This document shows, piece after piece, positions 1-64,000 of a stretch of 64,000 nt of DNA (position 1 is the first letter of the stretch; each line of letters begins with the position of its first letter). A program made the position numbers and the translations under genes. The DNA is taken from contig JAGDMU010000010.1 of NCBI GenBank assembly GCA_017860615.1, positions 62,001 through 126,000 on the forward strand, given 5' to 3'. The notes under the pieces are model-generated. The model saw only the letters and a program-made list of their open reading frames with translations. It was not told the DNA's origin and made no database searches. The stretch is from Pseudomonadota bacterium. GTDB lineage: Bacteria; Campylobacterota; Campylobacteria; Campylobacterales; Sulfurospirillaceae.

Positions 1-713
1 GGCTTGCAAAGATGTTTGAAGGCATGGAAAAAGTCGAAATTTTTTCGTATGAATGTGATCAAAAAAGACAAGTTCCTACCATCGAAACTGTTTTACATGT
101 AAAGAATCTCTATCCTGAGGCAAAACTTTTTTTGATCGTTGGAAGCGACAGTTTTAAAGCACTTCCCAAATGGAACCGTCACGAAGAACTTTGCTCACTT
201 GTAGAATTTGTTGTAGCGCCTCGTGGAGAATTTACACCGCCCAAAGACTTGAAAATTTTACCAATTAATGTTAATATCAGTTCTTCAAAGCTCCGCTCAT
301 TTTTGGATAGAAGATTTATCCCAAAAGCCATAGAAAATGAAGTGATAGCGTTTTATACAAGGAATCCAATGGATAATAGAATCGAGAGAATCGTAACTGC
401 TTTAAGCGACAAAAAAGCAGAAGATATACAAGTATTTGATATGACAGGTAAAGATTATTTTGTCAACACGGTTGTTATTGCAACGACAATGGGTGAGAGA
501 CACGGACTTTCACTTTTAGATCATCTCAAAACCGAACTCAAAGGTGCTGGAGAGAATTTTCTCAATGTTGACGCCGATGATAACTGGACCGTTATTGATA
601 TGGGAGATGTTTTAATTCACCTTATGACACCTGCTTATCGTGTCAAATATAATTTAGAACTTTTCCTCAAAGAGAGAGAAGATGAGATGAAAAGAGTACG
701 TGGCGTAGAATAA
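1..713 (+). CDS. nadD-rsfS: NadD (5' truncated) fused to ribosome-silencing factor RsfS
   Basis: The frame is open at the left edge, so the NadD N-terminus and its GxFxPxHxGH nucleotide-binding motif lie outside. The first ~119 visible residues are the C-terminal part of nicotinate-nucleotide adenylyltransferase (NAD synthesis): VGSDSFKALPKW, and the ISSSKLRS motif that follows the family ISSTxIR pattern. From the ATG at 369 the same frame continues without a stop into a complete ~114-residue RsfS/DUF143 domain (KAEDIQVFDMTGK, then FVNTVVIATTMGERH), which binds ribosomal protein L14 and blocks subunit joining. An AAGGA lies at 359-363, five bases before that ATG, so RsfS could also be made alone by internal initiation. 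The domain assignment is firm; whether the cell makes a fusion, two proteins or both is open. Confidence 0.88.
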   Translation, partial: LAKMFEGMEKVEIFSYECDQKRQVPTIETVLHVKNLYPEAKLFLIVGSDSFKALPKWNRHEELCSLVEFVVAPRGEFTPPKDLKILPINVNISSSKLRSFLDRRFIPKAIENEVIAFYTRNPMDNRIERIVTALSDKKAEDIQVFDMTGKDYFVNTVVIATTMGERHGLSLLDHLKTELKGAGENFLNVDADDNWTVIDMGDVLIHLMTPAYRVKYNLELFLKEREDEMKRVRGVE

Positions 714-725
714 GTTTATCAATAC

Positions 726-750
726 GCCTTCCTAGGAAAACTAGGAAGGC
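726..750. terminator. Hairpin between convergent nadD-rsfS and peroxidase genes
   Basis: A perfect 10-bp stem (726-735 with 741-750) closes a GAAAA loop. It lies between two convergent genes, so it probably terminates transcription in both directions. There is no clear T-tract. Confidence 0.7.
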
Positions 751-759
751 ATGACCTCA

Positions 760-1788
760 TTAAAGTTTAGCGTCTGGTTTGGGTGTTTTGTCACTGCTCT
801 CTGGAAGCTGTGGATAAACAATCACGGGCTTTCTACCTTTTAATGCTTTCAAGAATGTCTCAATCTTCGTACTCTCAACATCACTGATGCTAATACCTAA
901 TTGCGTACTTCCCATCTCTTTGATCGCATCCTTAAGTGTCCAAATCGCACCGTTATGGAAATACGGCGCAGTCTCTGAGATATTTCGAAGCGTTGGTGTT
1001 TTAACCATGCCATTTTTATCTCCATTAAAATCACCCACTTGTGCAAATTTATATTTACCTGCTACTTGGAATGGCTGCATTGTACCCCCCAGAGCAACAC
1101 CGTTATGACAACCTGCACAGCCTTTGTCAATGAACACTTCAAGCCCCTCTTTCTCTGCTTTAGTAAGTGCATTATCTTTACCATTGAGGAAATCATCAAA
1201 ACGCGATGGCGTGACCAAGGTTTTCTCAAAAATGGCAATCGTAGAAGTGATCTTCTCAAAACTGATTTTGACATTATCACCGTATGCACCTTTAAAAAAT
1301 TCAATATATTCAGGAATAGAATTAATACGCTCTTCAACCAATTTTGGTGGAGCTGCCATCTCAGGTCCTGCTTGCACTGGACCTTGTGCTTGATCTGCTA
1401 AGTGTGGGCTTCTTCCATCCCAAAACTGTGCTTTGAAAAAGGCGGAGTTATACACTGTTGGAGAATTGAGATGATGCGGATTTGCAGTCCAGCCATGCCC
1501 AATAGCAGCACTAATACCATCCGTTCCTCCCGTTGCCAAATTATGACAGGTATTACAACTAATAATAGAACTTTTTGACATACGAGGATCAAAATAGAGT
1601 TTTTTACCTAACTCAACTTTAGCCTCTGTTATTGGATCTTTAGGATCATCAATTAATTTTAAAATTTCCAGTTGGCTTACAGGAATCGCTTCAATACCGT
1701 TTTGCTTCACCTTATCGACCAACGTATTTGCCCCAAGAACAACGGTTGCACTCAGTGCACAAAGACTGATTACCTTAGAAATTTGCAT
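760..1788 (-). CDS. Diheme cytochrome c peroxidase (CcpA/MauG family)
   Basis: A 342-residue exported protein with a signal peptide ending near the LGA at residues 18-20. Two CxxCH haem c sites are visible: CNTCH at 78-82 and CAGCH at 224-228. The DGRSPHLADQAQGP and KTPTLRNISETAPYFHNG segments are typical of bacterial diheme peroxidases. It would reduce hydrogen peroxide in the periplasm with electrons from c-type cytochromes. It is divergent from a PerR-like regulator across 154 bp, which suggests peroxide-responsive control (inference). Length fits the family. MauG-like variants share this fold, but the neighbour favours a peroxidase. Confidence 0.92.
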   Translation of the reverse strand: MQISKVISLCALSATVVLGANTLVDKVKQNGIEAIPVSQLEILKLIDDPKDPITEAKVELGKKLYFDPRMSKSSIISCNTCHNLATGGTDGISAAIGHGWTANPHHLNSPTVYNSAFFKAQFWDGRSPHLADQAQGPVQAGPEMAAPPKLVEERINSIPEYIEFFKGAYGDNVKISFEKITSTIAIFEKTLVTPSRFDDFLNGKDNALTKAEKEGLEVFIDKGCAGCHNGVALGGTMQPFQVAGKYKFAQVGDFNGDKNGMVKTPTLRNISETAPYFHNGAIWTLKDAIKEMGSTQLGISISDVESTKIETFLKALKGRKPVIVYPQLPESSDKTPKPDAKL

Positions 1789-1836
1789 TTCTTCTCCTTT
1801 TTAAGTTTGTGTAAAAATTATATGAATATATATCTT

Positions 1837-1857
1837 AAATAGTAATTAATCTTATTT
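1837..1857. promoter_or_regulatory. Possible PerR/Fur-type operator in divergent promoter region
   Basis: An AT-rich imperfect palindrome (AAATA, a central ATTAAT, then TATTT) sits between the peroxidase and the Fur-family gene. PerR and Fur boxes are AT-rich inverted repeats of similar size. The whole 154-bp spacer is very AT-rich, so chance similarity is likely. Confidence 0.3.
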
Positions 1858-1942
1858 AGAATTATTTATCATTATTTTAAAAAATAAATAGGATAGTTAA
1901 TATCTTATTAAGTTCAGCTCCTATAAAATTTTATATTACATA

Positions 1943-2371
1943 ATGAAGGATAGCATTCAGATGGATCGGTTTAAAGATGTTTTAAAAGCAAGTAACCTCA
2001 AATCAACACATCAAAGGCTTGCTATTTTAGATGCAATCGATCATTTTGGACATGTTGACATTGACACACTTTACGACTCTATTGTTCAGAAATACCCTAC
2101 AATGTCCAAAGCAACGCTTTACCGTAATATCAATGACCTTATCTCTTTTCATATCTTAGAAGAGGTAAAACTTCCACAGCAAAAACAGCAATACGAGATC
2201 AAAAAAGTGCCTCATATTCACCTTTTATGCAGTGAGTGTGGTAATGTTGAGGATATGTTTGTTGAGACAAAACCTCTTTTAGAGACGGTCTCTTCTCAAA
2301 GTGGCTTTCATATTAGTAACAGCTTCATTGTTATGAATGGCATCTGTAAAACTTGCTATCTAAAGCAATAA
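1943..2371 (+). CDS. Fur-family metalloregulator, PerR-like
   Basis: A 142-residue Fur-superfamily repressor. The winged-helix part contains STHQRLAILDAI and MSKATLYRNINDL, the recognition-helix region. The C-terminal part has HIHLLCSECGNVEDM and a terminal CKTC, giving the two CxxC pairs of a structural zinc site as in PerR and Fur. Divergence from a peroxidase gene favours PerR over Fur (inference). The start is uncertain: the ATG at 1943 has no ribosome-binding site, whereas the ATG at 1961 follows an AAGGA by ten bases and would give 136 residues, the length I recall for C. jejuni PerR. The next gene starts one base after the stop. Confidence 0.87.
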   Translation: MKDSIQMDRFKDVLKASNLKSTHQRLAILDAIDHFGHVDIDTLYDSIVQKYPTMSKATLYRNINDLISFHILEEVKLPQQKQQYEIKKVPHIHLLCSECGNVEDMFVETKPLLETVSSQSGFHISNSFIVMNGICKTCYLKQ

Positions 2372-2372
2372 A

Positions 2373-2648
2373 ATGCAAAGAGTAGTACTTTTTTCTAGCA
2401 TAGTTTTTTCACTCAATCTTTTATACGCAACAGAAGGACTATCACCTAATCAAAACATTCTTGCACCAACAAAGAATATTCAACTTGAAGCAGCAATGGC
2501 AGAATGTCTTTCTGGTGCTCCTCAAGAGACACATGGAAAACCGAGTCACTCCTTTGTAGATGAGTGCATGAAAAAAAAAGGTTTTATACCACCTTCTTCT
2601 ACACAAAGCAAGCCACCATTCATGAACTCTATTGTTCCACGCCAATAA
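2373..2648 (+). CDS. Small exported protein of unknown function
   Basis: I do not recognise this 91-residue protein. It has a plausible signal peptide (a hydrophobic run ending at LLYA, residues 16-19) and a mature part with only two cysteines (in MAECLSG and VDECMKKKG), followed by a proline- and serine-rich tail. Its ATG lies one base after the stop of the PerR-like gene, so the two are probably co-transcribed and translationally coupled. The position suggests a periplasmic role tied to peroxide or metal stress, but the sequence alone does not show one. Confidence 0.6.
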   Translation: MQRVVLFSSIVFSLNLLYATEGLSPNQNILAPTKNIQLEAAMAECLSGAPQETHGKPSHSFVDECMKKKGFIPPSSTQSKPPFMNSIVPRQ

Positions 2649-2698
2649 TCAAGTACCATTTTCTCATTCTAAAAATAAATTATTAAGCTCTTCTTTTC

Positions 2699-2718
2699 TA
2701 TACTGATGTGCATATCAG
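2699..2718 (+). promoter_or_regulatory. Promoter with overlapping palindrome upstream of receptor cassette
   Basis: A TATACT -10-like hexamer at 2699-2704 overlaps a 16-bp palindrome at 2703-2718 (CTGAT, GTGCAT, ATCAG) with seven of eight paired positions matching. It would cover the transcription start about 28 bases before the receptor ATG, a classic repressor-operator position. It does not resemble a Fur box. Operator function is inferred. Confidence 0.45.
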
Positions 2719-2745
2719 AAATTATAAGGATTCGTTGGTAAGCAG

Positions 2746-4626
2746 ATGAAAATTATTTTATTGTTTGGGCTATATGTTAGTCTTCTTCTCTCTGATTCTC
2801 TTGATAGCTTATTAAAAGAGTATGAATCGACATCTGACAATTCATTACATACTGTCAATGAAAAAATAGGACATGTCATTATCTATTCCCAAAAAGAGAT
2901 TCGTTTGATGCAATATTCTAAGCTCAACGATATTTTAAAAGAACTCCCTCTCTTCAATGTCAATACTAACCGATTTGGACTTACCAATTATTCCTTGACA
3001 GGTTCCAAAACAACCACCAGTGGCTTTTTTAGATTTTTTATTAACGACCATGAAATTAGTTCAGGATATGATCAATCCACATCCCTATCTTGGGGCGATT
3101 TGCCACTCGATTTTGTCGATCATGTTGAGATATATTATGGAGAGAGTTCGTTTTCATTCGGCAATGAAACAGGTATCTATTTTGTTCGTATTTATACCAA
3201 ATCGCCTATAAAAGAAAACAGCTCCGAACTCAATGCGATGTTTACCTCCAAAGGCTCAAACTCTCAAAGTATCACACACTCTTCTAGCTTTGAAAATGGT
3301 TGGTCTTATCTGATGTTTCTGAATCAAGAAAAAGTCAAGCAAACGGCCGTTTACAAAAATCAAAAGATTAACAGTAACGGTCATAAACAATATCTCTATG
3401 TCGATGCAAACAATGAAACAACAAATATCAATATGGGCTATACGGACGTTTCAAAAAATAATTACACGGGTTATTCTCTTGATGCAATTCCAAGTAGCGG
3501 TAAAAACCTCTCCAAAGATTTCTTTATCGATATAACACACTCTTTCTTGGAAGATAAATCGCTAAAAGCAAATCTCTCTGTCGATATTAACGATCGAAGC
3601 TATGAAGAAGAGAATACGGATGCAGGTTTCTACATCGTCCCGATAGGATTCACTTTCCCTAGACACTTTAACGAAGATTTACGTTTTATCAAAACCAATG
3701 CTTATCTCTCCAAATCAATTAATTTTGAAAACAACGCTTTAATAGCAGCCTTAAACGTTAAAAATAAAACATATGATGTCCAAAACCGTGAGAGCAATCA
3801 AAATAGCGCCATTGGGCAGTACAATACTTTTGATGAAGAGACAACTTCGTCATTGCTCTTACAAGATAACTATAAACTCACCGATACCCTTATTTTAGTG
3901 GCAAATGCAAAACTTGACCACTATACTCGAAGTGGCTATTTAGAAGACACCTCTGAAACACTTTTAAGAGTAGGTGCCATCTATACACCTACAGAAAATT
4001 TTGGTTTCAAAAGCTTTTACACTCAAACGGCACTTGCTCCATCGTTTTACAACATTGATTATGCGGCACAGAGCAATCCAAATCTAAAATCGCAGCAATA
4101 CAATTTTTACACTCTTGAAGCAGTATATACCCAAGGTAACTCTAAATTTGGAGTTACTTTTGATCATGTTGAAATCGAGGATTTTCTCTATCTTACTCCC
4201 ATCGGGTTTATCAATGTTGATCATAAAATCAAAACCGATGGGTTTCTTTTTGACTATGAATATAGCTTTTCGGATCGAGATAAACTTCGTTTAAATTACT
4301 ATACTTCAACGCTCAGCGAAACTATTAACAACGCTACTAAGGGTGGCTATATTAAATATATGGGTGGATACCAAAAGTTTGATTATTTCACCTCACTCAT
4401 TTATCGAAATGGTTACCAATACCTTGATCTTGATATTCCAGACAGTTTCGATGTAAGCCTTGGTCTTACCTACCATGTAACAAAAGATTTGAGTTATAGC
4501 ATTAAAGCGAATAATATTTTAGATAAATCAACAAAATCTCTTTTTTCCGAAGGTATAGGGGGAGCAAATTTTGCTTTAGATGATAACGACAGAAGTGTTA
4601 CTTTCTCTTTTAGGTGGGTATTCTAA
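2746..4626 (+). CDS. TonB-dependent receptor-like outer membrane protein
   Basis: A 626-residue outer membrane barrel with a short signal peptide, a plug-like region (HVIIYSQKEIRLMQY, LNDILKELP, VDHVEIYYGESSF, IYTKSP at residues ~45-165), a long β-strand-rich region and a C-terminal phenylalanine (RWVF), typical of BAM-inserted barrels. The plug departs from ordinary siderophore receptors: the usual RGF and DGVP motifs are replaced by TGSKTTTSG and INDHEIS. I see no N-terminal STN signalling domain and no obvious TonB box. The stop overlaps the next ATG by one base, and that gene overlaps a GGDEF-EAL gene, suggesting a sensor rather than, or besides, an importer. The ligand is unknown. Confidence 0.8.
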   Translation: MKIILLFGLYVSLLLSDSLDSLLKEYESTSDNSLHTVNEKIGHVIIYSQKEIRLMQYSKLNDILKELPLFNVNTNRFGLTNYSLTGSKTTTSGFFRFFINDHEISSGYDQSTSLSWGDLPLDFVDHVEIYYGESSFSFGNETGIYFVRIYTKSPIKENSSELNAMFTSKGSNSQSITHSSSFENGWSYLMFLNQEKVKQTAVYKNQKINSNGHKQYLYVDANNETTNINMGYTDVSKNNYTGYSLDAIPSSGKNLSKDFFIDITHSFLEDKSLKANLSVDINDRSYEEENTDAGFYIVPIGFTFPRHFNEDLRFIKTNAYLSKSINFENNALIAALNVKNKTYDVQNRESNQNSAIGQYNTFDEETTSSLLLQDNYKLTDTLILVANAKLDHYTRSGYLEDTSETLLRVGAIYTPTENFGFKSFYTQTALAPSFYNIDYAAQSNPNLKSQQYNFYTLEAVYTQGNSKFGVTFDHVEIEDFLYLTPIGFINVDHKIKTDGFLFDYEYSFSDRDKLRLNYYTSTLSETINNATKGGYIKYMGGYQKFDYFTSLIYRNGYQYLDLDIPDSFDVSLGLTYHVTKDLSYSIKANNILDKSTKSLFSEGIGGANFALDDNDRSVTFSFRWVF

Positions 4627-5081
4627 TGAGAGTATTCATCCTTCTTCTAACCTTACTAGCTTTTTCATCAGCAGAAAATTATACTTTTCTTGTACAACCC
4701 TATAGTAAAGAAATGGAACTTGAAGCAAAAATTATTGCTGAAATCGCAACCTCTTCTGTACGTGAAAAAATAGAACTTTTTATTCCTCATATGTCAGAGA
4801 TGGAAGAGAAAATCTATTCACGCTACTTCAAATTGAGCTCAAAATGTGAGACAGCAAACTTTGTCTTTGTGAATAAAGCCGTAGAGAATGAAATTTTGTG
4901 TGATAATACCAACAGGCTCTTTTTTACCAATAACTATCGAAAACTACTCTCCGATGAAAAATATTATGGCGCACTCTTTTGGAATAAAAGTAGACCAAAC
5001 ATTGTCTTCATTAAAAAACGACTTGAAAAAAGAGCTATAGAGCTACCTAAAACATTTGATCAATTTATAGAGAATTTTTGA
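4626..5081 (+). CDS. Small periplasmic protein between receptor and GGDEF-EAL protein
   Basis: A 151-residue exported protein with a signal peptide (hydrophobic run ending AFSSA near residue 16). The mature part has two cysteines (SSKCETANF and NEILCDNT), which could form a disulphide, and ends with NIVFIKKRLEKRAIELPK. The start chosen is the ATG at 4626, which overlaps the receptor's stop (TAATG); a GTG at 4614 would lie inside the receptor gene and put charged context before the signal. Its stop overlaps the next ATG (TGATG). No family is recognised. By position it resembles YfiR-type proteins that sit between outer-membrane and cyclase components, but I see no YfiR motifs. Confidence 0.75.
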   Translation: MRVFILLLTLLAFSSAENYTFLVQPYSKEMELEAKIIAEIATSSVREKIELFIPHMSEMEEKIYSRYFKLSSKCETANFVFVNKAVENEILCDNTNRLFFTNNYRKLLSDEKYYGALFWNKSRPNIVFIKKRLEKRAIELPKTFDQFIENF

Positions 5082-7003
5082 TGAGCAACAAACCTTTTTT
5101 TAAAAAACCCCTTTATTTTCTGATTCCTGTTATTGCTATCTCGTCTATTTTAGGGCTTTTGCTACTTTCAACAATCAAATTAGAAGGAAGTATTGAAAAA
5201 AAGATCTTTGAAATTTCGACCTCAGATGTTTTTACAATTATGAATAACAGTGCCACTGCCATTCAATCACTTTTAAAAGAGAGTACAAACTACCCAGAAG
5301 ATATCAAAAAAAATCGTTTACTGCAACATAAAATTGAAGAGAATTTAAAAGTTCTCATTACGCCCAATATTAAGTACGCGTACCTTTTATACAGAGATGA
5401 GAGAGGTGTATTTCGATTTTTAGCAGATGCATCCAAACAGGAAGAAAAAGCCTTGATAGATCAGAAATTTGATGTTGAAAGCCCAGAATGGCTATCACTC
5501 TATGGAGAGAAAAAAGCCTTGATGATTCAGCATACGCTTCTCCACCAACTCTCAATGAGCTATCTTATTCCTATTATGTATCACGACAAAATTGAACTCA
5601 TTTTAGCCATTGATTTTTCCATACAGAAAATTGAAGAGATTAATCACATTATTCACCTTATGCAAAATGGTATCTTAGCCGTGATGATTGTTGTTCTTAT
5701 CATTTTGCTCTTCACCATTATCCAGTCCATTCGATTTAGAGCCGTTAAAAAAACTGCCTTTATTGATAAACTTACCAATGTTTATAACCGCAATTATCTA
5801 CAAAAATATGAAGATTTTATCAATCTCAATGATTTCATTTTAGCCACATTAGATATTGACTATTTTAAAAAGGTTAATGATACTTATGGACATGATGTCG
5901 GTGATAAAATTTTAAAACAAGTTGCCAATACGCTCTTACTTACGATCAGAAATAAAGATGACATTATTATCCGATATGGTGGTGAAGAGTTTCTCATTTT
6001 AATCAAAACGCAACGAGATGGACATTTGAATGCACTTAATGTCATTGAAAGAATTTTTCGTAATATCCAAGAACACCCTTTTGCTATTTCTAACAATGAA
6101 ACTATCAATATTACTGTCTCAATTGGCGTAAATTTAGTTCCACACAAGTCAAGAACATTTTCTGAAGCTTTCAAACTAGCCGATATTGCGCTTTACAATG
6201 CGAAAAATAAAGGTAGAAATACTATCGAACTTTATGATGAAAATGAAAATATTCATAATACGTTCCTCTCACTTAACGAGATAAAAGAGGCTATAGAAGA
6301 GCATAGAATTCTCTGCTATTACCAAAAGATTGTCGATACTCAAACACAAGAGCTATCGTATTATGAAGCGTTGTTGCGCATTATTGATAAAAATGGAACG
6401 ATTATTACTCCCGATAAAATCCTTCCTACCATTAAAGGTACTTTTATCTTACGAAATATCACAAAAGAAGTGTTAGGTATTTGTTATGAACAACTTATCA
6501 AAAACCCTCTTATGTCAATTAACGTCAATTTGAATCCACATGATATTATTGATGAAACCATTCTAACACTTTTGAAAAATTATGCTAGTGAACCCACTAT
6601 TGCTCCAAGATTGGGACTTGAAATTGTCGAAAGTGAAGACATCGCTCATCGTGATGATGCAAAGAATAATCTCTTAGAACTTAAAAGTCTAGGATACAAA
6701 ATATTTATTGATGATTTTGGAAGTGGTTATTCTAATTTTATCTATCTCACTGAAATAAAAACAGATTATATTAAAATTGACGGTACTATCATTCAAAAGA
6801 TTTTGGAAGATAAAATCTCATTTTTACTGGTTAAAAACATTGTTACATTTGCCAAAGAAGCTCATATCAAAGTCGTTGCTGAATATGTGAGCAATGAACA
6901 GATTTATGACAAAATAAAATCCTTAGGAATTGAGTATTGCCAAGGTGTATTTTTCTCTACCGCGTCAGCTCTTCAAAACCATGATGAAGATAAATTGAGT
7001 TAA
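5081..7003 (+). CDS. Membrane GGDEF-EAL protein (c-di-GMP synthesis/breakdown)
   Basis: A 640-residue inner membrane signalling protein: TM helix ~10-31, a periplasmic sensor region of ~165 residues, TM helix ~197-217, GGDEF domain with intact GGEEF at ~300-304, then a full EAL domain (EALLR at ~429, SINVNLNP, GLEIVES, IDDFGSGYSN, DYIKIDG, VVAEYVS, YCQGVFF). The catalytic acids of both domains appear present, so it may act as a switchable cyclase or phosphodiesterase. An RxxD stretch lies one residue out of register for a canonical inhibitory site. The start is the ATG overlapping the preceding stop. It presumably receives a signal from the two upstream genes (inference). Confidence 0.9.
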   Translation: MSNKPFFKKPLYFLIPVIAISSILGLLLLSTIKLEGSIEKKIFEISTSDVFTIMNNSATAIQSLLKESTNYPEDIKKNRLLQHKIEENLKVLITPNIKYAYLLYRDERGVFRFLADASKQEEKALIDQKFDVESPEWLSLYGEKKALMIQHTLLHQLSMSYLIPIMYHDKIELILAIDFSIQKIEEINHIIHLMQNGILAVMIVVLIILLFTIIQSIRFRAVKKTAFIDKLTNVYNRNYLQKYEDFINLNDFILATLDIDYFKKVNDTYGHDVGDKILKQVANTLLLTIRNKDDIIIRYGGEEFLILIKTQRDGHLNALNVIERIFRNIQEHPFAISNNETINITVSIGVNLVPHKSRTFSEAFKLADIALYNAKNKGRNTIELYDENENIHNTFLSLNEIKEAIEEHRILCYYQKIVDTQTQELSYYEALLRIIDKNGTIITPDKILPTIKGTFILRNITKEVLGICYEQLIKNPLMSINVNLNPHDIIDETILTLLKNYASEPTIAPRLGLEIVESEDIAHRDDAKNNLLELKSLGYKIFIDDFGSGYSNFIYLTEIKTDYIKIDGTIIQKILEDKISFLLVKNIVTFAKEAHIKVVAEYVSNEQIYDKIKSLGIEYCQGVFFSTASALQNHDEDKLS

Positions 7004-7842
7004 AACCAAGGTGTAGCATCGATCTCTTTTTCCAATCTTCTCTCCATAGTATCTTCTAGCCTATGTAAAAAATCAAAGCCACTACGGCGTTCAACTTCAT
7101 CAATACTGACAAGATACTTTTCCATACGATCATTCGCTTTAGCATTTTGCGGCACAATAACAGCCAATGTTTTAAGGGTACCATTAGCTTCTACACCAAC
7201 ATAGATTTTATAAAAAGCATCAGGAATTTCCACAAAATAGGAACTTTTTAGGCGTGTTGTTTTCTCATCAAACAATGGACCTGTATAAACCCATACCTCT
7301 TTAAATTTTGGTGCGAAAGAATCAAGTTCCATCTCTTCCAAACGTTGCCAGAGCTTTTGATTTAAGGAAGGCTTTTGAGGCGTAATATTGGTCATCAAAA
7401 AAGTCTCAACCTGTGCTTGTTTCCCATAGAGAAGTGAAATAGCATGATTGGGAGCCATATGTCCTCTGTCGTATCCACTATTCGTATAATCACTTGAAGT
7501 AATAAGGCCTAAATTACGCCAATCTGCACTAAAGCTTTCTGGTCGTTTTAAATGTGGTGTATTTTCACTCAGTGATGTTAATTTATAGACAACCCACAGA
7601 GGGTTACCTTTAATATCAGAATAACCTACCATATAAGCGTTATTTCTAAATATCCGTGTATATGTTTGCATTGAGTTATAAGTTGCTTTAGGGATGCCCT
7701 CAAAAACCATTGCTTCACGTGCAATGAACAACTCATATGAATAGGAAAGCCCTCCTAAAAGAAGGGCTAATAAGAATACTTTTGGATTTCTTACTAAAAG
7801 TGTTACGATAGAGGTAATGAGGTACGATCTTCTCACGATCAC
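7000..7842 (-). CDS. DNA/RNA non-specific endonuclease (NUC1/EndA type), membrane-anchored or secreted
   Basis: A 280-residue ββα-Me nuclease. The catalytic motif DRGHMAPNHA (residues ~124-133) contains the conserved histidine, and a downstream asparagine (MTNITPQ) is the expected metal ligand. A hydrophobic segment at ~residues 20-38 acts as signal peptide or anchor, so the enzyme works outside the cytoplasm, where it could degrade DNA for nutrients or modulate uptake. It begins with GTG three bases after the argS stop, so it is likely expressed from the argS operon. Its 3' end overlaps the convergent GGDEF-EAL gene by four bases. Confidence 0.87.
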   Translation of the reverse strand: MIVRRSYLITSIVTLLVRNPKVFLLALLLGGLSYSYELFIAREAMVFEGIPKATYNSMQTYTRIFRNNAYMVGYSDIKGNPLWVVYKLTSLSENTPHLKRPESFSADWRNLGLITSSDYTNSGYDRGHMAPNHAISLLYGKQAQVETFLMTNITPQKPSLNQKLWQRLEEMELDSFAPKFKEVWVYTGPLFDEKTTRLKSSYFVEIPDAFYKIYVGVEANGTLKTLAVIVPQNAKANDRMEKYLVSIDEVERRSGFDFLHRLEDTMERRLEKEIDATPWF

Positions 7843-7845
7843 ACT

Positions 7846-9432
7846 CTACATTTTATCTTTTGCGCTAATGCCTATAAGTTTAAGTCCTACACGAAGTGAT
7901 AATGCAACAACGGCGAAAAGTTTAAGAAGTTTAGCTTCGTCTTCACTGCCCACAACACGGTTTTCATTGTAAAACTTATGTAAGCTTGCAGCTAGAGATT
8001 TTAAATACTCTGTCAACTTTTGCACTTGGCGAGAACTAAAGGTATCTTCCAGTACTTCAGGCAACAAAAGAGCACTGAAAAGAAGATTTTGAGCTTCTTC
8101 ACTCAGATTTTCAAGTTTTACATCTTGTACATCATTAAGATTTTTTTCTGCTTTAGAAAAGATTTGATTAATTCTAGCATGTGCGTAGTTGATGTAAAAA
8201 ATTGGATTATTATTATCTTCTTGTTTAAAGACATCCACATCAAATTCAAGATGTGTATCAGACTTTTTACTGAGAAAAACAAAACGAAGTGCATCACTAC
8301 CTACTTCACTGACAACATCACTCATCAAAATAAAATTGCCCGCACGTTTACTCATTTTATACGGTTCTCCACCTTTAAGGAGAGAAACCATTTGAGCTAA
8401 GATGACTTCGAGTTTTTGCTCATCATAGCCTAAAAAGTTAATGGCTGCTTTTACACGCGAAATGTATCCATGGTGATCTGCGCCCCAGATATTGATGTAT
8501 CTATCGTAATTTCTTTGAAATTTGTTGTCATGGTAGATAATATCGCCTGCAAGATACGTTGGTCTACCATCTTCTCTTACCACAACACGATCTTTTTCAT
8601 CGCCAAGTTCAGTAGAACGAATCCAGACTTTACCACCCTCTGCATACGTTTTGTCGTTTTTTTGAAGTTTAGCAAAGCTTTCATCCCATTTATCGTAAAG
8701 GGATTTTTCACTGACAAATTGCTCAAATTCAATACCAACATCAGCAAGATTAGACTTTATAAGCTCTAACATCTTATCTTTGCCCCAAACAGAAAGCGTT
8801 TTGATATTGGCTTCATCTTCAAAAATAGCACTTCCAAGCTCAGCTTTGGCAACATGCGCAAGGTCGATAATGTATTCGCCTCTGTAAAACTCTTCTGGCC
8901 ACACAACTTCTAAACCAAGCACTTGCTCACGACCTGCAAGATAAATGGAAAGACCTAAAAGATCAACCTGATTACCCGCATCATTGACATAATACTCTGT
9001 CGTAATTTTATACCCTAAATGCGAACCAATACGTGCTAGGGCATCCCCAATAACAGCACCCCTAGCATGACCGATATGTAAAGGTCCGGTGGGATTCGCA
9101 CTCACATATTCGAGTAAAATTGATTCATTCTGCTCATCTTTGCCAAACAGTGTTTCATTTTGAATTGCCCAAGTAGCATATTGATCCAAAAATTGTTCGC
9201 TGAGCTTAAAATTGATGTAACCCTTGATAGGTGTCACTTCTTGAAAGATATCCCCAGCATTAAACTGAGTACAAATCTCTTCTGCAATGGCAATAGGTGA
9301 TTTTTTCAACTCTTTAGCAAGAGAAAAAGCGATAGGAGTGGCATAATGGCCAAAAGAGAGATTGGTAGGTTTCTCTAAAACAAACTCTCTTTGTAATTTT
9401 TCTTTAATAGCACGAATAACCGATTTTTTCAA
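7846..9432 (-). CDS. argS: Arginyl-tRNA synthetase
   Basis: A 528-residue class I aminoacyl-tRNA synthetase that charges tRNA-Arg. Seen are the HIGH motif (PLHIGHARGAVIGDAL, ~residue 118), the KMSKR form of the KMSKS loop (PYKMSKRAGNF), an N-terminal Add1-like domain and the C-terminal anticodon-binding DALR region. It follows tatA by nine bases. From memory, argS-tatA-gmk is conserved in Campylobacter. Confidence 0.97.
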   Translation of the reverse strand: MKKSVIRAIKEKLQREFVLEKPTNLSFGHYATPIAFSLAKELKKSPIAIAEEICTQFNAGDIFQEVTPIKGYINFKLSEQFLDQYATWAIQNETLFGKDEQNESILLEYVSANPTGPLHIGHARGAVIGDALARIGSHLGYKITTEYYVNDAGNQVDLLGLSIYLAGREQVLGLEVVWPEEFYRGEYIIDLAHVAKAELGSAIFEDEANIKTLSVWGKDKMLELIKSNLADVGIEFEQFVSEKSLYDKWDESFAKLQKNDKTYAEGGKVWIRSTELGDEKDRVVVREDGRPTYLAGDIIYHDNKFQRNYDRYINIWGADHHGYISRVKAAINFLGYDEQKLEVILAQMVSLLKGGEPYKMSKRAGNFILMSDVVSEVGSDALRFVFLSKKSDTHLEFDVDVFKQEDNNNPIFYINYAHARINQIFSKAEKNLNDVQDVKLENLSEEAQNLLFSALLLPEVLEDTFSSRQVQKLTEYLKSLAASLHKFYNENRVVGSEDEAKLLKLFAVVALSLRVGLKLIGISAKDKM

Positions 9433-9441
9433 TACGTAACC

Positions 9442-9687
9442 TTATACAGACTTTTTTTCATCTGCGTGTGTTGATGTTGTAGTAGCAGTAGTTGCAGCAC
9501 CTGATTCAGGTTTTGCTTCAACTTGATCTACAGTTGTTTTAACTTCTTCATCTTCTTTGATAGCTTTTTTAAAATCTTTCATACCTTGGCCAATACCTTT
9601 TGCAAGTTCTGGTATTTTTTTAGCACCAAACAATAAAACAACAACGGCTAAAATGACTAACCAATGACCTATACTAAATGAACCCAT
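9442..9687 (-). CDS. tatA: Twin-arginine translocase subunit TatA
   Basis: An 81-residue protein with one N-terminal TM helix ([19 protein letters not shown]), the FGxKKIPEL hinge and the amphipathic helix [17 protein letters not shown], followed by an acidic, alanine/threonine-rich tail. These are the standard TatA/E features. TatA forms the export pore for folded proteins, for example Tat-dependent respiratory enzymes. A good ribosome-binding site (AAAGGAGAG) precedes the ATG. Confidence 0.95.
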
Positions 9688-9726
9688 ACTCTCTCCTTTG
9701 TCTTAATGACTATATACTTTGATGTT

Positions 9727-9732
9727 ATTGTA
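9727..9732 (-). promoter_or_regulatory. -10 element upstream of tatA-argS
   Basis: On the minus strand the sequence reads TGCTACAAT, an extended -10 (TGnTACAAT), about 40 bases before the tatA start. It would allow tatA-argS-nuclease transcription independent of gmk. Confidence 0.5.
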
Positions 9733-9767
9733 GCATTTTTTTATAAACTAAAAATGAACCACTCTTT

Positions 9768-10382
9768 TTATTCGATGTTTGCCCATGCACTGATAAATTC
9801 ACCTAAATCCATGAGTTCCATTTTTTTTCGTGAGGTATAAGCAATTGCCAATAAATCGTGCAATGCTGTTTTAAAATCATCGTTAATTAAAACGTAGTCA
9901 TATTCTCTAATACGTGTCATCTCTGAAACCGCATTGGCTAAACGCTTTTCGATCACGTCCAAACTATCGGTTCCGCGATTAACAAGTCGCTCTTTCAGGC
10001 TTTTTTGATCAGGCGTTGTAATAAATACAGATGTAATTAAACTACCAAATTTTTCCCGTGCAATTTTGTGTCCCTGTACATCAATGTCACAAATAACAAG
10101 TTTACCTGCATGTAACTCTTTTAAAATAGGTTTGAGTGATGTTCCATAGTAATTATCATGAACTTTTGCCCACTCCAAGAAGAATCCTGCATCAATATCT
10201 TTTTCAAACTCTTCTTTAGAGATAAAATGGTAGTTAACCCCATCTATTTCACCTTCACGAATAGCCCGCGTAGTGCTTGAAATTGAAAAGTACGAGTCAG
10301 TAATTTCTTGAAGTATCTCTTTCATTAAAGAACTTTTACCTGAGCCACTTGGTCCTGAAATAACTAGAAGATTACCCTTCAC
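9768..10382 (-). CDS. gmk: Guanylate kinase
   Basis: A 204-residue GMP kinase (GMP + ATP to GDP + ADP). The P-loop is ISGPSGSGKSSL at residues ~8-19, followed by the GMP-binding STTRAIREGEIDGVNYHF and the VICDIDVQGH segment. Length and motif order match bacterial Gmk. It starts two bases after the stop of the acidic protein gene, so the two are translationally linked. Confidence 0.97.
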   Translation of the reverse strand: MKGNLLVISGPSGSGKSSLMKEILQEITDSYFSISSTTRAIREGEIDGVNYHFISKEEFEKDIDAGFFLEWAKVHDNYYGTSLKPILKELHAGKLVICDIDVQGHKIAREKFGSLITSVFITTPDQKSLKERLVNRGTDSLDVIEKRLANAVSEMTRIREYDYVLINDDFKTALHDLLAIAYTSRKKMELMDLGEFISAWANIE

Positions 10383-10384
10383 TC

Positions 10385-11818
10385 TTACTCTTTTTCATCA
10401 AAAGTAATAGAGATATTAAGACGCATCCCTTTAAGCGCTTCGCGTAAAATATCACTTTGTGCTAAGCTTGAAATGCTTCGGGCTATACTACTTTCAATTT
10501 CATCACGAATCACTTCAATTTCTTGACTTTTTGGTGCAGGAACAACTGCTTCTAAAGAGCCAGAGACCTCTTCTTCATCAACTGCTTCACCGAAAGCTTG
10601 TTTGAGCATATTTTCACTCAAATCATCAAGGGAATCAATATCGCCTATCTCTTCTAAAGCATTTACTGCTATACCGACTTTCGGAAGTAATTCCTCTTCT
10701 TCTAATGCCTGTTCTTTCTCTTCTTCAATTTTTTCATCAATGGCTTCTGCAAAATCATCAATGATCTCTTCTTGATCTTCTTCCAAAGAAGCACTCTCTT
10801 TTTCAAGTGACTCTTCTAGCTCATCTTCTACAGCTGGAATAACCTCTTCAAAGCTTAAATCAGAACTATTCTCAAGTTCCGTTTCTAATGACTCATCTTC
10901 TTCTAGAGACTCCTCTGCTTTTTCACCTTCATCAAAGAAAAATGTACCTGCATCATCTTCTTCTTGATTTAAAGAATCAAGTGACAACGCTGTAATTTCT
11001 TTTTCGTCTTGATTGTCTTCACTCTCATCTAAGAGTTGTTTGACCTCATTAATATCATCTTTATCTAAAATAGAAGGGTTGTGTTCATCTTCCTCTGTAT
11101 CGTGCTCATCGGTATCAAGGTTATTGGTAGAAGCATTATCGTTTTCTTCAAAATCGAAATCTTCAAATGGGGTAGCAACTTCTTTTTCTAAAGGTTCAAC
11201 ATCATCAAAAGAGAATTCATCATCGTTATTGATCAGTTCTTTTTCTTCTGATGTTCTACCATTGAAAAGTTCATCTTCTAAATTTAAATCATCCAATTCT
11301 AAATCATCAAAAGTAAGCTTTTCGTTGTTTTCTTCCGCTTCTTTAAAGTCATCATCATGTTCTTCTAACAAATTGATTGGAAGCATATCATCATCTTCTC
11401 TTTCCAATGTATCAATTTTATCAATATCGAAAGCATCTGATTCTTCATCGGTTTGCAACATAGATTCTTCATCATCAGGCTCTTCCATTTTATGGCTTGC
11501 AAGAACGTTTTTGATCTTATCCATAAGGATTAAAAAGTCTGTCGGTAAAAAGGGTTTTTCAAGAGCAACATTCATTGCATCAGGTTTTTTAGCCCCTCTT
11601 TGGCAAACATAAACAACATAGTCACAGCCTGTATGTTCACATAACCCTGATACAGCAGTCTCTTCATAGAGTTCATTATCCACTAAAATGACATCATACG
11701 TTGTGAGTGGCACTAAGCCGTAATCTTCAAACTCGTCTAACTCATACCCAGCTTTTTCGGCACTAAGTTTGATCAATCTTGAAACAGCGGGATTATTATT
11801 GAGTAGTAACAGGCGCAT
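10385..11818 (-). CDS. Highly acidic protein with N-terminal receiver-like domain
   Basis: A 477-residue protein in three parts. Residues ~1-105 look like a response-regulator receiver: RLLLLNNNPAVSRLI, a candidate phospho-acceptor aspartate in VILVDNE, and the conserved lysine in VALEKPF. However, the usual acidic metal-binding pair is replaced by asparagines. Residues ~110-420 are extremely rich in glutamate, aspartate and serine and probably disordered. The last ~60 residues are ordinary again (SIARSISSLAQSDILREAL, then NISITFDE). The start is the ATG at 11818, preceded by AGGAG; an in-frame start 33 bases upstream lacks this. C. jejuni has an acidic protein at the same place between gmk and fliR (from memory). 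Function unknown; flagellar or polar scaffolding is a guess. Confidence 0.85.
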   Translation of the reverse strand: MRLLLLNNNPAVSRLIKLSAEKAGYELDEFEDYGLVPLTTYDVILVDNELYEETAVSGLCEHTGCDYVVYVCQRGAKKPDAMNVALEKPFLPTDFLILMDKIKNVLASHKMEEPDDEESMLQTDEESDAFDIDKIDTLEREDDDMLPINLLEEHDDDFKEAEENNEKLTFDDLELDDLNLEDELFNGRTSEEKELINNDDEFSFDDVEPLEKEVATPFEDFDFEENDNASTNNLDTDEHDTEEDEHNPSILDKDDINEVKQLLDESEDNQDEKEITALSLDSLNQEEDDAGTFFFDEGEKAEESLEEDESLETELENSSDLSFEEVIPAVEDELEESLEKESASLEEDQEEIIDDFAEAIDEKIEEEKEQALEEEELLPKVGIAVNALEEIGDIDSLDDLSENMLKQAFGEAVDEEEVSGSLEAVVPAPKSQEIEVIRDEIESSIARSISSLAQSDILREALKGMRLNISITFDEKE

Positions 11819-11878
11819 GCTCACTCCTGAATGAGAATTATTAACTCTCATTGTAGTATAAAAAAATTTATGATTGCT

Positions 11879-12652
11879 TTAACGTACAAAAAGAATGGTC
11901 AAATGGTTAAGGGCTTCAATAAACTCTTTCTTAAAAATCAGCATAATAGACGCAAGTGTCGCAACTAAAACTACAAAAGAAACCATAATTTTAATAGGAA
12001 ATCCGATCACTAAAAGATTAAATTGGGGCATTGTTTTCATCAACATTCCAAAAACGGCATCTAAAAGTAGAGAAAAGGCAACAACAGGGAAAGAGAGAAT
12101 AAAACCATAAACAAACATACCAGTCATAGCTTTAAGTAAATAGGTGAGCATATTGGTTTGAGGGTAGAAGCTTCCTAATGGTAAAAGGCTCAAAGAATCA
12201 GCAATAAAAATTAACATTTGGTGATGTCCATTAAAGGCTAAAACAACCATGAGTCCTATCAAAGAAAGAAGCTGAGATAATACAGGAATTGACGTACTGG
12301 TTTGTGGGTCAATAACACTTGCCATTGTGAAACCCATGACAAAAGAGATTTGCATTCCTGCCATTTGTAAAATAGAAATCGTAATGGTTAAAAATAGTCC
12401 TGCCACAAACCCAATCAGTAATTCGCCAACAATGGCAAGCGAGAGATTAAGCAATGTTGGAGTTACATCTAAAGCGGGGAGAAGAGGAAATAAAAAAATA
12501 ACCATAAAAAAGGTCATGGACGTTTTAATCGTAAGAGGAATATTGGCATGTGAAAAAAAAGGGAAAAAAGCAAAAAGTCCACTAATTCTTGCAAATAAAA
12601 GGAAAAAAAGAATCACTTGATGTTCACCAAAAAGTTTCACCAACGATTCCAT
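11879..12652 (-). CDS. fliR: Flagellar export apparatus protein FliR
   Basis: A 257-residue polytopic inner membrane protein of the flagellar type III export gate, with about six hydrophobic segments, including the conserved RISGLFAFFPFFS near the N-terminus and MPQFNLLVIGFPIKI near the C-terminus, both hallmarks of FliR/SctT. The start chosen is the ATG at 12652, preceded by AGAGGAAG and overlapping the end of the ABC ATPase gene; a longer frame to 12697 would add a charged extension lying inside that gene. Confidence 0.93.
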   Translation of the reverse strand: MESLVKLFGEHQVILFFLLFARISGLFAFFPFFSHANIPLTIKTSMTFFMVIFLFPLLPALDVTPTLLNLSLAIVGELLIGFVAGLFLTITISILQMAGMQISFVMGFTMASVIDPQTSTSIPVLSQLLSLIGLMVVLAFNGHHQMLIFIADSLSLLPLGSFYPQTNMLTYLLKAMTGMFVYGFILSFPVVAFSLLLDAVFGMLMKTMPQFNLLVIGFPIKIMVSFVVLVATLASIMLIFKKEFIEALNHLTILFVR

Positions 12653-12653
12653 G

Positions 12654-13298
12654 TTACGCTTCCTCTTTAAGTCCATCCACATGGAGATGTCGTACATACG
12701 TACACTGTTTAGCTAACTGATGGTTGTGTGTCACCAAAAGAAGGGCAGCGTTTTCTTTTTCAATGTATTCAAATAAAACATTCATAACCTCTTGGGCTGT
12801 TTTATCATCGAGATTACCTGTTGGCTCATCCGCAAAAATAATTTTAGGTTTTTTAGCTAAAACACGGGCAATAGAAACACGCTGTTGTTGGCCACCCGAA
12901 AGATCGCCCACACGATAATTCATAAAATCAGCAATACCAAGACGCTCTAAAATACCATTGTCAATTGTCTTGTCACTAATGAATGAAGAAAGTTCTATAT
13001 TTTCATTGGCATAAAAGCCTTTGAATAAGTAATGTGACTGAAAAATAATGCCCACATCATAACGTCTTAGTTTTAATCTTGCGTCATCATTATCGTTGTA
13101 AATATTATGATCAGACAAAATCACTTCGCCATGATTGGGTTGTAGCAATGTCGAACAAATATGCAAAAGTGTTGACTTCCCACTTCCACTCACACCTAAT
13201 ATTGCCATTGACTCTTTAGGAGCAAGGCTAAAGTTAACATTTTCAAAAAGAAGATAATCAAAAGCATGAGAGATATTCTGTGCGTGTAGTAAAGACAT
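12654..13298 (-). CDS. ABC transporter ATP-binding protein, LolD/FtsE-like
   Basis: A 214-residue ATPase: Walker A GVSGSGKST (~36-44), Q-loop IIFQSHYLF, signature LSGGQQQR, Walker B IIFADEPTGNLDD, H-loop VTHNH. Sequence style fits the LolD/MacB/FtsE class that works with MacB/FtsX-type permeases. No permease is adjacent; fliR follows directly, so its partner must be encoded elsewhere. The start is the ATG at 13298, seven bases after AAGGA; a TTG one codon upstream is possible. Confidence 0.88.
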   Translation of the reverse strand: MSLLHAQNISHAFDYLLFENVNFSLAPKESMAILGVSGSGKSTLLHICSTLLQPNHGEVILSDHNIYNDNDDARLKLRRYDVGIIFQSHYLFKGFYANENIELSSFISDKTIDNGILERLGIADFMNYRVGDLSGGQQQRVSIARVLAKKPKIIFADEPTGNLDDKTAQEVMNVLFEYIEKENAALLLVTHNHQLAKQCTYVRHLHVDGLKEEA

Positions 13299-13318
13299 CA
13301 ATGTCCTTCAAAAGAAGA

Positions 13319-13340
13319 GGTGAAGAGTCTCCTCTTCACC
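13319..13340. terminator. Hairpin downstream of tsf
   Basis: A 9-bp perfect stem (13319-13327 with 13332-13340) and a four-base loop lie between tsf and the ABC ATPase gene. On the minus strand it is followed by a pyrimidine-rich TCTTCTTTTG. Confidence 0.65.
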
Positions 13341-13356
13341 ACAAATAATTTAATGC

Positions 13357-14424
13357 TTATTTAAGTTGCTCAGCAACTTCAGAAGCGAAGTCACATGCTT
13401 TTTTCTCTAAGCCTTCGCCAAGTTCAAAACGAACATAGCCTACAAGCTCAATTTTACCACCAAGCTCTTTAGCTTTTTCCTCAACCACTTGTGCAATGGT
13501 TTTTTTATCATCCATAACATAGAATTGACTTAGAAGTGTGTACTGTTGATCAAGCTGTGTATTATCAGCAATAAAACGCTCTAACTGACCAGGAATAATT
13601 TTATCCCAAATCTGTTCAGGCTTGCCTTGTGCTTTAAGCTCAGCTTCCATCTCTTTTTTAGCATTTTCTAAAACAGCATCGGTTAACTGCACACGAGAAA
13701 CAAAAAGAGGCATACGTTTAAGAGGTTTTTTAAGACGACTTAACTCTTCATTCTCTTTTTCAATGTCTGCTTTAATACCAATGGTCTCTTTTTCAACAAA
13801 CTCAGCATCAAGTTCTGTGTAGCTTAAGAAACTTGGTTTCATAGCTGCTGCATGCATACAAAGGTTACGAATAAACTCACCCGCTGCTGCTGCTGTTTTT
13901 TCACTGTCACAATTAGCAGCAATTAAAACACCTACGCGACCGTTTGAGTGAACATAACCATTGACAACGCCATTGGCACCAGCTTTTAGTGTCGCAAAAC
14001 GTCTAACGACCAAGTTCTCACCAATCGTTGCAACTTTAGTTGCAAAGTACTCTTCAAATACAGTACCATTGATCGTTGTTTTCATCAACTCTTCTGTACT
14101 CTGTACATTGGTTGCTTGAATATGCGCTGTTGTATCTTTTGTTAAATTAATAAAGCCTTCATTTTTTGCAACGAAGTCAGTTTCAGCATTAATTTCACTA
14201 ACAGTTGCTAGTTTCAAGCTTGGATCAACAAAAACGTTAACCAAACCTTCACTGGCAAGTCTGTCAGCTTTTTTAGCCGCTTTGCCAAGACCTTTTTCTC
14301 TTAAAAGATCTTTTGCTGCTTCAAAATCACCATCGGTATCGACTAGTGCTTTTTTGCAGTCCATCATACCAGCCCCAGTGGACTCACGTAGTTCTTTTAC
14401 TAAAGCAGCAGTGATCTCAGCCAT
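13357..14424 (-). CDS. tsf: Translation elongation factor Ts
   Basis: A 355-residue nucleotide-exchange factor for EF-Tu. The N-terminal UBA-like domain has the signature LRESTGAGMMDCKKAL, followed by the conserved SEINAETDFVAKNEGF and the long coiled-coil and subdomain region typical of the long epsilonproteobacterial forms. Its ATG overlaps the rpsB stop (TAATG), the classical rpsB-tsf pair. Confidence 0.97.
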   Translation of the reverse strand: MAEITAALVKELRESTGAGMMDCKKALVDTDGDFEAAKDLLREKGLGKAAKKADRLASEGLVNVFVDPSLKLATVSEINAETDFVAKNEGFINLTKDTTAHIQATNVQSTEELMKTTINGTVFEEYFATKVATIGENLVVRRFATLKAGANGVVNGYVHSNGRVGVLIAANCDSEKTAAAAGEFIRNLCMHAAAMKPSFLSYTELDAEFVEKETIGIKADIEKENEELSRLKKPLKRMPLFVSRVQLTDAVLENAKKEMEAELKAQGKPEQIWDKIIPGQLERFIADNTQLDQQYTLLSQFYVMDDKKTIAQVVEEKAKELGGKIELVGYVRFELGEGLEKKACDFASEVAEQLK

Positions 14425-15215
14425 TATTCGCCTTCCTCTACTGCAAATTCTTCTTCGCTGACCACTTCATTGATCAACTCTTTTTTCTCGTCTTCACTAA
14501 TGTCAGCTGTTTCTTCAGTTGCTGGAGCGTCTTTTGAACGGATTTCATAACCCTCAGTCATCGCTTCACACATCTCTTTACAGAAAAGTTGAATTGAACG
14601 GATCGCATCATCATTACCTGGGATTGGAAGATCAACAACGTCTGGATCACAGTTTGTATCAAGTGGAGCTACAACAGTGATGCCAAGTCTTCTTGCTTCT
14701 TGAACGGCAATTTTCTCTTTAACGGTGTCAATAACAAAAATCATATCTGGTAAGTTTTTCATGTTTCTGATACCACCAAGGTAATCAAGAAGTTTCTCTT
14801 TTTTTCTTCTAAGCATTAACGCTTCTTTTTTAGTAAGAAGGTCAATTTGTCCATCTTCTTCCATTTTCTCGATGATGTCAAGTTTACGGATTGATTGTCT
14901 GATTGTTTGGTAGTTTGTAAGCATTCCGCCTAACCATCTGTGGTTAACGTATGGCATACCGCATTTTTCTGCGTACTCTTTAATTGCTTGACTTGCTTGT
15001 TTTTTTGTACCAACAAAAAGCATTGTTTTGCCTTCTGCTGCTGCATCTTTAACAACATTGTATGTATATCTGAAATAACGTAGAGTTTTTTGTAAGTCTA
15101 CGATATAGATGTTTTTTCTCTCGCCGAAGATGAATTTTTTCATCTTTGGATTCCAACGTCTTGTTTGGTGTCCGAAGTGTACACCACACTCTAATAGGTC
15201 TTTCATGGTTACCAT
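14424..15215 (-). CDS. rpsB: 30S ribosomal protein S2
   Basis: A 263-residue S2 protein: [17 protein letters not shown] at the N-terminus, [21 protein letters not shown], and [21 protein letters not shown] near residue 190. A glutamate-rich tail follows. The ATG at 15215 lies seven bases after AAGGAG. It heads the minus-strand string rpsB-tsf. Confidence 0.98.
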
Positions 15216-15411
15216 GAATTTGCTCCTTGTATTTTTTTTGGTTTAGCCTCCACACCCATCAACAGCGATTAACTGCAACCGTAAAGGATTGGTGTGTGTG
15301 AGATTTGGACGGTGATTATAGTCAAAATAAGATTAATTTTTGCTTGTTTTAATCTAAAAATAAGTTCTATTCCTATGCTTTAATTTACTTTAAATCAAAA
15401 AAGTTCTATAA
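15216..15411. promoter_or_regulatory. Divergent promoter region with structured rpsB leader
   Basis: This 196-bp spacer separates rpsB from mlaA. A minus-strand TATAAT at 15315-15320 would give rpsB a leader of about 90 bases containing complementary segments (CCACACCC near 15250 and GGTGTGTG near 15290) enclosing smaller pairings. A plus-strand TATAAT at 15407-15412 serves mlaA. S2 autoregulates through its leader in some bacteria, but no known motif is recognised here. Confidence 0.5.
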
Positions 15412-15444
15412 TTGCGCAAATTTAAAAAAGACAGAGGTGATATT

Positions 15445-16191
15445 TTGCGTTTAATTTTAGCCTGTTTATTAAGCTTTTCATTGATTTTTGCGAGCGAATA
15501 TATTGGGACAACCTCTTATAGTAATGATGACTTTGAAGCTGAGTTTACAACAAAAAATGATGCAAACCTCTTTGATCCGCTTAGTGGCTATAACGAAATT
15601 ATGACAACCTTCAACGATAATTTTTACGAATATTTGCTTAGACCAACAGCCCAAGGTTACGCTTATGTTATGCCTCAAATGGCACGCAATGGAATAGCGA
15701 ATTTTTTTGATAACCTCTTTTTTCCTATCCGTTTTGTCAATAACCTTTTGCAATTGAAATTTTACAATGGTTGGGAAGAGACGGAGCGTTTTGTGCTTAA
15801 CTCAACGATGGGTATTTTAGGCTTTCGTGACGTTGCAGGCGAAGAATTAGGCATTAAAGCACACGATGAAGATTTAGGTCAAACATTAGGTCATTATGGC
15901 GTTGGTAGTGGCTTTCACGTTGTTCTTCCATTTTTTGGACCATCGAATGTCCGTGATATTGCTGGTCTTGCTGGTGATATGTGGCTTAATCCAATCAATT
16001 ATATTGAAGCTCGTGATGCAAATTTACTCGATAGCACCGAAGAATCTCTTGCAACAACAGCATTCTACACTATCAATAAAACATCTCTCCATGTCAAAGA
16101 ATACGACAACTTTAAAAAAGATGCTATTGAGCTCTACCCTTTCTTGCGTAATTTTTACGAATCAAGAAGAAATAAACTTATAAGTGAATAA
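15445..16191 (+). CDS. mlaA: MlaA (VacJ) outer-membrane phospholipid-removal protein
   Basis: A 248-residue protein with an N-terminal export signal ending near LIFA. The family core is clear: FDPLSGYNEIMTTFND, NFFDNLFFPIRFVNNLLQ, FVLNSTMGILGFRDVA, EDLGQTLGHYGVG. MlaA pulls mislocalised phospholipids from the outer leaflet of the outer membrane. The signal shows no lipobox, unlike E. coli. The start used is the TTG at 15445, preceded by AGAGGTGAT; a TTG at 15412 would place a charged stretch before the signal and sits inside the -10 element. Confidence 0.92.
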   Translation: MRLILACLLSFSLIFASEYIGTTSYSNDDFEAEFTTKNDANLFDPLSGYNEIMTTFNDNFYEYLLRPTAQGYAYVMPQMARNGIANFFDNLFFPIRFVNNLLQLKFYNGWEETERFVLNSTMGILGFRDVAGEELGIKAHDEDLGQTLGHYGVGSGFHVVLPFFGPSNVRDIAGLAGDMWLNPINYIEARDANLLDSTEESLATTAFYTINKTSLHVKEYDNFKKDAIELYPFLRNFYESRRNKLISE

Positions 16192-16195
16192 TACT

Positions 16196-16795
16196 ATGAA
16201 ACGAATTCTCGCCTTATTGATGCTAACACTTTTGGGTTCGCATCCTCTCTTAGCTATAGAAGAGCGTGATATATCAACATTTATGCAAAACAATATTGAT
16301 CTTGCTACTACTATTTTACGTGACAAAAAAATTCAAAAACCTGAAAAATCAGAGAAGCTTTTTGCAATTTTTGATTCTATCTTTGACTATACCCTTATGG
16401 CGCAATTAGCCCTTGGCGGAAAACAGTGGGCATCACTTTCCGCTTCAAAACAAACAGAGTTTACCAAACTTTTTGAGCAAAAACTCAAGGTATCGTATAT
16501 GGAGAAACTCGATCTTTACACTGATGAAAAAATTGTGATTAAAAATTTAGAGAAAATCAAAGATGCGCGTATTCACCTTACAACGCATTTAATGAAAAAT
16601 AGCGAAGTCTATGAAATTATCTATAAATTTTATAAAGATAAAAATAACAGCTGGATGATTTACGATGTCGATATTTTGGGTGTAAGTATCATTCAAACGT
16701 ATCGTACACAATTTGCAGATATTTTAGCGAAAGAACCGTTTGAAACATTGCTTGAAAAACTCAAACAACCTGATGAACCAGCACCAAAAAAATAA
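16196..16795 (+). CDS. mlaC: MlaC (Ttg2D) periplasmic phospholipid-binding protein
   Basis: A 199-residue exported protein with signal peptide ending near LLAIEE. Family features include FDYTLMAQLALGGKQW, the FTKLFEQKLKVSYMEKL segment and NSWMIYDVDILGVSIIQTYRTQF at the C-terminus. MlaC shuttles phospholipids through the periplasm between MlaA and an inner membrane partner. It follows mlaA by four bases, so an operon is clear. No mlaFEDB genes or MMPL-type partner are adjacent; the next gene is convergent trpA. The ATG at 16196 is preferred to an upstream GTG inside mlaA. Confidence 0.92.
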   Translation: MKRILALLMLTLLGSHPLLAIEERDISTFMQNNIDLATTILRDKKIQKPEKSEKLFAIFDSIFDYTLMAQLALGGKQWASLSASKQTEFTKLFEQKLKVSYMEKLDLYTDEKIVIKNLEKIKDARIHLTTHLMKNSEVYEIIYKFYKDKNNSWMIYDVDILGVSIIQTYRTQFADILAKEPFETLLEKLKQPDEPAPKK

Positions 16796-16823
16796 CTAAT
16801 GACACATATCAGTGTCACTAGTT
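16794..16823. terminator. Bidirectional hairpin between mlaC and trpA
   Basis: A 12-bp stem with one mismatch (16794-16805 with 16812-16823) and a six-base loop overlap the mlaC stop and lie just before the convergent trpA stop. Confidence 0.7.
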
Positions 16824-16833
16824 ATTTGCGACC

Positions 16834-17574
16834 TTAGGAATTAATTTTCTCTTTAATAATTTTTGCTTTTTGTGCAATGGTTATAATTTTCTCTGTTGCA
16901 CTTAAACTTTCATTGAGTAAGACTTCCACAAATGCGCTTCCCACGATAACACCATCCACACCACGAGCTCGCTCTTTAGCGGTTTTTTCATTCACACCAA
17001 AGCCTACAAACAAAGGAGTACTGCTCTGCTCTTTAATGGACTGTATCGTTTTAGTAAGGTCCTCACTTGCATGAGCCCCTGTGATGCCAGCATAGGCTAC
17101 AAGATAAATAAACCCTTTAGCATCCTTAACCACCTTGGTAATGCGTTCTTTACTATCCGTTGGCGCTACAAAACTGATCAGTGAAAGATTATACTGATCC
17201 ATTAAAGGCACATACGGCATTGCCTCTTCATGAGGAAGGTCAGGAATAATAAAACCTTTAACACCAAACTCGGTTGCTTTTTGTGCAAATGTTTCTACAC
17301 CTTTATGATAGAAAGGATTAAAATATCCCATCCAATAGGTTTCAATAGTAGGTGCAACCATTGAAGAGATATCGAAGAGTGTCTGCATTTTAAAACCATT
17401 TTGCAGTGCATGTAAGTTAGCAACCTCAATAATGGGTCCATCTGCCACAGGATCAGAAAAAGGAATTCCTAATTCTAGTTTATCGACACCTGCTTCTTTT
17501 AGGGCAGAGACTAAATCTAATGAAAAATTTTTATCGGGAAAACCCGCGGTAATATAGGCAACTAATTGCTTCAC
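16834..17574 (-). CDS. trpA: Tryptophan synthase alpha chain
   Basis: A 246-residue TIM barrel that cleaves indole-3-glycerol phosphate. Seen are YITAGFPD at the start, the catalytic region LELGIPFSDPVADGP (glutamate and aspartate), PDLPHEEA, the YAGITGAH loop and GFGVNEK with a phosphate-binding GVIVGSAFVE. No trpB or other trp gene is nearby. Its start overlaps the stop of an Hpt-domain gene by four bases, an unusual partner. Confidence 0.95.
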   Translation of the reverse strand: MKQLVAYITAGFPDKNFSLDLVSALKEAGVDKLELGIPFSDPVADGPIIEVANLHALQNGFKMQTLFDISSMVAPTIETYWMGYFNPFYHKGVETFAQKATEFGVKGFIIPDLPHEEAMPYVPLMDQYNLSLISFVAPTDSKERITKVVKDAKGFIYLVAYAGITGAHASEDLTKTIQSIKEQSSTPLFVGFGVNEKTAKERARGVDGVIVGSAFVEVLLNESLSATEKIITIAQKAKIIKEKINS

Positions 17575-17981
17575 TCTTTCTCCAGCATATGAGGTACTTT
17601 TATAATTAAAGGATTTAAAACCGTAAAGAAAGAAGCATCATCTTCAACATCTTTGCGGTATTTTTCAAACTGATCGCTCACTAACAATAGCCAGTCAATG
17701 AACTCTTCGCTTGCAGGGCCTTGCAACGTACGTGCCTCTTCAACAATATCTTCACACAATACTGCCAATTTAATAATAGGATCTAGTTTTAAAAATCCTG
17801 CGGCTGATTTCATATTGTGAAAAATGCGAAAAAGATCTCCAATATTTTCAGGATAACGCTCTTTTTTACTGAGCCCAATAATCAGAGGCTCCATATTTTC
17901 ACACATAATGGCATAGTGAGAGATAAAATCTCCTACAATTTCGATGTCAAAATCAACTTCCAATTGTGCCAAAACACCCAT
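17571..17981 (-). CDS. Hpt-domain phosphotransfer protein
   Basis: A 136-residue helical protein with the histidine phosphotransfer motif FHNMKSAAGFLKL (candidate phospho-histidine at ~residue 54). An Hpt domain relays phosphate between a histidine kinase and a response regulator. No TM helix or kinase domain is present, and no histidine kinase lies nearby, so the partner is unknown. It ends in a four-base overlap with trpA. Confidence 0.78.
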   Translation of the reverse strand: MGVLAQLEVDFDIEIVGDFISHYAIMCENMEPLIIGLSKKERYPENIGDLFRIFHNMKSAAGFLKLDPIIKLAVLCEDIVEEARTLQGPASEEFIDWLLLVSDQFEKYRKDVEDDASFFTVLNPLIIKVPHMLEKE

Positions 17982-18048
17982 GTTGCTTACCTCCGAAGTT
18001 GCTCATTGTACCATGTTTTTTATAAAATTTTCTTGTCCTAAAATAGGG

Positions 18049-18054
18049 TATAAT
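18049..18054 (+). promoter_or_regulatory. -10 element placed to give a leaderless panB mRNA
   Basis: GGGTATAAT ends seven bases before the panB ATG at 18061, so transcription would start at or next to the ATG. No proper ribosome-binding site can fit. The upstream region is AT-rich, as in Campylobacterota promoters that lack a -35 box. Confidence 0.55.
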
Positions 18055-18060
18055 GAGACC

Positions 18061-18849
18061 ATGAAAACAATCACATCTATTAAACAACAGAAGGGAAAAA
18101 CACCCCTTACCGTCATTACTGCTTATGATGCACTCTTTGCCTCGCTCTTTGATCAAAGAGTCGATATCATCCTTGTTGGCGATAGCCTTAACATGAGTTT
18201 TAATGCCAAATCAGACACACTTTCAGCCAATATGGAAGTGATGCTTTACCATACCAAAGCGGTGTGTGCAGGAGCTAAAGAGACCTTTATCGTATGTGAC
18301 ATGCCGTTTGGAACGTATACCGATGAAAAGATGGCACTGCATAATGCTTCACTTGTGTACAGCCAAACCAATGCACATGCGGTTAAAATCGAAGGTGGTG
18401 TGAATCGCGCACCTATCATCAAAGCTTTAACTCAAAACTCTATTGCGGTTATGGGGCATATTGGGCTTATGCCTCAATATGTCAGAAGCGAAGGTGGCTA
18501 TAAAGTACGTGGACGCACAGAAGAAGACATTCTTGCGCTCATCGAAGATGCCAAAGCCGTCGAAGAAGCAGGTGCATTTAGTTTAGTGATCGAAGGTGTT
18601 GTTGAAGAGGCTGCTAAGCGTATCTCTGAAGCGATATCTATTCCTACGATTGGTATAGGTGCAGGCAAATACACCGATGGGCAAGTCTTGGTTTGGAGTG
18701 ATATGCTGGGCTTTTTCCAAGCATTTCAGCCAAAATTTGTTAAACGCTATTTAGAGGGTGCAACAGTTGTTCAAGATGCTGTCGATGCTTACGTTAAAGA
18801 AGTGCAAGAGCGAACTTTTCCTGAAGCGCCTTACACCTATACAAAGTGA
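18061..18849 (+). CDS. panB: Ketopantoate hydroxymethyltransferase
   Basis: A 262-residue TIM-barrel enzyme that makes ketopantoate from 2-oxoisovalerate using methylene-tetrahydrofolate, the first step of pantothenate synthesis. Motifs: VITAYDALFA, DIILVGDSLNM (metal-binding aspartate), CDMPFGTY, KIEGG, MGHIGLMPQ, GIGAGKYTDGQVLV. The ATG at 18061 matches the usual N-terminus; an in-frame ATG at 17944 would overlap the opposite Hpt gene by 38 bases. ruvB follows after five bases. No panC is seen here. Confidence 0.96.
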   Translation: MKTITSIKQQKGKTPLTVITAYDALFASLFDQRVDIILVGDSLNMSFNAKSDTLSANMEVMLYHTKAVCAGAKETFIVCDMPFGTYTDEKMALHNASLVYSQTNAHAVKIEGGVNRAPIIKALTQNSIAVMGHIGLMPQYVRSEGGYKVRGRTEEDILALIEDAKAVEEAGAFSLVIEGVVEEAAKRISEAISIPTIGIGAGKYTDGQVLVWSDMLGFFQAFQPKFVKRYLEGATVVQDAVDAYVKEVQERTFPEAPYTYTK

Positions 18850-18854
18850 GATAA

Positions 18855-19877
18855 ATGGAACGCATCGTCGAAATCGAAAAAATCTCCTTTGAGAATGACT
18901 ACGAAAAAAGCTTACGTCCCTCTTCGTTTGAAGATTACATCGGGCAAGAGAAGATCAAAAAGAATTTACAAGTTTTTATTCAGGCTGCACAAAAACGATC
19001 CGAATGCTTAGATCACATCCTCTTTTTTGGGCCTCCAGGTCTGGGTAAGACAACTTTAGCACATATTATCTCCAATGAAATGCGCGCCAATATGAAAATT
19101 ACTGCTGCGCCAATGATCGAAAAAAGTGGCGATTTAGCGGCAATTTTGACCAATCTTCAAGAAGGTGATATTCTCTTTATCGATGAGATTCACAGACTCT
19201 CGCCTGCCATTGAAGAGATCCTTTACCCAGCAATGGAAGATTTTCGCCTTGACATCATCATCGGCTCTGGACCTGCGGCACAAACGATTAAAATCGATCT
19301 GCCGCGATTTACACTGATTGGAGCGACCACTCGCGCAGGTATGATTAGCTCACCATTACGTGATCGTTTTGGTATGCACTTTCGTTTACAATTTTACACC
19401 AAAGATGAACTCTCGCTCATTATCACCAAAGCATCGCATAAGCTGGAAAAAATCTGCCTTCAAGATGCTGCGGTTGAGATGGCACGACGTTCACGAGGTA
19501 CACCTCGTATAGCGCTTCGTCTTTTAAAACGTATTCGCGACTATGCTGATGTAGTGGATGAAGAGACTATTAACATTGAGCGAGCGCAATATGGACTCAA
19601 TGAGCTAGGTGTTAATGATCTCGGTTTTGATGAACTGGATATCAAATACCTCGAACTTCTACTGCAAAGTAAAGGTCGTCCTTTGGGGTTAAGCACCATT
19701 GCAGCAGCACTCAGTGAAGATGAGGGTACTATTGAAGATGTGATAGAGCCTTATCTACTCGCAAACAGTTACATTGAACGAACAGCGCGTGGGCGAATTG
19801 CAACTCCTAAAACCTATGAGCTTTTTCGTCTCACACCTCCAACATTACAAAGTGCACTTTTTGAGGATACTCTATGA
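18855..19877 (+). CDS. ruvB: Holliday junction branch-migration helicase RuvB
   Basis: A 340-residue AAA+ motor: the N-terminal [16 protein letters not shown], Walker [15 protein letters not shown] (~55-68), Walker [13 protein letters not shown], sensor [19 protein letters not shown], and the C-terminal winged helix with PRGRIATP-like [13 protein letters not shown]. It drives branch migration with RuvA. It lies in an operon-like run after panB, and its end overlaps the next gene by four bases. Confidence 0.98.
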
Positions 19878-20914
19878 ATGAACATCGTTTCTTTTTAACC
19901 GCTATTTTCCTAACGGTTCTGTTTTCAATCCTTAAATTATATCAACCTTTTTTAATGATCATTGCGATTGCATCCCTGCTCGCCATGGCAACGTACAATC
20001 TTAACCTCAAACTCTATGGGCTGACTAAAAATAGACATATCGCGGCTGTTTTATCCACGATGCTTCTCTCCTTACTTCTTTTTGGGCCTATTGTTTATAC
20101 CATCACTTCGGTGGGTAGTATTGTGAACAATTTCGATTTTTCAATGATTGAGCGTGTTCAAGCCTATCTGCATACACTCGATTACCAACTACCAGCTCCA
20201 CTTGCTTTTATGCAAGCACCCTTGGATGATTTTATCAACTCACTGAACATCGCTCAGCTCTCCAGCACGGCGCTTTCGTATTTTGGATCTATCGGTAAAA
20301 ACAGTGCAGGATTTTTAAAAGATATGCTTCTTATCGTTGTCTTTTTCTTTTTTGCATTGCTGAATGGTAAAGATTTAGTGGATTATTTTAAAAGCGTGAT
20401 GCCCATTGATGCTAAAGAAGTGAACATCGTCTTTTCAGAAGTGACCAATGTCATGAGTGTGGTTTTCTACTCCATTTTGCTCAGCGCTATTTTTCAAGGT
20501 GCCCTTTTCTCATTTATTGGAATGTATTTTGGGTATGACGGGCTTTTGCTGGGTATTTTCTACGGTTTTGCATCGCTGATCCCTGTTATTGGAGGAGCGC
20601 TCATGTGGATTCCACTCTGCGCAATTGAGGTGGCCCATGGCAATACCACCACGGCCATTATTATCGCAACCTATTCGATTGTCGTGATCTCTATTATCGC
20701 AGATACTTTCATCAAACCACTTATCATCAAATACATCAACGACAAGATGGTCAAAACACCCACAGCCGTTAACGAACTTTTGATTTTCTTCGCTATTTTT
20801 GCGGGACTCACAACGTTTGGTTTTTGGGGAATGATCCTAGGACCTGCGATCACAACGCTCTTTATTTCACTTCTGAAGCTCTACAAACTGCTCAAAGAGA
20901 AACATTACATGTAA
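19874..20914 (+). CDS. AI-2E family (PerM/YdiK-type) membrane transporter
   Basis: A 346-residue inner membrane protein with about eight hydrophobic segments in the characteristic layout: two N-terminal pairs, a soluble middle part (~95-140), then a C-terminal cluster with [34 protein letters not shown] and a final [16 protein letters not shown]. The family includes TqsA, but most members have no proven substrate, so an autoinducer role should not be assumed. It overlaps ruvB by four bases (ATGA). Confidence 0.9.
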
Positions 20915-20941
20915 AGAGGCTTGGCTTTTTAGCCAACCTCT
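20915..20941. terminator. Hairpin between AI-2E transporter and dynamin-like gene
   Basis: AGAGG/TTGGCT pairs with AGCCAA/CCTCT around a TTTT loop, with one bulged C, followed by TTTT on the plus strand. It overlaps the stop of the minus-strand GTPase gene, so it may work both ways. Confidence 0.7.
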
Positions 20942-22953
20942 TTTAAAAGTGTTTCAATTGTTTCAATCATACGTTGGTGGCGTGCTTTACGCTCTTCTAA
21001 AAATGTTACCTTCTCTTCTTTAATTGCACTAAATTGGCTAATTAAGCGGTCATAATCTTTACTCAAAAACGTATTTTTTGTGTTCATCATATTTTCTAAT
21101 TCATAGAGGTGAAACGATGTTCGAAGGCGCTCTTTGATCTCGTCGAGTTTTGGTTGATAGAGTGAAAATTTCGTTGGATTTTCCTCGTATAATTTCACTG
21201 ACTTCTCAATCTTATTTTCTAAAAAGGCGACACACACTTCGGTTGCATTTTGGTAGTTAAAACTTACCGCACTGCTTAGATGATTAAACTCTGAGCTGAT
21301 CTTAGCGTATGAGTCTGCTATCTCATCATTAAAGGGCTTAAGAATGCTCTCATATGCCTTAGAAGCAAAACGACGCATATTCGCAAACTCGATGTCAGAG
21401 TGCAACTCCTCGCTTTTACGGATCACCTCATACGGTGCTTGCCATTTTAAAATACCCTGCTCTAAAGAGCGGTAGACCAAACGGTTTTTATCGTTGACTT
21501 CATTTTGAATAGTTCCAAGGTTTCGCACATATTGTTTAAACATCTTACCAATCAAATTCTCTTCATAAAAAAGGCTTTTATAAATGAGATCTGAATTGAT
21601 TTTAGGGGCTTGATACTCAAAGGGAACATACGTTGCCTGTTTGCTAAAAAGCCCTGCTTTTTGGGCTTCATAACGAATCTGTTTTTCGGTTGTTATTTGA
21701 TTATAAATAGCATCAGCAATCGTTTCGATGATCTGTTCAATGCGCATAAACGCACTTTTAAGATCGTGAGAAAATTTGCCTTTTAGCTCAGAAAAAAGCG
21801 TTTTTGCTTCGGCTTCAAAGCGTACTATTTCCTCCAAAAGCTCATCGTAAATGGCTAAGAAAAGCTGATGTTGTGCGATCAGTTTGGAAGAAATCTCTTT
21901 AATCTCTTTGGTGATGGCAAACTCTTTGGATTGCGTTGATTTAGGCTGAATTTCATTGCGAATGAAGTCTAATACTTTGTCGATGTTTGACTCTTCCAAG
22001 AGTTTGAGGTTTGCGCCCAAGTCACTTTGTAAAATAGTATCCAGTGTTGCTTGGTATGCTTTAAAATCATGCTCTACTCCAGCAAAATCGAGTTTTTCCC
22101 CACCACTTTGAAGCTTTACATGCAAATCGTGCATAAACTCTTCAAGCTTCTCTTCCATCATCACTTTTTTATCATGACTACGAGACTCTAGCGCTTGGCG
22201 CGCTGAGATAGGAATAACATCGCTAAAGAACTCTTTAAATGCGGTTTTAACATAGTTTGTTGTCTCTTCGACTTGTTGTGGTGTAAATTTATCTTTTTGA
22301 TTGAGTACGCAAAGCGATTTGTTTTGGTACTTACCAAGGTACTCTTCCAAAACTTGAAGCTCACTCATTTTTCCTGCATTGTCAATGAGTGTCAACCAGA
22401 TAATGCCATCGACCTCTTTGAGTACTTTCTCAGTGGTTTGCGTATCGGTTGCTGCTTGCGAGTTAAGACCTGGGGTATCGACAAAGACAACGTCTTTGAG
22501 AATATTAAGTGGAGCATAGAGCACAAGATACGCGATATCTTCGACATGTTCACGCTGGTCAGTAAAATGAGCAATCGTATTGATGTCATGGTACTCATCT
22601 CTACCATCTTTGTAACGCACACGGATTTTAAACTCTTCTCCATAGCGAATGTAATTGACTTTGGAGGTGACAGGTGTGATGCCTGTAGGTAAAATACTTT
22701 TGGCTAAAAGAGCGTTCAAGAAGGTTGATTTTCCACTAGAGAACTGCCCTGTAATCGCCACTTTCATCGGTTCTTCGGAACGCATTTGAAGGCGATCAAG
22801 TGCCTTTTTGAGTTGAATGGAAGGAAGTTGGTGTTCATCAAGCAGTACGTATTGTACTTTTTTGAGTGCGCCTAAAAGGGTTGCATCAAACTGCGGTACC
22901 ACTTTTAAAAAATGCTCTTTATACGAAGTCACAAAACTCTCTAATAGACTCAT
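20929..22953 (-). CDS. Dynamin-like GTPase, smaller member of pair
   Basis: A 674-residue dynamin-superfamily GTPase: G1 GQFSSGKST (~69-76), a threonine-containing G2 region (TGITPVTS), G3 DTPG (159-162) and G4 NQKD (218-221). Long helical segments suited to a stalk follow, and a hydrophobic paddle or tip is not obvious. It overlaps the upstream GTPase gene by four bases. C. jejuni has a homologous DLP1/DLP2 pair shown to form a heterotetramer that tethers membranes (from memory), so the two should act together at the inner membrane. Confidence 0.9.
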   Translation of the reverse strand: MSLLESFVTSYKEHFLKVVPQFDATLLGALKKVQYVLLDEHQLPSIQLKKALDRLQMRSEEPMKVAITGQFSSGKSTFLNALLAKSILPTGITPVTSKVNYIRYGEEFKIRVRYKDGRDEYHDINTIAHFTDQREHVEDIAYLVLYAPLNILKDVVFVDTPGLNSQAATDTQTTEKVLKEVDGIIWLTLIDNAGKMSELQVLEEYLGKYQNKSLCVLNQKDKFTPQQVEETTNYVKTAFKEFFSDVIPISARQALESRSHDKKVMMEEKLEEFMHDLHVKLQSGGEKLDFAGVEHDFKAYQATLDTILQSDLGANLKLLEESNIDKVLDFIRNEIQPKSTQSKEFAITKEIKEISSKLIAQHQLFLAIYDELLEEIVRFEAEAKTLFSELKGKFSHDLKSAFMRIEQIIETIADAIYNQITTEKQIRYEAQKAGLFSKQATYVPFEYQAPKINSDLIYKSLFYEENLIGKMFKQYVRNLGTIQNEVNDKNRLVYRSLEQGILKWQAPYEVIRKSEELHSDIEFANMRRFASKAYESILKPFNDEIADSYAKISSEFNHLSSAVSFNYQNATEVCVAFLENKIEKSVKLYEENPTKFSLYQPKLDEIKERLRTSFHLYELENMMNTKNTFLSKDYDRLISQFSAIKEEKVTFLEERKARHQRMIETIETLLKEVG

Positions 22954-25322
22954 TTTGACTCCTTTGTCGCACCTAAATCATTCAACACAATGCCCATCAC
23001 ACGCTCTTTCTCTTTAATCTCTGCTATGCGTGCTTCACGGTTAAGTGTTGCATCTTTCATTTGACGCATCGCACGTTCAATCAACGCTTCTTCGGCACTA
23101 AAGCGTTCTTCAATCGTCTTAGCAGGTGCTTCACAAAGGCTTACAAAAGAGCCTAAAAGCTCTTGATTCACCTTGATAAGTTTGTCATTCAACATCTCTT
23201 TGATGCTTGAAAATTCAGTTCCAAAAAGCGCTTCAAGCGTTGTTGAGAGCATATTCAAGTCATTTTTGCCGTATTTTTTAATCGCATCATTGGCACCAAC
23301 ACTAACCACAGTGCTGTTTTTAAAGATCAATAAAGAGCCCAAATGTTCTTCACAAAACGCTTTCGCATCAAAGTGATTAGAGGAAGTATCACTTTTAAAT
23401 TCACCGTATTTAGCATCCATATACTCTAAAGAGCTTTGCATCTTCTTTTGAAATTCATAGCGATAGTCACGAATAAGATCGACCAGTCCATCTTTGATGG
23501 CTGTTTCTATCATAGAAGCGATTCGCTCTTCCTTCGGCACTCTTTTATTTTTACTAAATTCATAACTCACATCATCGGTAATGCGACGTTTCACAACATG
23601 CTGCAGTTTATCAAGTTGATTACTTGCAAATTTTTGGAGTGTGACAAAATAATGCTCCATCTCTTCTTTGCTTTGGGAAACGCTGGTTTTGATCTGCTCT
23701 AAAAAGTTTATCATCCCTTTTTTATCTTCTTGATGTTTAGCGTAGGCTTGCTCAATCTCTTCATGCGAGATATTTAAGTAGTGAAGTTCTTGCTCGAACG
23801 ATGCCATCGATTCGCTAATGACCGACTTGATCTCTTTACGGTTTGAGGAGATAATTAGATTGGCTTTTTGACTGTTTGATCCAAATAAGACATCTTCAAG
23901 GTATGCTTCAACCAAAGGCAACCCTGTGCGCTCTAAGTCATAACCAAGGGAAAGTGCCTCCTCTCCTTGACCCAATTTATGCATAAGTGCCAGCTTTCCT
24001 GCAATGGGGATAAAGACGATTTTAGCGATAATCTCATCCAGTTTCGCACCCTTATTTTGCTCTTTCAGACGTGCTTCGATGCTTCGTTTGGTATAAGCAA
24101 TAACCTCTTGTAACTCTTTTTCTTTAATCGCATCAATACGGGTAATCACAATGAGTAAACGCGCAACATTGCGGTATAAAAGCGCGTCAATGATAAAGTC
24201 AACATCTTTTTGCGTCGCTGCTTGTGCCGCATTCATAAGATGAATCATCAAATCGCATTCGCTGAGATACTCCAGCGTAATCTCTTCACGTTGCACAACA
24301 GGATCATCTAAGCCTGGAGTATCGACGATTTGGACACCATCTTGGACAAATTTAAGGTCAGTATAGAGTTCTACGCTTTTAACAAGATTGCATTTTTTAT
24401 CGGAATGTTTTGCTGAAGTGTAAAGGGCTAAGTCTTCTACTGCAATAGATTGACTCTCCCCTTTTGGTGTGACGAGCGTGTTAAAGGTTTCACCAAAATG
24501 TGCTCTGCTCTCTTTAACAAAGGCTTCTAAGCTCTTAAGGCTATTTGCCCCTTCTTCGATCTTACTCCACTCTTTGGTGTTCCAAAAATTGACGACCGCA
24601 TAAGGATTTTTTGCGTATTTAATAAGAGTTAGGTTAGCCGTTTCAGGGACAACAGAGGTACCTAAAACTTCTTGCCCTAAAAGCGCATTGAGCATGGTAG
24701 ATTTACCCGCGTTCATAACTCCTGTAATACCAATAGAAAAGCGTTGATTTTCGAGTCGTTCGGGAATAGCATTTAAACGTTCACTCAGACGTGGGATCTC
24801 AACCGCCTGTTTAAGGTTTTCAATGGCTGTTAAAAGCAGATGTAGAGCTGTTTTATAGTAGTTCTCTTGGGTGGTTGCACTCTTGACGTGTAAGGAAGCT
24901 ACTTCGATTTTTTTCTCTTCAATGAGTGAGAGAATACTCCCTAAAGAGCGCACAGCATCGTAAGAGATGATACCCTCTTTTTTTAAAAGCTCTAAGCGTT
25001 TAAGAATGGCATGGTTGATCTGCACATTACCGAGTGCAATCAAATAACCAAGCAGCTGGCTTTGAGCATATTGAATATTTTCTTTACTAAAGGTTGGTTG
25101 TTGAAAAAGGGTTTTCAAAACAGTTTTAGGTTCTTCAAGGCTTGCCATATTGGCAAAATTCTGAGGGCTTGTGATAAGTAAGATGGCAGCACCATCGCAA
25201 AAATTATCAAAAGCTGTTGATAAAGTTTGATCGAGCAGAGTTTTATGTTTTTCGTCGAAAACAGCGTGTTGGTTTAACCTCTCACTCCAAATGAGTAAGA
25301 AAAAATCATTGATCACATGCAT
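22950..25322 (-). CDS. Dynamin-like GTPase, larger member of pair
   Basis: A 790-residue partner with an N-terminal extension of ~190 residues before the GTPase domain: G1 GVMNAGKST (~201-209), G3 DTPGLDDP, G4 TRID. A helical C-terminal half follows (YEFSKNKRVPKEER, many Glu/Lys-rich helices). The first gene of the pair; the ATG is followed four bases from its end by the smaller GTPase. Both G-domains look intact, so both may hydrolyse GTP. Confidence 0.9.
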   Translation of the reverse strand: MHVINDFFLLIWSERLNQHAVFDEKHKTLLDQTLSTAFDNFCDGAAILLITSPQNFANMASLEEPKTVLKTLFQQPTFSKENIQYAQSQLLGYLIALGNVQINHAILKRLELLKKEGIISYDAVRSLGSILSLIEEKKIEVASLHVKSATTQENYYKTALHLLLTAIENLKQAVEIPRLSERLNAIPERLENQRFSIGITGVMNAGKSTMLNALLGQEVLGTSVVPETANLTLIKYAKNPYAVVNFWNTKEWSKIEEGANSLKSLEAFVKESRAHFGETFNTLVTPKGESQSIAVEDLALYTSAKHSDKKCNLVKSVELYTDLKFVQDGVQIVDTPGLDDPVVQREEITLEYLSECDLMIHLMNAAQAATQKDVDFIIDALLYRNVARLLIVITRIDAIKEKELQEVIAYTKRSIEARLKEQNKGAKLDEIIAKIVFIPIAGKLALMHKLGQGEEALSLGYDLERTGLPLVEAYLEDVLFGSNSQKANLIISSNRKEIKSVISESMASFEQELHYLNISHEEIEQAYAKHQEDKKGMINFLEQIKTSVSQSKEEMEHYFVTLQKFASNQLDKLQHVVKRRITDDVSYEFSKNKRVPKEERIASMIETAIKDGLVDLIRDYRYEFQKKMQSSLEYMDAKYGEFKSDTSSNHFDAKAFCEEHLGSLLIFKNSTVVSVGANDAIKKYGKNDLNMLSTTLEALFGTEFSSIKEMLNDKLIKVNQELLGSFVSLCEAPAKTIEERFSAEEALIERAMRQMKDATLNREARIAEIKEKERVMGIVLNDLGATKESK

Positions 25323-25409
25323 GAGATACTATCTTTAAAGTTTTTTTGATTATATCAGTATTTCTTATAAGAGAAACAAAAATGTAAGACTAAATGTCAA
25401 GATTAAGGC

Positions 25410-25437
25410 AAGGGATAAGACAAGTGTCTTATCCCTT
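25410..25437 (-). terminator. frd operon terminator hairpin
   Basis: A perfect 13-bp stem (25410-25422 with 25425-25437) lies 16 bases after the frdB stop. The loop is only two bases as written, so the top pairs probably open. Confidence 0.75.
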
Positions 25438-25453
25438 AGAAAGAAGGCAAAAC

Positions 25454-26089
25454 TTACTTGAGAGCGACTAGCTTTCTTCTCATATAAGCGATTTTTGATT
25501 GAAGTGGTAAGTGTTTTGGACAGTTGTCTTCGCACGCAACGAGACTCATACATCCAAAGTTCAAACCAACAGCACCAATAAAGTTTGGTCTCATGAGTTT
25601 TGTACCACATGCTGCAACACAGATACCGCACTCGATACAACGATCAAGCTCAAACGTCTCATCAGCGAGTTTTGGCTCCATTGGTGCTTCAAGTTTAGAA
25701 ATGTCAACCGTATGATTTGTGTGAATCCAACTCTCAACACGTTTACTCATACCATTCATCCAGTTACCTGTATCAACAGAAAGATCTTTAAGTAACTTAA
25801 ATGCAGGCATAGGCATCAATTGAATAACGCCACCTGGGAAATTTTTTGTCAATGTTCTACATGCAAGGGCAGGCTTACCATTAACCATCATACCACAACT
25901 TCCGCAGATACCTGCACGGCATACAAAGTCAAAAGAAAGGTCAGCGTCCATTGTCTCGCGAATTTTTGTAAGCGCGATAAACAGTGTCATACCATCTGTT
26001 TCTTCTAGTTTGTACTCTGCAAAGTGCGCTTTAGAAAGCTTTGATTGTGGGTTATATTTCATAGCCCTTATGGTAATAGTTCTACTCAT
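25454..26089 (-). CDS. frdB: Fumarate reductase iron-sulfur subunit, with internal gap
   Basis: A 211-residue FrdB carrying electrons from the quinol site in FrdC to FAD in FrdA. The [2Fe-2S] ligands are C57, C62, C65 and C77. The second set is C151, C154, C157 and C161, then C180, C186 and C190. In Wolinella FrdB, as I recall, the last three are C208, C214 and C218, while the earlier ones have the same numbers as here. This protein therefore lacks exactly 28 residues between GLN (175-177) and FGC (178-180), without a frameshift. All eleven cysteines remain. Whether this is natural, an error or a loss-of-function change cannot be told from the sequence. The start overlaps frdA by four bases. 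Confidence 0.93.
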
Positions 26090-28071
26090 TTTGGATCTCC
26101 AAATCTCTCATTTTTAGCTTTATAATATGGTTGAAGCTCAAATGGCATAAGCGCATCTTGGATAACATGTCTGTCTTTGCCTGCCGCTTCCATCTCTTCA
26201 CGAAGTTTATCGACTTCTTCTTGACGTTTAAGGCTTAGCTCATTTTCAATAATCATACCTTTTGCACCGTAACCACGGAACGCAGGTGGGATCTCCATTT
26301 TCATAATATCTAAATCTTCGTATGTAACTGTTGGAAGCGTAGAACCCTCTTTCCATGAAGTCAAGGTACGTTTCAACCAGTTAGCATCATCACGTTTAAG
26401 GAAGTCTTCTCTGTAGTGAGCACCACGACTTTCTGTTCTATCTCTTGCACCAACGGCAACACAAAGAGCAAGTTTAAGCATCATCGGAACACGGTATGCT
26501 TCTTCAAGTTCTGGGTTAGCAGATGCTGTTTTAGATTTAACATTAACGTCATGAGATTTTTTGAGAAGTTCTTCAAGTTCGTTAACCGCTTCAGCAAGAC
26601 CTTTGCCATCACGGAAAATCGCAACTTTTTCCCACATAATATCTCTCATTCTGTTTTTGATTTCAAAGATGTTATATTTACCTTTGTTCGTCAACAAATG
26701 ATCAATGAAGTCTTTTTGTTTTTTAATTGCTTTTTCAATGGTTGCAGTATTAACATTGACTTCGTTTGCTAAACAATAGTCAGCAAAATAATCACCAACG
26801 ATCATACCAGCAACAACGGTTTCACTGACCGAGTTACCACCAAGTCTGTTAAATCCGTGCATATCCCAACAAGCAGCTTCACCAGCAGAGAAAAGACCCG
26901 CTAGAGTTGGAGACTCACCCGTTGGTTTTGTTCTAATACCACCCATTGAGTAGTGTTGCATTGGAAGAACTGGTGCCCAACCTTTTGGACCTTCATCCGC
27001 AGGATCGATACCGTTAAAGATTTGACAAATTTCTTGTACATCTCTTAAGTTTCTTTCAATGTGTGCACGACCAAGAATAGAGATATCTAACCACAAGTGC
27101 TCGCCATATGGAGATTTAACACCTTTACCTTTACGGATGTGTTCCATCATACGACGACTTACAACGTCACGACTTGCAAGTTCTTTTTTCTCAGGCTCGT
27201 AGTCTGGCATAAATCTATGACCATCAACGTCTCGGAGTAAACCACCATCACCTCTACAACCCTCTGTTAAAAGGATACCTGAAGGAACGATTGGAGTTGG
27301 GTGGAATTGTACTGCTTCCATGTTACCAAGTGTCGCAACACCCGTCTCAAGAGCAATAGCAGCACCGATACCATCACAGATAACTGCATTGGTTGTTTGT
27401 TTGTAAAGTCTACCATAACCGCCTGTTGCGATCAAAGTACCTTTAGCAACGTAAGCCCAAAGCTCACCCGTTACAAGATCTCTTACAATCGCACCGTAAC
27501 AACGGTTGTTTTCATGAATCAAAGCAATCGCTTCTTTTCTATCTTCAATATTTACATTGTGTTTTAACGCTTCATTCGCAACACCAAAAAGCATAGTATG
27601 ACCTGTAGCATCCGCTGTATAACAGGTTCTCCATTTTTTAGTACCACCAAAGTCACGAGAGTGGATATAACCGTGTACTTCATCGTCTTCAACGATTGTT
27701 GTTCTCTCAGCATTGATGATTGCTTCTCTGCTACCTTTAGCAATTCTAGTCCAAGGCACGCCCCAACCCGCTAACTCACGGATAGCTTTAGGTGCAACGG
27801 TAACGAACATACGTGCAACTTCTTGGTCACAACCCCAGTCACTACCTTTGACAGTATCCGCAAAGTGAACATCTTCGTTGTCACCTCTACTCATTTTTGA
27901 GTTACCAAGACTTGCTTGCATACCACCTTGTGCCGCAGCAGAGTGAGATCTCTTAACTGGACAAAGACTTAAAACCGTTGTACTAAGACCTTTAGATTGC
28001 GTTGCAATCGCCGCTCTAAGACCTGCTAAACCACCACCGATTACCAGTGCATCACAATATTTTACGTTCAT
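26086..28071 (-). CDS. frdA: Fumarate reductase flavoprotein subunit
   Basis: A 661-residue catalytic subunit reducing fumarate to succinate on the cytoplasmic side. The FAD-binding [11 protein letters not shown] is at ~12-22, and the covalent-FAD histidine H43 lies in [10 protein letters not shown], the same position I recall for Wolinella. Substrate-site segments [15 protein letters not shown] and [11 protein letters not shown] are present. Gene order frdC-frdA-frdB is the diheme type B epsilonproteobacterial arrangement. Confidence 0.97.
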
Positions 28072-28105
28072 TTTTACGCCCTAACCTTCACATCATATCT
28101 TGCTT

Positions 28106-28816
28106 CTAGTGCTCGTATCCGATTTTCACATACGCTGCAAGTGTTAAAAGACCAAGTGCTAAGAAAAATACCGTCACAGCCCATTTAACTTTTTTAAGAT
28201 TTTTACGAGATTCTTTAGCGTGTTCGCCTTCAAACCATCCCCATTTAACACAAAGACGATAAAGACCAATACCACCGTGGAATTCTACTGCTAGGAGAAG
28301 AAGAAGATAAAATGGCCACATGAAATCACTGTACATTCTATCTGCTGAACCGTATGGTCCGATTTCATCTGCTTTAACCGCCATCATAAGAAGGTGTGCA
28401 GAACCAAGGAAGAACATTGCAAAACCTGTGAACGCTTGTGTAAACCACATAGTCGTATCATCATGTTTCATCATGCCCATATGTGTTTTGTATGCTTGAT
28501 ATTGTCTAAATGTAATAGGCAATTTTCTCATACCGAGCATTGCGTGTACAATAAAGACAGCAAATACAAACAATACGATCGCAGAAACGATCCAAGGCTG
28601 TGGCTCACTGAAGAACATACTGCCTTCAAACATTTTGGTTACGGTGTACATAAAGTCTTTGCTGATCAAAATAGTTGATACAAAGAACATATGTCCCCAC
28701 ATAAACAAACCTAAGAATAGACCAGTCGCACTTTGAACATAGTCAAGTTTCGCTGGAACTCTACTCTTTTTTCCCTCAACGCTTGTACCTAAAAAACCTT
28801 CAAGTAGGTCACTCAC
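28106..28816 (-). CDS. frdC: Fumarate reductase diheme cytochrome b subunit
   Basis: A 236-residue membrane anchor with five TM helices binding two haem b and oxidising menaquinol. Histidines H42, H91, H141 and H180 occupy the expected axial-ligand positions, two residues earlier than the Wolinella numbering I recall, and the glutamate before the last one (VEFHGGIGLYR) is the residue needed for proton-coupled quinol oxidation there. First gene of frdCAB. Confidence 0.96.
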   Translation of the reverse strand: MSDLLEGFLGTSVEGKKSRVPAKLDYVQSATGLFLGLFMWGHMFFVSTILISKDFMYTVTKMFEGSMFFSEPQPWIVSAIVLFVFAVFIVHAMLGMRKLPITFRQYQAYKTHMGMMKHDDTTMWFTQAFTGFAMFFLGSAHLLMMAVKADEIGPYGSADRMYSDFMWPFYLLLLLAVEFHGGIGLYRLCVKWGWFEGEHAKESRKNLKKVKWAVTVFFLALGLLTLAAYVKIGYEH

Positions 28817-29004
28817 ATCTTATCCTTTTTGTGAAGTTTTATAAACACTCATAAATGTGCAAAATAACACACTTATGAATGTCAATTTCTAACAAAGTCC
28901 GTTTTAAAGGCATTTTAAAGAAGTTCAAACACATCATAACTATGCTAATTTGCACATATTAGTTGAAATTATAATATACGAAAGGGGATTTAAAAGGGAT
29001 TTTT
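28817..29004. promoter_or_regulatory. Intergenic region upstream of frdC and downstream of lgt
   Basis: This 188-bp spacer must hold the frd promoter on the minus strand. Several AT-rich -10-like sequences are present (for example TATAAT near 28970 and TATGAT near 28940 on the minus strand), so I cannot choose one. I see no convincing Fnr-type inverted repeat. The lgt end of the spacer carries nested G/C-run hairpins (28981-28989 with 29007-29015) that probably terminate lgt. Confidence 0.5.
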
Positions 29005-29015
29005 TTATCCCCTTT
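28981..29015 (-). terminator. Nested hairpin at the lgt 3' end
   Basis: AAAGGGGAT (28981-28989) pairs with ATCCCCTTT (29007-29015), and an inner AAAAGGGAT (28992-29000) can pair alternatively with the same right arm. The structure overlaps the lgt stop codon. Confidence 0.5.
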
Positions 29016-29823
29016 TCCCTCGTCTGATGATGAAGCTATAAAGAAGTAAAGAAGCAATTATCATAAGAATAGAAAGCGCTTGTCCTTTGCTCATCCATTC
29101 TCCATAAACGAATCCAATTTGAAAATCTGGTTCTCTCCAAAACTCTGCAATAAAGCGTCCAAGAGAGTAGAAAAAACCATAAAGAGCAATGAGTTCACCA
29201 TCGTATTTTTTAAAGTTTCGGTAAACATAGAGTACGACAAAAACCATCAGTCCTTCTAGAAGTGCTTCGTAGAGTTGGGAAGGGTGACGAAGCACGCCAT
29301 CGACATAAATGCCCCATGCAACATCGGTCGGACGACCAAAGAGCTCTTGGTTAAGAAAATTACCAATGCGCCCAAAAATATAACCAACAGGCACACTAAT
29401 GGCAACAACATCCAAAAGTCTCCAAACATTGATTTTATGTTTGAGGTAGAAAAACCACGTACCAAGAAAAAAGCCAACAATCGCACCATGGTAACTCATA
29501 CCTCTAATTCCAACAAATGTGCCATCCATAAACGGATTGAACATTTGCCATGGGTTCGAGAGGTAATAATCCACATGCGGATCGTAGAAAAGAATATAGC
29601 CAATACGAGCACCCAAAACAATGCCAATTTCGATCCAAATAAAATAGCTCTCTAAGACTTGATTGGTAAAGCCTAAATTATCACGTTTGACAAACCATTT
29701 TGCCGCATACAGTGCTCCAAGCAGAGCCAGCATATACATAAGACCATACCAATGCACTGCAACGGGTCCTAATTTAAAAGCGACAGGGTCAAATTGGCTG
29801 TAAATATTATTCCAAAAAAGCAT
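29005..29823 (-). CDS. lgt: Prolipoprotein diacylglyceryl transferase
   Basis: A 272-residue polytopic inner membrane enzyme that attaches diacylglycerol to the lipobox cysteine of prolipoproteins. The Lgt signature GRIGNFLNQELFGRPTD is complete, and the RGMSYHGAIVGF segment holds the conserved histidine. About seven TM segments. It is preceded at 29830-29839 by the palindrome TTACATGTAA. Confidence 0.96.
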   Translation of the reverse strand: MLFWNNIYSQFDPVAFKLGPVAVHWYGLMYMLALLGALYAAKWFVKRDNLGFTNQVLESYFIWIEIGIVLGARIGYILFYDPHVDYYLSNPWQMFNPFMDGTFVGIRGMSYHGAIVGFFLGTWFFYLKHKINVWRLLDVVAISVPVGYIFGRIGNFLNQELFGRPTDVAWGIYVDGVLRHPSQLYEALLEGLMVFVVLYVYRNFKKYDGELIALYGFFYSLGRFIAEFWREPDFQIGFVYGEWMSKGQALSILMIIASLLLYSFIIRRGKRG

Positions 29824-29864
29824 TCAAATCCTTACATGTAAAAAAATATTTTACTGAATTTAGA

Positions 29865-32201
29865 TTAAGAGAGAGTTGAGGAAGAAGGCAAGTGACACGT
29901 ATGTATTTCCACTTCAACACGGTTACGACCACTCTCTTTTGCAAGGTAAAGTGCCTCATCGGCTCGTGCAGTCATACTTTTTTCATCATCATTTTGATGA
30001 TATGTTGCCACACCAAAACTGGCTGTACGACTTCCTACGTACGCAAAATTTTCTGCTTCAATGACACCACGAAGCTTTTCTGCCAATAGCCGTGCATCTT
30101 CACTATTACTATTGGGGAGAAGAATCAAAAATTCTTCCCCTCCCCATCTTCCTACAGCATCTTCAAAACGAACATTGGTTTTTAAAAGCTTCGCTATCTC
30201 TTGCAGCAAGCTATCTCCTACTTGATGCCCATACGTATCATTCACCGATTTAAATTTATCAATATCAAGGAGAATGATCGAAAAAAGAGCCTGATGACGT
30301 TTGGCAATACTGAGATAATGGGCAAAAAGTTCATCGAGTTTCAGACGATTGTACAACCCTGTCAAACGATCGGTAATCGAAAGTTCTTCAACTCTTTTTT
30401 TATCGGTAATATCATGTCGAATGGCAGTATAACCTACTAACTCATACTCTTCATTGTAGCGAGGTTCAATAATCGTCTCTATCCAATAATCAGAGCCATC
30501 TTTACGCCTATTTTTAATCTCACCACTCCACGAAATACCTTTTTTCAAAGTGTCCCACATCTCTTTATAAAGGGTTGTAGGCATATCGGGATGCCTGACG
30601 ATATTATGGCTTCTGCCAATAAGTTCTTCTTTGGTATAACCCGAAATTTTACAAAATGCCTCACTCACTTCTGTAATCATTCCATGTAAATCTGTACTTG
30701 AAATAATCACATGTGCATCAATAATTTGAAGATATTTTTCAAGTTCATATTTGGATTTACGGTATGCAGTAATATCGCTAAATGTCACCAATACAGAACT
30801 AATCTTCTCAAAATCATCAGAATAAAGAGGCTGTGCATTCGTTTTAACCCACAAATGAGAGCCATCTTCTCGCTTAATTCCCATAATGACATTGTTTTGT
30901 GCTAAACCTGTATGAAACGCTTTATAAGAGGGCCTCTCTTCTCTATCAAAGACAGAACCATCTTCCTGAACAGCACTCCATTTTGAGTCACTGCTAAAAT
31001 TACCGACAATCTCACTTTTTGAAAGCTGTAACATCTCTTGTGCGGCTAAATTGCACTCAACAATCATCCCTTGATCATTCAAGATCATAATACCCTCTTG
31101 CATCGTTTGAAAAATAGAGCGTATCTCGGATTCAGATTTCGCAAGGAGTTTTGTCTTTTCAGCGGCTATTGCATACGCTTTTTTTCGTGTACGTTGCAAT
31201 ACATAAATTAAGCCACTCAATAAACTAAACAAAAGGAGACCAAACAACATTTGAAGCCACGGGAAATAGCGACTATTGTTCATTTCTAAGGCATTTTGAG
31301 CTTTAAAGTGAATCGTCCATGTTTTACCATAAATTTCTAAAGAGACATAATGACTTAATCTTGGCACAGTCAGATCAGGATTGGAGTTATAAAGAAGATT
31401 TTGCTCCAAAGGGGTCATACCATCGTAAATTTCAAAATCAACTAAAATATAATTACTCTGCAAGAGTTGTTCAAACATTTTTTTAGCATCGATAGCAATA
31501 TAAACAATCCCTTTTGCCTTCTTTAAGCGCTCTTCTTCGGAAGATGGAACATCCCTGTTTTGATATAAAGGAAAGAAGATCAAAAAACCTGCCTGATGAT
31601 CCGTAATGTATTTTTGCACTAAATTGATTTTAGAAGAGAGTGTTGCATCTGCTCGTATAAAAGATTGATGCAATGCCTCTTTACGTATGATCTCAGAAGC
31701 CAAGTCAAAGCCAAAAGCTTTTTCATTGAGTTCAGAGAGTGGCTCCATATACGTTATGGGAAACATGGCTGAAGTTGAAGATGTATTGAGTTGAAAAACA
31801 GTGTAGTTGGGGAAACCTTCATCACGCACACTTTGTTCATGTTTCAGGCGCTCTGAGGGCTGAATTAAAGGGGCATATCCTAACGCCCTAAATCCTAAAA
31901 AATGTTCGTTGATATGATTTTCAAGAGCATATTGTTTCCACTCTTCTCTTGATACATGATTTGAGGCATTCATAAAAGCAGCCACACTGTGTATGAGTTG
32001 AATATGGGCATCAAGCTCTTTGTGGATTAAACTTGCTATATGATTTGAGGCTGATTGGAAGCGAATCTGTTCCGTCTCTTGAATCCAAAGAGCGCTTTTC
32101 CACGCAATCAGTGAGGAAAATACTAAACCTAAGAGTAAAAAAAGCAATGGTAAGAATCTAGATTCCCAAAAATTTTTCAAGAAACTTCTCCTCCACACCA
32201 A
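29865..32201 (-). CDS. Diguanylate cyclase with CHASE, two PAS and GGDEF domains
   Basis: A 778-residue inner membrane protein: TM ~17-37, a periplasmic CHASE-like sensor (~80-300, with LGFRALGYAPLI), a second TM (~310-330, PWLQMLFGLLLFSLLSGLIY), PAS1 (~355-480), PAS2 (~490-605) and a C-terminal GGDEF domain. The active site WGGEEFLILLP is intact, and RFED lies five residues before it, a canonical product-inhibition I-site. No EAL domain, so it should be a pure c-di-GMP synthase. It lies alone between lgt and hsp20. Confidence 0.93.
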   Translation of the reverse strand: MVWRRSFLKNFWESRFLPLLFLLLGLVFSSLIAWKSALWIQETEQIRFQSASNHIASLIHKELDAHIQLIHSVAAFMNASNHVSREEWKQYALENHINEHFLGFRALGYAPLIQPSERLKHEQSVRDEGFPNYTVFQLNTSSTSAMFPITYMEPLSELNEKAFGFDLASEIIRKEALHQSFIRADATLSSKINLVQKYITDHQAGFLIFFPLYQNRDVPSSEEERLKKAKGIVYIAIDAKKMFEQLLQSNYILVDFEIYDGMTPLEQNLLYNSNPDLTVPRLSHYVSLEIYGKTWTIHFKAQNALEMNNSRYFPWLQMLFGLLLFSLLSGLIYVLQRTRKKAYAIAAEKTKLLAKSESEIRSIFQTMQEGIMILNDQGMIVECNLAAQEMLQLSKSEIVGNFSSDSKWSAVQEDGSVFDREERPSYKAFHTGLAQNNVIMGIKREDGSHLWVKTNAQPLYSDDFEKISSVLVTFSDITAYRKSKYELEKYLQIIDAHVIISSTDLHGMITEVSEAFCKISGYTKEELIGRSHNIVRHPDMPTTLYKEMWDTLKKGISWSGEIKNRRKDGSDYWIETIIEPRYNEEYELVGYTAIRHDITDKKRVEELSITDRLTGLYNRLKLDELFAHYLSIAKRHQALFSIILLDIDKFKSVNDTYGHQVGDSLLQEIAKLLKTNVRFEDAVGRWGGEEFLILLPNSNSEDARLLAEKLRGVIEAENFAYVGSRTASFGVATYHQNDDEKSMTARADEALYLAKESGRNRVEVEIHTCHLPSSSTLS

Positions 32202-32254
32202 TATAGAAGGAGATTGTAGCGTAAATTAGGAAAAGGAATCGAACGATATTAACA

Positions 32255-32279
32255 GAGGCAAGAGTTCATCTCTTGCCTC
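32255..32279 (-). terminator. Hairpin downstream of hsp20
   Basis: A perfect 10-bp stem (32255-32264 with 32270-32279), loop TTCAT, placed eight bases after the hsp20 stop on the minus strand. Confidence 0.72.
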
Positions 32280-32286
32280 AAGATAT

Positions 32287-32715
32287 TTATTTGACTTGAA
32301 TTTTTTTAACTTCCGTTTTTTCCACTTTGAGTTTTGGAAGCACGACTTCAAGCACACCATCTTGACTGCTTGCCTCAATGTTTTCAACATCTACATTTTC
32401 TGGCAGTGCAAAACTACGTTGGAACTTACCGTAACTGCTTTCAATTTTGTAGTAGTCTTTATCAGTACGCTCTTCTTTAAAGTTTCGCTCACCTGAAATG
32501 ACGATTTGATTCTCTTTGACATCAATGCTGATATCCTCTTTTTTGACACCAGGAAGATCGATCTCGACATGGTAAGCAAACTCACCCTCACGTGTACTCA
32601 CCGTAGGCTTGAACGCTGAGATGCCACTCTCATCACTTTCAGTAGGATAATAGTTAAACAATCTACTCTCCAACTCTTTAAGCTCTTTATACGGGTTAAA
32701 TCGTGTAACTAACAT
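32287..32715 (-). CDS. Small heat-shock protein, Hsp20/alpha-crystallin family
   Basis: A 142-residue ATP-independent holdase. The alpha-crystallin domain spans ~residues 40-130, with YHVEIDLPGVKKEDISIDVKE-type strands (the motif is spread over ~48-68), FQRSFALPENVD and the GVLEVVLPK strand; the C-terminal IQVK resembles the IxI/V tail. It lies downstream of the Crp/Fnr gene, separated by 83 bp that hold a perfect palindrome. Confidence 0.94.
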   Translation of the reverse strand: MLVTRFNPYKELKELESRLFNYYPTESDESGISAFKPTVSTREGEFAYHVEIDLPGVKKEDISIDVKENQIVISGERNFKEERTDKDYYKIESSYGKFQRSFALPENVDVENIEASSQDGVLEVVLPKLKVEKTEVKKIQVK

Positions 32716-32773
32716 GTTAAACTCCTTTTTTATTTTGTTAAAAGAAGTTTAGCCCAAGGGTGTTATGGTTGTC

Positions 32774-32789
32774 TGCCACTTAAGTGGCA
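32774..32789. promoter_or_regulatory. Perfect 16-bp palindrome upstream of hsp20
   Basis: TGCCACTTAAGTGGCA is a perfect inverted repeat with no spacer, between the Crp/Fnr-family gene and hsp20. The lack of a loop and of a T-tract fits a protein-binding operator better than a terminator. It does not match the TTGAT-N4-ATCAA Fnr or TGTGA-N6-TCACA Crp consensus. Confidence 0.55.
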
Positions 32790-32798
32790 CAGAAAGGT

Positions 32799-33455
32799 TT
32801 ATTCTTCGGGAAGATGTTCGAGGAGATTTTGAGAGTCTTTGATGAAAATTTCCTTGCGCTTAATATCAATAAGCCCTTGTTTTTTAAGTGACTGAAGATT
32901 GCGATTGAGCACTTTACGTACGGTTCCCACAAGGCTTGCAAGCTCTTCATGGGAGAGATTATTGATCAGTTTAAGGGTTTGTTTGTCACCTTGTTTTTCA
33001 ATGTTTTTAGCGATCAATTTCACCAAACGTGTTGTGGTGTCGTACAAAGAGAGATCACTGGCTAGTGTTTCAACATCGCGAAGCTGTTTGGCAACATAGG
33101 GTAAAAAAAGTTTGTTAAACGAAGGCTTTGTCTCGATCCACTCACGAAACAGCTCGATAGGAAAAACTAGAAGAGTAACATCATCGAGCGCCATCGCCAC
33201 ATTTTCATGCACTTTGGCGTCTAAAAGCGTGATGATGTCGTACATATCGCCTTTTGTGAGCAAGTAGAGTATCTGTTCTTTGCCATTTTCAAAGTTGATC
33301 TGCGAGATTTTCACACGCCCATCTAAAATGACAAAAAAATGCTCCATGCACTCTTCTGGACGCATCAAAATTTCGCCTTTTTTAACATGCACCACACGCC
33401 CAAAATGCTCTATGTCGTCTTTGAGTTCTTGCTGTATGACTTCGAGTGCGTACAT
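32799..33455 (-). CDS. Crp/Fnr-family transcriptional regulator
   Basis: A 218-residue regulator: cyclic-nucleotide-binding fold (~20-125, KKGEILMRPEECMEHFFVILDG, LLTKGDMYDIITLLD) and a C-terminal helix-turn-helix (LSHEELASLVGTVRKVLNRNLQSLKKQGLI spread over ~165-195). It lacks the N-terminal cysteine cluster of Fnr, so it does not sense oxygen by an Fnr-type Fe-S centre. The start is the ATG at 33455, just after the ychJ stop; a frame to 33491 lies inside ychJ. Likely targets include hsp20 next to it (inference). Confidence 0.88.
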   Translation of the reverse strand: MYALEVIQQELKDDIEHFGRVVHVKKGEILMRPEECMEHFFVILDGRVKISQINFENGKEQILYLLTKGDMYDIITLLDAKVHENVAMALDDVTLLVFPIELFREWIETKPSFNKLFLPYVAKQLRDVETLASDLSLYDTTTRLVKLIAKNIEKQGDKQTLKLINNLSHEELASLVGTVRKVLNRNLQSLKKQGLIDIKRKEIFIKDSQNLLEHLPEE

Positions 33456-33457
33456 GA

Positions 33458-33859
33458 CTAACCCTTTACTTCGCCATCCACATACATCCACGCTTTACCA
33501 AAACGTTTAAAACGAGAATGTTCAACATGTAAACCATTTTTTCCCTCTTGAACAAAAGAAGCACGAAAAGCGACTTTGCCTACTTTATCGCCCTCTCTCC
33601 CTTGCCATTTTTCCATGACTTCTAAGCCTGTCCACGCCAAACCTTTACACGTAGAGGCAATATCAGCTTTGAGATTTTTAGCACGATGACTTGGATGTGT
33701 CGTCTCAAAAAGATAATCCACTAGTCCAAACACAAACGCGCTATAGCGTGAGCGCATAAGTGCCTCAGCCGTTGGCGCATTATGGTTTTGATGGCACGGT
33801 TCACAACATAACTCGTAGGTTTTACCACTACCACACGGACAGAGATTTTCTTCTTTCAT
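33458..33859 (-). CDS. YchJ-like SEC-C motif protein
   Basis: A 133-residue protein. The SEC-C zinc-binding motif CPCGSGKTYELCC is at residues ~6-18, followed by the YchJ core (AEALMRSRYSAFV, YLFETTHPSHR, GKVAFRASFVQ, HVEHSRFKR). Its function is unknown; SEC-C motifs bind zinc and often partner with nucleic acids or SecB. The start is the ATG at 33859, preceded by AGAGGAAG; a longer frame to 33907 begins upstream of the TATAAT at 33890-33895 and cannot be the start if that promoter is used. Confidence 0.88.
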   Translation of the reverse strand: MKEENLCPCGSGKTYELCCEPCHQNHNAPTAEALMRSRYSAFVFGLVDYLFETTHPSHRAKNLKADIASTCKGLAWTGLEVMEKWQGREGDKVGKVAFRASFVQEGKNGLHVEHSRFKRFGKAWMYVDGEVKG

Positions 33860-33889
33860 GACTTCCTCTTTGACGTACATTTGAAAAAT

Positions 33890-33895
33890 ATTATA
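33890..33895 (-). promoter_or_regulatory. -10 element of ychJ-crp
   Basis: On the minus strand GTATAAT lies 31 bases before the ychJ ATG, giving a leader of about 25 bases. Confidence 0.5.
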
Positions 33896-33997
33896 CAAAC
33901 ATTTCATTAAATCCCTTCTTCTACATCTGCACCTTCAACATTTTCTTTTGTCTGTTTAGATACAATGACCGCTCATTTAGTACAAGGCTTTTTTAGT

Positions 33998-35176
33998 ATG
34001 TTTGCTTCCCTTTTTCGCTCATGGAAACCATGGCTTCCTGTTGTTTGTCTCACCATTTCAGCGTTTATTTTCAACACCACCGAATTTGCTCCCATTAGCT
34101 TGCTCACAGACATTGCGGCAGATTTTCACATTAGCGAAGCTCAGGCTGGGCTCATGATGACGGTTTATGCGTGGATTGTGGCTACAACCTCTTTGCCGTT
34201 GATGTTGCTTACGAAAGATATGGAACGTCGTAAATTATTATTGCTGTTGTTCTCTTTTTTTATTGCTAGCCATATGCTCTCTATCCTCGCGTGGAATTTT
34301 TGGATTTTGATGCTCTCACGCATTGGCATCGCTTTTTCCCATGCCATCTTTTGGTCGATAACCGCTTCGCTCGCCTACCGACTTGCACCCAATGGAAAAA
34401 AAACGAGGGCTCTTGGCATCTTAGCAACAGGCACATCACTTGCCATTGTTTTGGGTTTGCCTCTTGGTCGCCTCATCGGTCAAAGTCTGGGCTGGCGCAC
34501 AACCTTTGCCTGCATCGCTTTAGTCGCCTTTGCGATGATGTTTTTTCTCATGAAACTCTTACCACAACTTCCCAGTGTCAATGCAGGTTCGCTCAAAAGC
34601 TTACCGCTGTTAATCAAACGACCTGCGCTTATGGGTGTTTATCTTTTAACCGCTTTAGCCATTACTGCCCATTTTACAGCCTACTCGTACATCGAGCCTT
34701 TTGTGCAACAAATTGCCTTTTTTAGTGCCGATTTTGCAACCATAACGCTCTTTATTTTCGGCATTGCGGGAATGCTTGGCAGTACGATCTTTGCACATTT
34801 CAAACACAAATACCCCTTTACCATTGTGGTAAGCTCACTTGGCGCACTTATTTTAGCTTTACTCTTGATGCTCCCACTTGCACCTTATCAGATTCCACTC
34901 AGCATTCTATGCCTATTTTGGGGCATTGCGATTTGCCTTATTAGCCTCATTCTTCAAGTAACGGTTTTAGAACTTACACCCGATGCCACCGATGTTGCGA
35001 TGTCGCTTTATTCGGGTATTTATAACATTGGCATTGGTGGAGGCGCTTTTGTGGGAAGTTTGGTTATATCGCAGAGTTCAATGGCAAACGTGGGTTTTGT
35101 CGGAGCGTTGTTTGGAAGCATTGCACTGATGTTATCGATTTGGATTTGGAAGAGGTATCTTTTGATTAAAAACTAA
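33998..35176 (+). CDS. MFS exporter, SotB/AraJ-like
   Basis: A 392-residue major facilitator protein with 12 predicted TM helices. The first helix, TISAFIFNTTEFAPISLLTDIA, and the following ISEAQAGLMMTVYAW match sugar-efflux (SotB), AraJ and related drug/sugar exporters. LTKDMERRKLLL is the loop 2-3 motif A. The substrate is uncertain. The start is unclear: an ATG at 33965 overlaps a TACAAT -10-like box at 33961-33966, so the ATG at 33998 is preferred. Confidence 0.88.
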   Translation: MFASLFRSWKPWLPVVCLTISAFIFNTTEFAPISLLTDIAADFHISEAQAGLMMTVYAWIVATTSLPLMLLTKDMERRKLLLLLFSFFIASHMLSILAWNFWILMLSRIGIAFSHAIFWSITASLAYRLAPNGKKTRALGILATGTSLAIVLGLPLGRLIGQSLGWRTTFACIALVAFAMMFFLMKLLPQLPSVNAGSLKSLPLLIKRPALMGVYLLTALAITAHFTAYSYIEPFVQQIAFFSADFATITLFIFGIAGMLGSTIFAHFKHKYPFTIVVSSLGALILALLLMLPLAPYQIPLSILCLFWGIAICLISLILQVTVLELTPDATDVAMSLYSGIYNIGIGGGAFVGSLVISQSSMANVGFVGALFGSIALMLSIWIWKRYLLIKN

Positions 35177-35177
35177 G

Positions 35178-35468
35178 CTATTTACTAAACCGTGCATGAA
35201 GCGCATTATAAACTTTATTGTTTTCGCGTTTTCCAATAACCAAAACAATAATAACGACCCTTTCATCAATTACTTCATACGCAAGCCTATATCCTGCCGT
35301 TTTGAGTTTTATTTTATAGACTGTATCAAATCCAACCAGTTTGTCTTTAGAAACTTTTGGGTTTTCTAGTCTCTCTTTCAGTTTCTTTTTGAACTGCTCC
35401 TTGATAGTCTCACCCAAATTTTTCCACTCTTTGAGCGCTTGCGGGTGAAATTCTAATTCATAGCTCAT
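35178..35468 (-). CDS. RelE/ParE-family toxin
   Basis: A 96-residue toxin of the RelE fold: FHPQALKEWKNLGETIKEQFKKKL at the N-terminus, LVGFDTVYKIKLKTAGYRLAYEV in the middle and VVIIVLVIGKREN near the end, which is typical of RelE mRNA interferases. R and Y in AGYRLAY and the late R/K residues match the catalytic set of RelE. Its ATG (35468) lies inside the antitoxin's last codons, an 11-base overlap that couples translation. Confidence 0.9.
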   Translation of the reverse strand: MSYELEFHPQALKEWKNLGETIKEQFKKKLKERLENPKVSKDKLVGFDTVYKIKLKTAGYRLAYEVIDERVVIIVLVIGKRENNKVYNALHARFSK

Positions 35469-35709
35469 CAAGCGTCACTTTGACAGGAGTATAGACTTCG
35501 CTTTGTCTGCTTGTGACTTCTTTTGAAAGCATATAATCATCCAGCATCGCCATGAGTTTTTCATACGTTTTAGAAGGAACAAGATAAGCACTCGCCACAT
35601 TGTGATTTAGGATAGCTACAACCTCTTCGCCTGCATTTTCAAGAATTTGCGTGGGTGATTTTTTAAGCTCGGTGATGCTTGCTGTGTAGTTGGATAAAAT
35701 AGGTTGCAT
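35458..35709 (-). CDS. Phd/YefM-family antitoxin
   Basis: An 83-residue antitoxin: N-terminal Phd DNA-binding fold (SITELKKSPTQILENAGEEVVAILNHN) and a C-terminal toxin-binding tail ending VKVTLDEL. It should neutralise the downstream RelE and repress its own promoter. The ATG at 35709 is used; a GTG nine bases upstream is possible. Confidence 0.9.
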   Translation of the reverse strand: MQPILSNYTASITELKKSPTQILENAGEEVVAILNHNVASAYLVPSKTYEKLMAMLDDYMLSKEVTSRQSEVYTPVKVTLDEL

Positions 35710-35744
35710 AATAGACACCTTTTTTAGTACTTTATTTAGTGTTT

Positions 35745-35773
35745 ATTATACTTTTATGCGTGAATTTTGTCAA
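35745..35773 (-). promoter_or_regulatory. Fully consensus sigma-70 promoter of the toxin-antitoxin module
   Basis: On the minus strand TTGACA (35773-35768) is followed after 17 bases by TATAAT (35750-35745), both perfect. TTTAGT direct repeats at 35723-35728 and 35735-35740 (12-bp spacing), around the predicted start, could be the antitoxin operator. Confidence 0.75.
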
Positions 35774-35852
35774 ATAAAAGGTTTTCATGTAATGGTGTAA
35801 ACAATAAATTTCTCTTGATTTTATAACTTTTTTTTGCCCATTTTCGCCATGG

Positions 35853-35858
35853 TATAAT
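35853..35858 (+). promoter_or_regulatory. -10 element upstream of the 90-residue orphan gene
   Basis: GGTATAAT lies 35 bases before the ATG at 35893, which itself follows an AAAGGA ribosome-binding site. Confidence 0.5.
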
Positions 35859-35892
35859 TTCATTATAAAAATATAAATAAAGGAAAAACATC

Positions 35893-36165
35893 ATGACACC
35901 AATTGAGGCAAAACAGAATGAAATTATGGATTACTTAGGAAAACAAAAAGTGCACAGTGAGATATATCCAAGTGATTTCAAAATAGAATATGATGAGTTT
36001 AAGAGCCACATCAATAAAATGGAAGATATGGAGTATATTAATAAAGGACGTTGGTTTCAAAGTGATAATTTATATATTTTCAATGGTTTAACATTCGATG
36101 GGCGAAATTTTCTTCAAAATAATGATTCTAAAATTGAAAAAAAGGAACTAACCTATAAATATTGA
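35893..36165 (+). CDS. Small protein of unknown function, possible winged-helix (YjcQ-like)
   Basis: A 90-residue protein with its own -10 box and ribosome-binding site. The pattern (helical start, IEYDEFKSHINKMEDMEYI, then a β-rich LYIFNGLTFDGRNFLQNN) resembles small winged-helix YjcQ-type proteins, whose wing ends in LTxxGxxFL. The resemblance is weak. The gene sits alone next to a toxin-antitoxin module, in a region that looks accessory; the following 154 bases hold no gene. Confidence 0.55.
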   Translation: MTPIEAKQNEIMDYLGKQKVHSEIYPSDFKIEYDEFKSHINKMEDMEYINKGRWFQSDNLYIFNGLTFDGRNFLQNNDSKIEKKELTYKY

Positions 36166-36319
36166 TGGAAATTTGCCAAAAGATAACAAAGCCATTATAC
36201 GTTCACTTTAAACATTAGGAAAACTCCTTACACACGTAGGTGGATATAAGAGGTAATGAGAATAAGGGTATTAACACTTTGCAGGTAAAGCTTTTCAGCC
36301 TTACATGCACATATGTAGA

Positions 36320-37582
36320 TTATCCCTCTCTTAGGGCTTTAGCGATAAGTTCTATCGGATTTTTAAAGATAGCATCGACTTTTTGACCGTGCATTGCATC
36401 GCCCAGTTGCATACGACAGGCGCTACACTCAGCACTCACGTATTCAGCCCCTGTCTCTTTAATCATTGCGGCTTTTGGAAGTCCTGCAGCTTTGGCAAAA
36501 CGGTAGTTTCCTGTTTGCATCGTCACACCACCAAAACCACAACAGCGGTTCGGGTCGCTCATCTCTTTCATCACATAATTTTGTGAGAGTAAGTTTCGTG
36601 GCTCTTTCCAAACACCTTGCATTTTGCGTGCATGGCATGGGTCGTGATAGGTTACAGCATCGCTTTGTTTGGCTTTGGTTGCCAAAATCTCAGCTAAATT
36701 GGTCTTTTTCTCTAGGTATTCCGTTGCCATAAAAATGTGTGGAGCAATCGCTTTAGCCCTTGCTTGCCACTCAGGTTGGTCGTGGAAAAAGTGAATGTAG
36801 TCTGCTTTGATCATCGCACTACAGGTCGCTTCGGGAATGATGATGGCATCGAGTTCGTTTACAAAACCTTCGATGTACTCGATGTTAAATTTTGCGAGAA
36901 AGTCCACGCTATCAAAATCACCTGTGAAGTATTGAGGTGCGCCACAGCATTTTTGTTGTTTTATAAGGTAAGCATCCATCTGTAACTCTTTTAAAATCTC
37001 TAAAAGCGACTTACCGATGTCAGTGTACATGTAATTGGCTAAACAACCGATGAAAATGCCCACTTTGCCTTTGCCACCGTTTTTAATCACATCGGGATGA
37101 GAATTTAAAAAGGTCTTTTTGGCAAGACTTGGGAAAAGTCTGTCCATCTTAATGATGGGAAAATTTCGCATGTACATGGAGCTTTTTTTCTCCACGATTT
37201 TAAAGCCACAGGTTTGAAACATGTAACCAAAACGAGCGAGAACATCCATAATGTTACGGTTGCGAAGCAAGAAGAAGGCGAGCTTTTTGTACCACGCTAA
37301 TCCAAATTTTTTGCGGATGTCATTGCGTGCTTGCTCAATGAGCATATCGACAGGCAAATCATTCGGACAGACATCAACGCAGTTGGTACATAAAAAACAG
37401 CTCTCAAAAATGTTTTTAGCATTTTTGTCGAGTTCGAGTTCACCTCGTTGGTACGCGCCAAGAAGGTCTAAAAAACCTCTAGGAGAAGTTACTTCATCAC
37501 GGTTTACTTCGTGAATCGTACAAACAGGAATACACTTACCACACTTAACACACGCATCGCTCGTTACATTAAAATTAAACAT
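36320..37582 (-). CDS. Fe-S oxidoreductase, GlpC/heterodisulfide reductase-like
   Basis: A 420-residue protein with two N-terminal [4Fe-4S] ferredoxin motifs (CVKCGKCIPVC at ~11-21 and CFLCTNCVDVC at ~62-72) and two CCG domains (QKCCGAPQYFTGD and NRCCGFGGVTMQT) as in GlpC, GlcF and HdrB. It probably passes electrons between a flavoprotein and the quinone pool or thiols; the partner is not adjacent. It follows hemN by three bases. C. jejuni has the same neighbour (from memory), suggesting a link with HemN electron supply. Confidence 0.88.
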   Translation of the reverse strand: MFNFNVTSDACVKCGKCIPVCTIHEVNRDEVTSPRGFLDLLGAYQRGELELDKNAKNIFESCFLCTNCVDVCPNDLPVDMLIEQARNDIRKKFGLAWYKKLAFFLLRNRNIMDVLARFGYMFQTCGFKIVEKKSSMYMRNFPIIKMDRLFPSLAKKTFLNSHPDVIKNGGKGKVGIFIGCLANYMYTDIGKSLLEILKELQMDAYLIKQQKCCGAPQYFTGDFDSVDFLAKFNIEYIEGFVNELDAIIIPEATCSAMIKADYIHFFHDQPEWQARAKAIAPHIFMATEYLEKKTNLAEILATKAKQSDAVTYHDPCHARKMQGVWKEPRNLLSQNYVMKEMSDPNRCCGFGGVTMQTGNYRFAKAAGLPKAAMIKETGAEYVSAECSACRMQLGDAMHGQKVDAIFKNPIELIAKALREG

Positions 37583-37585
37583 CTG

Positions 37586-38959
37586 TTACACCGTTTTACT
37601 GAAGCGTCGTTTGTCTTCAGGGATTTTTTGGAGGTACGCATCAAAAGGCATCACGATATTGCGAATGAGCAGTGTGCCTGTGGTATTGACTAAAATCTTT
37701 TTACCCACTTTATCGATAACCACTAAATCTTCTTCAACAAATGGAGCAAGTGCTGATATGGCATCTGCAAAATAGTCAAAAAAGTCAATGCCAAACGCTT
37801 GTTCAATGCCAGCGATGTTGAGTTTAAAGTTACTCATCATCTCCATGATGACTGCTTTTCTAAGCACATCATCATCATTTAAAACAAGTCCACGATGCAC
37901 AGGCAACACACCCGCATCAATGGCTTTTTCGTACTCATCCATCTCTTTGAAGTTTTGAACATAGTGTTTCAAACCCTCACCGATGCTTGTCAAACCAATA
38001 CCAATTAAGTCTGCGCCACCTTTAGTGGTATATCCTTGGAAGTTACGGTGCAACTCGCCTTTTTCAATGGCTAAGAAAAGCTCATCATCAGGCTTTGCAA
38101 AGTGATCCATTCCGATCATTTTATAGCCGTTAGACTCCAAATAATCAATGGTATAACGCATAATGGCAAGCTTAATACTCGGATGTGGAAGCGTTGTCTC
38201 ATCAATTTTACGCATCGATTTTTTCATCCACGGCACGTGTGCGTAGTTAAAGACAGCTAAACGTGTTGGATCAAGCGAGACGGCTAAACGAAGCGTTTCT
38301 TGAAAACTCTCAAAGGTTTGGTACGGAAGTCCGTAAATCAAGTCCATGTTAATCGACTTAATGCCAGCCTCTTTTGCCATTTTTACGGCATTGCCCGTAA
38401 CATCATACGGTTGGATGCGATGGATCGCTTTTTGAACCTCATCGTTAAAGTCTTGCACACCATAACTAATGCGGTTAAAACCATTATTGGTTAAAACATC
38501 CAGTTGTTCTTTGGTTAAAAAGCGAGGGTCGATCTCACAGCTTATTTCAGCGTCTTTAGCAAAGTTTTTGAAATAACGTTTGATAGCTCCAATAATGCGC
38601 TCTAACTGTGCTGTGTTAAAAAAGGTCGGTGTACCACCACCAAAATGCATCTGAATCACTTCACGAGAGGTATCGAGGTGCTTGGAGAGCAATTCAAGTT
38701 CGCGCTCTAAATAGTCTATGTAACGCTCTTTTTTATCTTCTTTACTTGTGTAAACAACGTTACAACCACAGAAGTAACAGGCGCTTCGACAAAAAGGAAG
38801 GTGAAAATATAAGGAGAGTTTACGGTTTTTGTCTTGGGTTGCCAAGATACTCTCATAACTTTTTGCAGTAAATCCTTCATGAAACTCTGGAGCCGTTGGG
38901 TAACTCGTGTACCTAGGACCCGCTTTGGAGTACTTGGCAAATTTCTCAAAATCAATCAT
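37586..38959 (-). CDS. hemN: Oxygen-independent coproporphyrinogen III oxidase
   Basis: A 457-residue radical-SAM enzyme that decarboxylates coproporphyrinogen III in anaerobic haem synthesis. Motifs: GPRYTSYPTAPEF at the N-terminus, CRSACYFCGCN (CxxxCxxC cluster at ~57-64), FGGGTPTF, SCEIDPRFL, GVQDFN and MDLIYGLPYQT. Full length and the YTSYPTA start are diagnostic of true HemN rather than HemW. Nearby hemB belongs to the same pathway. Confidence 0.97.
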   Translation of the reverse strand: MIDFEKFAKYSKAGPRYTSYPTAPEFHEGFTAKSYESILATQDKNRKLSLYFHLPFCRSACYFCGCNVVYTSKEDKKERYIDYLERELELLSKHLDTSREVIQMHFGGGTPTFFNTAQLERIIGAIKRYFKNFAKDAEISCEIDPRFLTKEQLDVLTNNGFNRISYGVQDFNDEVQKAIHRIQPYDVTGNAVKMAKEAGIKSINMDLIYGLPYQTFESFQETLRLAVSLDPTRLAVFNYAHVPWMKKSMRKIDETTLPHPSIKLAIMRYTIDYLESNGYKMIGMDHFAKPDDELFLAIEKGELHRNFQGYTTKGGADLIGIGLTSIGEGLKHYVQNFKEMDEYEKAIDAGVLPVHRGLVLNDDDVLRKAVIMEMMSNFKLNIAGIEQAFGIDFFDYFADAISALAPFVEEDLVVIDKVGKKILVNTTGTLLIRNIVMPFDAYLQKIPEDKRRFSKTV

Positions 38960-38967
38960 GCTTCATC

Positions 38968-39459
38968 CTAGCGCTCTATCGCGCTGATAATACTCGCCCC
39001 TTCAGGCAAATAGAGATCTTTGAGGTCTAAAAAGAGATTTGGATGATCTTTTTTGATCTTTTTGACCAATTTATCAAAATCTACCTCGTTCTTTTTACTC
39101 TTTTTGATCTCTTCCATAGCCACCGTCCAAACATCTTGAAAATCAAGTGGCAAGTGCTGCAAGATACTTTTTTCAAGTTTAAGAAAAAGTGTCTCCTGCT
39201 CCGCTTTTTTAAAATGCTCTATCATTTTAGTCAGTGTATCAATAGAAAGGAGTGCATGAAGCTTTTGCTTCTCATCATACACTAACCATGGCTCTTTGGC
39301 ATTGTCCCATGAACCATTTTTAAGGCGTAAAAGCTTGGTGATTTCATCCTCACTTGGCACTATCTCTAAAACCGTTTGTTCTTTCTGTTTGGTTGGGCTT
39401 AAATTTTTAGAAATTTTTTCTATCATCTTAAACTCTTTTTTTCGTTTTTTAAATTCCAT
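38968..39459 (-). CDS. DUF2603/UPF0763 family protein
   Basis: A 163-residue protein that matches the epsilonproteobacterial UPF0763 family as I remember it, found between hemN and argF in Campylobacter. Visible: an N-terminal lysine-rich part, VEIVPSEDEITKLL-type acidic stretch, LLSIDTLTKMIEHF and LDLKDLYLPEG near the end. No catalytic motif is seen. The ATG overlaps the argF stop (TAATG); an ATG 33 bases downstream is an alternative start. Function unknown. Confidence 0.82.
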   Translation of the reverse strand: MEFKKRKKEFKMIEKISKNLSPTKQKEQTVLEIVPSEDEITKLLRLKNGSWDNAKEPWLVYDEKQKLHALLSIDTLTKMIEHFKKAEQETLFLKLEKSILQHLPLDFQDVWTVAMEEIKKSKKNEVDFDKLVKKIKKDHPNLFLDLKDLYLPEGASIISAIER

Positions 39460-40385
39460 TAGTTGTTTCTGTGCCTATCAAGCCATACCATAACAGCTTT
39501 TTGGGCATGAAGACGATTCTCTGCCTCATCAAAAATCTCATCGGCATATGCTTCAAAGACACTCTCACTCACTTCATAGTCACGGTACGCTGGTAAGCAG
39601 TGTAAAAACATCGCATCTTTTTCTGCCAAGCTCATCATCGCATCATCGACCATATACCCTTGGAAGGCTTTCACACGCGCCGCTTTTTCCGCTTCTTGTC
39701 CCATCGAAACCCATGTGTCTGTGGTGACAACCGTAGCACCTTTGATAGCCTCTTTTGGGTCATTGCCGATTTTAATGATCGCACCACTCTCTTTTGCAAA
39801 GGCAAGCGCTTCTGCTAAAATCTGAGCATCCACTTCGTACCCTTTTGGAGTTGCTATGCGAAGCTCAAAGCCCAATTTTGAAGCGAGCATAAGCCACGAA
39901 TGGGTCATATTGTTGCCATCACCTACGTACGCAACGATAGGATTTTTATCTTTTTTATACTCTACCATCGTAAGATAGTCTGCCATCAGTTGTACAGGGT
40001 GGTATGAATCACTTAGACCGCTGATAACAGGTACTTTAGAGTACGCTGCAAACTCTTCGAGTGTGCTTTGTGCAAACGTACGAATCATCACCATATCGAC
40101 CATACGGCTAATGACACGTGCAGTATCTTTCATAGGTTCACCACGTCCGAGTTGTAAGTCATTGGAAGAGAGGAACAGACCCACACCTCCAAGCTGATGA
40201 ATACCCACTTCAAAACTGACACGTGTTCGGGTACTGCTTTTTTCAAAAATCATCCCTAAGGTTTGATTTTCAAGATACGGTTTATATTTACCTTTTTTGG
40301 CCTGTTTTTTAATTTTAATCGCCAAGTCGATGATCTCTAAAATCTCTTCTTTGCTGTAATCTTTCAGTGTTAAAAAATGTCTCAT
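39459..40385 (-). CDS. argF: Ornithine carbamoyltransferase
   Basis: A 308-residue arginine-pathway enzyme: carbamoyl-phosphate site SSTRTR (~52-57), [12 protein letters not shown], the ornithine/citrulline segment [13 protein letters not shown] and the [11 protein letters not shown] motif with the catalytic cysteine. Bounded by hemB (one-base gap to its stop) and the DUF2603 gene (overlap), so it is in an operon. Confidence 0.97.
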
Positions 40386-40386
40386 C

Positions 40387-41361
40387 CTATCTTCTCCTTA
40401 ATACTTCTGCTACTTCTTTTGCGTGGTAACTGATGATAATGTCAGCCCCAGCACGTTTAAAAGCGATCATCGTCTCCATCATCACGCGCTCATAATCAAT
40501 CACCCCTGCTTTACCTGCGGCCTTGAGCATCGCGTACTCACCACTCACGTTATAAACACACAAAGGGGTCGAGGTCGCATTGCGTACATCACGGATGATG
40601 TCTAAATACGCAAGAGCTGGTTTAACCATCAAAATGTCCGCACCTTGCATCTCATCTTCCACGGATTCGGCTATCGCTTCTCTACGATTTGCTGGATCCA
40701 TCTGGTAGGTTTTACGATCGCCAAAGCTTGGAGCAGATTCTGCTACATCACGGAACGGTCCATAATAGGCACTGGCAAACTTTGTCGAGTAACTCATGAT
40801 TGGTAAGTTTACAAAACCTTCGCTATCCAGCGCTTCGCGTAATGCTTCGATCATACCGTCCATCATACCACTTGGTGCTATCATATCTGCACCCGCATGA
40901 GCGTGAACAAGGGCTTGTTTGGCTAAAATTTCGAGTGTTGCGTCGTTGTTGACACTCTCATGTTCGATGTCTAAAATGCCACAATGTCCATGATCTGTAA
41001 ATTCACAGAAACAAAGATCGGTGACGACAAACATATTTGGATACGCTTTTTTAACGGCTTTGATGGTACTTGCGATAATGCCATGCTCGCACAATGCGTC
41101 GCTTCCCACACTGTCTTTCACCTCAGGAATACCAAATAAAATAATCGAATTAATACCGAGTTCTTGTAACTTTCCACACTCTTTAACAATCTCATCAATG
41201 CTCATCTGGTACACACCAGGCATCGAGCTAATCTCTTTTTTAATGCCTTCACCACTTTTAGCAAATAACGGATAGATAAAATCGTCCATACTCAGTGTTG
41301 TTTCGCGCACCAGAGAGCGAAGTGTTGCATTCATTCTCAGTCTTCTAAATCTTTTAAACAT
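40387..41361 (-). CDS. hemB: Delta-aminolevulinic acid dehydratase (porphobilinogen synthase)
   Basis: A 324-residue TIM-barrel enzyme condensing two aminolevulinates. Catalytic lysines lie in [17 protein letters not shown] and [10 protein letters not shown]. The Cys-containing metal loop ([17 protein letters not shown]) suggests a zinc-type enzyme. It heads the minus-strand string hemB-argF-DUF2603-hemN-Fe-S protein and is divergent from ribA. Confidence 0.97.
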
Positions 41362-41454
41362 TCTTTTGCCTTATCTTGGTTAAAATGGCGAGTGCCTAAA
41401 TGGTACTCATGTTATAAAAAGTAGTGATTTTAGCATAACTGGATATAAAAGAAA

Positions 41455-42018
41455 ATGAAAATAGAAATTTCCGAGGTTGCGAACCTCCCATCGCGTTTTG
41501 GGACGTTTAAAATCCAATCATTTAAGGAAGGCATTAAAGAGCATCTTGTGGTATTTAAAGAGCCTTTAGGAGAGATTCCGTTGGTGCGTGTGCACAGTGA
41601 ATGTTTGACAGGTGATAGCATGGGGAGTCTTAAATGTGACTGCCGCGATCAGCTTGAGTTTGCGCTTGCTACCATTGAAAAAAATGGCGGTATGGTGATT
41701 TATTTACGTCAAGAAGGCCGAAATATAGGGCTTCTTAATAAAGTCAATGCGTATGCTCTGCAAGACAAAGGGTTTAATACCATTGAAGCCAATCATCAAC
41801 TGGGCTTTCTAGACGATGAACGAACCTATGAAATGGTCGAATTTGTCTTAGAGTATTTTAACATTAAAAAAATCAAGCTTCTTACCAATAACCCTAAAAA
41901 AATTGAGAGCTTGAAAAACATTGAAATTGTCGAACGAATCCCTGTTGTTATTCCTTCCAATAAGTTTAACGAAGGGTATTTGAAAACCAAAAAAGAGCAG
42001 ATGGGACACCTTTTTTAG
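41455..42018 (+). CDS. ribA: GTP cyclohydrolase II
   Basis: A 187-residue stand-alone RibA starting riboflavin synthesis. Zinc-binding cysteines are in SECLTGDSMGSLKCDCRDQ; YLRQEGRNIGLLNK carries the catalytic aspartate/arginine area and LLTNNPKKIE the GTP-binding part. Not fused to RibB as in many bacteria. Divergent from hemB. Confidence 0.96.
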   Translation: MKIEISEVANLPSRFGTFKIQSFKEGIKEHLVVFKEPLGEIPLVRVHSECLTGDSMGSLKCDCRDQLEFALATIEKNGGMVIYLRQEGRNIGLLNKVNAYALQDKGFNTIEANHQLGFLDDERTYEMVEFVLEYFNIKKIKLLTNNPKKIESLKNIEIVERIPVVIPSNKFNEGYLKTKKEQMGHLF

Positions 42019-42026
42019 GAGTGAAC

Positions 42027-42479
42027 ATGATACGCGCTGCGACAGTCGAAGATGCTGGCGTCATTGACAAACTTTTGACACAATTAGGCTATGCAGAAAC
42101 GCTATCGTTTCTTCCCAAACGCATTCAAGCGTTACTAGAACATCCTGATGCGATGCTTTTTCTTTATGAATCTGAGGGCAAAGTTGTTGCCCTTCTCTCT
42201 TTACATCTCATTCCCCAAATTGCTCTTTTTGGCTCATTTTTGCGTATCAGTTATTTTATTGTGGATGAAAAGGTACGTTCACAAAAAATAGGCGCAGAAT
42301 TTGAAGCTTTAGCAACACAGATCGCTAAAGAGAAAGAGTGTGATCGCATCGAAGTGCATTGCCATGAAAGACGAAACGATGCACACCGTTTTTACGAGCA
42401 ACACAGGTACATTGAGTCTCCCAAATATTTTGTCAAACAGATCACATTTAAAAGGAGTTATGATGTTCAAAGAGTTTAA
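42027..42479 (+). CDS. GNAT-family N-acetyltransferase
   Basis: A 150-residue acetyltransferase with a GNAT fold: IRAATVEDAGVIDKLLTQLG start, the strand FLRISYFIVDEKVRSQKIGAEF (acetyl-CoA loop R-S-x-x-I-G-x), and DRIEVHCHERRNDAHRFYEQHRY at the end. The substrate is unknown. The start is the ATG at 42027 preceded by AGGAG. Its 3' end overlaps the mscL start by 17 bases. Confidence 0.88.
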   Translation: MIRAATVEDAGVIDKLLTQLGYAETLSFLPKRIQALLEHPDAMLFLYESEGKVVALLSLHLIPQIALFGSFLRISYFIVDEKVRSQKIGAEFEALATQIAKEKECDRIEVHCHERRNDAHRFYEQHRYIESPKYFVKQITFKRSYDVQRV

Positions 42480-42900
42480 AAACTTCCTTATCAAAGGCAA
42501 TGTTGTTGATATGGCTGTGGGGTTTATTTTTGGTGCCGCGTTTGCAACGGTTGTGAAATCTTTGGTCACCAACATTATTATGCCACCCATTGGACTACTG
42601 CTTGGAAATGTTGATTTTTCATCGCTCTTTATTGCGCTGGATGGTAAAACATATGCTTCATTAGCGGATTTAGATAAAGCGGGCGCTCCTGCTATCAAGC
42701 TGGGTATCTTTTTTAACGACATCACCTCATTTGTCATTTTAGGTTTTGTTATGTTTATGATGATTAAGGGATATAACAGACTCATGGTCAAAGAAGAAGC
42801 ACCAGTAGAAGCTGCTCCTACAACAAAAGAGTGCCCTGAATGTGGGATGAACATTCCCTTACATGCTAAAAAGTGCCCGTACTGTCACTCTTACCTGTAA
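42463..42900 (+). CDS. mscL: Large-conductance mechanosensitive channel with C-terminal zinc ribbon
   Basis: A 145-residue MscL: N-terminal amphipathic helix FKEFKNFLIKGNVVDMAVGF, TM1 with the AFATVVKSLVTNIIMPPIG pore-lining part and TM2 ITSFVILGFVMFMMIKG. The tail carries four cysteines in ECPECGM and KKCPYCHS, a zinc-ribbon-like addition beyond the usual helical bundle. The second of two adjacent ATGs (42463) is five bases from the GGAG. Confidence 0.93.
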   Translation: MFKEFKNFLIKGNVVDMAVGFIFGAAFATVVKSLVTNIIMPPIGLLLGNVDFSSLFIALDGKTYASLADLDKAGAPAIKLGIFFNDITSFVILGFVMFMMIKGYNRLMVKEEAPVEAAPTTKECPECGMNIPLHAKKCPYCHSYL

Positions 42901-42907
42901 AAGATTT

Positions 42908-42931
42908 CAAGGCGAGCCTTAACTCGCCTTG
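42908..42931. terminator. Bidirectional hairpin between mscL and sodB
   Basis: A perfect 9-bp GC-rich stem (42908-42916 with 42923-42931) with a six-base loop lies between two convergent genes. Confidence 0.75.
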
Positions 42932-42938
42932 ATATAAC

Positions 42939-43535
42939 TTATGCTTTTAAATTTGCGTTAGCAAAATCCCAATTGACAAGATTTTTTAAGAAAATATCCA
43001 AATAATCTGCGCGCTTGTTTTGGTAATCAAGATAGTAAGCATGTTCCCAAACATCCACCGTTAAAATTGCCTTTTGATCATGAGCGAGGGGTGTATCGGC
43101 ATTGGCAGTTTTGGTGATTTTCAGTTTTCCACCCTCCAGTACAAGCCACGCCCAACCGCTACCAAATTGTGTCAATCCAGCATTTTTAAACGCGTCAACA
43201 AATGCTTCATAGCTTCCAAAGTCTTCATTGATCTTTGTAGCAATTGCACCGCTTGGAGCGCCACCTCCACCTTTTTTCATAGAGTTCCAGTAAAAGGTGT
43301 GATTCCATACCTGAGCAGCATTGTTAAAAATACCCACTTTTTCTGGGTTGTTAGCAACCGTTACAATAATTTTCTCAAGGCTTGCTTCAGCAAGTTCACT
43401 TCCTTGAATCAGATTGTTTAGATTGGTGACATAGGTTTGATGATGCTTTCCATGATGAAAAGAGAGTGTGTTAGCTGTGATATAAGGTTCTAGTGCATTA
43501 GCTTCGTAAGGAAGCGCTGGTAAAGTAATAGCCAT
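42939..43535 (-). CDS. sodB: Superoxide dismutase, Fe-type
   Basis: A 198-residue Fe/Mn-family SOD. Metal ligands are in TLSFHHGKHHQTYV, QVWNHTFYWNSM and DVWEHAYYLDYQN. The GGGGAP and FGSGWAWLV pattern, with glutamine in AGLTQFGSGW... rather than at the Mn position, favours iron. Cytoplasmic; no signal peptide. It complements the peroxidase near the left end. Confidence 0.96.
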   Translation of the reverse strand: MAITLPALPYEANALEPYITANTLSFHHGKHHQTYVTNLNNLIQGSELAEASLEKIIVTVANNPEKVGIFNNAAQVWNHTFYWNSMKKGGGGAPSGAIATKINEDFGSYEAFVDAFKNAGLTQFGSGWAWLVLEGGKLKITKTANADTPLAHDQKAILTVDVWEHAYYLDYQNKRADYLDIFLKNLVNWDFANANLKA

Positions 43536-43619
43536 AAAAACTCCTTTGTCTAAAATTTAATCTCATTCCATTCTACAGCTTCTTCATAAATGAATGGTAA
43601 ATCTATCGAGTTAATTGTA

Positions 43620-43633
43620 TTGACTTAGGTCAT
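43620..43633. promoter_or_regulatory. Possible Crp/Fnr-type site between sodB and the NIT chemoreceptor
   Basis: TTGAC-TTAG-GTCAT has the 5-4-5 layout of Fnr/NssR sites and matches its own inverted repeat in four of five pairs. It lies 63 bases before the chemoreceptor start. A single short match in AT-rich DNA is weak evidence. Confidence 0.3.
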
Positions 43634-43695
43634 TGAATTTTTTACCAAACCAATGAATAATATAAGCTTATATTTACTTTATACAGGAGAATTAG

Positions 43696-45681
43696 ATGCG
43701 AAGAACCATCAAACGACAATTAGCCTTGGTCTCGATTGTTGTTGTTTTTGTAGCGTTGCTACTTGGCATCAAAACCATGATGGATGGGCAGAGTAAACTG
43801 CGAAACATTCATGATTTGCAAAGCATTGTCACACTCTCAACCAGCATTAGTTTGTTTGTTCATGAGAGTCAAAAAGAGAGAGGTACAAGTGCAGGATTTA
43901 TCGGCTCAAAAGGTCAAAAATTTGCAGATAAATTAGCGCCTCAACGTCAACTCACCGATAAAGAACGACATCGCTATCAAGAAGCATTACAAGCAATTGA
44001 CCTTAAGCGCTATCCACAATCCCTTGGCGATAAAATCAAGACAATTGACGAAATGCTCCAAAAACTTCCTTCCATTCGTAATCGTGTTGATAGCCTCAGC
44101 ATCAGCGCTCCAGAACAGGTTGATTATTACACACTTCTAAATAAACACCTTTTGGATATTGTTGCTTCTACTGCCGTGCTCTCTTCTGATACAGAGATCG
44201 TAAAACAACTGGGCGCTTACGCAAACTTTCTAAAAGCTAAAGAGCGTACAGGCATCGAAAGAGCTGTTCTTTCAAATACGTTTGCAGCGGGTGCTTTTGC
44301 TCCTAACATGTTCGTTAAGCTTATTACACTTGTCTCAGAGCAAGTCTCTTATAGTGACTCTTTCTTAGGGACAGCCTCACCTACTTCGATTGCTTTTTAT
44401 GAAAAAACTATGCGCAATCCCCTTGTAGCGGAAGTTGAAAAAATGCGTCATATCGCCATCGAAAAAGCAAATGTAGGCAATTTTGGTGTTGATGCAACCC
44501 ATTGGTTTGAGACCATTACCAATAAAATAAACTTACTCAAAGAGGTAGATGACGCACTCGCACAAGAGATTTTAACTTCACTCACCATGCTGAAAAGTAG
44601 TGCGCAAAAACAAATGCTTGTTGAGGGTGGTGGGCTTGTTGTGATGACTCTGTTTATTGTCATTTTACTTTATGCGACATTTCAAGATGTTATTCGTACC
44701 ATTACAACTTCAGGCAAAAAACTTGAATCCATCGCATCCAATCTTGATCTCACACAATCCTTAGCACTTGAAAGTGACAACGAAATCTCCGATACTATGA
44801 AACAGGTTCAAAAACTTATTTTTAATTTTAAAGAGTCCATTGGCAAAGCGCTCGATACGTCTAACCAAAGCGTTGAAGCGAGTAATTCACTCAGCAACGT
44901 TTCTACGAATCTTGCTTCTAATATTGAAGAACAAAACCGATTTATTCATACGATTCAGCAAGAGATGCAGTCACTCAAAGATAAAGAGATGGCAATGAAA
45001 GAGATGTCTTTTAAAACCTTTGGTGACCTTGAGCAGACAAAAGAGGTTTTAGAAGCGTTTGTCACCAATATGAGTAAAGTGGTCGAACTCATCTCCCAAA
45101 GTGCTCAAAAGCAGCATGAACTTGGGGGAAAAGTCAATTCACTCTCAAGCCAAGCGACACAAATCAAAGATGTTCTAGGGATTATTGGTGATATTGCCGA
45201 TCAAACGAATCTTTTAGCGCTTAATGCCGCTATTGAAGCAGCGCGAGCGGGTGAGCATGGTCGTGGCTTTGCTGTTGTTGCCGATGAAGTACGAAAGTTA
45301 GCAGAACGTACCCAAACATCGCTTTCGGACATCAGCACGACAACCAACGTCATCGTTCAAACCATTCACGATGTTACCTCAGAGACAGAGAGTATCTCTC
45401 AATCTTTTTACCATCTCTCCAAAGAGACCAATACGCTTATTTTAGATTCACAAAACACCTCTGAAAAGCTCAGCAACACCATCAAGATATCACAACAACA
45501 AACGTCTGAACATACAGCTGTTGCACAAACAGTCGAAACGTTTATGAAACATATTGATGACGTTACAACACTCTCAGAAAACAACAATGCCTTGGGTGAA
45601 AAAGTTAAAGATATTTCGAAGCACCTTTCAGGAAAAGCGGAAAGTGCCAACATCGAACTCAGACGATTTCGCATCCATTGA
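43696..45681 (+). CDS. Methyl-accepting chemotaxis protein with NIT sensor domain
   Basis: A 661-residue transducer: TM1 ~10-28; a periplasmic NIT domain (~45-300, with [15 protein letters not shown] and the second half [17 protein letters not shown]), which binds nitrate or nitrite in characterised members; TM2 ~310-330; a HAMP-like linker; and the MCP signalling domain with the conserved hairpin tip [19 protein letters not shown]. It probably steers cells toward nitrate or nitrite (inference). A good AGGAG precedes the ATG. Confidence 0.93.
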
Positions 45682-45688
45682 TTCATCA

Positions 45689-45715
45689 CATGTAAGCCCA
45701 CACAGGGCTTACATG
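45689..45715 (+). terminator. Terminator hairpin after the chemoreceptor gene
   Basis: A perfect 11-bp stem (45689-45699 with 45705-45715) with loop ACACA lies seven bases after the stop. Confidence 0.75.
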
Positions 45716-45796
45716 CAGCAATTTAAAATATTAATTGCCCATTAATCGCCATTTGGGTAGGATATACCTTTAAATCATACAAAAGGTTTTTAGGCA

Positions 45797-46366
45797 ATGG
45801 CTGCATATTCGCTTCCTGATACATTTTGGCAACAGGTCGACACATTTACGACACTTTTGCTTCAGTACAACCAAACTCACAATATCTCAGGTGCTAAGAG
45901 CAAAGAGGTAGTGCTTAAAAATGTTGAAGATAGCATCTATCCATTACAGTATTTAAATCTCCATGAAATCAAAAATGCCATTGATATTGGAACAGGAGCT
46001 GGGTTCCCAGGGCTTCTCCTCGCATTAGCACTTCCAGATGTTCACTTTACGCTTTTTGAACCTATCGCCAAAAAAAGTGCCTTTTTGCACCTTGCCAAAA
46101 CAACATTGGAACTTAAAAATGTCGATATAACCACCAATAGAGTTGAAAAGGTCACTCCTTTCCAGGTTGATCTCATCAGTTCACGTGCCGTCACCAATAC
46201 CAAAATGTTGGTAAAATTATGCAAAACCTTTATTGATCCTAATACAACCCTTCTTTTTTATAAGGGTGAATTGGTGGAAGAGGAGATTAAAGGGCTCAAA
46301 AATTGCCATGTTTACCAACGTGACAAACGCTATTATCTTGTGATGAAGGATGTTGATGCTGCTTAA
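45797..46366 (+). CDS. rsmG: 16S rRNA (guanine527-N7) methyltransferase
   Basis: A 189-residue SAM-dependent methyltransferase (GidB). HNISGAKS, the SAM site AIDIGTGAGFPGLLLALALP (~66-85), LFEPIAKKSAFL and the late DLISSRAVTN match the family. Start of a plus-strand string in which each gene overlaps or nearly touches the next. Confidence 0.96.
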   Translation: MAAYSLPDTFWQQVDTFTTLLLQYNQTHNISGAKSKEVVLKNVEDSIYPLQYLNLHEIKNAIDIGTGAGFPGLLLALALPDVHFTLFEPIAKKSAFLHLAKTTLELKNVDITTNRVEKVTPFQVDLISSRAVTNTKMLVKLCKTFIDPNTTLLFYKGELVEEEIKGLKNCHVYQRDKRYYLVMKDVDAA

Positions 46367-46580
46367 AATTGCACTTTTTGCTGTTATAATTTTTCTAATA
46401 TATATCTTTTTTTTCAAAAACAGCCGTAAAGAAGAAATTAAAAAAAATGCTTCTAAAAGAGTCTTAGAAGGGGAAACGATGGTTGAGTGCCAAGCGTGTT
46501 CCACTTTTATCAGCCATAAAGAGGCAATCATCAAAGATGGCCTTTTCTTTTGCTCGAAAGAGTGTGCGAGGTTACCCTAA
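46356..46580 (+). CDS. Small membrane-anchored zinc-finger-like protein (PP0621-like)
   Basis: A 74-residue protein with one N-terminal TM helix (ALFAVIIFLIYIFFF), a basic linker and a C-terminal CQAC...CSKEC zinc-binding-like module, the layout I associate with the PP0621 family of unknown function. The start is the second ATG (46356), five bases after AAGGA; the gene overlaps rsmG by 11 bases. Its stop overlaps the next ATG (TAATG). Confidence 0.8.
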   Translation: MLLKIALFAVIIFLIYIFFFKNSRKEEIKKNASKRVLEGETMVECQACSTFISHKEAIIKDGLFFCSKECARLP

Positions 46581-46957
46581 TGTTACTCATTGGTCACGAA
46601 CTTATCCCTAGCGAGCCTTTTTACCGTGTTGTCTCTACGCAAGAGATTGCCAAAACACCTCCACAAGCGGTGGTTATGTTTGATTTTGATCCCACATTAT
46701 CAGCCTATTGTGTCGAGAACAATGTTTCATTTGCTTTGCATGTAAAGCACATTAAGGAGCTTATTTTAGCAAATGCCTTAGGTGCTTCATATTTTGTTGT
46801 CGATAAAGGCTTAGCACTGCATGCGCAAAAAATTGCCGATGATTACCTTTTTGATGGCAAAGTTTTGCTTTTAGGCAATGATGACAACGAGATTGAATTT
46901 GCAGCATCTCATGCCATTGATGGCATTTTATTTGAGAAAGGAATTAGATCACTTTAG
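46580..46957 (+). CDS. Conserved-looking protein of unknown function
   Basis: A 125-residue soluble protein with no signal peptide: IGHELIPSEPFYRVV, VVMFDFDPTLSAYC, FALHVKHIKELILANALGASYFVVDKG. It alternates β-strands and helices like a small Rossmann-type fold. I do not recognise a family. The ATG overlaps the preceding stop, so it is co-expressed with rsmG and precedes a degenerate GGDEF protein by 11 bases. Confidence 0.75.
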   Translation: MLLIGHELIPSEPFYRVVSTQEIAKTPPQAVVMFDFDPTLSAYCVENNVSFALHVKHIKELILANALGASYFVVDKGLALHAQKIADDYLFDGKVLLLGNDDNEIEFAASHAIDGILFEKGIRSL

Positions 46958-46968
46958 ATCATGAACGT

Positions 46969-48231
46969 ATGAGCAAAAACCATTATTTTATCCTTGCTTT
47001 TACCATTACCTTCCTCTATTGGATTTTAGATGCCTACACGAGTGCATCACTTTATGGTTCATCCCTCATTGATGAAATTTTGCTTCAAACCCCTAATACG
47101 CTTATTTTTATTAAAATTTTAACGGCTGGGCTTATGTTTACACTCAGTCTCACACCTCTCTTTTTCACAAAGCGTGTGCAAAAAAATGCCAAAGCGCCCC
47201 TCAATGAATTTGGAGAGTTGCAACGTGTGGCTGACATTCTTTTTTCCTCACTTTCAACCAAGATCAATGTTATTAAAGCACTTGAAATCCTTGAAGAGAT
47301 TTTACACTTGGAAGCGAGTCTTCTTTTTATCTACAACAAAGAGACCTTGACGCTGTATAACGAAAACGAGTTTATCAAAGCCTTTTTTCGTTCCAAAGAG
47401 ATCTTACCTTTTCGCATCTCAACCACACGCAGTACGGTTGAAGAATTTGCCGTCAACTGCTATGTTGAAAAACGTGCAACATCCGAGGTAAGCGTTAAAA
47501 TGGATAAAAAACAGATAACCCTTTTTAGTTTTGCCTTGCAAGAACAGCGCAGTGAAACAGCTTTGGGTAGTTTAATGCTTGCAAGCCATGATGCAAAATT
47601 TGTGGAACACAATCGTGCTCTGATTGAGAAATTTACACAAATGCTCACTTTCGCACTCTCTATCGCGGCAAAAAAAGAGCTTTTACAAAGCCTGAATAGT
47701 CAATATTCCAGTGATACAACCAGCCATTTTGACAAAGTCCTAAACATTATCAATTTTTCCAAAGTACAAGAGCATATCGACTATGAATTTAAACGCCATA
47801 AACGTTATCATACTGCCCTCACTCTGGTACTGATAGATATTACTATGCTCAAAAACCTTACCAAAGTATTTCCAGCCGAAGTGGTTATGGCATTAAAGAA
47901 AGATTTTATACAGTTGGTGAAAAAAAATACACGTGAAGTCGATATTTTCGGCAAATGGACCAACGATCAGTTCGCACTGATTTTACCTGATGTTGATTTT
48001 CGTGCAGGTCAAAGAGTGGCTAAAAAGCTCCAAACTATTTTAGAAGAGACGAAGTTTCCCAGAGTAGGAAAAATAAGTTGCAGTTATGGCATCACATCAC
48101 TTTCACCCAAAGATACCGTTGGCAGTTTTAAAGCCAGAGCCGAGAGTGCCCTTGTCTCAGCTTCCACAAAAGAAGGCAATGCCATTGAAGTCAAACTTCA
48201 AACAACAGAGTTAAATCACAACGCGTTTTAA
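46969..48231 (+). CDS. Membrane protein with degenerate GGDEF domain
   Basis: A 420-residue protein: two TM helices (~7-25 and ~44-68), a GAF-like middle region (~80-230) and a C-terminal GGDEF-fold domain. The signature is TNDQF instead of GGDEF (in FGKWTNDQFALILP), and the first catalytic aspartate region reads VLIDITMLKNL rather than DIDxFKxxND. It is unlikely to make c-di-GMP and may be an effector or allosteric module. Its end overlaps the convergent alr gene by 21 bases. Confidence 0.85.
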   Translation: MSKNHYFILAFTITFLYWILDAYTSASLYGSSLIDEILLQTPNTLIFIKILTAGLMFTLSLTPLFFTKRVQKNAKAPLNEFGELQRVADILFSSLSTKINVIKALEILEEILHLEASLLFIYNKETLTLYNENEFIKAFFRSKEILPFRISTTRSTVEEFAVNCYVEKRATSEVSVKMDKKQITLFSFALQEQRSETALGSLMLASHDAKFVEHNRALIEKFTQMLTFALSIAAKKELLQSLNSQYSSDTTSHFDKVLNIINFSKVQEHIDYEFKRHKRYHTALTLVLIDITMLKNLTKVFPAEVVMALKKDFIQLVKKNTREVDIFGKWTNDQFALILPDVDFRAGQRVAKKLQTILEETKFPRVGKISCSYGITSLSPKDTVGSFKARAESALVSASTKEGNAIEVKLQTTELNHNAF

Positions 48232-49239
48232 AGCAGGATAGAGTTTCGTCATTATCTCATAGCTGATGGTGTGAAACTGCCTTGCCAAAGGATTGGCATC
48301 TTCAAACATACACACCTTAGAGGCATCGCCACCAAGGCAAAAACTGTCCATAGACATACGACCTTTCGTTAAACTGCCATCTGCCATCGCTATCGGCTCA
48401 AAACCATCAAAACGGAAAAATCCATCCCCGTAGCCAATGTCATACGTTGAGATAAGTTCATCTTCTTTCGCCTCATAAATTCCACCATAACCTACACGTT
48501 CACCTTTTTTAAGCACACGAGAACTCAGTTTTTCTGCCCATAAAGCAAGAACAGGTTTAAGATCGTATGTAGCAATTAAAGGATCAAGTGTAGTGTAGCC
48601 GTACATCGCTATGCCAGACCTTGCATAGTCATCATCGCCTATAGTGTCTGTGCGAAGCAGTGCTGCTGAGTTACAGGAGTGAAATGCAGTCTTAGGTAAA
48701 CCATAGTGTTCAATCAGAGCTTTAATACGTTTCTTAGCACGCTCAAAATTAGCTCTCTGCCAGAAAAATTCACTGCTTAACTCATCCGCACTTCTAAAGT
48801 GGGTAAAAACACCCCTCAAACGTAACTTTTTAGCATGAATAAGTGCGAGTGCCTCATCAATCTGCTCTTCTTTAATCCCATTGCGGTGCATCCCTGAATC
48901 AATGCTCAGGTGAATGGAAGTGCCATCAGGTAAAGCTTGAAGTGCCTCATAAGAGTGAGCTGCAAGTGAAATGGAAGCAGAAAGGGGTTTAGCAGTTGGA
49001 TGATCCACTAAAACTAAAACCTCTTCAAAAAGATCAGCAATACGCTCTGCTTCTTCGATATTTTTAACCGCAGCTCTGCTTAAGCCGTACTGTGAAGCAA
49101 GAGAAGCCATAAGTCTCAGGTCATGCCCATAAGCGTTGTCTTTTAAAACTGCCATGAGCTTTGTTTTGCCCCCAGCCTTCGCGCACAAAAGATCAAGATT
49201 GTGAAAAAAGTGCGCTTTATTAATTGTAATAAATGCCAT
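48211..49239 (-). CDS. alr: Alanine racemase
   Basis: A 342-residue PLP enzyme making D-alanine for peptidoglycan. The PLP lysine is in AVLKDNAYGHD (K~32; a more usual form is VKANAYGHG). IDSGMHRNG, the YARSGIAMYGY motif and the catalytic tyrosine region RVGYGGIY are present. Shorter than many Alr (~360-370). It is the last gene of a minus-strand string that begins with an L,D-peptidase gene, consistent with cell-wall function. Confidence 0.93.
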   Translation of the reverse strand: MAFITINKAHFFHNLDLLCAKAGGKTKLMAVLKDNAYGHDLRLMASLASQYGLSRAAVKNIEEAERIADLFEEVLVLVDHPTAKPLSASISLAAHSYEALQALPDGTSIHLSIDSGMHRNGIKEEQIDEALALIHAKKLRLRGVFTHFRSADELSSEFFWQRANFERAKKRIKALIEHYGLPKTAFHSCNSAALLRTDTIGDDDYARSGIAMYGYTTLDPLIATYDLKPVLALWAEKLSSRVLKKGERVGYGGIYEAKEDELISTYDIGYGDGFFRFDGFEPIAMADGSLTKGRMSMDSFCLGGDASKVCMFEDANPLARQFHTISYEIMTKLYPALKRVVI

Positions 49240-49243
49240 ATTT

Positions 49244-49480
49244 CTACGCTTTCACCCCAAGGTTACGGATTACAAAACCACGAATTTTACGGGCTTGGTA
49301 ATCAAGTTTATAAAAATGCTCATACACTGTTTTTGCATCCAAAGTCGGATGAGCCGAAAAATCAAAGGCAATACCATTTTTGTCTTTTGGAACCGTAGCA
49401 TCCATGTAAGCCATGAACGCATCTCTCGCTTCGATAAGTTTTGTAAGCTCTTTATCAATCTCTATTTCATTTGGATTCAT
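49244..49480 (-). CDS. Small protein of unknown function upstream of alr
   Basis: A 78-residue soluble protein, mostly helical, with VPKDKNGIAFDFSAHPTLDA and YQARKIRGFVIRNLG. It lies four bases before alr and 12 bases after the L,D-peptidase gene. No family is recognised. Consistent spacing on both sides supports a real gene. Confidence 0.65.
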   Translation of the reverse strand: MNPNEIEIDKELTKLIEARDAFMAYMDATVPKDKNGIAFDFSAHPTLDAKTVYEHFYKLDYQARKIRGFVIRNLGVKA

Positions 49481-49492
49481 TATACGTATGCC

Positions 49493-50590
49493 TTATTTTT
49501 CTGCCAAAATCTGCATCTTGTCGCCAACCATTTCTACGTAAAGTTCTTTTTCGCCTTTGGAGGAGAACGAAGGACTTTTATAGGTTTGAAAGAAGGAGAT
49601 TTTAAAAAGTTTACGATCATCCAGCGTTGGATAAGGAGCAACGCTCATATGTTCAAACAAAATGGTTTTGTTCTCTTTTCGAGAAAATATCTGTTTTTTC
49701 ATATTTGAAAATTGTACTTTTCCTGATCCATCGGACTTTTTGAAATCATTGGAATAAAAGTTCAAATATGCATTAATATCATTGACTTTCCATGCACGTT
49801 GCCATTTGTAGACTTCGGTCAAAATCGTAGCAACATTTTCACGTGTCATCTTAGGAATTTTACTCTCACCAATAATGATCATTGCACTCTCTGCATTAAT
49901 CTCAGTATCAAGTGTTAAAAGATTGTTGTTTTCAAATGCAACACATCCTTTGGTACGATCATCACGATCTTTACCATCAATTGGCATACCGTGAATCCAA
50001 ATACCATCACCATTTTTTCCTCTAAGAACATCAAATAAATTTGGATAAGAGAGCACGAATGCTAATGGTCCATAGAACTGATCCATCGGCTTAAAGCGTT
50101 TTGTAATTTCATAAACACCTATAGGCGTTTTGAGATCACCTCGTTTAACTTTGTCTCCACTTTTACCCATAATAACATCGTGAGTTCTAATCAGTTTTAA
50201 ACCATCATCTTCATTGTGATAGACTTCACAACGCTTTTTATCTTTTTCACACACGATGAGAGACTCAACATCTTCATAGTAACCATAACTAACATCTACA
50301 CCTTTAAGCTGCTTTAGCCAGTAATCACGTGACATTGACTCTTTCTCACTTGGAGCTTTAAGCTTTGCTTGTTTTTTTTGACCCAACTTAACGATAGGTT
50401 CCTTAGGCTCTTCTTTCTCTTTTTTAACCTCTTTAACAGGCACTTCTTTAACCTCTTTGGATTCAAACTCTTTTTTGAGAAAATCCTCTACAGCATTGAT
50501 GCCTTTGGTTTTGTAAATTTTATAAATATCTTCAGCTGTTGCTGCATACAGCGCAAAAGCACACAGAGATAAAAAGACAAGATAGCGCAT
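49493..50590 (-). CDS. Csd6/Pgp2-like L,D-carboxypeptidase (YkuD fold)
   Basis: A 365-residue exported protein: signal peptide to ~residue 18 (ALYAATAEDIY), a lysine/glutamate-rich linker (~45-75), a YkuD catalytic domain (~95-235) with the histidine in IWIHGMPIDG and the nucleophile in RTKGCVAF, and a C-terminal NTF2-like domain (~240-365, WQRAWKVNDINAYLNFYSNDF). This three-part layout matches H. pylori Csd6 and C. jejuni Pgp2, which trim tetrapeptides and set helical shape (from memory). The start is the ATG at 50590 preceded by GAGGGGA. Confidence 0.88.
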   Translation of the reverse strand: MRYLVFLSLCAFALYAATAEDIYKIYKTKGINAVEDFLKKEFESKEVKEVPVKEVKKEKEEPKEPIVKLGQKKQAKLKAPSEKESMSRDYWLKQLKGVDVSYGYYEDVESLIVCEKDKKRCEVYHNEDDGLKLIRTHDVIMGKSGDKVKRGDLKTPIGVYEITKRFKPMDQFYGPLAFVLSYPNLFDVLRGKNGDGIWIHGMPIDGKDRDDRTKGCVAFENNNLLTLDTEINAESAMIIIGESKIPKMTRENVATILTEVYKWQRAWKVNDINAYLNFYSNDFKKSDGSGKVQFSNMKKQIFSRKENKTILFEHMSVAPYPTLDDRKLFKISFFQTYKSPSFSSKGEKELYVEMVGDKMQILAEK

Positions 50591-50777
50591 ACATCCCCTC
50601 TTAATAGACTTCAATACAACCATGCATCTAGAAGTCTAATACAATTTTTGGAGCCTATTTTATAAAAAAATCACTTAAGACCTCCTCTTTTTATCAAACA
50701 AAAATTGATTTTCTTTTTTTACGTATCTTTTAAAATTCTTTGGCTAAGATGGATTAATTTCAATAAAAGATGCGCCC

Positions 50778-51140
50778 ATGTCCTTAGAACTCATTTTGGC
50801 TTCTTGTATCGTCGCTCTACTGGTGATTCTCCTACCCACACTTTTTCTACTCAGTCAGAAATTGGGACCTTCCAACGTTGGCAACAAAGCTAAAAACAGC
50901 GTGTATGAAAGCGGCATTAGCTCTCCTGTTGGCAACAGTGAAAGTCGCTTTAGCGCCAAGTTTTATCTGGTCGCTATTTTATTTGTCCTTTTTGATGTGG
51001 AAATTGTCTTTATGTTCCCATGGGCGGTCAATGTCAGAGAACTCTCTTTTTTAGGGCTTTTTGAGATGTTCACGTTTATTGGGCTGCTTTTGTTTGGACT
51101 CATTTACATCTACCGTATTAAGGCACTCTCATGGCAGTAG
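50778..51140 (+). CDS. nuoA: NADH-quinone oxidoreductase subunit A
   Basis: A 120-residue membrane subunit with three TM helices and the conserved KNSVYESGI and FLVAILFVLFDVEIVFMFPWA. First gene of the plus-strand half of complex I, overlapping nuoB by 10 bases. The 154-bp upstream region, shared with the divergent L,D-peptidase gene, should hold the promoter; only weak -10 candidates are visible. Confidence 0.95.
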   Translation: MSLELILASCIVALLVILLPTLFLLSQKLGPSNVGNKAKNSVYESGISSPVGNSESRFSAKFYLVAILFVLFDVEIVFMFPWAVNVRELSFLGLFEMFTFIGLLLFGLIYIYRIKALSWQ

Positions 51141-51649
51141 GAGCAGAAGCAATTTTTGGCGAAAGCCTCATCACCACCAAACTGGACAGTGCTATTTCAT
51201 GGGCGAGAGAATCTTCCATGTGGCCTTATATCTTTGGAACTGCCTGTTGCGCGATCGAGTTTATGAGTGTGGCGAGCAGCAAATACGACATCTCCCGTTT
51301 TGGTGCCGAAGTCGTGCGTTTTTCCCCACGCCAAGCCGATCTGCTTATCATTGCAGGAACGATTAGCTACAAACAAGCCCCTATTTTGAAAAAGATCTAC
51401 GACCAGATGAGTGAACCTAAATGGGTCATTAGTGCTGGGGCGTGCGCGTGCAGTGGGGGATTTTACGATAACTATACCACCATGCAAGGTATTGATAGCA
51501 TTATCCCTGTGGACGTTTATGTCGCAGGCTGTCCTCCGCGTCCTGAAGCATTTTTAGATGCTCTTTTGGAAATTCAAAAAATTCAAGCAACCCAGAGTCT
51601 TTTAGAAGACCGTGCCAAACGCGTTTTTAAAGGAGTGCTTGATGCCTAA
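51131..51649 (+). CDS. nuoB: NADH-quinone oxidoreductase subunit B
   Basis: A 172-residue peripheral-arm subunit that holds the terminal N2 [4Fe-4S] cluster next to the quinone site. Ligands are in GTACCAIEFMS, ACACSGGFYDNY and AGCPPRPEAFLD. Overlaps nuoA and nuoCD. Confidence 0.97.
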   Translation: MAVGAEAIFGESLITTKLDSAISWARESSMWPYIFGTACCAIEFMSVASSKYDISRFGAEVVRFSPRQADLLIIAGTISYKQAPILKKIYDQMSEPKWVISAGACACSGGFYDNYTTMQGIDSIIPVDVYVAGCPPRPEAFLDALLEIQKIQATQSLLEDRAKRVFKGVLDA

Positions 51650-53309
51650 AGCCTTTAAAACACTTTTTCAAGAGCACTATAGCATCGATAGTTATGGTGC
51701 ATACATTCTCCCAAAAGAGCTTATTTTGCAAGCATTACAGATACTTTTGGAAAAAGACAACTATACATTTTTGGTCGATATGACCGCCGTGGATTATCTG
51801 AATCAAAAAAATCACCCTGAGCGTTTTGCGATTGTCTATCTTTTACGCGATCACAATTTTCAAAACCTCATCACACTTAAGACCTACATTGACAGCTCGC
51901 TTGCAACACAAAGCATTACATCGTTATTTAAAAGTGCCAATTGGGCTGAGCGCGAAATTTGGGACCAATATGGGATCCATTTTAAAAACCATCCTAATTT
52001 AAAGCGCATCCTCAATCACAAAGAATTTGTAGGGCATCCTTTGCGCAAAGACTACCCCATCACCCAAGGGCAACTCTGTCATAAAAGTGATGATTTGATG
52101 GATGAGATGACCCCAAGGCTTAAAACCAAAGGCTACTCTTCACAAGAAGAGCTAATGTTTCTCAATCTAGGACCTGCACACCCTGCAAGCCATGGAACGA
52201 TTCGTACCTTTGTAGCACTCGATGGTGAGAACATCACATGTGCGGTGAGTGAGATCGGCTACCTCCACCGAGGTTTTGAGAAGTCGTGTGAAAACCATAC
52301 GTACAATCAGATTATTCCTTATACCGACCGCCTAAATTACTGCTCCGCCATTATGAACAACATCGGTTTTGCTCATGCCGTTGAAGGCATTTTAGGCGTT
52401 GATTTGCCAGAGCGCGCTAAGTTTATTCGCGTTATCATTGGTGAGCTTTCACGCATCATCGACCATCTGGTCTGTTTAGCCGCTATTTTGGTCGATATGG
52501 GCGCACTCACCAATTACTGGTATCTTTACAATCCACGCGAAAAAGTCTATGACCTCCTCTCAAAACTAACAGGTGCTCGTCTGACAAACTCATACATGCG
52601 TATCGGTGGCATGAGCCACGACTTGTATGATGGTTTTGAAGACGACCTCAAGGCCTGCCTCAAAGAGATCGAACAAGGAGTAGGAGAAGCGCTTAAACTC
52701 ATTGAACACAACCGCATTTTCCACGATAGAACGCAAAATGTAGGCATTATCACCAAAGAAGATGCCATCAACCGTGGTCTTAGTGGTCCCAATCTTAGGG
52801 CAAGCGGTGTTCCTTATGACCTTAGAGTCACTGCACCGTATTATCACTATGAAACATTTGAATTTGACATCGCCCTAGGAAGTGTCGGAGACGTGTACGA
52901 TAGAATGATGGTACGTTTTGAAGAGATACGCCAAAGTACACGCATTATCCATCAAGCGATGCAACGCTTACCTGGAGGGGCTATTTGTGTGGAAAATCAT
53001 GCCATCTCGTTACCGCCTAAAAAAGAGGTGTATGGCAATATCGAAGGGTTAATGAATCAGTTTAAACTCATCTACGAAGGCGTTAAAGTGCCGCCAATGG
53101 AGTATTACCGAGCGATTGAGGGTGCTAATGGCGAGCTTGGCTTTTTCATCATCAGTGATGGCAGTGGCACACCGTATAAAGTCAAAGTAAGACCGCCTTG
53201 TTTTTACGCGATGGCAGCCTACCCTCGTTTAATTGAGGGAAGCATGATCGCCGATGCCGTCTTAACCTTAGGAAGCCTTAACATTATCGCAGGGGAGTTG
53301 GATCGATGA
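51642..53309 (+). CDS. nuoCD: NADH-quinone oxidoreductase fused subunits C and D
   Basis: A 555-residue fusion. Residues ~1-165 are NuoC (AERAEREIWDQYG-like AEREIWDQYGIHFKNH, RILNHKEFVGHPLRKDYP), and ~175-555 are NuoD (NLGPAHPASHGTIRTF, EIGYLHRGFEKS, RVIIGELSRIIDHL, DGSGTPYKVKVRPPCF). The NuoD part shapes the quinone cavity. C/D fusion also occurs in E. coli. The start is the ATG at 51642, after AAGGAG. Confidence 0.96.
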   Translation: MPKAFKTLFQEHYSIDSYGAYILPKELILQALQILLEKDNYTFLVDMTAVDYLNQKNHPERFAIVYLLRDHNFQNLITLKTYIDSSLATQSITSLFKSANWAEREIWDQYGIHFKNHPNLKRILNHKEFVGHPLRKDYPITQGQLCHKSDDLMDEMTPRLKTKGYSSQEELMFLNLGPAHPASHGTIRTFVALDGENITCAVSEIGYLHRGFEKSCENHTYNQIIPYTDRLNYCSAIMNNIGFAHAVEGILGVDLPERAKFIRVIIGELSRIIDHLVCLAAILVDMGALTNYWYLYNPREKVYDLLSKLTGARLTNSYMRIGGMSHDLYDGFEDDLKACLKEIEQGVGEALKLIEHNRIFHDRTQNVGIITKEDAINRGLSGPNLRASGVPYDLRVTAPYYHYETFEFDIALGSVGDVYDRMMVRFEEIRQSTRIIHQAMQRLPGGAICVENHAISLPPKKEVYGNIEGLMNQFKLIYEGVKVPPMEYYRAIEGANGELGFFIISDGSGTPYKVKVRPPCFYAMAAYPRLIEGSMIADAVLTLGSLNIIAGELDR

Positions 53310-53791
53310 ATACCTTTTCATTCAATCACGAAAATGAAGAAAAATTTAATGCTCTCTTAACACGCTACCCCGATAAAAGCTCCCTCATGTTGCCTTCTTT
53401 ATGGATGGCACAGTACCAAGAAGGGTGGATCAGCTTAGATGCGATGCAATACATTGCCAAAAAACTAGAGTGCTCTGCGATGGATGTTTACTCTGTTGCT
53501 TCATTTTACACGATGTTCAACCTTCAACCCATCGGAACATACCATTTGCAACTGTGTAAAACGCTTTCGTGTATGTTGGCAGGCGCTAAGACTTTACAAG
53601 AGCATTTGCAAAATCGTCTGGGCATCAAAGCGGGGCAAACCAGCGAAGATGGTAAATTTACCCTCTCTTTGGTTGAGTGCTTAGGCTCGTGTGGTACAAG
53701 CCCTTGTATGCGCCTGAACGATGATTACATCGAAAACCTTACCATTGAAAAGCTCGATGCCCTTTTAGAGGAACTTCAAAATGGTCGTTAA
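53306..53791 (+). CDS. nuoE: NADH-quinone oxidoreductase subunit E
   Basis: A 161-residue [2Fe-2S] subunit. Ligands are in CKTLSC and CLGSCGTSP, with the VASFYTMFNLQP helix typical of NuoE. Presence of NuoE is notable because C. jejuni and H. pylori replace NuoE/F with other proteins (from memory). Overlaps nuoCD by four bases and nuoF by 11. Confidence 0.95.
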   Translation: MNTFSFNHENEEKFNALLTRYPDKSSLMLPSLWMAQYQEGWISLDAMQYIAKKLECSAMDVYSVASFYTMFNLQPIGTYHLQLCKTLSCMLAGAKTLQEHLQNRLGIKAGQTSEDGKFTLSLVECLGSCGTSPCMRLNDDYIENLTIEKLDALLEELQNGR

Positions 53792-55025
53792 ACTGGTCAG
53801 TAAAAACTTTGATATCCCCGAAGCCTACACCCTAGACGTTGCGAGAGAAAATGGCAGATACGCCTCTTTAGAAAAACTCTTTTCCATGAGCCCCGATGAA
53901 GTCACCAGTGAAGTTGAAAAAAGCGGACTTCGCGGAAAAGGTGGTGGTGGAGCGCACACGGGAGAGAAGTGGCGACTCATCCCTAAAAACAATACTAAAC
54001 CTGTTTACCTCGTTATCAATGCCGACGAGGGAGAACCAGGAACCTTTAAAGACCGTCAGATTTTGGAGTTTGACCCGCATTTGCTTATCGAAGGCATCAT
54101 CTGCTCTTCCTACGCCATTGGCGCGCATCATGCGTATGTCTACATTCGCGGTGAGTATGTTTTTTGGATGAATCGTTTGCAACATGCCATTGATGAAGCG
54201 TACAGTGCTGGCATCTTGGGAGAACGTATTTTAGGGCATAACTACGCTTTAGAGATTACCGTTCACAAAGGTGCTGGGGCGTACATCTGTGGTGAAAAAA
54301 CCGCTCTTTTAGAATCTTTAGAAGGCAAGCGCGGACACCCTAGACTCAAACCCAAAGGCAAAGAGCCTGAGTGGTTTTTTGGTAATCCAACGGTGGTGAA
54401 CAATGTCGAAACCATCGCCAGTGTTCCCTACATCATCAGCGAGGGCTATGGCGCGTATCAGATGTACGGAACCAAAGAGTCCCCAGGCACGATGCTTTTT
54501 GGCATCAGCGGGCATGTGGAACGTCCAGGAGTGTATGAACTTCCTTATGGTGTGAGCATGAAAGAGGTCATTTACGACCTTTGCGGCGGCATTAAAAATG
54601 GCAAAAAGCTTAAAGCCATCATCCCAGGTGGCTCATCGGTGCAAATATTAAGAGCCGATGAAATCGAAGATATAACGTTAGACTACGAAAGCCTCAAAGC
54701 GCACGGTTCCGCTCTTGGAACAGGCGGTATGATCGTGATGGATGAGACTGTTTCCATCCCCGAAGTGATGAAAAACCTCTTTGAATTTTACCACCACGAA
54801 TCCTGCGGTCAATGCACACCATGCCGTGAAGGTACGGGCTGGGTCGATCGCATCTTAGCCAAGATTTTGGCAGGGAAAGGAAGCAAAGAAGACTACCAAA
54901 CCATTCTCGATGCCTGCGATATGCTCAATGGTAAAACCATCTGCGTTTTTGCACCTTCTGTTGCATTTATTGCTCAGAGTTATTTGAAAAAATTTAAAGA
55001 AGAGTTTGAAGCATTGCTCAAATAG
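53781..55025 (+). CDS. nuoF: NADH-quinone oxidoreductase subunit F, with altered nucleotide loop
   Basis: A 414-residue FMN/NADH subunit. The N3 cluster motif ESCGQCTPCREG and the NADEGEPGTFKDR segment are intact. Two positions differ from the usual pattern: the glycine-rich loop reads GGGGAHTGEKW, where GGAGFPTGLKW is typical, and the FMN-side motif reads ICGEKTALLESLEG, where ICGEETAL is typical. Both lie in the nucleotide/FMN pocket, so donor preference could differ from ordinary NADH dehydrogenase (inference). Last gene of the plus-strand half. Confidence 0.94.
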   Translation: MVVKLVSKNFDIPEAYTLDVARENGRYASLEKLFSMSPDEVTSEVEKSGLRGKGGGGAHTGEKWRLIPKNNTKPVYLVINADEGEPGTFKDRQILEFDPHLLIEGIICSSYAIGAHHAYVYIRGEYVFWMNRLQHAIDEAYSAGILGERILGHNYALEITVHKGAGAYICGEKTALLESLEGKRGHPRLKPKGKEPEWFFGNPTVVNNVETIASVPYIISEGYGAYQMYGTKESPGTMLFGISGHVERPGVYELPYGVSMKEVIYDLCGGIKNGKKLKAIIPGGSSVQILRADEIEDITLDYESLKAHGSALGTGGMIVMDETVSIPEVMKNLFEFYHHESCGQCTPCREGTGWVDRILAKILAGKGSKEDYQTILDACDMLNGKTICVFAPSVAFIAQSYLKKFKEEFEALLK

Positions 55026-55039
55026 CTTTTACTTGTAAA

Positions 55040-55074
55040 AACTTAAAATATATCATTTTGATATATTTTAAGTT
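55040..55074. terminator. Bidirectional hairpin separating the two nuo halves
   Basis: A perfect 15-bp stem (55040-55054 with 55060-55074), loop ATTTT, lies between nuoF and the convergent DUF4145 gene, whose stop codon it covers. It is the longest perfect stem I found in the window. Confidence 0.75.
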
Positions 55075-55700
55075 GGCTTTTTATCTCTTTTATCAATTGC
55101 CTCTTTTGCACCTGCAGGCAACTTTGAAAAAAGCTCTTTAATACGTTTTGGCTTTGCAATCTTTTCTTCTACAATAAAATTGATCATTTCAAACATAGCA
55201 TGCGCCATTTCAGGAGTGTCATCAAGGTTTAATTCATTGGGATGAACCGCATTATTTCCAATAACACGACAATAATCAAGTGCTTGCTGAATTTCTTCTG
55301 GAAGCCCTTCCCTAACTAATTTTGCAATATCTTCATTAATCTTTCCTGTATTTGTACCAAGAATTGGCATTAAATTTTGAAGTGCAAGCCTTAGAAGCGC
55401 CGATGAAGCTTTAGGCGATAAGTCTATAACACTTAATGCTTCCATATAAAGCGATTTTATCTCTTCTGGCATATCTTCATGTGGAGGAATATTTGTTGCC
55501 ATAGTTGGATCAACCATCGTTTTACTCGTTGCATTCCATATCGAATTTTTATTACAATGGACGCACATGCAAAGCATATGCGTACTCAAATAAGTACCGT
55601 TACCATAATATAAAGAAAGCCATAGCTGCTTCGCATAAACATTACAATGAGGACAGTGAAATTGGTCTTTTTTAAATTCTGGTGGATAATATTTACTCAT
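55068..55700 (-). CDS. DUF4145-domain protein between the nuo halves
   Basis: A 210-residue soluble protein. An N-terminal zinc-ribbon-like part has HCPHCNVY and CMCVHCNKN; the rest matches DUF4145, with the hallmark SSALLRLALQNL and DYCRVIGNNAVHP. DUF4145 proteins occur alone or fused to restriction and defence proteins; their function is unproven. It has its own ribosome-binding site (AAGGG) and lies 57 bases after nuoN on the same strand. No role in complex I is known. Confidence 0.85.
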   Translation of the reverse strand: MSKYYPPEFKKDQFHCPHCNVYAKQLWLSLYYGNGTYLSTHMLCMCVHCNKNSIWNATSKTMVDPTMATNIPPHEDMPEEIKSLYMEALSVIDLSPKASSALLRLALQNLMPILGTNTGKINEDIAKLVREGLPEEIQQALDYCRVIGNNAVHPNELNLDDTPEMAHAMFEMINFIVEEKIAKPKRIKELFSKLPAGAKEAIDKRDKKPT

Positions 55701-55756
55701 CATATCCCTTATTATGCTTAAATGTATTTATGATGAAGATTATATCTAAAAGCATT

Positions 55757-57262
55757 TTATTTAATAAACAACGACATATACGAAAGTCTGGCACTTTCGA
55801 TTAAGAAGTCAACGCCTGGGAAGTAAGCGATAAATGTGTTTCCAATACCACCCCAAATAACGGCTATTGCGATAAACCCGATGGTAATAGGCGTAATACC
55901 TCTCAAACTTGGAACATCATCCCATTCAGACTCACATGCAGGGTAGAAGTACATCAATGCAATGAGTTTAAAGTAGTAATAAATCGAGATAAACGTCGCG
56001 ATGATGCCACAGACTGCTAAGAAGGTGTAACCCGCTTCAATGGCACCTGTAAAGATGTAAAACTTACCCACAAAACCGATGGTACTTGGAATGCCTGCTA
56101 AAGAGAGCATAAAGATACTGAGCATCGCCGCCATGTAAGGATGCACGTGCGCAAAGCCTCTAAAGTCCTCGTAGGTCACACGTATGTGCTCATCGGCTGC
56201 GATGTACGAGATAAGCCCAAACGCACCCATAGCGGAGAGAAAATACGCTACCAAATAGTAAATGATGGAAGAAGAAGCACTCTCGCCTGCATAACCGATG
56301 GAGACAAAAGCGATGAGCAGATAGCCCGTATGCACGATACTTGAAGCTGCCAGCATTCGTTTGAGACTCTCTTGGATGATCGCTAAAAAGGTTCCATACA
56401 AGAGCGTTGCTAAAATAACAACGATAAACAGCGTGTCCCAAATATCGCGAATCGGGTCAAGGTCGATGAGCATCAAACGAAGTACAAACCCGAAAATTGC
56501 CACCTTAAACGTTGCCGCCATAAATGCGGTGACAGGCAGAGGCGAGCCATCGTAAACGTCTATCGTCCAGTTTTGAAACGGAAATGCGGAGATTTTAAAT
56601 AAGAACGTCACTAAAACGAATGTGCCACCAATGATGATGAGCGAAACATCTTTTCCCATCAACGCATCCAGTGTTTTTCCCATATCGCCTAAAATGGTCG
56701 TACCAAGCCCTGCATAAATGAAAGCAGACCCTAAAAGAAAAAATGCCCCTGAGATGGAGCCAAGCACTAAGTACTGGTAACTCGCTTCCACACGTTTGTC
56801 ATGGATTTTTTGAAAACCTATCATGACATAAAGCGCTAACGATGCGATTTCAAGCGCGATGAATGCGGTTAAGAGTTCATTGGCGTGCACTAAGAGCATC
56901 ATGCCAAAAACCGAGAAAAGGAACAAGGAAAAAAACTCTTTTTTAAAGTGACGTTTCTCTTGAAAATAGTGTGTTCCAATAAGGGATGTCACCAATGCAC
57001 CACTTAAAATAATGGCATCAAAATAGACTGAATAGCTGTCAACAATAAGCATTTTAGAGAAGATTTCTTGCATCGGAAACGATGTAAAAAGCTCTCCAAA
57101 ATAGTAAAAATCAGCACTGAGTGCTGATAATAAGATAAGAAACGTAAAGAGAGAAAAGCGCTCCATCGAAACTTTTTCCAAAGGAGAGAGAAGCATCAAC
57201 ATGATAGCTCCTGCACCTACGATAATGAGTGGCAAAAGATAGCCTAGTTGTACCCATTGCAT
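55757..57262 (-). CDS. nuoN: NADH-quinone oxidoreductase subunit N
   Basis: A 501-residue antiporter-like membrane subunit with about 14 TM helices, the core FQNWTIDVYDGSPLPVTAFMA and lysine/glutamate residues in TM helices (LTAFIALEIASLALYV). Last nuo gene of the minus-strand half; its start overlaps the nuoM stop. Confidence 0.95.
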   Translation of the reverse strand: MQWVQLGYLLPLIIVGAGAIMLMLLSPLEKVSMERFSLFTFLILLSALSADFYYFGELFTSFPMQEIFSKMLIVDSYSVYFDAIILSGALVTSLIGTHYFQEKRHFKKEFFSLFLFSVFGMMLLVHANELLTAFIALEIASLALYVMIGFQKIHDKRVEASYQYLVLGSISGAFFLLGSAFIYAGLGTTILGDMGKTLDALMGKDVSLIIIGGTFVLVTFLFKISAFPFQNWTIDVYDGSPLPVTAFMAATFKVAIFGFVLRLMLIDLDPIRDIWDTLFIVVILATLLYGTFLAIIQESLKRMLAASSIVHTGYLLIAFVSIGYAGESASSSIIYYLVAYFLSAMGAFGLISYIAADEHIRVTYEDFRGFAHVHPYMAAMLSIFMLSLAGIPSTIGFVGKFYIFTGAIEAGYTFLAVCGIIATFISIYYYFKLIALMYFYPACESEWDDVPSLRGITPITIGFIAIAVIWGGIGNTFIAYFPGVDFLIESARLSYMSLFIK

Positions 57263-58743
57263 CAGTGAACTCCTACATGTAAAATGTCAAGCAGATAGTG
57301 TTGCAAGGTAGGCTCAATCTTGTATAAAAACAGATCGGGATAAACACCCATTGCCAAAATCAAGAACGCCAATGGGAAAAGTCCTACGATCTCGTGACGA
57401 CTGAGATCTTTCATATGAGAGACATTGTTATCACTTTTCACCAAAATTGCCTTTTGAAAGACCCAAAACATATAACTTGCTGCCACTAAAACCGTCAGAG
57501 CAGATAATACACCAAGATAAGGGTTGTAATGGAAAATACCCAGTACGATTAACAGCTCCGCAACAAAGCCATTTGTTCCAGGAATACCGACCGTACAAAA
57601 GAGCATAATGGCAAAATAGAGCGTAAACCAAGGCGCTTTGGTCGCAATGCCTCCGAGTCCTGAAATAGAGCGAATACCCAAGTGTCGCTCCATCACACCA
57701 ACTAACAAGAAAAGCCCACCCGTGGCGATAGCATGAGCAACAATTAAAAAAGCACTTCCCATCATACCTTGCACATTGAGTGCGAAGACACCTGCGGTGA
57801 TGAAGCCTAAGTGCGAAGCCGATGAGTAAGCAAACATCTTTTTAATGTTCATTTGAGAAATCGCAGCGATACCAAAATAGACCAAACCAAAAATGCCCAG
57901 CGCTACAAAATAGAGCGAAAACTCGACAAAGAGGTCTGGAAAAAGCGGAATCATAAAGCGAACCAGCGCATACACACCCAGCTTTGCCATAATGGAGGAA
58001 AGCAAGAAAACACCACCTGTGGGTGAATTTGAGTACGTTTGAAGAAGCCATGAGTGAAACGGGAAAAGAGGAATTTTAATCGCAAAGGCAAGCATGAAAC
58101 CAAAGAATAGGAGTATTTTTTGATCGCGTGCAATACTCGTGATGTTTACCAAATCAGAGAGTGCAAAACTCCATAGTCCAAATTCATAATAGTGTGCAAC
58201 GCCCAAATAAAGGATGCTCACAAACATAAAGAGCGAACCCATGATGGTATAGATGGTGATTTTAAGGGTGGAAAAGACACGATTGCCCGAGCCAAACAGA
58301 CCGATAATCATAAAAACAGGCAATAACATCGCTTCCCAGAAAAAGTAAAACAAGAAAAGATCGAGCGAGAAAAGTGTACCACTGATGCCTGATTGAATGA
58401 AGAGCATATTGATCCAGTAGCTTTTGGAGCGCTCATTTTTCCACAACAGCAGATACGCACTGGGAATGAGTGTGGCGATAAGCATCAAAATAATCAGTGA
58501 AAAACCATCAATGCCCAAGCTATATGAGATGCCATAACTCTTAATCCACGGATAAAACTCTTTAAATTGAAGAGCACCTGTAAGCTCAAAATGGGTGTAA
58601 ATGTAAAGTGCGAGTGCAAAAATAGCCAGCGACACCCCAAACGCGACATTGCGTGTAGGACGAGAAGGAAGGGGTATGAGCATTAGCAAGAATGCGGTGA
58701 CCATCGGTAAAAAGATAATGATTGAAAGAATACCTATACTCAT
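57262..58743 (-). CDS. nuoM: NADH-quinone oxidoreductase subunit M
   Basis: A 493-residue antiporter-like proton-pumping subunit: FYFFWEAMLLPVFMIIG, KIPLFPFHSWLLQTYSNSPTGG, KMFAYSSASHLGF. All are characteristic of NuoM. Stop touches nuoN's start. Confidence 0.96.
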   Translation of the reverse strand: MSIGILSIIIFLPMVTAFLLMLIPLPSRPTRNVAFGVSLAIFALALYIYTHFELTGALQFKEFYPWIKSYGISYSLGIDGFSLIILMLIATLIPSAYLLLWKNERSKSYWINMLFIQSGISGTLFSLDLFLFYFFWEAMLLPVFMIIGLFGSGNRVFSTLKITIYTIMGSLFMFVSILYLGVAHYYEFGLWSFALSDLVNITSIARDQKILLFFGFMLAFAIKIPLFPFHSWLLQTYSNSPTGGVFLLSSIMAKLGVYALVRFMIPLFPDLFVEFSLYFVALGIFGLVYFGIAAISQMNIKKMFAYSSASHLGFITAGVFALNVQGMMGSAFLIVAHAIATGGLFLLVGVMERHLGIRSISGLGGIATKAPWFTLYFAIMLFCTVGIPGTNGFVAELLIVLGIFHYNPYLGVLSALTVLVAASYMFWVFQKAILVKSDNNVSHMKDLSRHEIVGLFPLAFLILAMGVYPDLFLYKIEPTLQHYLLDILHVGVH

Positions 58744-58746
58744 GTT

Positions 58747-60630
58747 CTACCCTAATACCAAAATCAAATAGCATGACGCAGCACTAATGCCTAACATCAT
58801 AATGAGTGCGTAAAACCGCACATGTGCATTTTGCATCAGTGCTACCACGTGCCCCAGTTTGATAAATCCATAACTTAAAGACATGATGAATTTATCGACA
58901 AGGTTCACATCTAAATTCACAGCAAAAAATTCACTCAGTTTTTTAATGGAACGTACAAACAAGAGGTCATACACTTCATCTACGTAAAACTTGTTGTACA
59001 CAATGCCCTTGGCTTCTTTATGAGTTGAAAGATCGTACGCATAAAATTTCTTATAAGCGATGCCAATACCTAAAAGTGAAATGGCGATATTAAGCGCGAG
59101 TAGCAACCACTCCGTTTCATGGCTCACATGGAGTGCTCTCATGCCCCACTCCCCTAGCCAAGCGCCGATGAGATGAGTTCCACCTAATAGCGAAGGTAGT
59201 CCCACAAAACCTGCAAGGAGAGACCCCAATGCCAAAACAACCAAAGGCGCTTTCATCACCCATGAGACATCGTGAGGATGGTGCACGTGTTTGGCATTTT
59301 TACCCTCAAACACCACAAAAAAGAGCCTAAACATATAGTATGCGGTGAGCACAGCGCTACACACGGCAATCGTCCAGATAATATATTCTCCGCTACCAAA
59401 GGCTACGAGTAAAATCTCATCTTTACTGAAAAATCCCGCAAAGGGTGGTATGCCACTAATCGCCAAAGTCGCTATCAACATACTCATATACACCACAGGA
59501 GTCACATGGCGCATTTTGCCCATCTTAAAAATATTTTGCTCGTGATGCAACGCAATGATCACTGCACCCGCACCCATAAAGAGAAGTGCTTTGAAAAAGG
59601 CGTGTGTAAAAACATGGAACAGTGCGCTACTATAGGCTCCAAGTCCTACAGCGATAAACATATAGCCCAGTTGCGACATCGTAGAATACGCCAAAATCTT
59701 TTTAATATCGCTCTGTTTGGTCGCAATGACCGCAGCAAACAGCGCACTAAAAGCACCTATGTATGCTATGAAAAGCCCAATATTAGGGATGAGTTCATAC
59801 AAGAAAGCAAAACGAGCGACCATATAAACGCCCGCTGTTACCATCGTTGCGGCGTGAATGAGTGCTGAAACAGGGGTTGGTCCTGCCATCGCATCAGGAA
59901 GCCAGACATACAGAGGAATTTGAGCCGATTTGCCCATCGCACCGATGAAAAGGGCAATGCCTACAATCTCCATAAGCCACAAAGGCATGGTGCTGATTTT
60001 CCCAGCAATATTTTCATAACTAAACCCTGCATCGGAGCAGTAAAAAAACAAAATTGCAAGCCCAATTAAAAAGCCCAGATCACCCACACGGTTGACGATG
60101 AAGGCTTTATTGCCCGCAACGACATTGGCATTATCTTGGAAGTAAAAACTAATAAGCAGGTACGAACAAAGCCCTACCCCTTCCCAACCGATAAACATGA
60201 TGAGTGGTCCATCGGCAAGTACGAGCAAAAGCATCGAGCTTAGGAAAAGGTTGAAGTAGAAGAAAAACTTACCATAGCCCTTGTCTTCGCTCATGTATGC
60301 TGTGGCATAGAGGTGAATGAGCCAGCCTACAAAGGTGATAAAGAGCACCATAAACAAAGAGAGTTTATCGCCTAAGAAACCCATGTAGATTTTGTACTCG
60401 CCCACGCCAAGCCATAAATAGGGCTGAAAATGAAGAGGAACATCGTACTTGGCAACGTACAAAAAGCCACTGAGTCCTAGCACAAAACTGATCAACGGTG
60501 CAAAAAGAGCAGGAATAGTAAACCAGCATTTTCGCAGAGGTTTTTGAGTAATGGAGAACATATACAAAAGCCCGATGAGGACGGAAGATACCAGCGGAGA
60601 AAGGACAATCAGCGCAAGGATAATACTCAT
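58747..60630 (-). CDS. nuoL: NADH-quinone oxidoreductase subunit L
   Basis: A 627-residue distal proton-pumping subunit: FIGWEGVGLCSYLLI, AQIPLYVWLPDAMAGPTPVSALIHAATMV, KKILAYSTMSQLGYM, and a C-terminal extension for the lateral helix. Overlaps nuoK by four bases; three bases before nuoM. Confidence 0.97.
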   Translation of the reverse strand: MSIILALIVLSPLVSSVLIGLLYMFSITQKPLRKCWFTIPALFAPLISFVLGLSGFLYVAKYDVPLHFQPYLWLGVGEYKIYMGFLGDKLSLFMVLFITFVGWLIHLYATAYMSEDKGYGKFFFYFNLFLSSMLLLVLADGPLIMFIGWEGVGLCSYLLISFYFQDNANVVAGNKAFIVNRVGDLGFLIGLAILFFYCSDAGFSYENIAGKISTMPLWLMEIVGIALFIGAMGKSAQIPLYVWLPDAMAGPTPVSALIHAATMVTAGVYMVARFAFLYELIPNIGLFIAYIGAFSALFAAVIATKQSDIKKILAYSTMSQLGYMFIAVGLGAYSSALFHVFTHAFFKALLFMGAGAVIIALHHEQNIFKMGKMRHVTPVVYMSMLIATLAISGIPPFAGFFSKDEILLVAFGSGEYIIWTIAVCSAVLTAYYMFRLFFVVFEGKNAKHVHHPHDVSWVMKAPLVVLALGSLLAGFVGLPSLLGGTHLIGAWLGEWGMRALHVSHETEWLLLALNIAISLLGIGIAYKKFYAYDLSTHKEAKGIVYNKFYVDEVYDLLFVRSIKKLSEFFAVNLDVNLVDKFIMSLSYGFIKLGHVVALMQNAHVRFYALIMMLGISAASCYLILVLG

Positions 60631-60947
60631 ACCGCCTCCTTTTGAGAGAGGGTTCTAAAGATGTCAGAATCAAGTGATTTTTTACGACGGTACAACACGA
60701 TAATGAGCGATAAAAAGACCCCCGCTTCGGCTGCTGCAATCGCAATGACAAGCATTGCCATGACTTGTGAGCCCATATCGTGATGATAGTTACTGAGCGC
60801 TACAAAAATAAGGTTAATTGCGTTGAGCATCAGCTCAATCGACATGTAAATCACAAAGATATTTTTACGGCTAATGACACCCAAAAGACCAATAGAAAAA
60901 AGAATCATCCCAACAGCAATATACATAAAAAGAGAGTTAGCGATCAT
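60627..60947 (-). CDS. nuoK: NADH-quinone oxidoreductase subunit K
   Basis: A 106-residue membrane subunit with three TM helices; the glutamates in MSIELMLNAINL and AAAEAGVFLSLI match the conserved proton-channel residues of NuoK. Overlaps nuoL and nuoJ by four bases each. Confidence 0.96.
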   Translation of the reverse strand: MIANSLFMYIAVGMILFSIGLLGVISRKNIFVIYMSIELMLNAINLIFVALSNYHHDMGSQVMAMLVIAIAAAEAGVFLSLIIVLYRRKKSLDSDIFRTLSQKEAV

Positions 60948-61441
60948 GCTTCATCCTTTCGTCCAAAAACAACCGCACCAATCAGCGCAACAAGCAGTAA
61001 AATCGAAATCAGTTCAAAAGGGAGTAACCATTTTGTGAAAAGCTCCATCCCCAAAGGTTTAATTTTGCCAAAATCATGCTCAAGTGGAGCCGTTAACAGC
61101 GGCATTTTATAAAAGGCACGTAAGATCAAAAAATTAAGCGGTAAAAGAGCTAGTGAGCCTAAAAACAGGGTCAGGTTTTTATTGGGCTCTTTAGGAAGAT
61201 TGGCTTCTTTAACGTTTAAAAACATAATGATAAAAATAAAAAGTGTCAGAATCGCTCCTGCGTAGATGATGATCTGCACCATAAATAAAAACGAAGCGCT
61301 CAGGAGCGCAAACAGCCCTGAGAGAGCAATAATCGTTAAAATGAGACTCAGTGCACTGTGCACGGGTTGATGTAAACTCACCATACCTAAAGCTCCAATA
61401 ATGGCAAAAAAACTGAGCAGTACAAAGAGTATATCCGTCAT
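60944..61441 (-). CDS. nuoJ: NADH-quinone oxidoreductase subunit J
   Basis: A 165-residue membrane subunit with five TM helices; LSASFLFMVQIIIYAGAILTLFIFIIMFLN is the π-bulge TM3 region (spread over ~46-75) found in NuoJ. Overlaps its neighbours by four bases. Confidence 0.95.
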   Translation of the reverse strand: MTDILFVLLSFFAIIGALGMVSLHQPVHSALSLILTIIALSGLFALLSASFLFMVQIIIYAGAILTLFIFIIMFLNVKEANLPKEPNKNLTLFLGSLALLPLNFLILRAFYKMPLLTAPLEHDFGKIKPLGMELFTKWLLPFELISILLLVALIGAVVFGRKDEA

Positions 61442-61932
61442 GCTTTTTTCTCCTCATTGGCTAAAAGTTGCTCTTTACTCAGCACAAAATCTTCGCGTTT
61501 TTTACCGATAAAGCTAAAAATACCGCTGTCCATGCGAATCGCATCACACGGACACGCCTCTACGCACGCGCCGCAAAAGACGCACTCTAAGAGGTCAATG
61601 TCAAAACGTTTTGGCATCTTCTCATCCACCCCATCGTTTCGCTCTTCCGCTTCGATGAAAATGCACTCCGCAGGGCACGCCGTTGCACACATAAAACACG
61701 CCACACAACGCACACTTCCATCGTCTCGCTTGGTCAGACGGTGCACGCCTCGGTAGCGTTCACTGATGTCGTGCGGTTGCTCTTCTGGATAGTTAATAGT
61801 TTTGATCTCTGGAGTATCACTTAGATTGGTAATCAGATGTGAAAGCGTAGTTTTCATACCGCCAAAAATGGCAGGCAAATAGAGCTTTTCTTTGAGGGTA
61901 TTTCCATGACGTGGAACGATTTTAATGCCCAT
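61438..61932 (-). CDS. nuoI: NADH-quinone oxidoreductase subunit I
   Basis: A 164-residue subunit with two [4Fe-4S] ferredoxin motifs, CVACFMCATACPAEC and CVFCGACVEACPCDA, the N6a/N6b clusters passing electrons toward NuoB. One base after nuoH's stop. Confidence 0.97.
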   Translation of the reverse strand: MGIKIVPRHGNTLKEKLYLPAIFGGMKTTLSHLITNLSDTPEIKTINYPEEQPHDISERYRGVHRLTKRDDGSVRCVACFMCATACPAECIFIEAEERNDGVDEKMPKRFDIDLLECVFCGACVEACPCDAIRMDSGIFSFIGKKREDFVLSKEQLLANEEKKA

Positions 61933-63216
61933 CTACAGCCCCCTTGCTACGACAATGATAGCACTGATGAAAATGTTGGCAATCGCTAACGGCATCAAGA
62001 CTTTCCATCCCAGTGTTTGCAACTGATCGTAACGAAAACGAGGCAATGTCCAGCGCACCCACACAAAGACAAAATTCATAAAAAGCAGTTTGAGTGCAAA
62101 AGTAGCTATTTGAATCACGGCAGTTGCGACGTTGGTTGACGTCTCACTAAGCCCTAAAACAAGTAGTGCGCCAACACCTGCTATAACAAGCACGTTTAAT
62201 CCAATCAACCCTTTTTGTAAAAAAGCACTCTCATGGTTTCTAATATCATTCGCCTTATGCCACCTATTATGTTTTTGAATCCATCGCATCGCAGACCAGC
62301 TTCCAAGGGGAAGTGCCACGATAAGAACCATTAAAATAAAAGGCATATACGCTTGTAAGGTTTGGGTATTGAGATACGGTAGATGATACCCGCCCAAAAA
62401 AAGTGTCACGATCAATGCACTTGATGCACTCATCGCAACATATTCACCGACAAAAAAGAGTCCAAAACGCATGGCGCTATACTCGGTATGAAAACCACCA
62501 ACGATCTCACTCTCACCTTCGGCTAAATCAAACGGCGTACGATTGGCTTCAGCAAATGCCGTGATGATAAAAATAAGTGCTGCGATAGGCTGAATGATAA
62601 TCCCCCACGCAGGGATAAATCCAAAGAGTAACTGCCCTTGATACGCCACAATGTCACCCAAATGAATGGAGCCATACGTAATAAGCACTGAAACCACAGA
62701 AAGCCCCATCGCCGCTTCGTAACTGATGACTTGTGCACCTGCTCGCATCGCACCTAAAAGGGAGTACTTATTGCGACTCGACCAACCACCAAGCATAATG
62801 CCATAGACACTTAAGCCTGCTAACGCTAAAAACCAAAGCACGCCCAAATCCATCGGCAAACCCTGCATGATGAAACGCTCACCGTTGATGATGAGATCAT
62901 CCGCAAAAGGCATCACCATAAAGCTTAAAAAAGCGGAGGCAAAAACGATGACAGGTGCTAGAGAGAAAAAGAAACTCTCTTGAATGGCTTTGGCTTTAAA
63001 ATCCTCTTTAAAAACCAGTTTGAGCATATCGGCAAAGGACTGGATAAGTCCTCCTAGACGAATACCGTTAATATGACAGCGATTGGGACCTAAACGATCT
63101 TGAATAAGTCCAGCAACACGTCGTTCTATCCAGACTAAAATCGGTGCAGCGCCAAGGGAGAAGAGAAGTGCTAAAATGACATTGATGATGACAACAGCAA
63201 TACTTATGGTACTCAT
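61933..63216 (-). CDS. nuoH: NADH-quinone oxidoreductase subunit H, enlarged
   Basis: A 427-residue membrane subunit forming the quinone entry channel: WIERRVAGLIQDRLGPNR, FAEANRTPFDLAEGESEIVGGFHTEY (spread over ~218-243) and RFRYDQLQTLGWKVLMP. The E. coli protein is about 325 residues (from memory). The extra ~95 residues lie between the FFVGEYVAM helix and the final RWTLPRFRYDQ block and contain two more TM-like segments (AYMPFILMVLIVALPLG and LIGLNVLVIAGVGALLVLG) with a charged linker. The frame is uninterrupted. Confidence 0.95.
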   Translation of the reverse strand: MSTISIAVVIINVILALLFSLGAAPILVWIERRVAGLIQDRLGPNRCHINGIRLGGLIQSFADMLKLVFKEDFKAKAIQESFFFSLAPVIVFASAFLSFMVMPFADDLIINGERFIMQGLPMDLGVLWFLALAGLSVYGIMLGGWSSRNKYSLLGAMRAGAQVISYEAAMGLSVVSVLITYGSIHLGDIVAYQGQLLFGFIPAWGIIIQPIAALIFIITAFAEANRTPFDLAEGESEIVGGFHTEYSAMRFGLFFVGEYVAMSASSALIVTLFLGGYHLPYLNTQTLQAYMPFILMVLIVALPLGSWSAMRWIQKHNRWHKANDIRNHESAFLQKGLIGLNVLVIAGVGALLVLGLSETSTNVATAVIQIATFALKLLFMNFVFVWVRWTLPRFRYDQLQTLGWKVLMPLAIANIFISAIIVVARGL

Positions 63217-64000
63217 AGCGCTATCTTTGGCGTGGTTTTAAGGGAGTCAAAGGAGACGCCTTTGAGCACTTCATAAAAGAAGAGTTCGGCTTCCCACACC
63301 TCTTTACAGGTAAAAATGGTATCGCCCAAAATGGGAGCTAAAATCGCAAGCAGTGTTTTATGCCCATGCTCACTTTGAATGGCGCAAGCGCTATGCTGTA
63401 CATACCCATCAAGATTGATAAAACTTCCCTCTCGTCTGGTATGCGAAGCGATGGGAAGTACCAGTTCGACCTCTTTACACGTTACTTCGCAACGGGAACA
63501 GAGAATCGCAATGTTTTGTGTATAGCCCATCTCTTTGATAACGTTAGCATCGCTTCGACCGATGAGTACTACCAATTCAACTCTATTAAGTGCTTCTTGC
63601 AACATCTCTTTAGACGTATCAATGCCTAAAAGAGGGAGTGCTCTAGCATTGGCAGAGCGGTCATTGCATTTTAAAAAGTCATCGCCAAAGCTGGTATCAA
63701 AACGCTCAGGTTCATAGGCATTGAGCGCAATTTCGTAAAGTTTTGCTAGTTTTTGAACACGAACCATCTCTTCTAAAGAGAGGTTTGATGAGATCACAAA
63801 AGCGGTTTTACCAAGGTGACGTTTTAAAAGACGTAGCAGTTTTCCCTCGGCATATTCGTATTCACTTATTTTGCCACGAATCAGGGCATGAAACTCTTTA
63901 TTTTCGTTCTCTTTGTGGTAACTCAAACGCCCTGCATCGCAAATAAAATAACCGTTGATTTTGTCATTGAGACGTGGGCGATAACGGTAAATGACCTCAT
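63213..64000 (-). CDS. nuoG: NADH-quinone oxidoreductase subunit G, 5' end beyond the window
   Basis: The frame is open at the right edge; the visible 3' part is ~262 residues. It begins within a conserved NuoG stretch, RYRPRLNDKINGYFICDAGR, and continues through molybdopterin-oxidoreductase-like sequence (VVLIGRSDANVIKEMGY, VLPIASHTRREGSFINLDG). The N-terminal Fe-S motifs lie outside. First gene of the minus-strand half, so its promoter must lie to the right. Overlaps nuoH by four bases. Confidence 0.92.
   Translation of the reverse strand, partial: EVIYRYRPRLNDKINGYFICDAGRLSYHKENENKEFHALIRGKISEYEYAEGKLLRLLKRHLGKTAFVISSNLSLEEMVRVQKLAKLYEIALNAYEPERFDTSFGDDFLKCNDRSANARALPLLGIDTSKEMLQEALNRVELVVLIGRSDANVIKEMGYTQNIAILCSRCEVTCKEVELVLPIASHTRREGSFINLDGYVQHSACAIQSEHGHKTLLAILAPILGDTIFTCKEVWEAELFFYEVLKGVSFDSLKTTPKIAL

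Follow-up and report, generated by a model that had tools for sequence, protein, structure and literature searches.

Very few cases are known in which events at the outer membrane reach c-di-GMP enzymes. The closest described system is YfiB-YfiR-YfiN of P. aeruginosa (YfiB-YfiR-DgcN in E. coli), whose adjacent genes encode an outer-membrane sensor, a small periplasmic protein with the YfiR fold, and a GGDEF protein of the inner membrane whose periplasmic domain is PAS/Cache-like. In FecA-FecR-FecI signaling, a TonB-dependent receptor is the signal input. A third arrangement combines a TonB receptor, a YfiR (DUF4154) protein, and a kinase or DGC in one operon. A search of the open-access literature found no description of such receptor-YfiR-cyclase operons, and the main text of a 2022 survey of Campylobacterota signaling mentions a TonB-dependent receptor once, as the FecA of a FecIRA (ECF242) system (PMC9239204).

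Here we describe a three-gene module within a 64,000-nucleotide stretch (the window) of a 2.79-Mb genome of the Sulfurospirillum type. The module resembles YfiB-YfiR-YfiN in every feature listed above. However, its outer-membrane part is a TonB-dependent-type receptor, whereas YfiB is an OmpA-like lipoprotein; its middle protein is shorter than YfiR, lies outside DUF4154, and lacks the Cys145-Cys152 pair; and its effector, unlike YfiN, is either a kinase or a protein with an added EAL domain. No OmpA-like counterpart of YfiB was found in the module, the outer-membrane part being a receptor barrel with no conserved fourth gene beside it. The three-layer layout and overlapping genes are shared with TonB receptor-YfiR operons such as those of Sphingobium plasmid pSRL1 and, in the same genome as the module, of G000:C18, and one such operon, in genome G357, carries the sensor type of the module. 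In those operons, by contrast, the middle position is held by a genuine DUF4154 member, the receptors belong to other groups, and the gene order varies. As in the Fec system, the input is a TonB-dependent receptor, but the module has no STN domain, anti-sigma factor, or sigma factor, and its predicted output is c-di-GMP or phosphotransfer. The triad points to a dedicated outside-to-inside signaling line, a variant of YfiR-type c-di-GMP control.

Organization of the receptor-effector locus

The genes run in the order receptor, middle gene, effector on the forward strand of the window, to which coordinates refer unless another locus is named, and one-base stop/start overlaps join them. The receptor stop codon (TAA, 4624-4626) shares a base with the start codon of the middle gene (ATG, 4626-4628) in the sequence TAATG (4624-4628), and the stop codon of the middle gene (TGA, 5079-5081) shares a base with the effector start codon (ATG, 5081-5083) in TGATG (5079-5083). 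Similar stop-start overlaps, some of them of the TTGA type, join receptor and middle gene in most relatives. A promoter-like sequence of putative function, TTAAGCTCTTCTTTTCTATACT (2683-2704), lies 5' of the receptor and is kept in Sulfurospirillum relatives. The palindrome CTGATGTGCATATCAG (2703-2718) was considered as an operator and dropped because it is absent from the upstream regions of relatives. Just upstream of the module, and directly behind a gene for a Fur/PerR-type regulator, a separate gene (2373-2648) encodes an exported protein of 91 aa that belongs to no known family.

The first gene of the module (2746-4626) encodes a TonB-dependent-type outer-membrane receptor of 626 aa. It contains both domains that define a TonB-dependent receptor, each above its Pfam cut-off: a plug (PF07715, residues 42-141, 2869-3168) scoring 33.3 bits against a cut-off of 23.9, and a beta-barrel (PF00593, TonB_dep_Rec_b-barrel, residues 210-591, 3373-4518) scoring 51.6 bits against a cut-off of 27. 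The plug match begins at residue 42, and the receptor has no Pfam match to an STN signaling domain. The end of the plug is atypical, with NETGIYFVRIYTK in place of the usual GGVINIITK. When receptors were compared, those of the module formed a clade of their own. The nine other receptors identified in this genome fall outside that clade, and several of them adjoin TonB/ExbBD, ABC, iron, reductase, or FecIR genes. Around the module itself, the gene neighborhoods of the copies contain no conserved transport gene, permease, or ABC gene, and no conserved fourth neighbor, including any able to name a ligand, beyond genus-level synteny. Two loci carry a split receptor gene (L037 and L038, in G017 and G015, with the halves approximately 2 kb apart in G017) while their middle and effector genes are open. 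In a Sulfurimonas locus (L305, 2136-5881), two tandem module receptors are followed by one middle protein and one effector.

The third gene (5081-7003) encodes a 640-aa effector with two transmembrane helices. Its GGDEF domain (5756-6220, 128.6 bits in Pfam) has an intact GGEEF motif, and its EAL domain (6275-6961, 183.3 bits) retains EALLR, DDFGSG, and the other catalytic motifs. With the catalytic motifs intact in both domains, the protein is predicted to be a bifunctional GGDEF-EAL enzyme. The motif check found no inhibitory RxxD I-site of the GGDEF domain in the usual register. A periplasmic Cache/PAS-like sensor domain (5186-5656), delimited by structural modeling and profile searches, is common to the module effectors, kinases included. 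The model of this domain (pLDDT 88) has a Cache/PAS fold and is closest to the extracellular domain of WalK (4YWZ; Z 15.4, rmsd 2.4 Å over 140 residues); it also matches sporulation kinase D and Tlp3, each with a Z score of approximately 12. Our analysis agrees with the initial annotation on the two stop-to-start overlaps, the atypical plug, the want of transport partners nearby, and the two-helix GGDEF-EAL protein.

The middle protein and its resemblance to YfiR

The middle gene (4626-5081) encodes a 151-aa exported protein whose N-terminus is a hydrophobic stretch resembling a signal peptide. The family alignment yielded a signature, GALFWNKSRPNI in the window (4968-5003) with the consensus GAFFWQKGRPNI, in which W, K, and R are invariant (as is G in alignment A1). 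Searches with hmmscan assigned the protein to no family in Pfam or NCBIfam, and it has no match to PF13689 above the curated cut-off. The same search against Pfam assigned 66 members of the middle family to no family, PF13689 not being among the matches listed. The family profile was also searched against PDB sequences, with no significant match.

The AlphaFold2 model of the middle protein (pLDDT 89, from 69 aligned sequences) is a single lobe of approximately 125 residues. Its best fold matches (Foldseek, VIA-align) are the substrate-binding proteins 3LKV, 6K1Y, and 3LFT, together with YfiR, at Z about 10. YfiR chains (4XJY, 4ZHU, 4YN7, and others) align over 121-125 residues with Z scores of 9.0-10.3 and an rmsd of approximately 3.3 Å. 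The model therefore has the YfiR fold, and substrate-binding lobes match it too. Because the YfiR structure paper names 3LFT and 3LKV as the folds closest to YfiR itself (PMC4655355), fold alone cannot part YfiR from a binding-protein lobe; what separates them is gene context.

Profile-profile comparison of the middle family with 17 DUF4154 proteins gave a colinear, nearly full-length match at a probability of 87% (E 4.6e-6), and the comparisons with DUF4154 together spanned 74-87% (E values of 3e-5 to 5e-6). These values are moderate and below any Pfam threshold; unrelated controls reached 2%. A further group of exported proteins that is weakly DUF4154-like (A4) matched the middle family with a probability of 88% and DUF4154 with a probability of 98% (E 1e-13). 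The only cysteines of the window's middle protein are C74 and C92, neither of which lies in the motif region aligning with Cys152 of YfiR, and the structural disulfide Cys145-Cys152 has no counterpart in this protein. Judged by eye, the GAFFWQKGRPNIIF hairpin of the middle protein overlies the YfiR segment GSMFCLNVGGPRITF, which includes Phe151 by our count along the printed YfiR sequence. Phe151 is one of four positions at which mutation is reported to affect the interaction with YfiN (PMC4655355).

Since the fold and the remote profile match are accompanied by neither PF13689 membership nor the Cys145-Cys152 pair, we call the middle protein YfiR-like and not a member of the YfiR family. The initial annotation had called it a small, exported protein of no known family, which is correct at the level of Pfam and NCBIfam but not at the depth of predicted structure and profile comparison. 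It had also likened the logic of the locus to that of YfiB-YfiR-YfiN, built from different parts. We retain the likeness of logic; one of those parts is itself YfiR-like, given its fold and its remote match to DUF4154.

Co-occurrence of receptor, middle protein, and sensor domain

Three independent profile searches, one each for the middle protein (A1), the receptor (A6), and the sensor domain (A5), were each run on 298 Campylobacterota genomes, drawn in the same way. Within 100 bp of the 63 middle-protein copies, the receptor was found in 61 cases, the sensor in 59, and both in 58. Outside the module, the receptor clade and the sensor domain are almost absent from these genomes. The clade receptors without an adjoining middle protein were the second receptor of a tandem pair (G115), half of a split receptor (G017), a remnant (G004), and one receptor of a related DUF4154-like group (G314). 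The corresponding sensors were one upstream of a receptor (G046), one in the canonical YfiR-TonB receptor-effector operon of G357, and a weak match in an unrelated setting (G291). Because these reverse searches left so few stray cases, each explained, we consider the three proteins nearly obligate partners. The recurrence of the triad is far above chance.

The middle family, which bears the signature GAFFWQKGRPNI, was gathered more widely from 143 unique loci in relatives and named GTDB genomes. The receptor is the upstream ORF at all 133 of the 133 loci that have a long upstream ORF (four further loci are cut by contig ends), and an effector lies downstream at no fewer than 131 of the 143. 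Classified by regular expression, the outputs comprise approximately 76 GGDEF-EAL proteins, 40 GGDEF-only proteins, and 10 kinases. One common sensor domain is thus coupled to exchanged outputs, and the same front end serves cyclases, GGDEF-EAL proteins, and kinases. The closest named matches of the middle protein are mostly from Sulfurospirillum, and further members come from Aquificota (Hydrogenothermaceae, Aquificaceae, Persephonella). In free-living Campylobacterota and Aquificota, the three genes almost always occur together. Four Hydrogenimonas-type loci (L052, L053, L065, and L165) have a receptor and a middle protein with no adjacent effector, and a HAD-like gene occupies its place. 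Between the three proteins, pairwise distances are correlated (r = 0.66-0.79, not corrected for the species tree); permuting the receptor-middle pair 500 times gave an r of at most 0.11.

The locus had initially been read as one unit of receptor, linker, and c-di-GMP enzyme, a reading that scattered middle-protein homologs or a regular pairing of the receptors with import genes would contradict. Scatter of the middle protein is contradicted by the 58 complete neighborhoods among 63 copies, and no pairing with import genes was seen around the module. The unit is a compact, conserved set of three genes, comprising a receptor clade, a messenger family, and a sensor domain of its own. However, c-di-GMP is not its only output: some copies carry a histidine kinase in place of the GGDEF-EAL protein.

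Signaling model, alternatives, and related operons

We think it likely that the locus is a self-contained trans-envelope signaling module, running from the receptor through the YfiR-fold periplasmic protein to the inner-membrane effector. This reading builds on the genes and their overlaps, their co-occurrence, the common sensor domain with its swapped outputs, the predicted YfiR-like fold, and the intact catalytic motifs; from these we infer the physical contacts, the sign of regulation, the ligand, and the role of TonB. An outside ligand would be sensed by the dedicated receptor, whose state would be handed to the small periplasmic protein. That protein would bind or release the Cache-like domain of the effector and so switch its GGDEF/EAL activity, or the histidine kinase in other copies; receptor occupancy would in this way set enzyme activity. 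By analogy with YfiR and YfiN, the middle protein would inhibit the effector while free and would be captured by the receptor once ligand is bound, which makes relief of repression by capture at the receptor the most likely mode. Conservation of the unit is not by itself proof of the direction of the signal. The model makes control of c-di-GMP by an outer-membrane receptor directly testable in a laboratory Sulfurospirillum, and it offers a functional hypothesis for receptors that annotation would name iron uptake.

A bolder version, which we put forward tentatively as falling somewhat short of probable, is that the TonB-dependent-type barrels in this clade only sense and do not transport. A non-catalytic YfiR-fold messenger would touch both the plug and the Cache domain and drive c-di-GMP or two-component outputs, forming a general relay from outside to cytoplasm with exchangeable outputs and no ligand import.

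Alternatively, the receptor may be a transporter and the middle protein a small periplasmic substrate-binding protein whose ligand-loaded form activates the effector. Binding proteins can switch Cache domains, and ABC substrate-binding proteins (3LKV, 3LFT, 6K1Y) are among the nearest folds of the middle protein. However, binding proteins usually require two lobes and the middle protein has one, of approximately 125 residues; nor does a conserved permease or ABC gene lie nearby. A TonB-box-like motif was detected in 15 of 125 module receptors versus 6 of the 9 other receptors of the same genome, a weak test based on a loose regular expression. YfiR, moreover, gives the same fold matches and yet acts by protein-protein contact (PMC4655355). 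We therefore regard the binding-protein reading as unlikely. Less likely still is that the triad is inherited together as an operon for uptake or attachment and that its c-di-GMP enzyme acts only in parallel, on expression or biofilm, with no protein contact between layers. Operonic co-regulation can in general explain gene proximity, but it explains neither the YfiR fold of the middle protein nor why one sensor domain, nearly confined to module loci, precedes three outputs. Surface signaling of the FecA-FecR-ECF sigma type is highly improbable: a receptor does head the module and a FecI-FecR-FecA type locus exists elsewhere in the genome (L289, 11539-15412), but the module contains no STN domain, FecR, or sigma factor.

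The signaling module is best read as one separate branch within a broader receptor-YfiR-effector arrangement, because other YfiR proteins and those of the A4 group are likewise accompanied by a TonB receptor and a GGDEF protein or kinase. Within the phylum, genuine DUF4154/YfiR proteins are encoded between, or next to, genes for TonB receptors and for DGCs or kinases. Beyond the phylum, the Sphingobium plasmid pSRL1 (RefSeq) encodes a TonB receptor, a YfiR family protein, and an ATP-binding protein in succession; the plasmid search for DUF4154 gave three distant matches only. The genome of the window carries a second module with overlapping genes for a receptor, a 138-aa middle protein, a histidine kinase, and a response-regulator protein. 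It also has, at approximately 14.1-18.3 kb of G000:C18 (L110/L285), a canonical DUF4154 operon of overlapping DGC, YfiR, and TonB receptor genes. The A4 proteins (group C; L202-L231, L244-L254), of approximately 180 aa, are encoded next to TonB receptors and to GGDEF proteins or kinases and occur in 28 of the 298 Campylobacterota genomes. Sulfurospirillum genomes additionally contain several long open frames (approximately 620-750 aa) with an ABC_sub_bind-like region (L257-L274).
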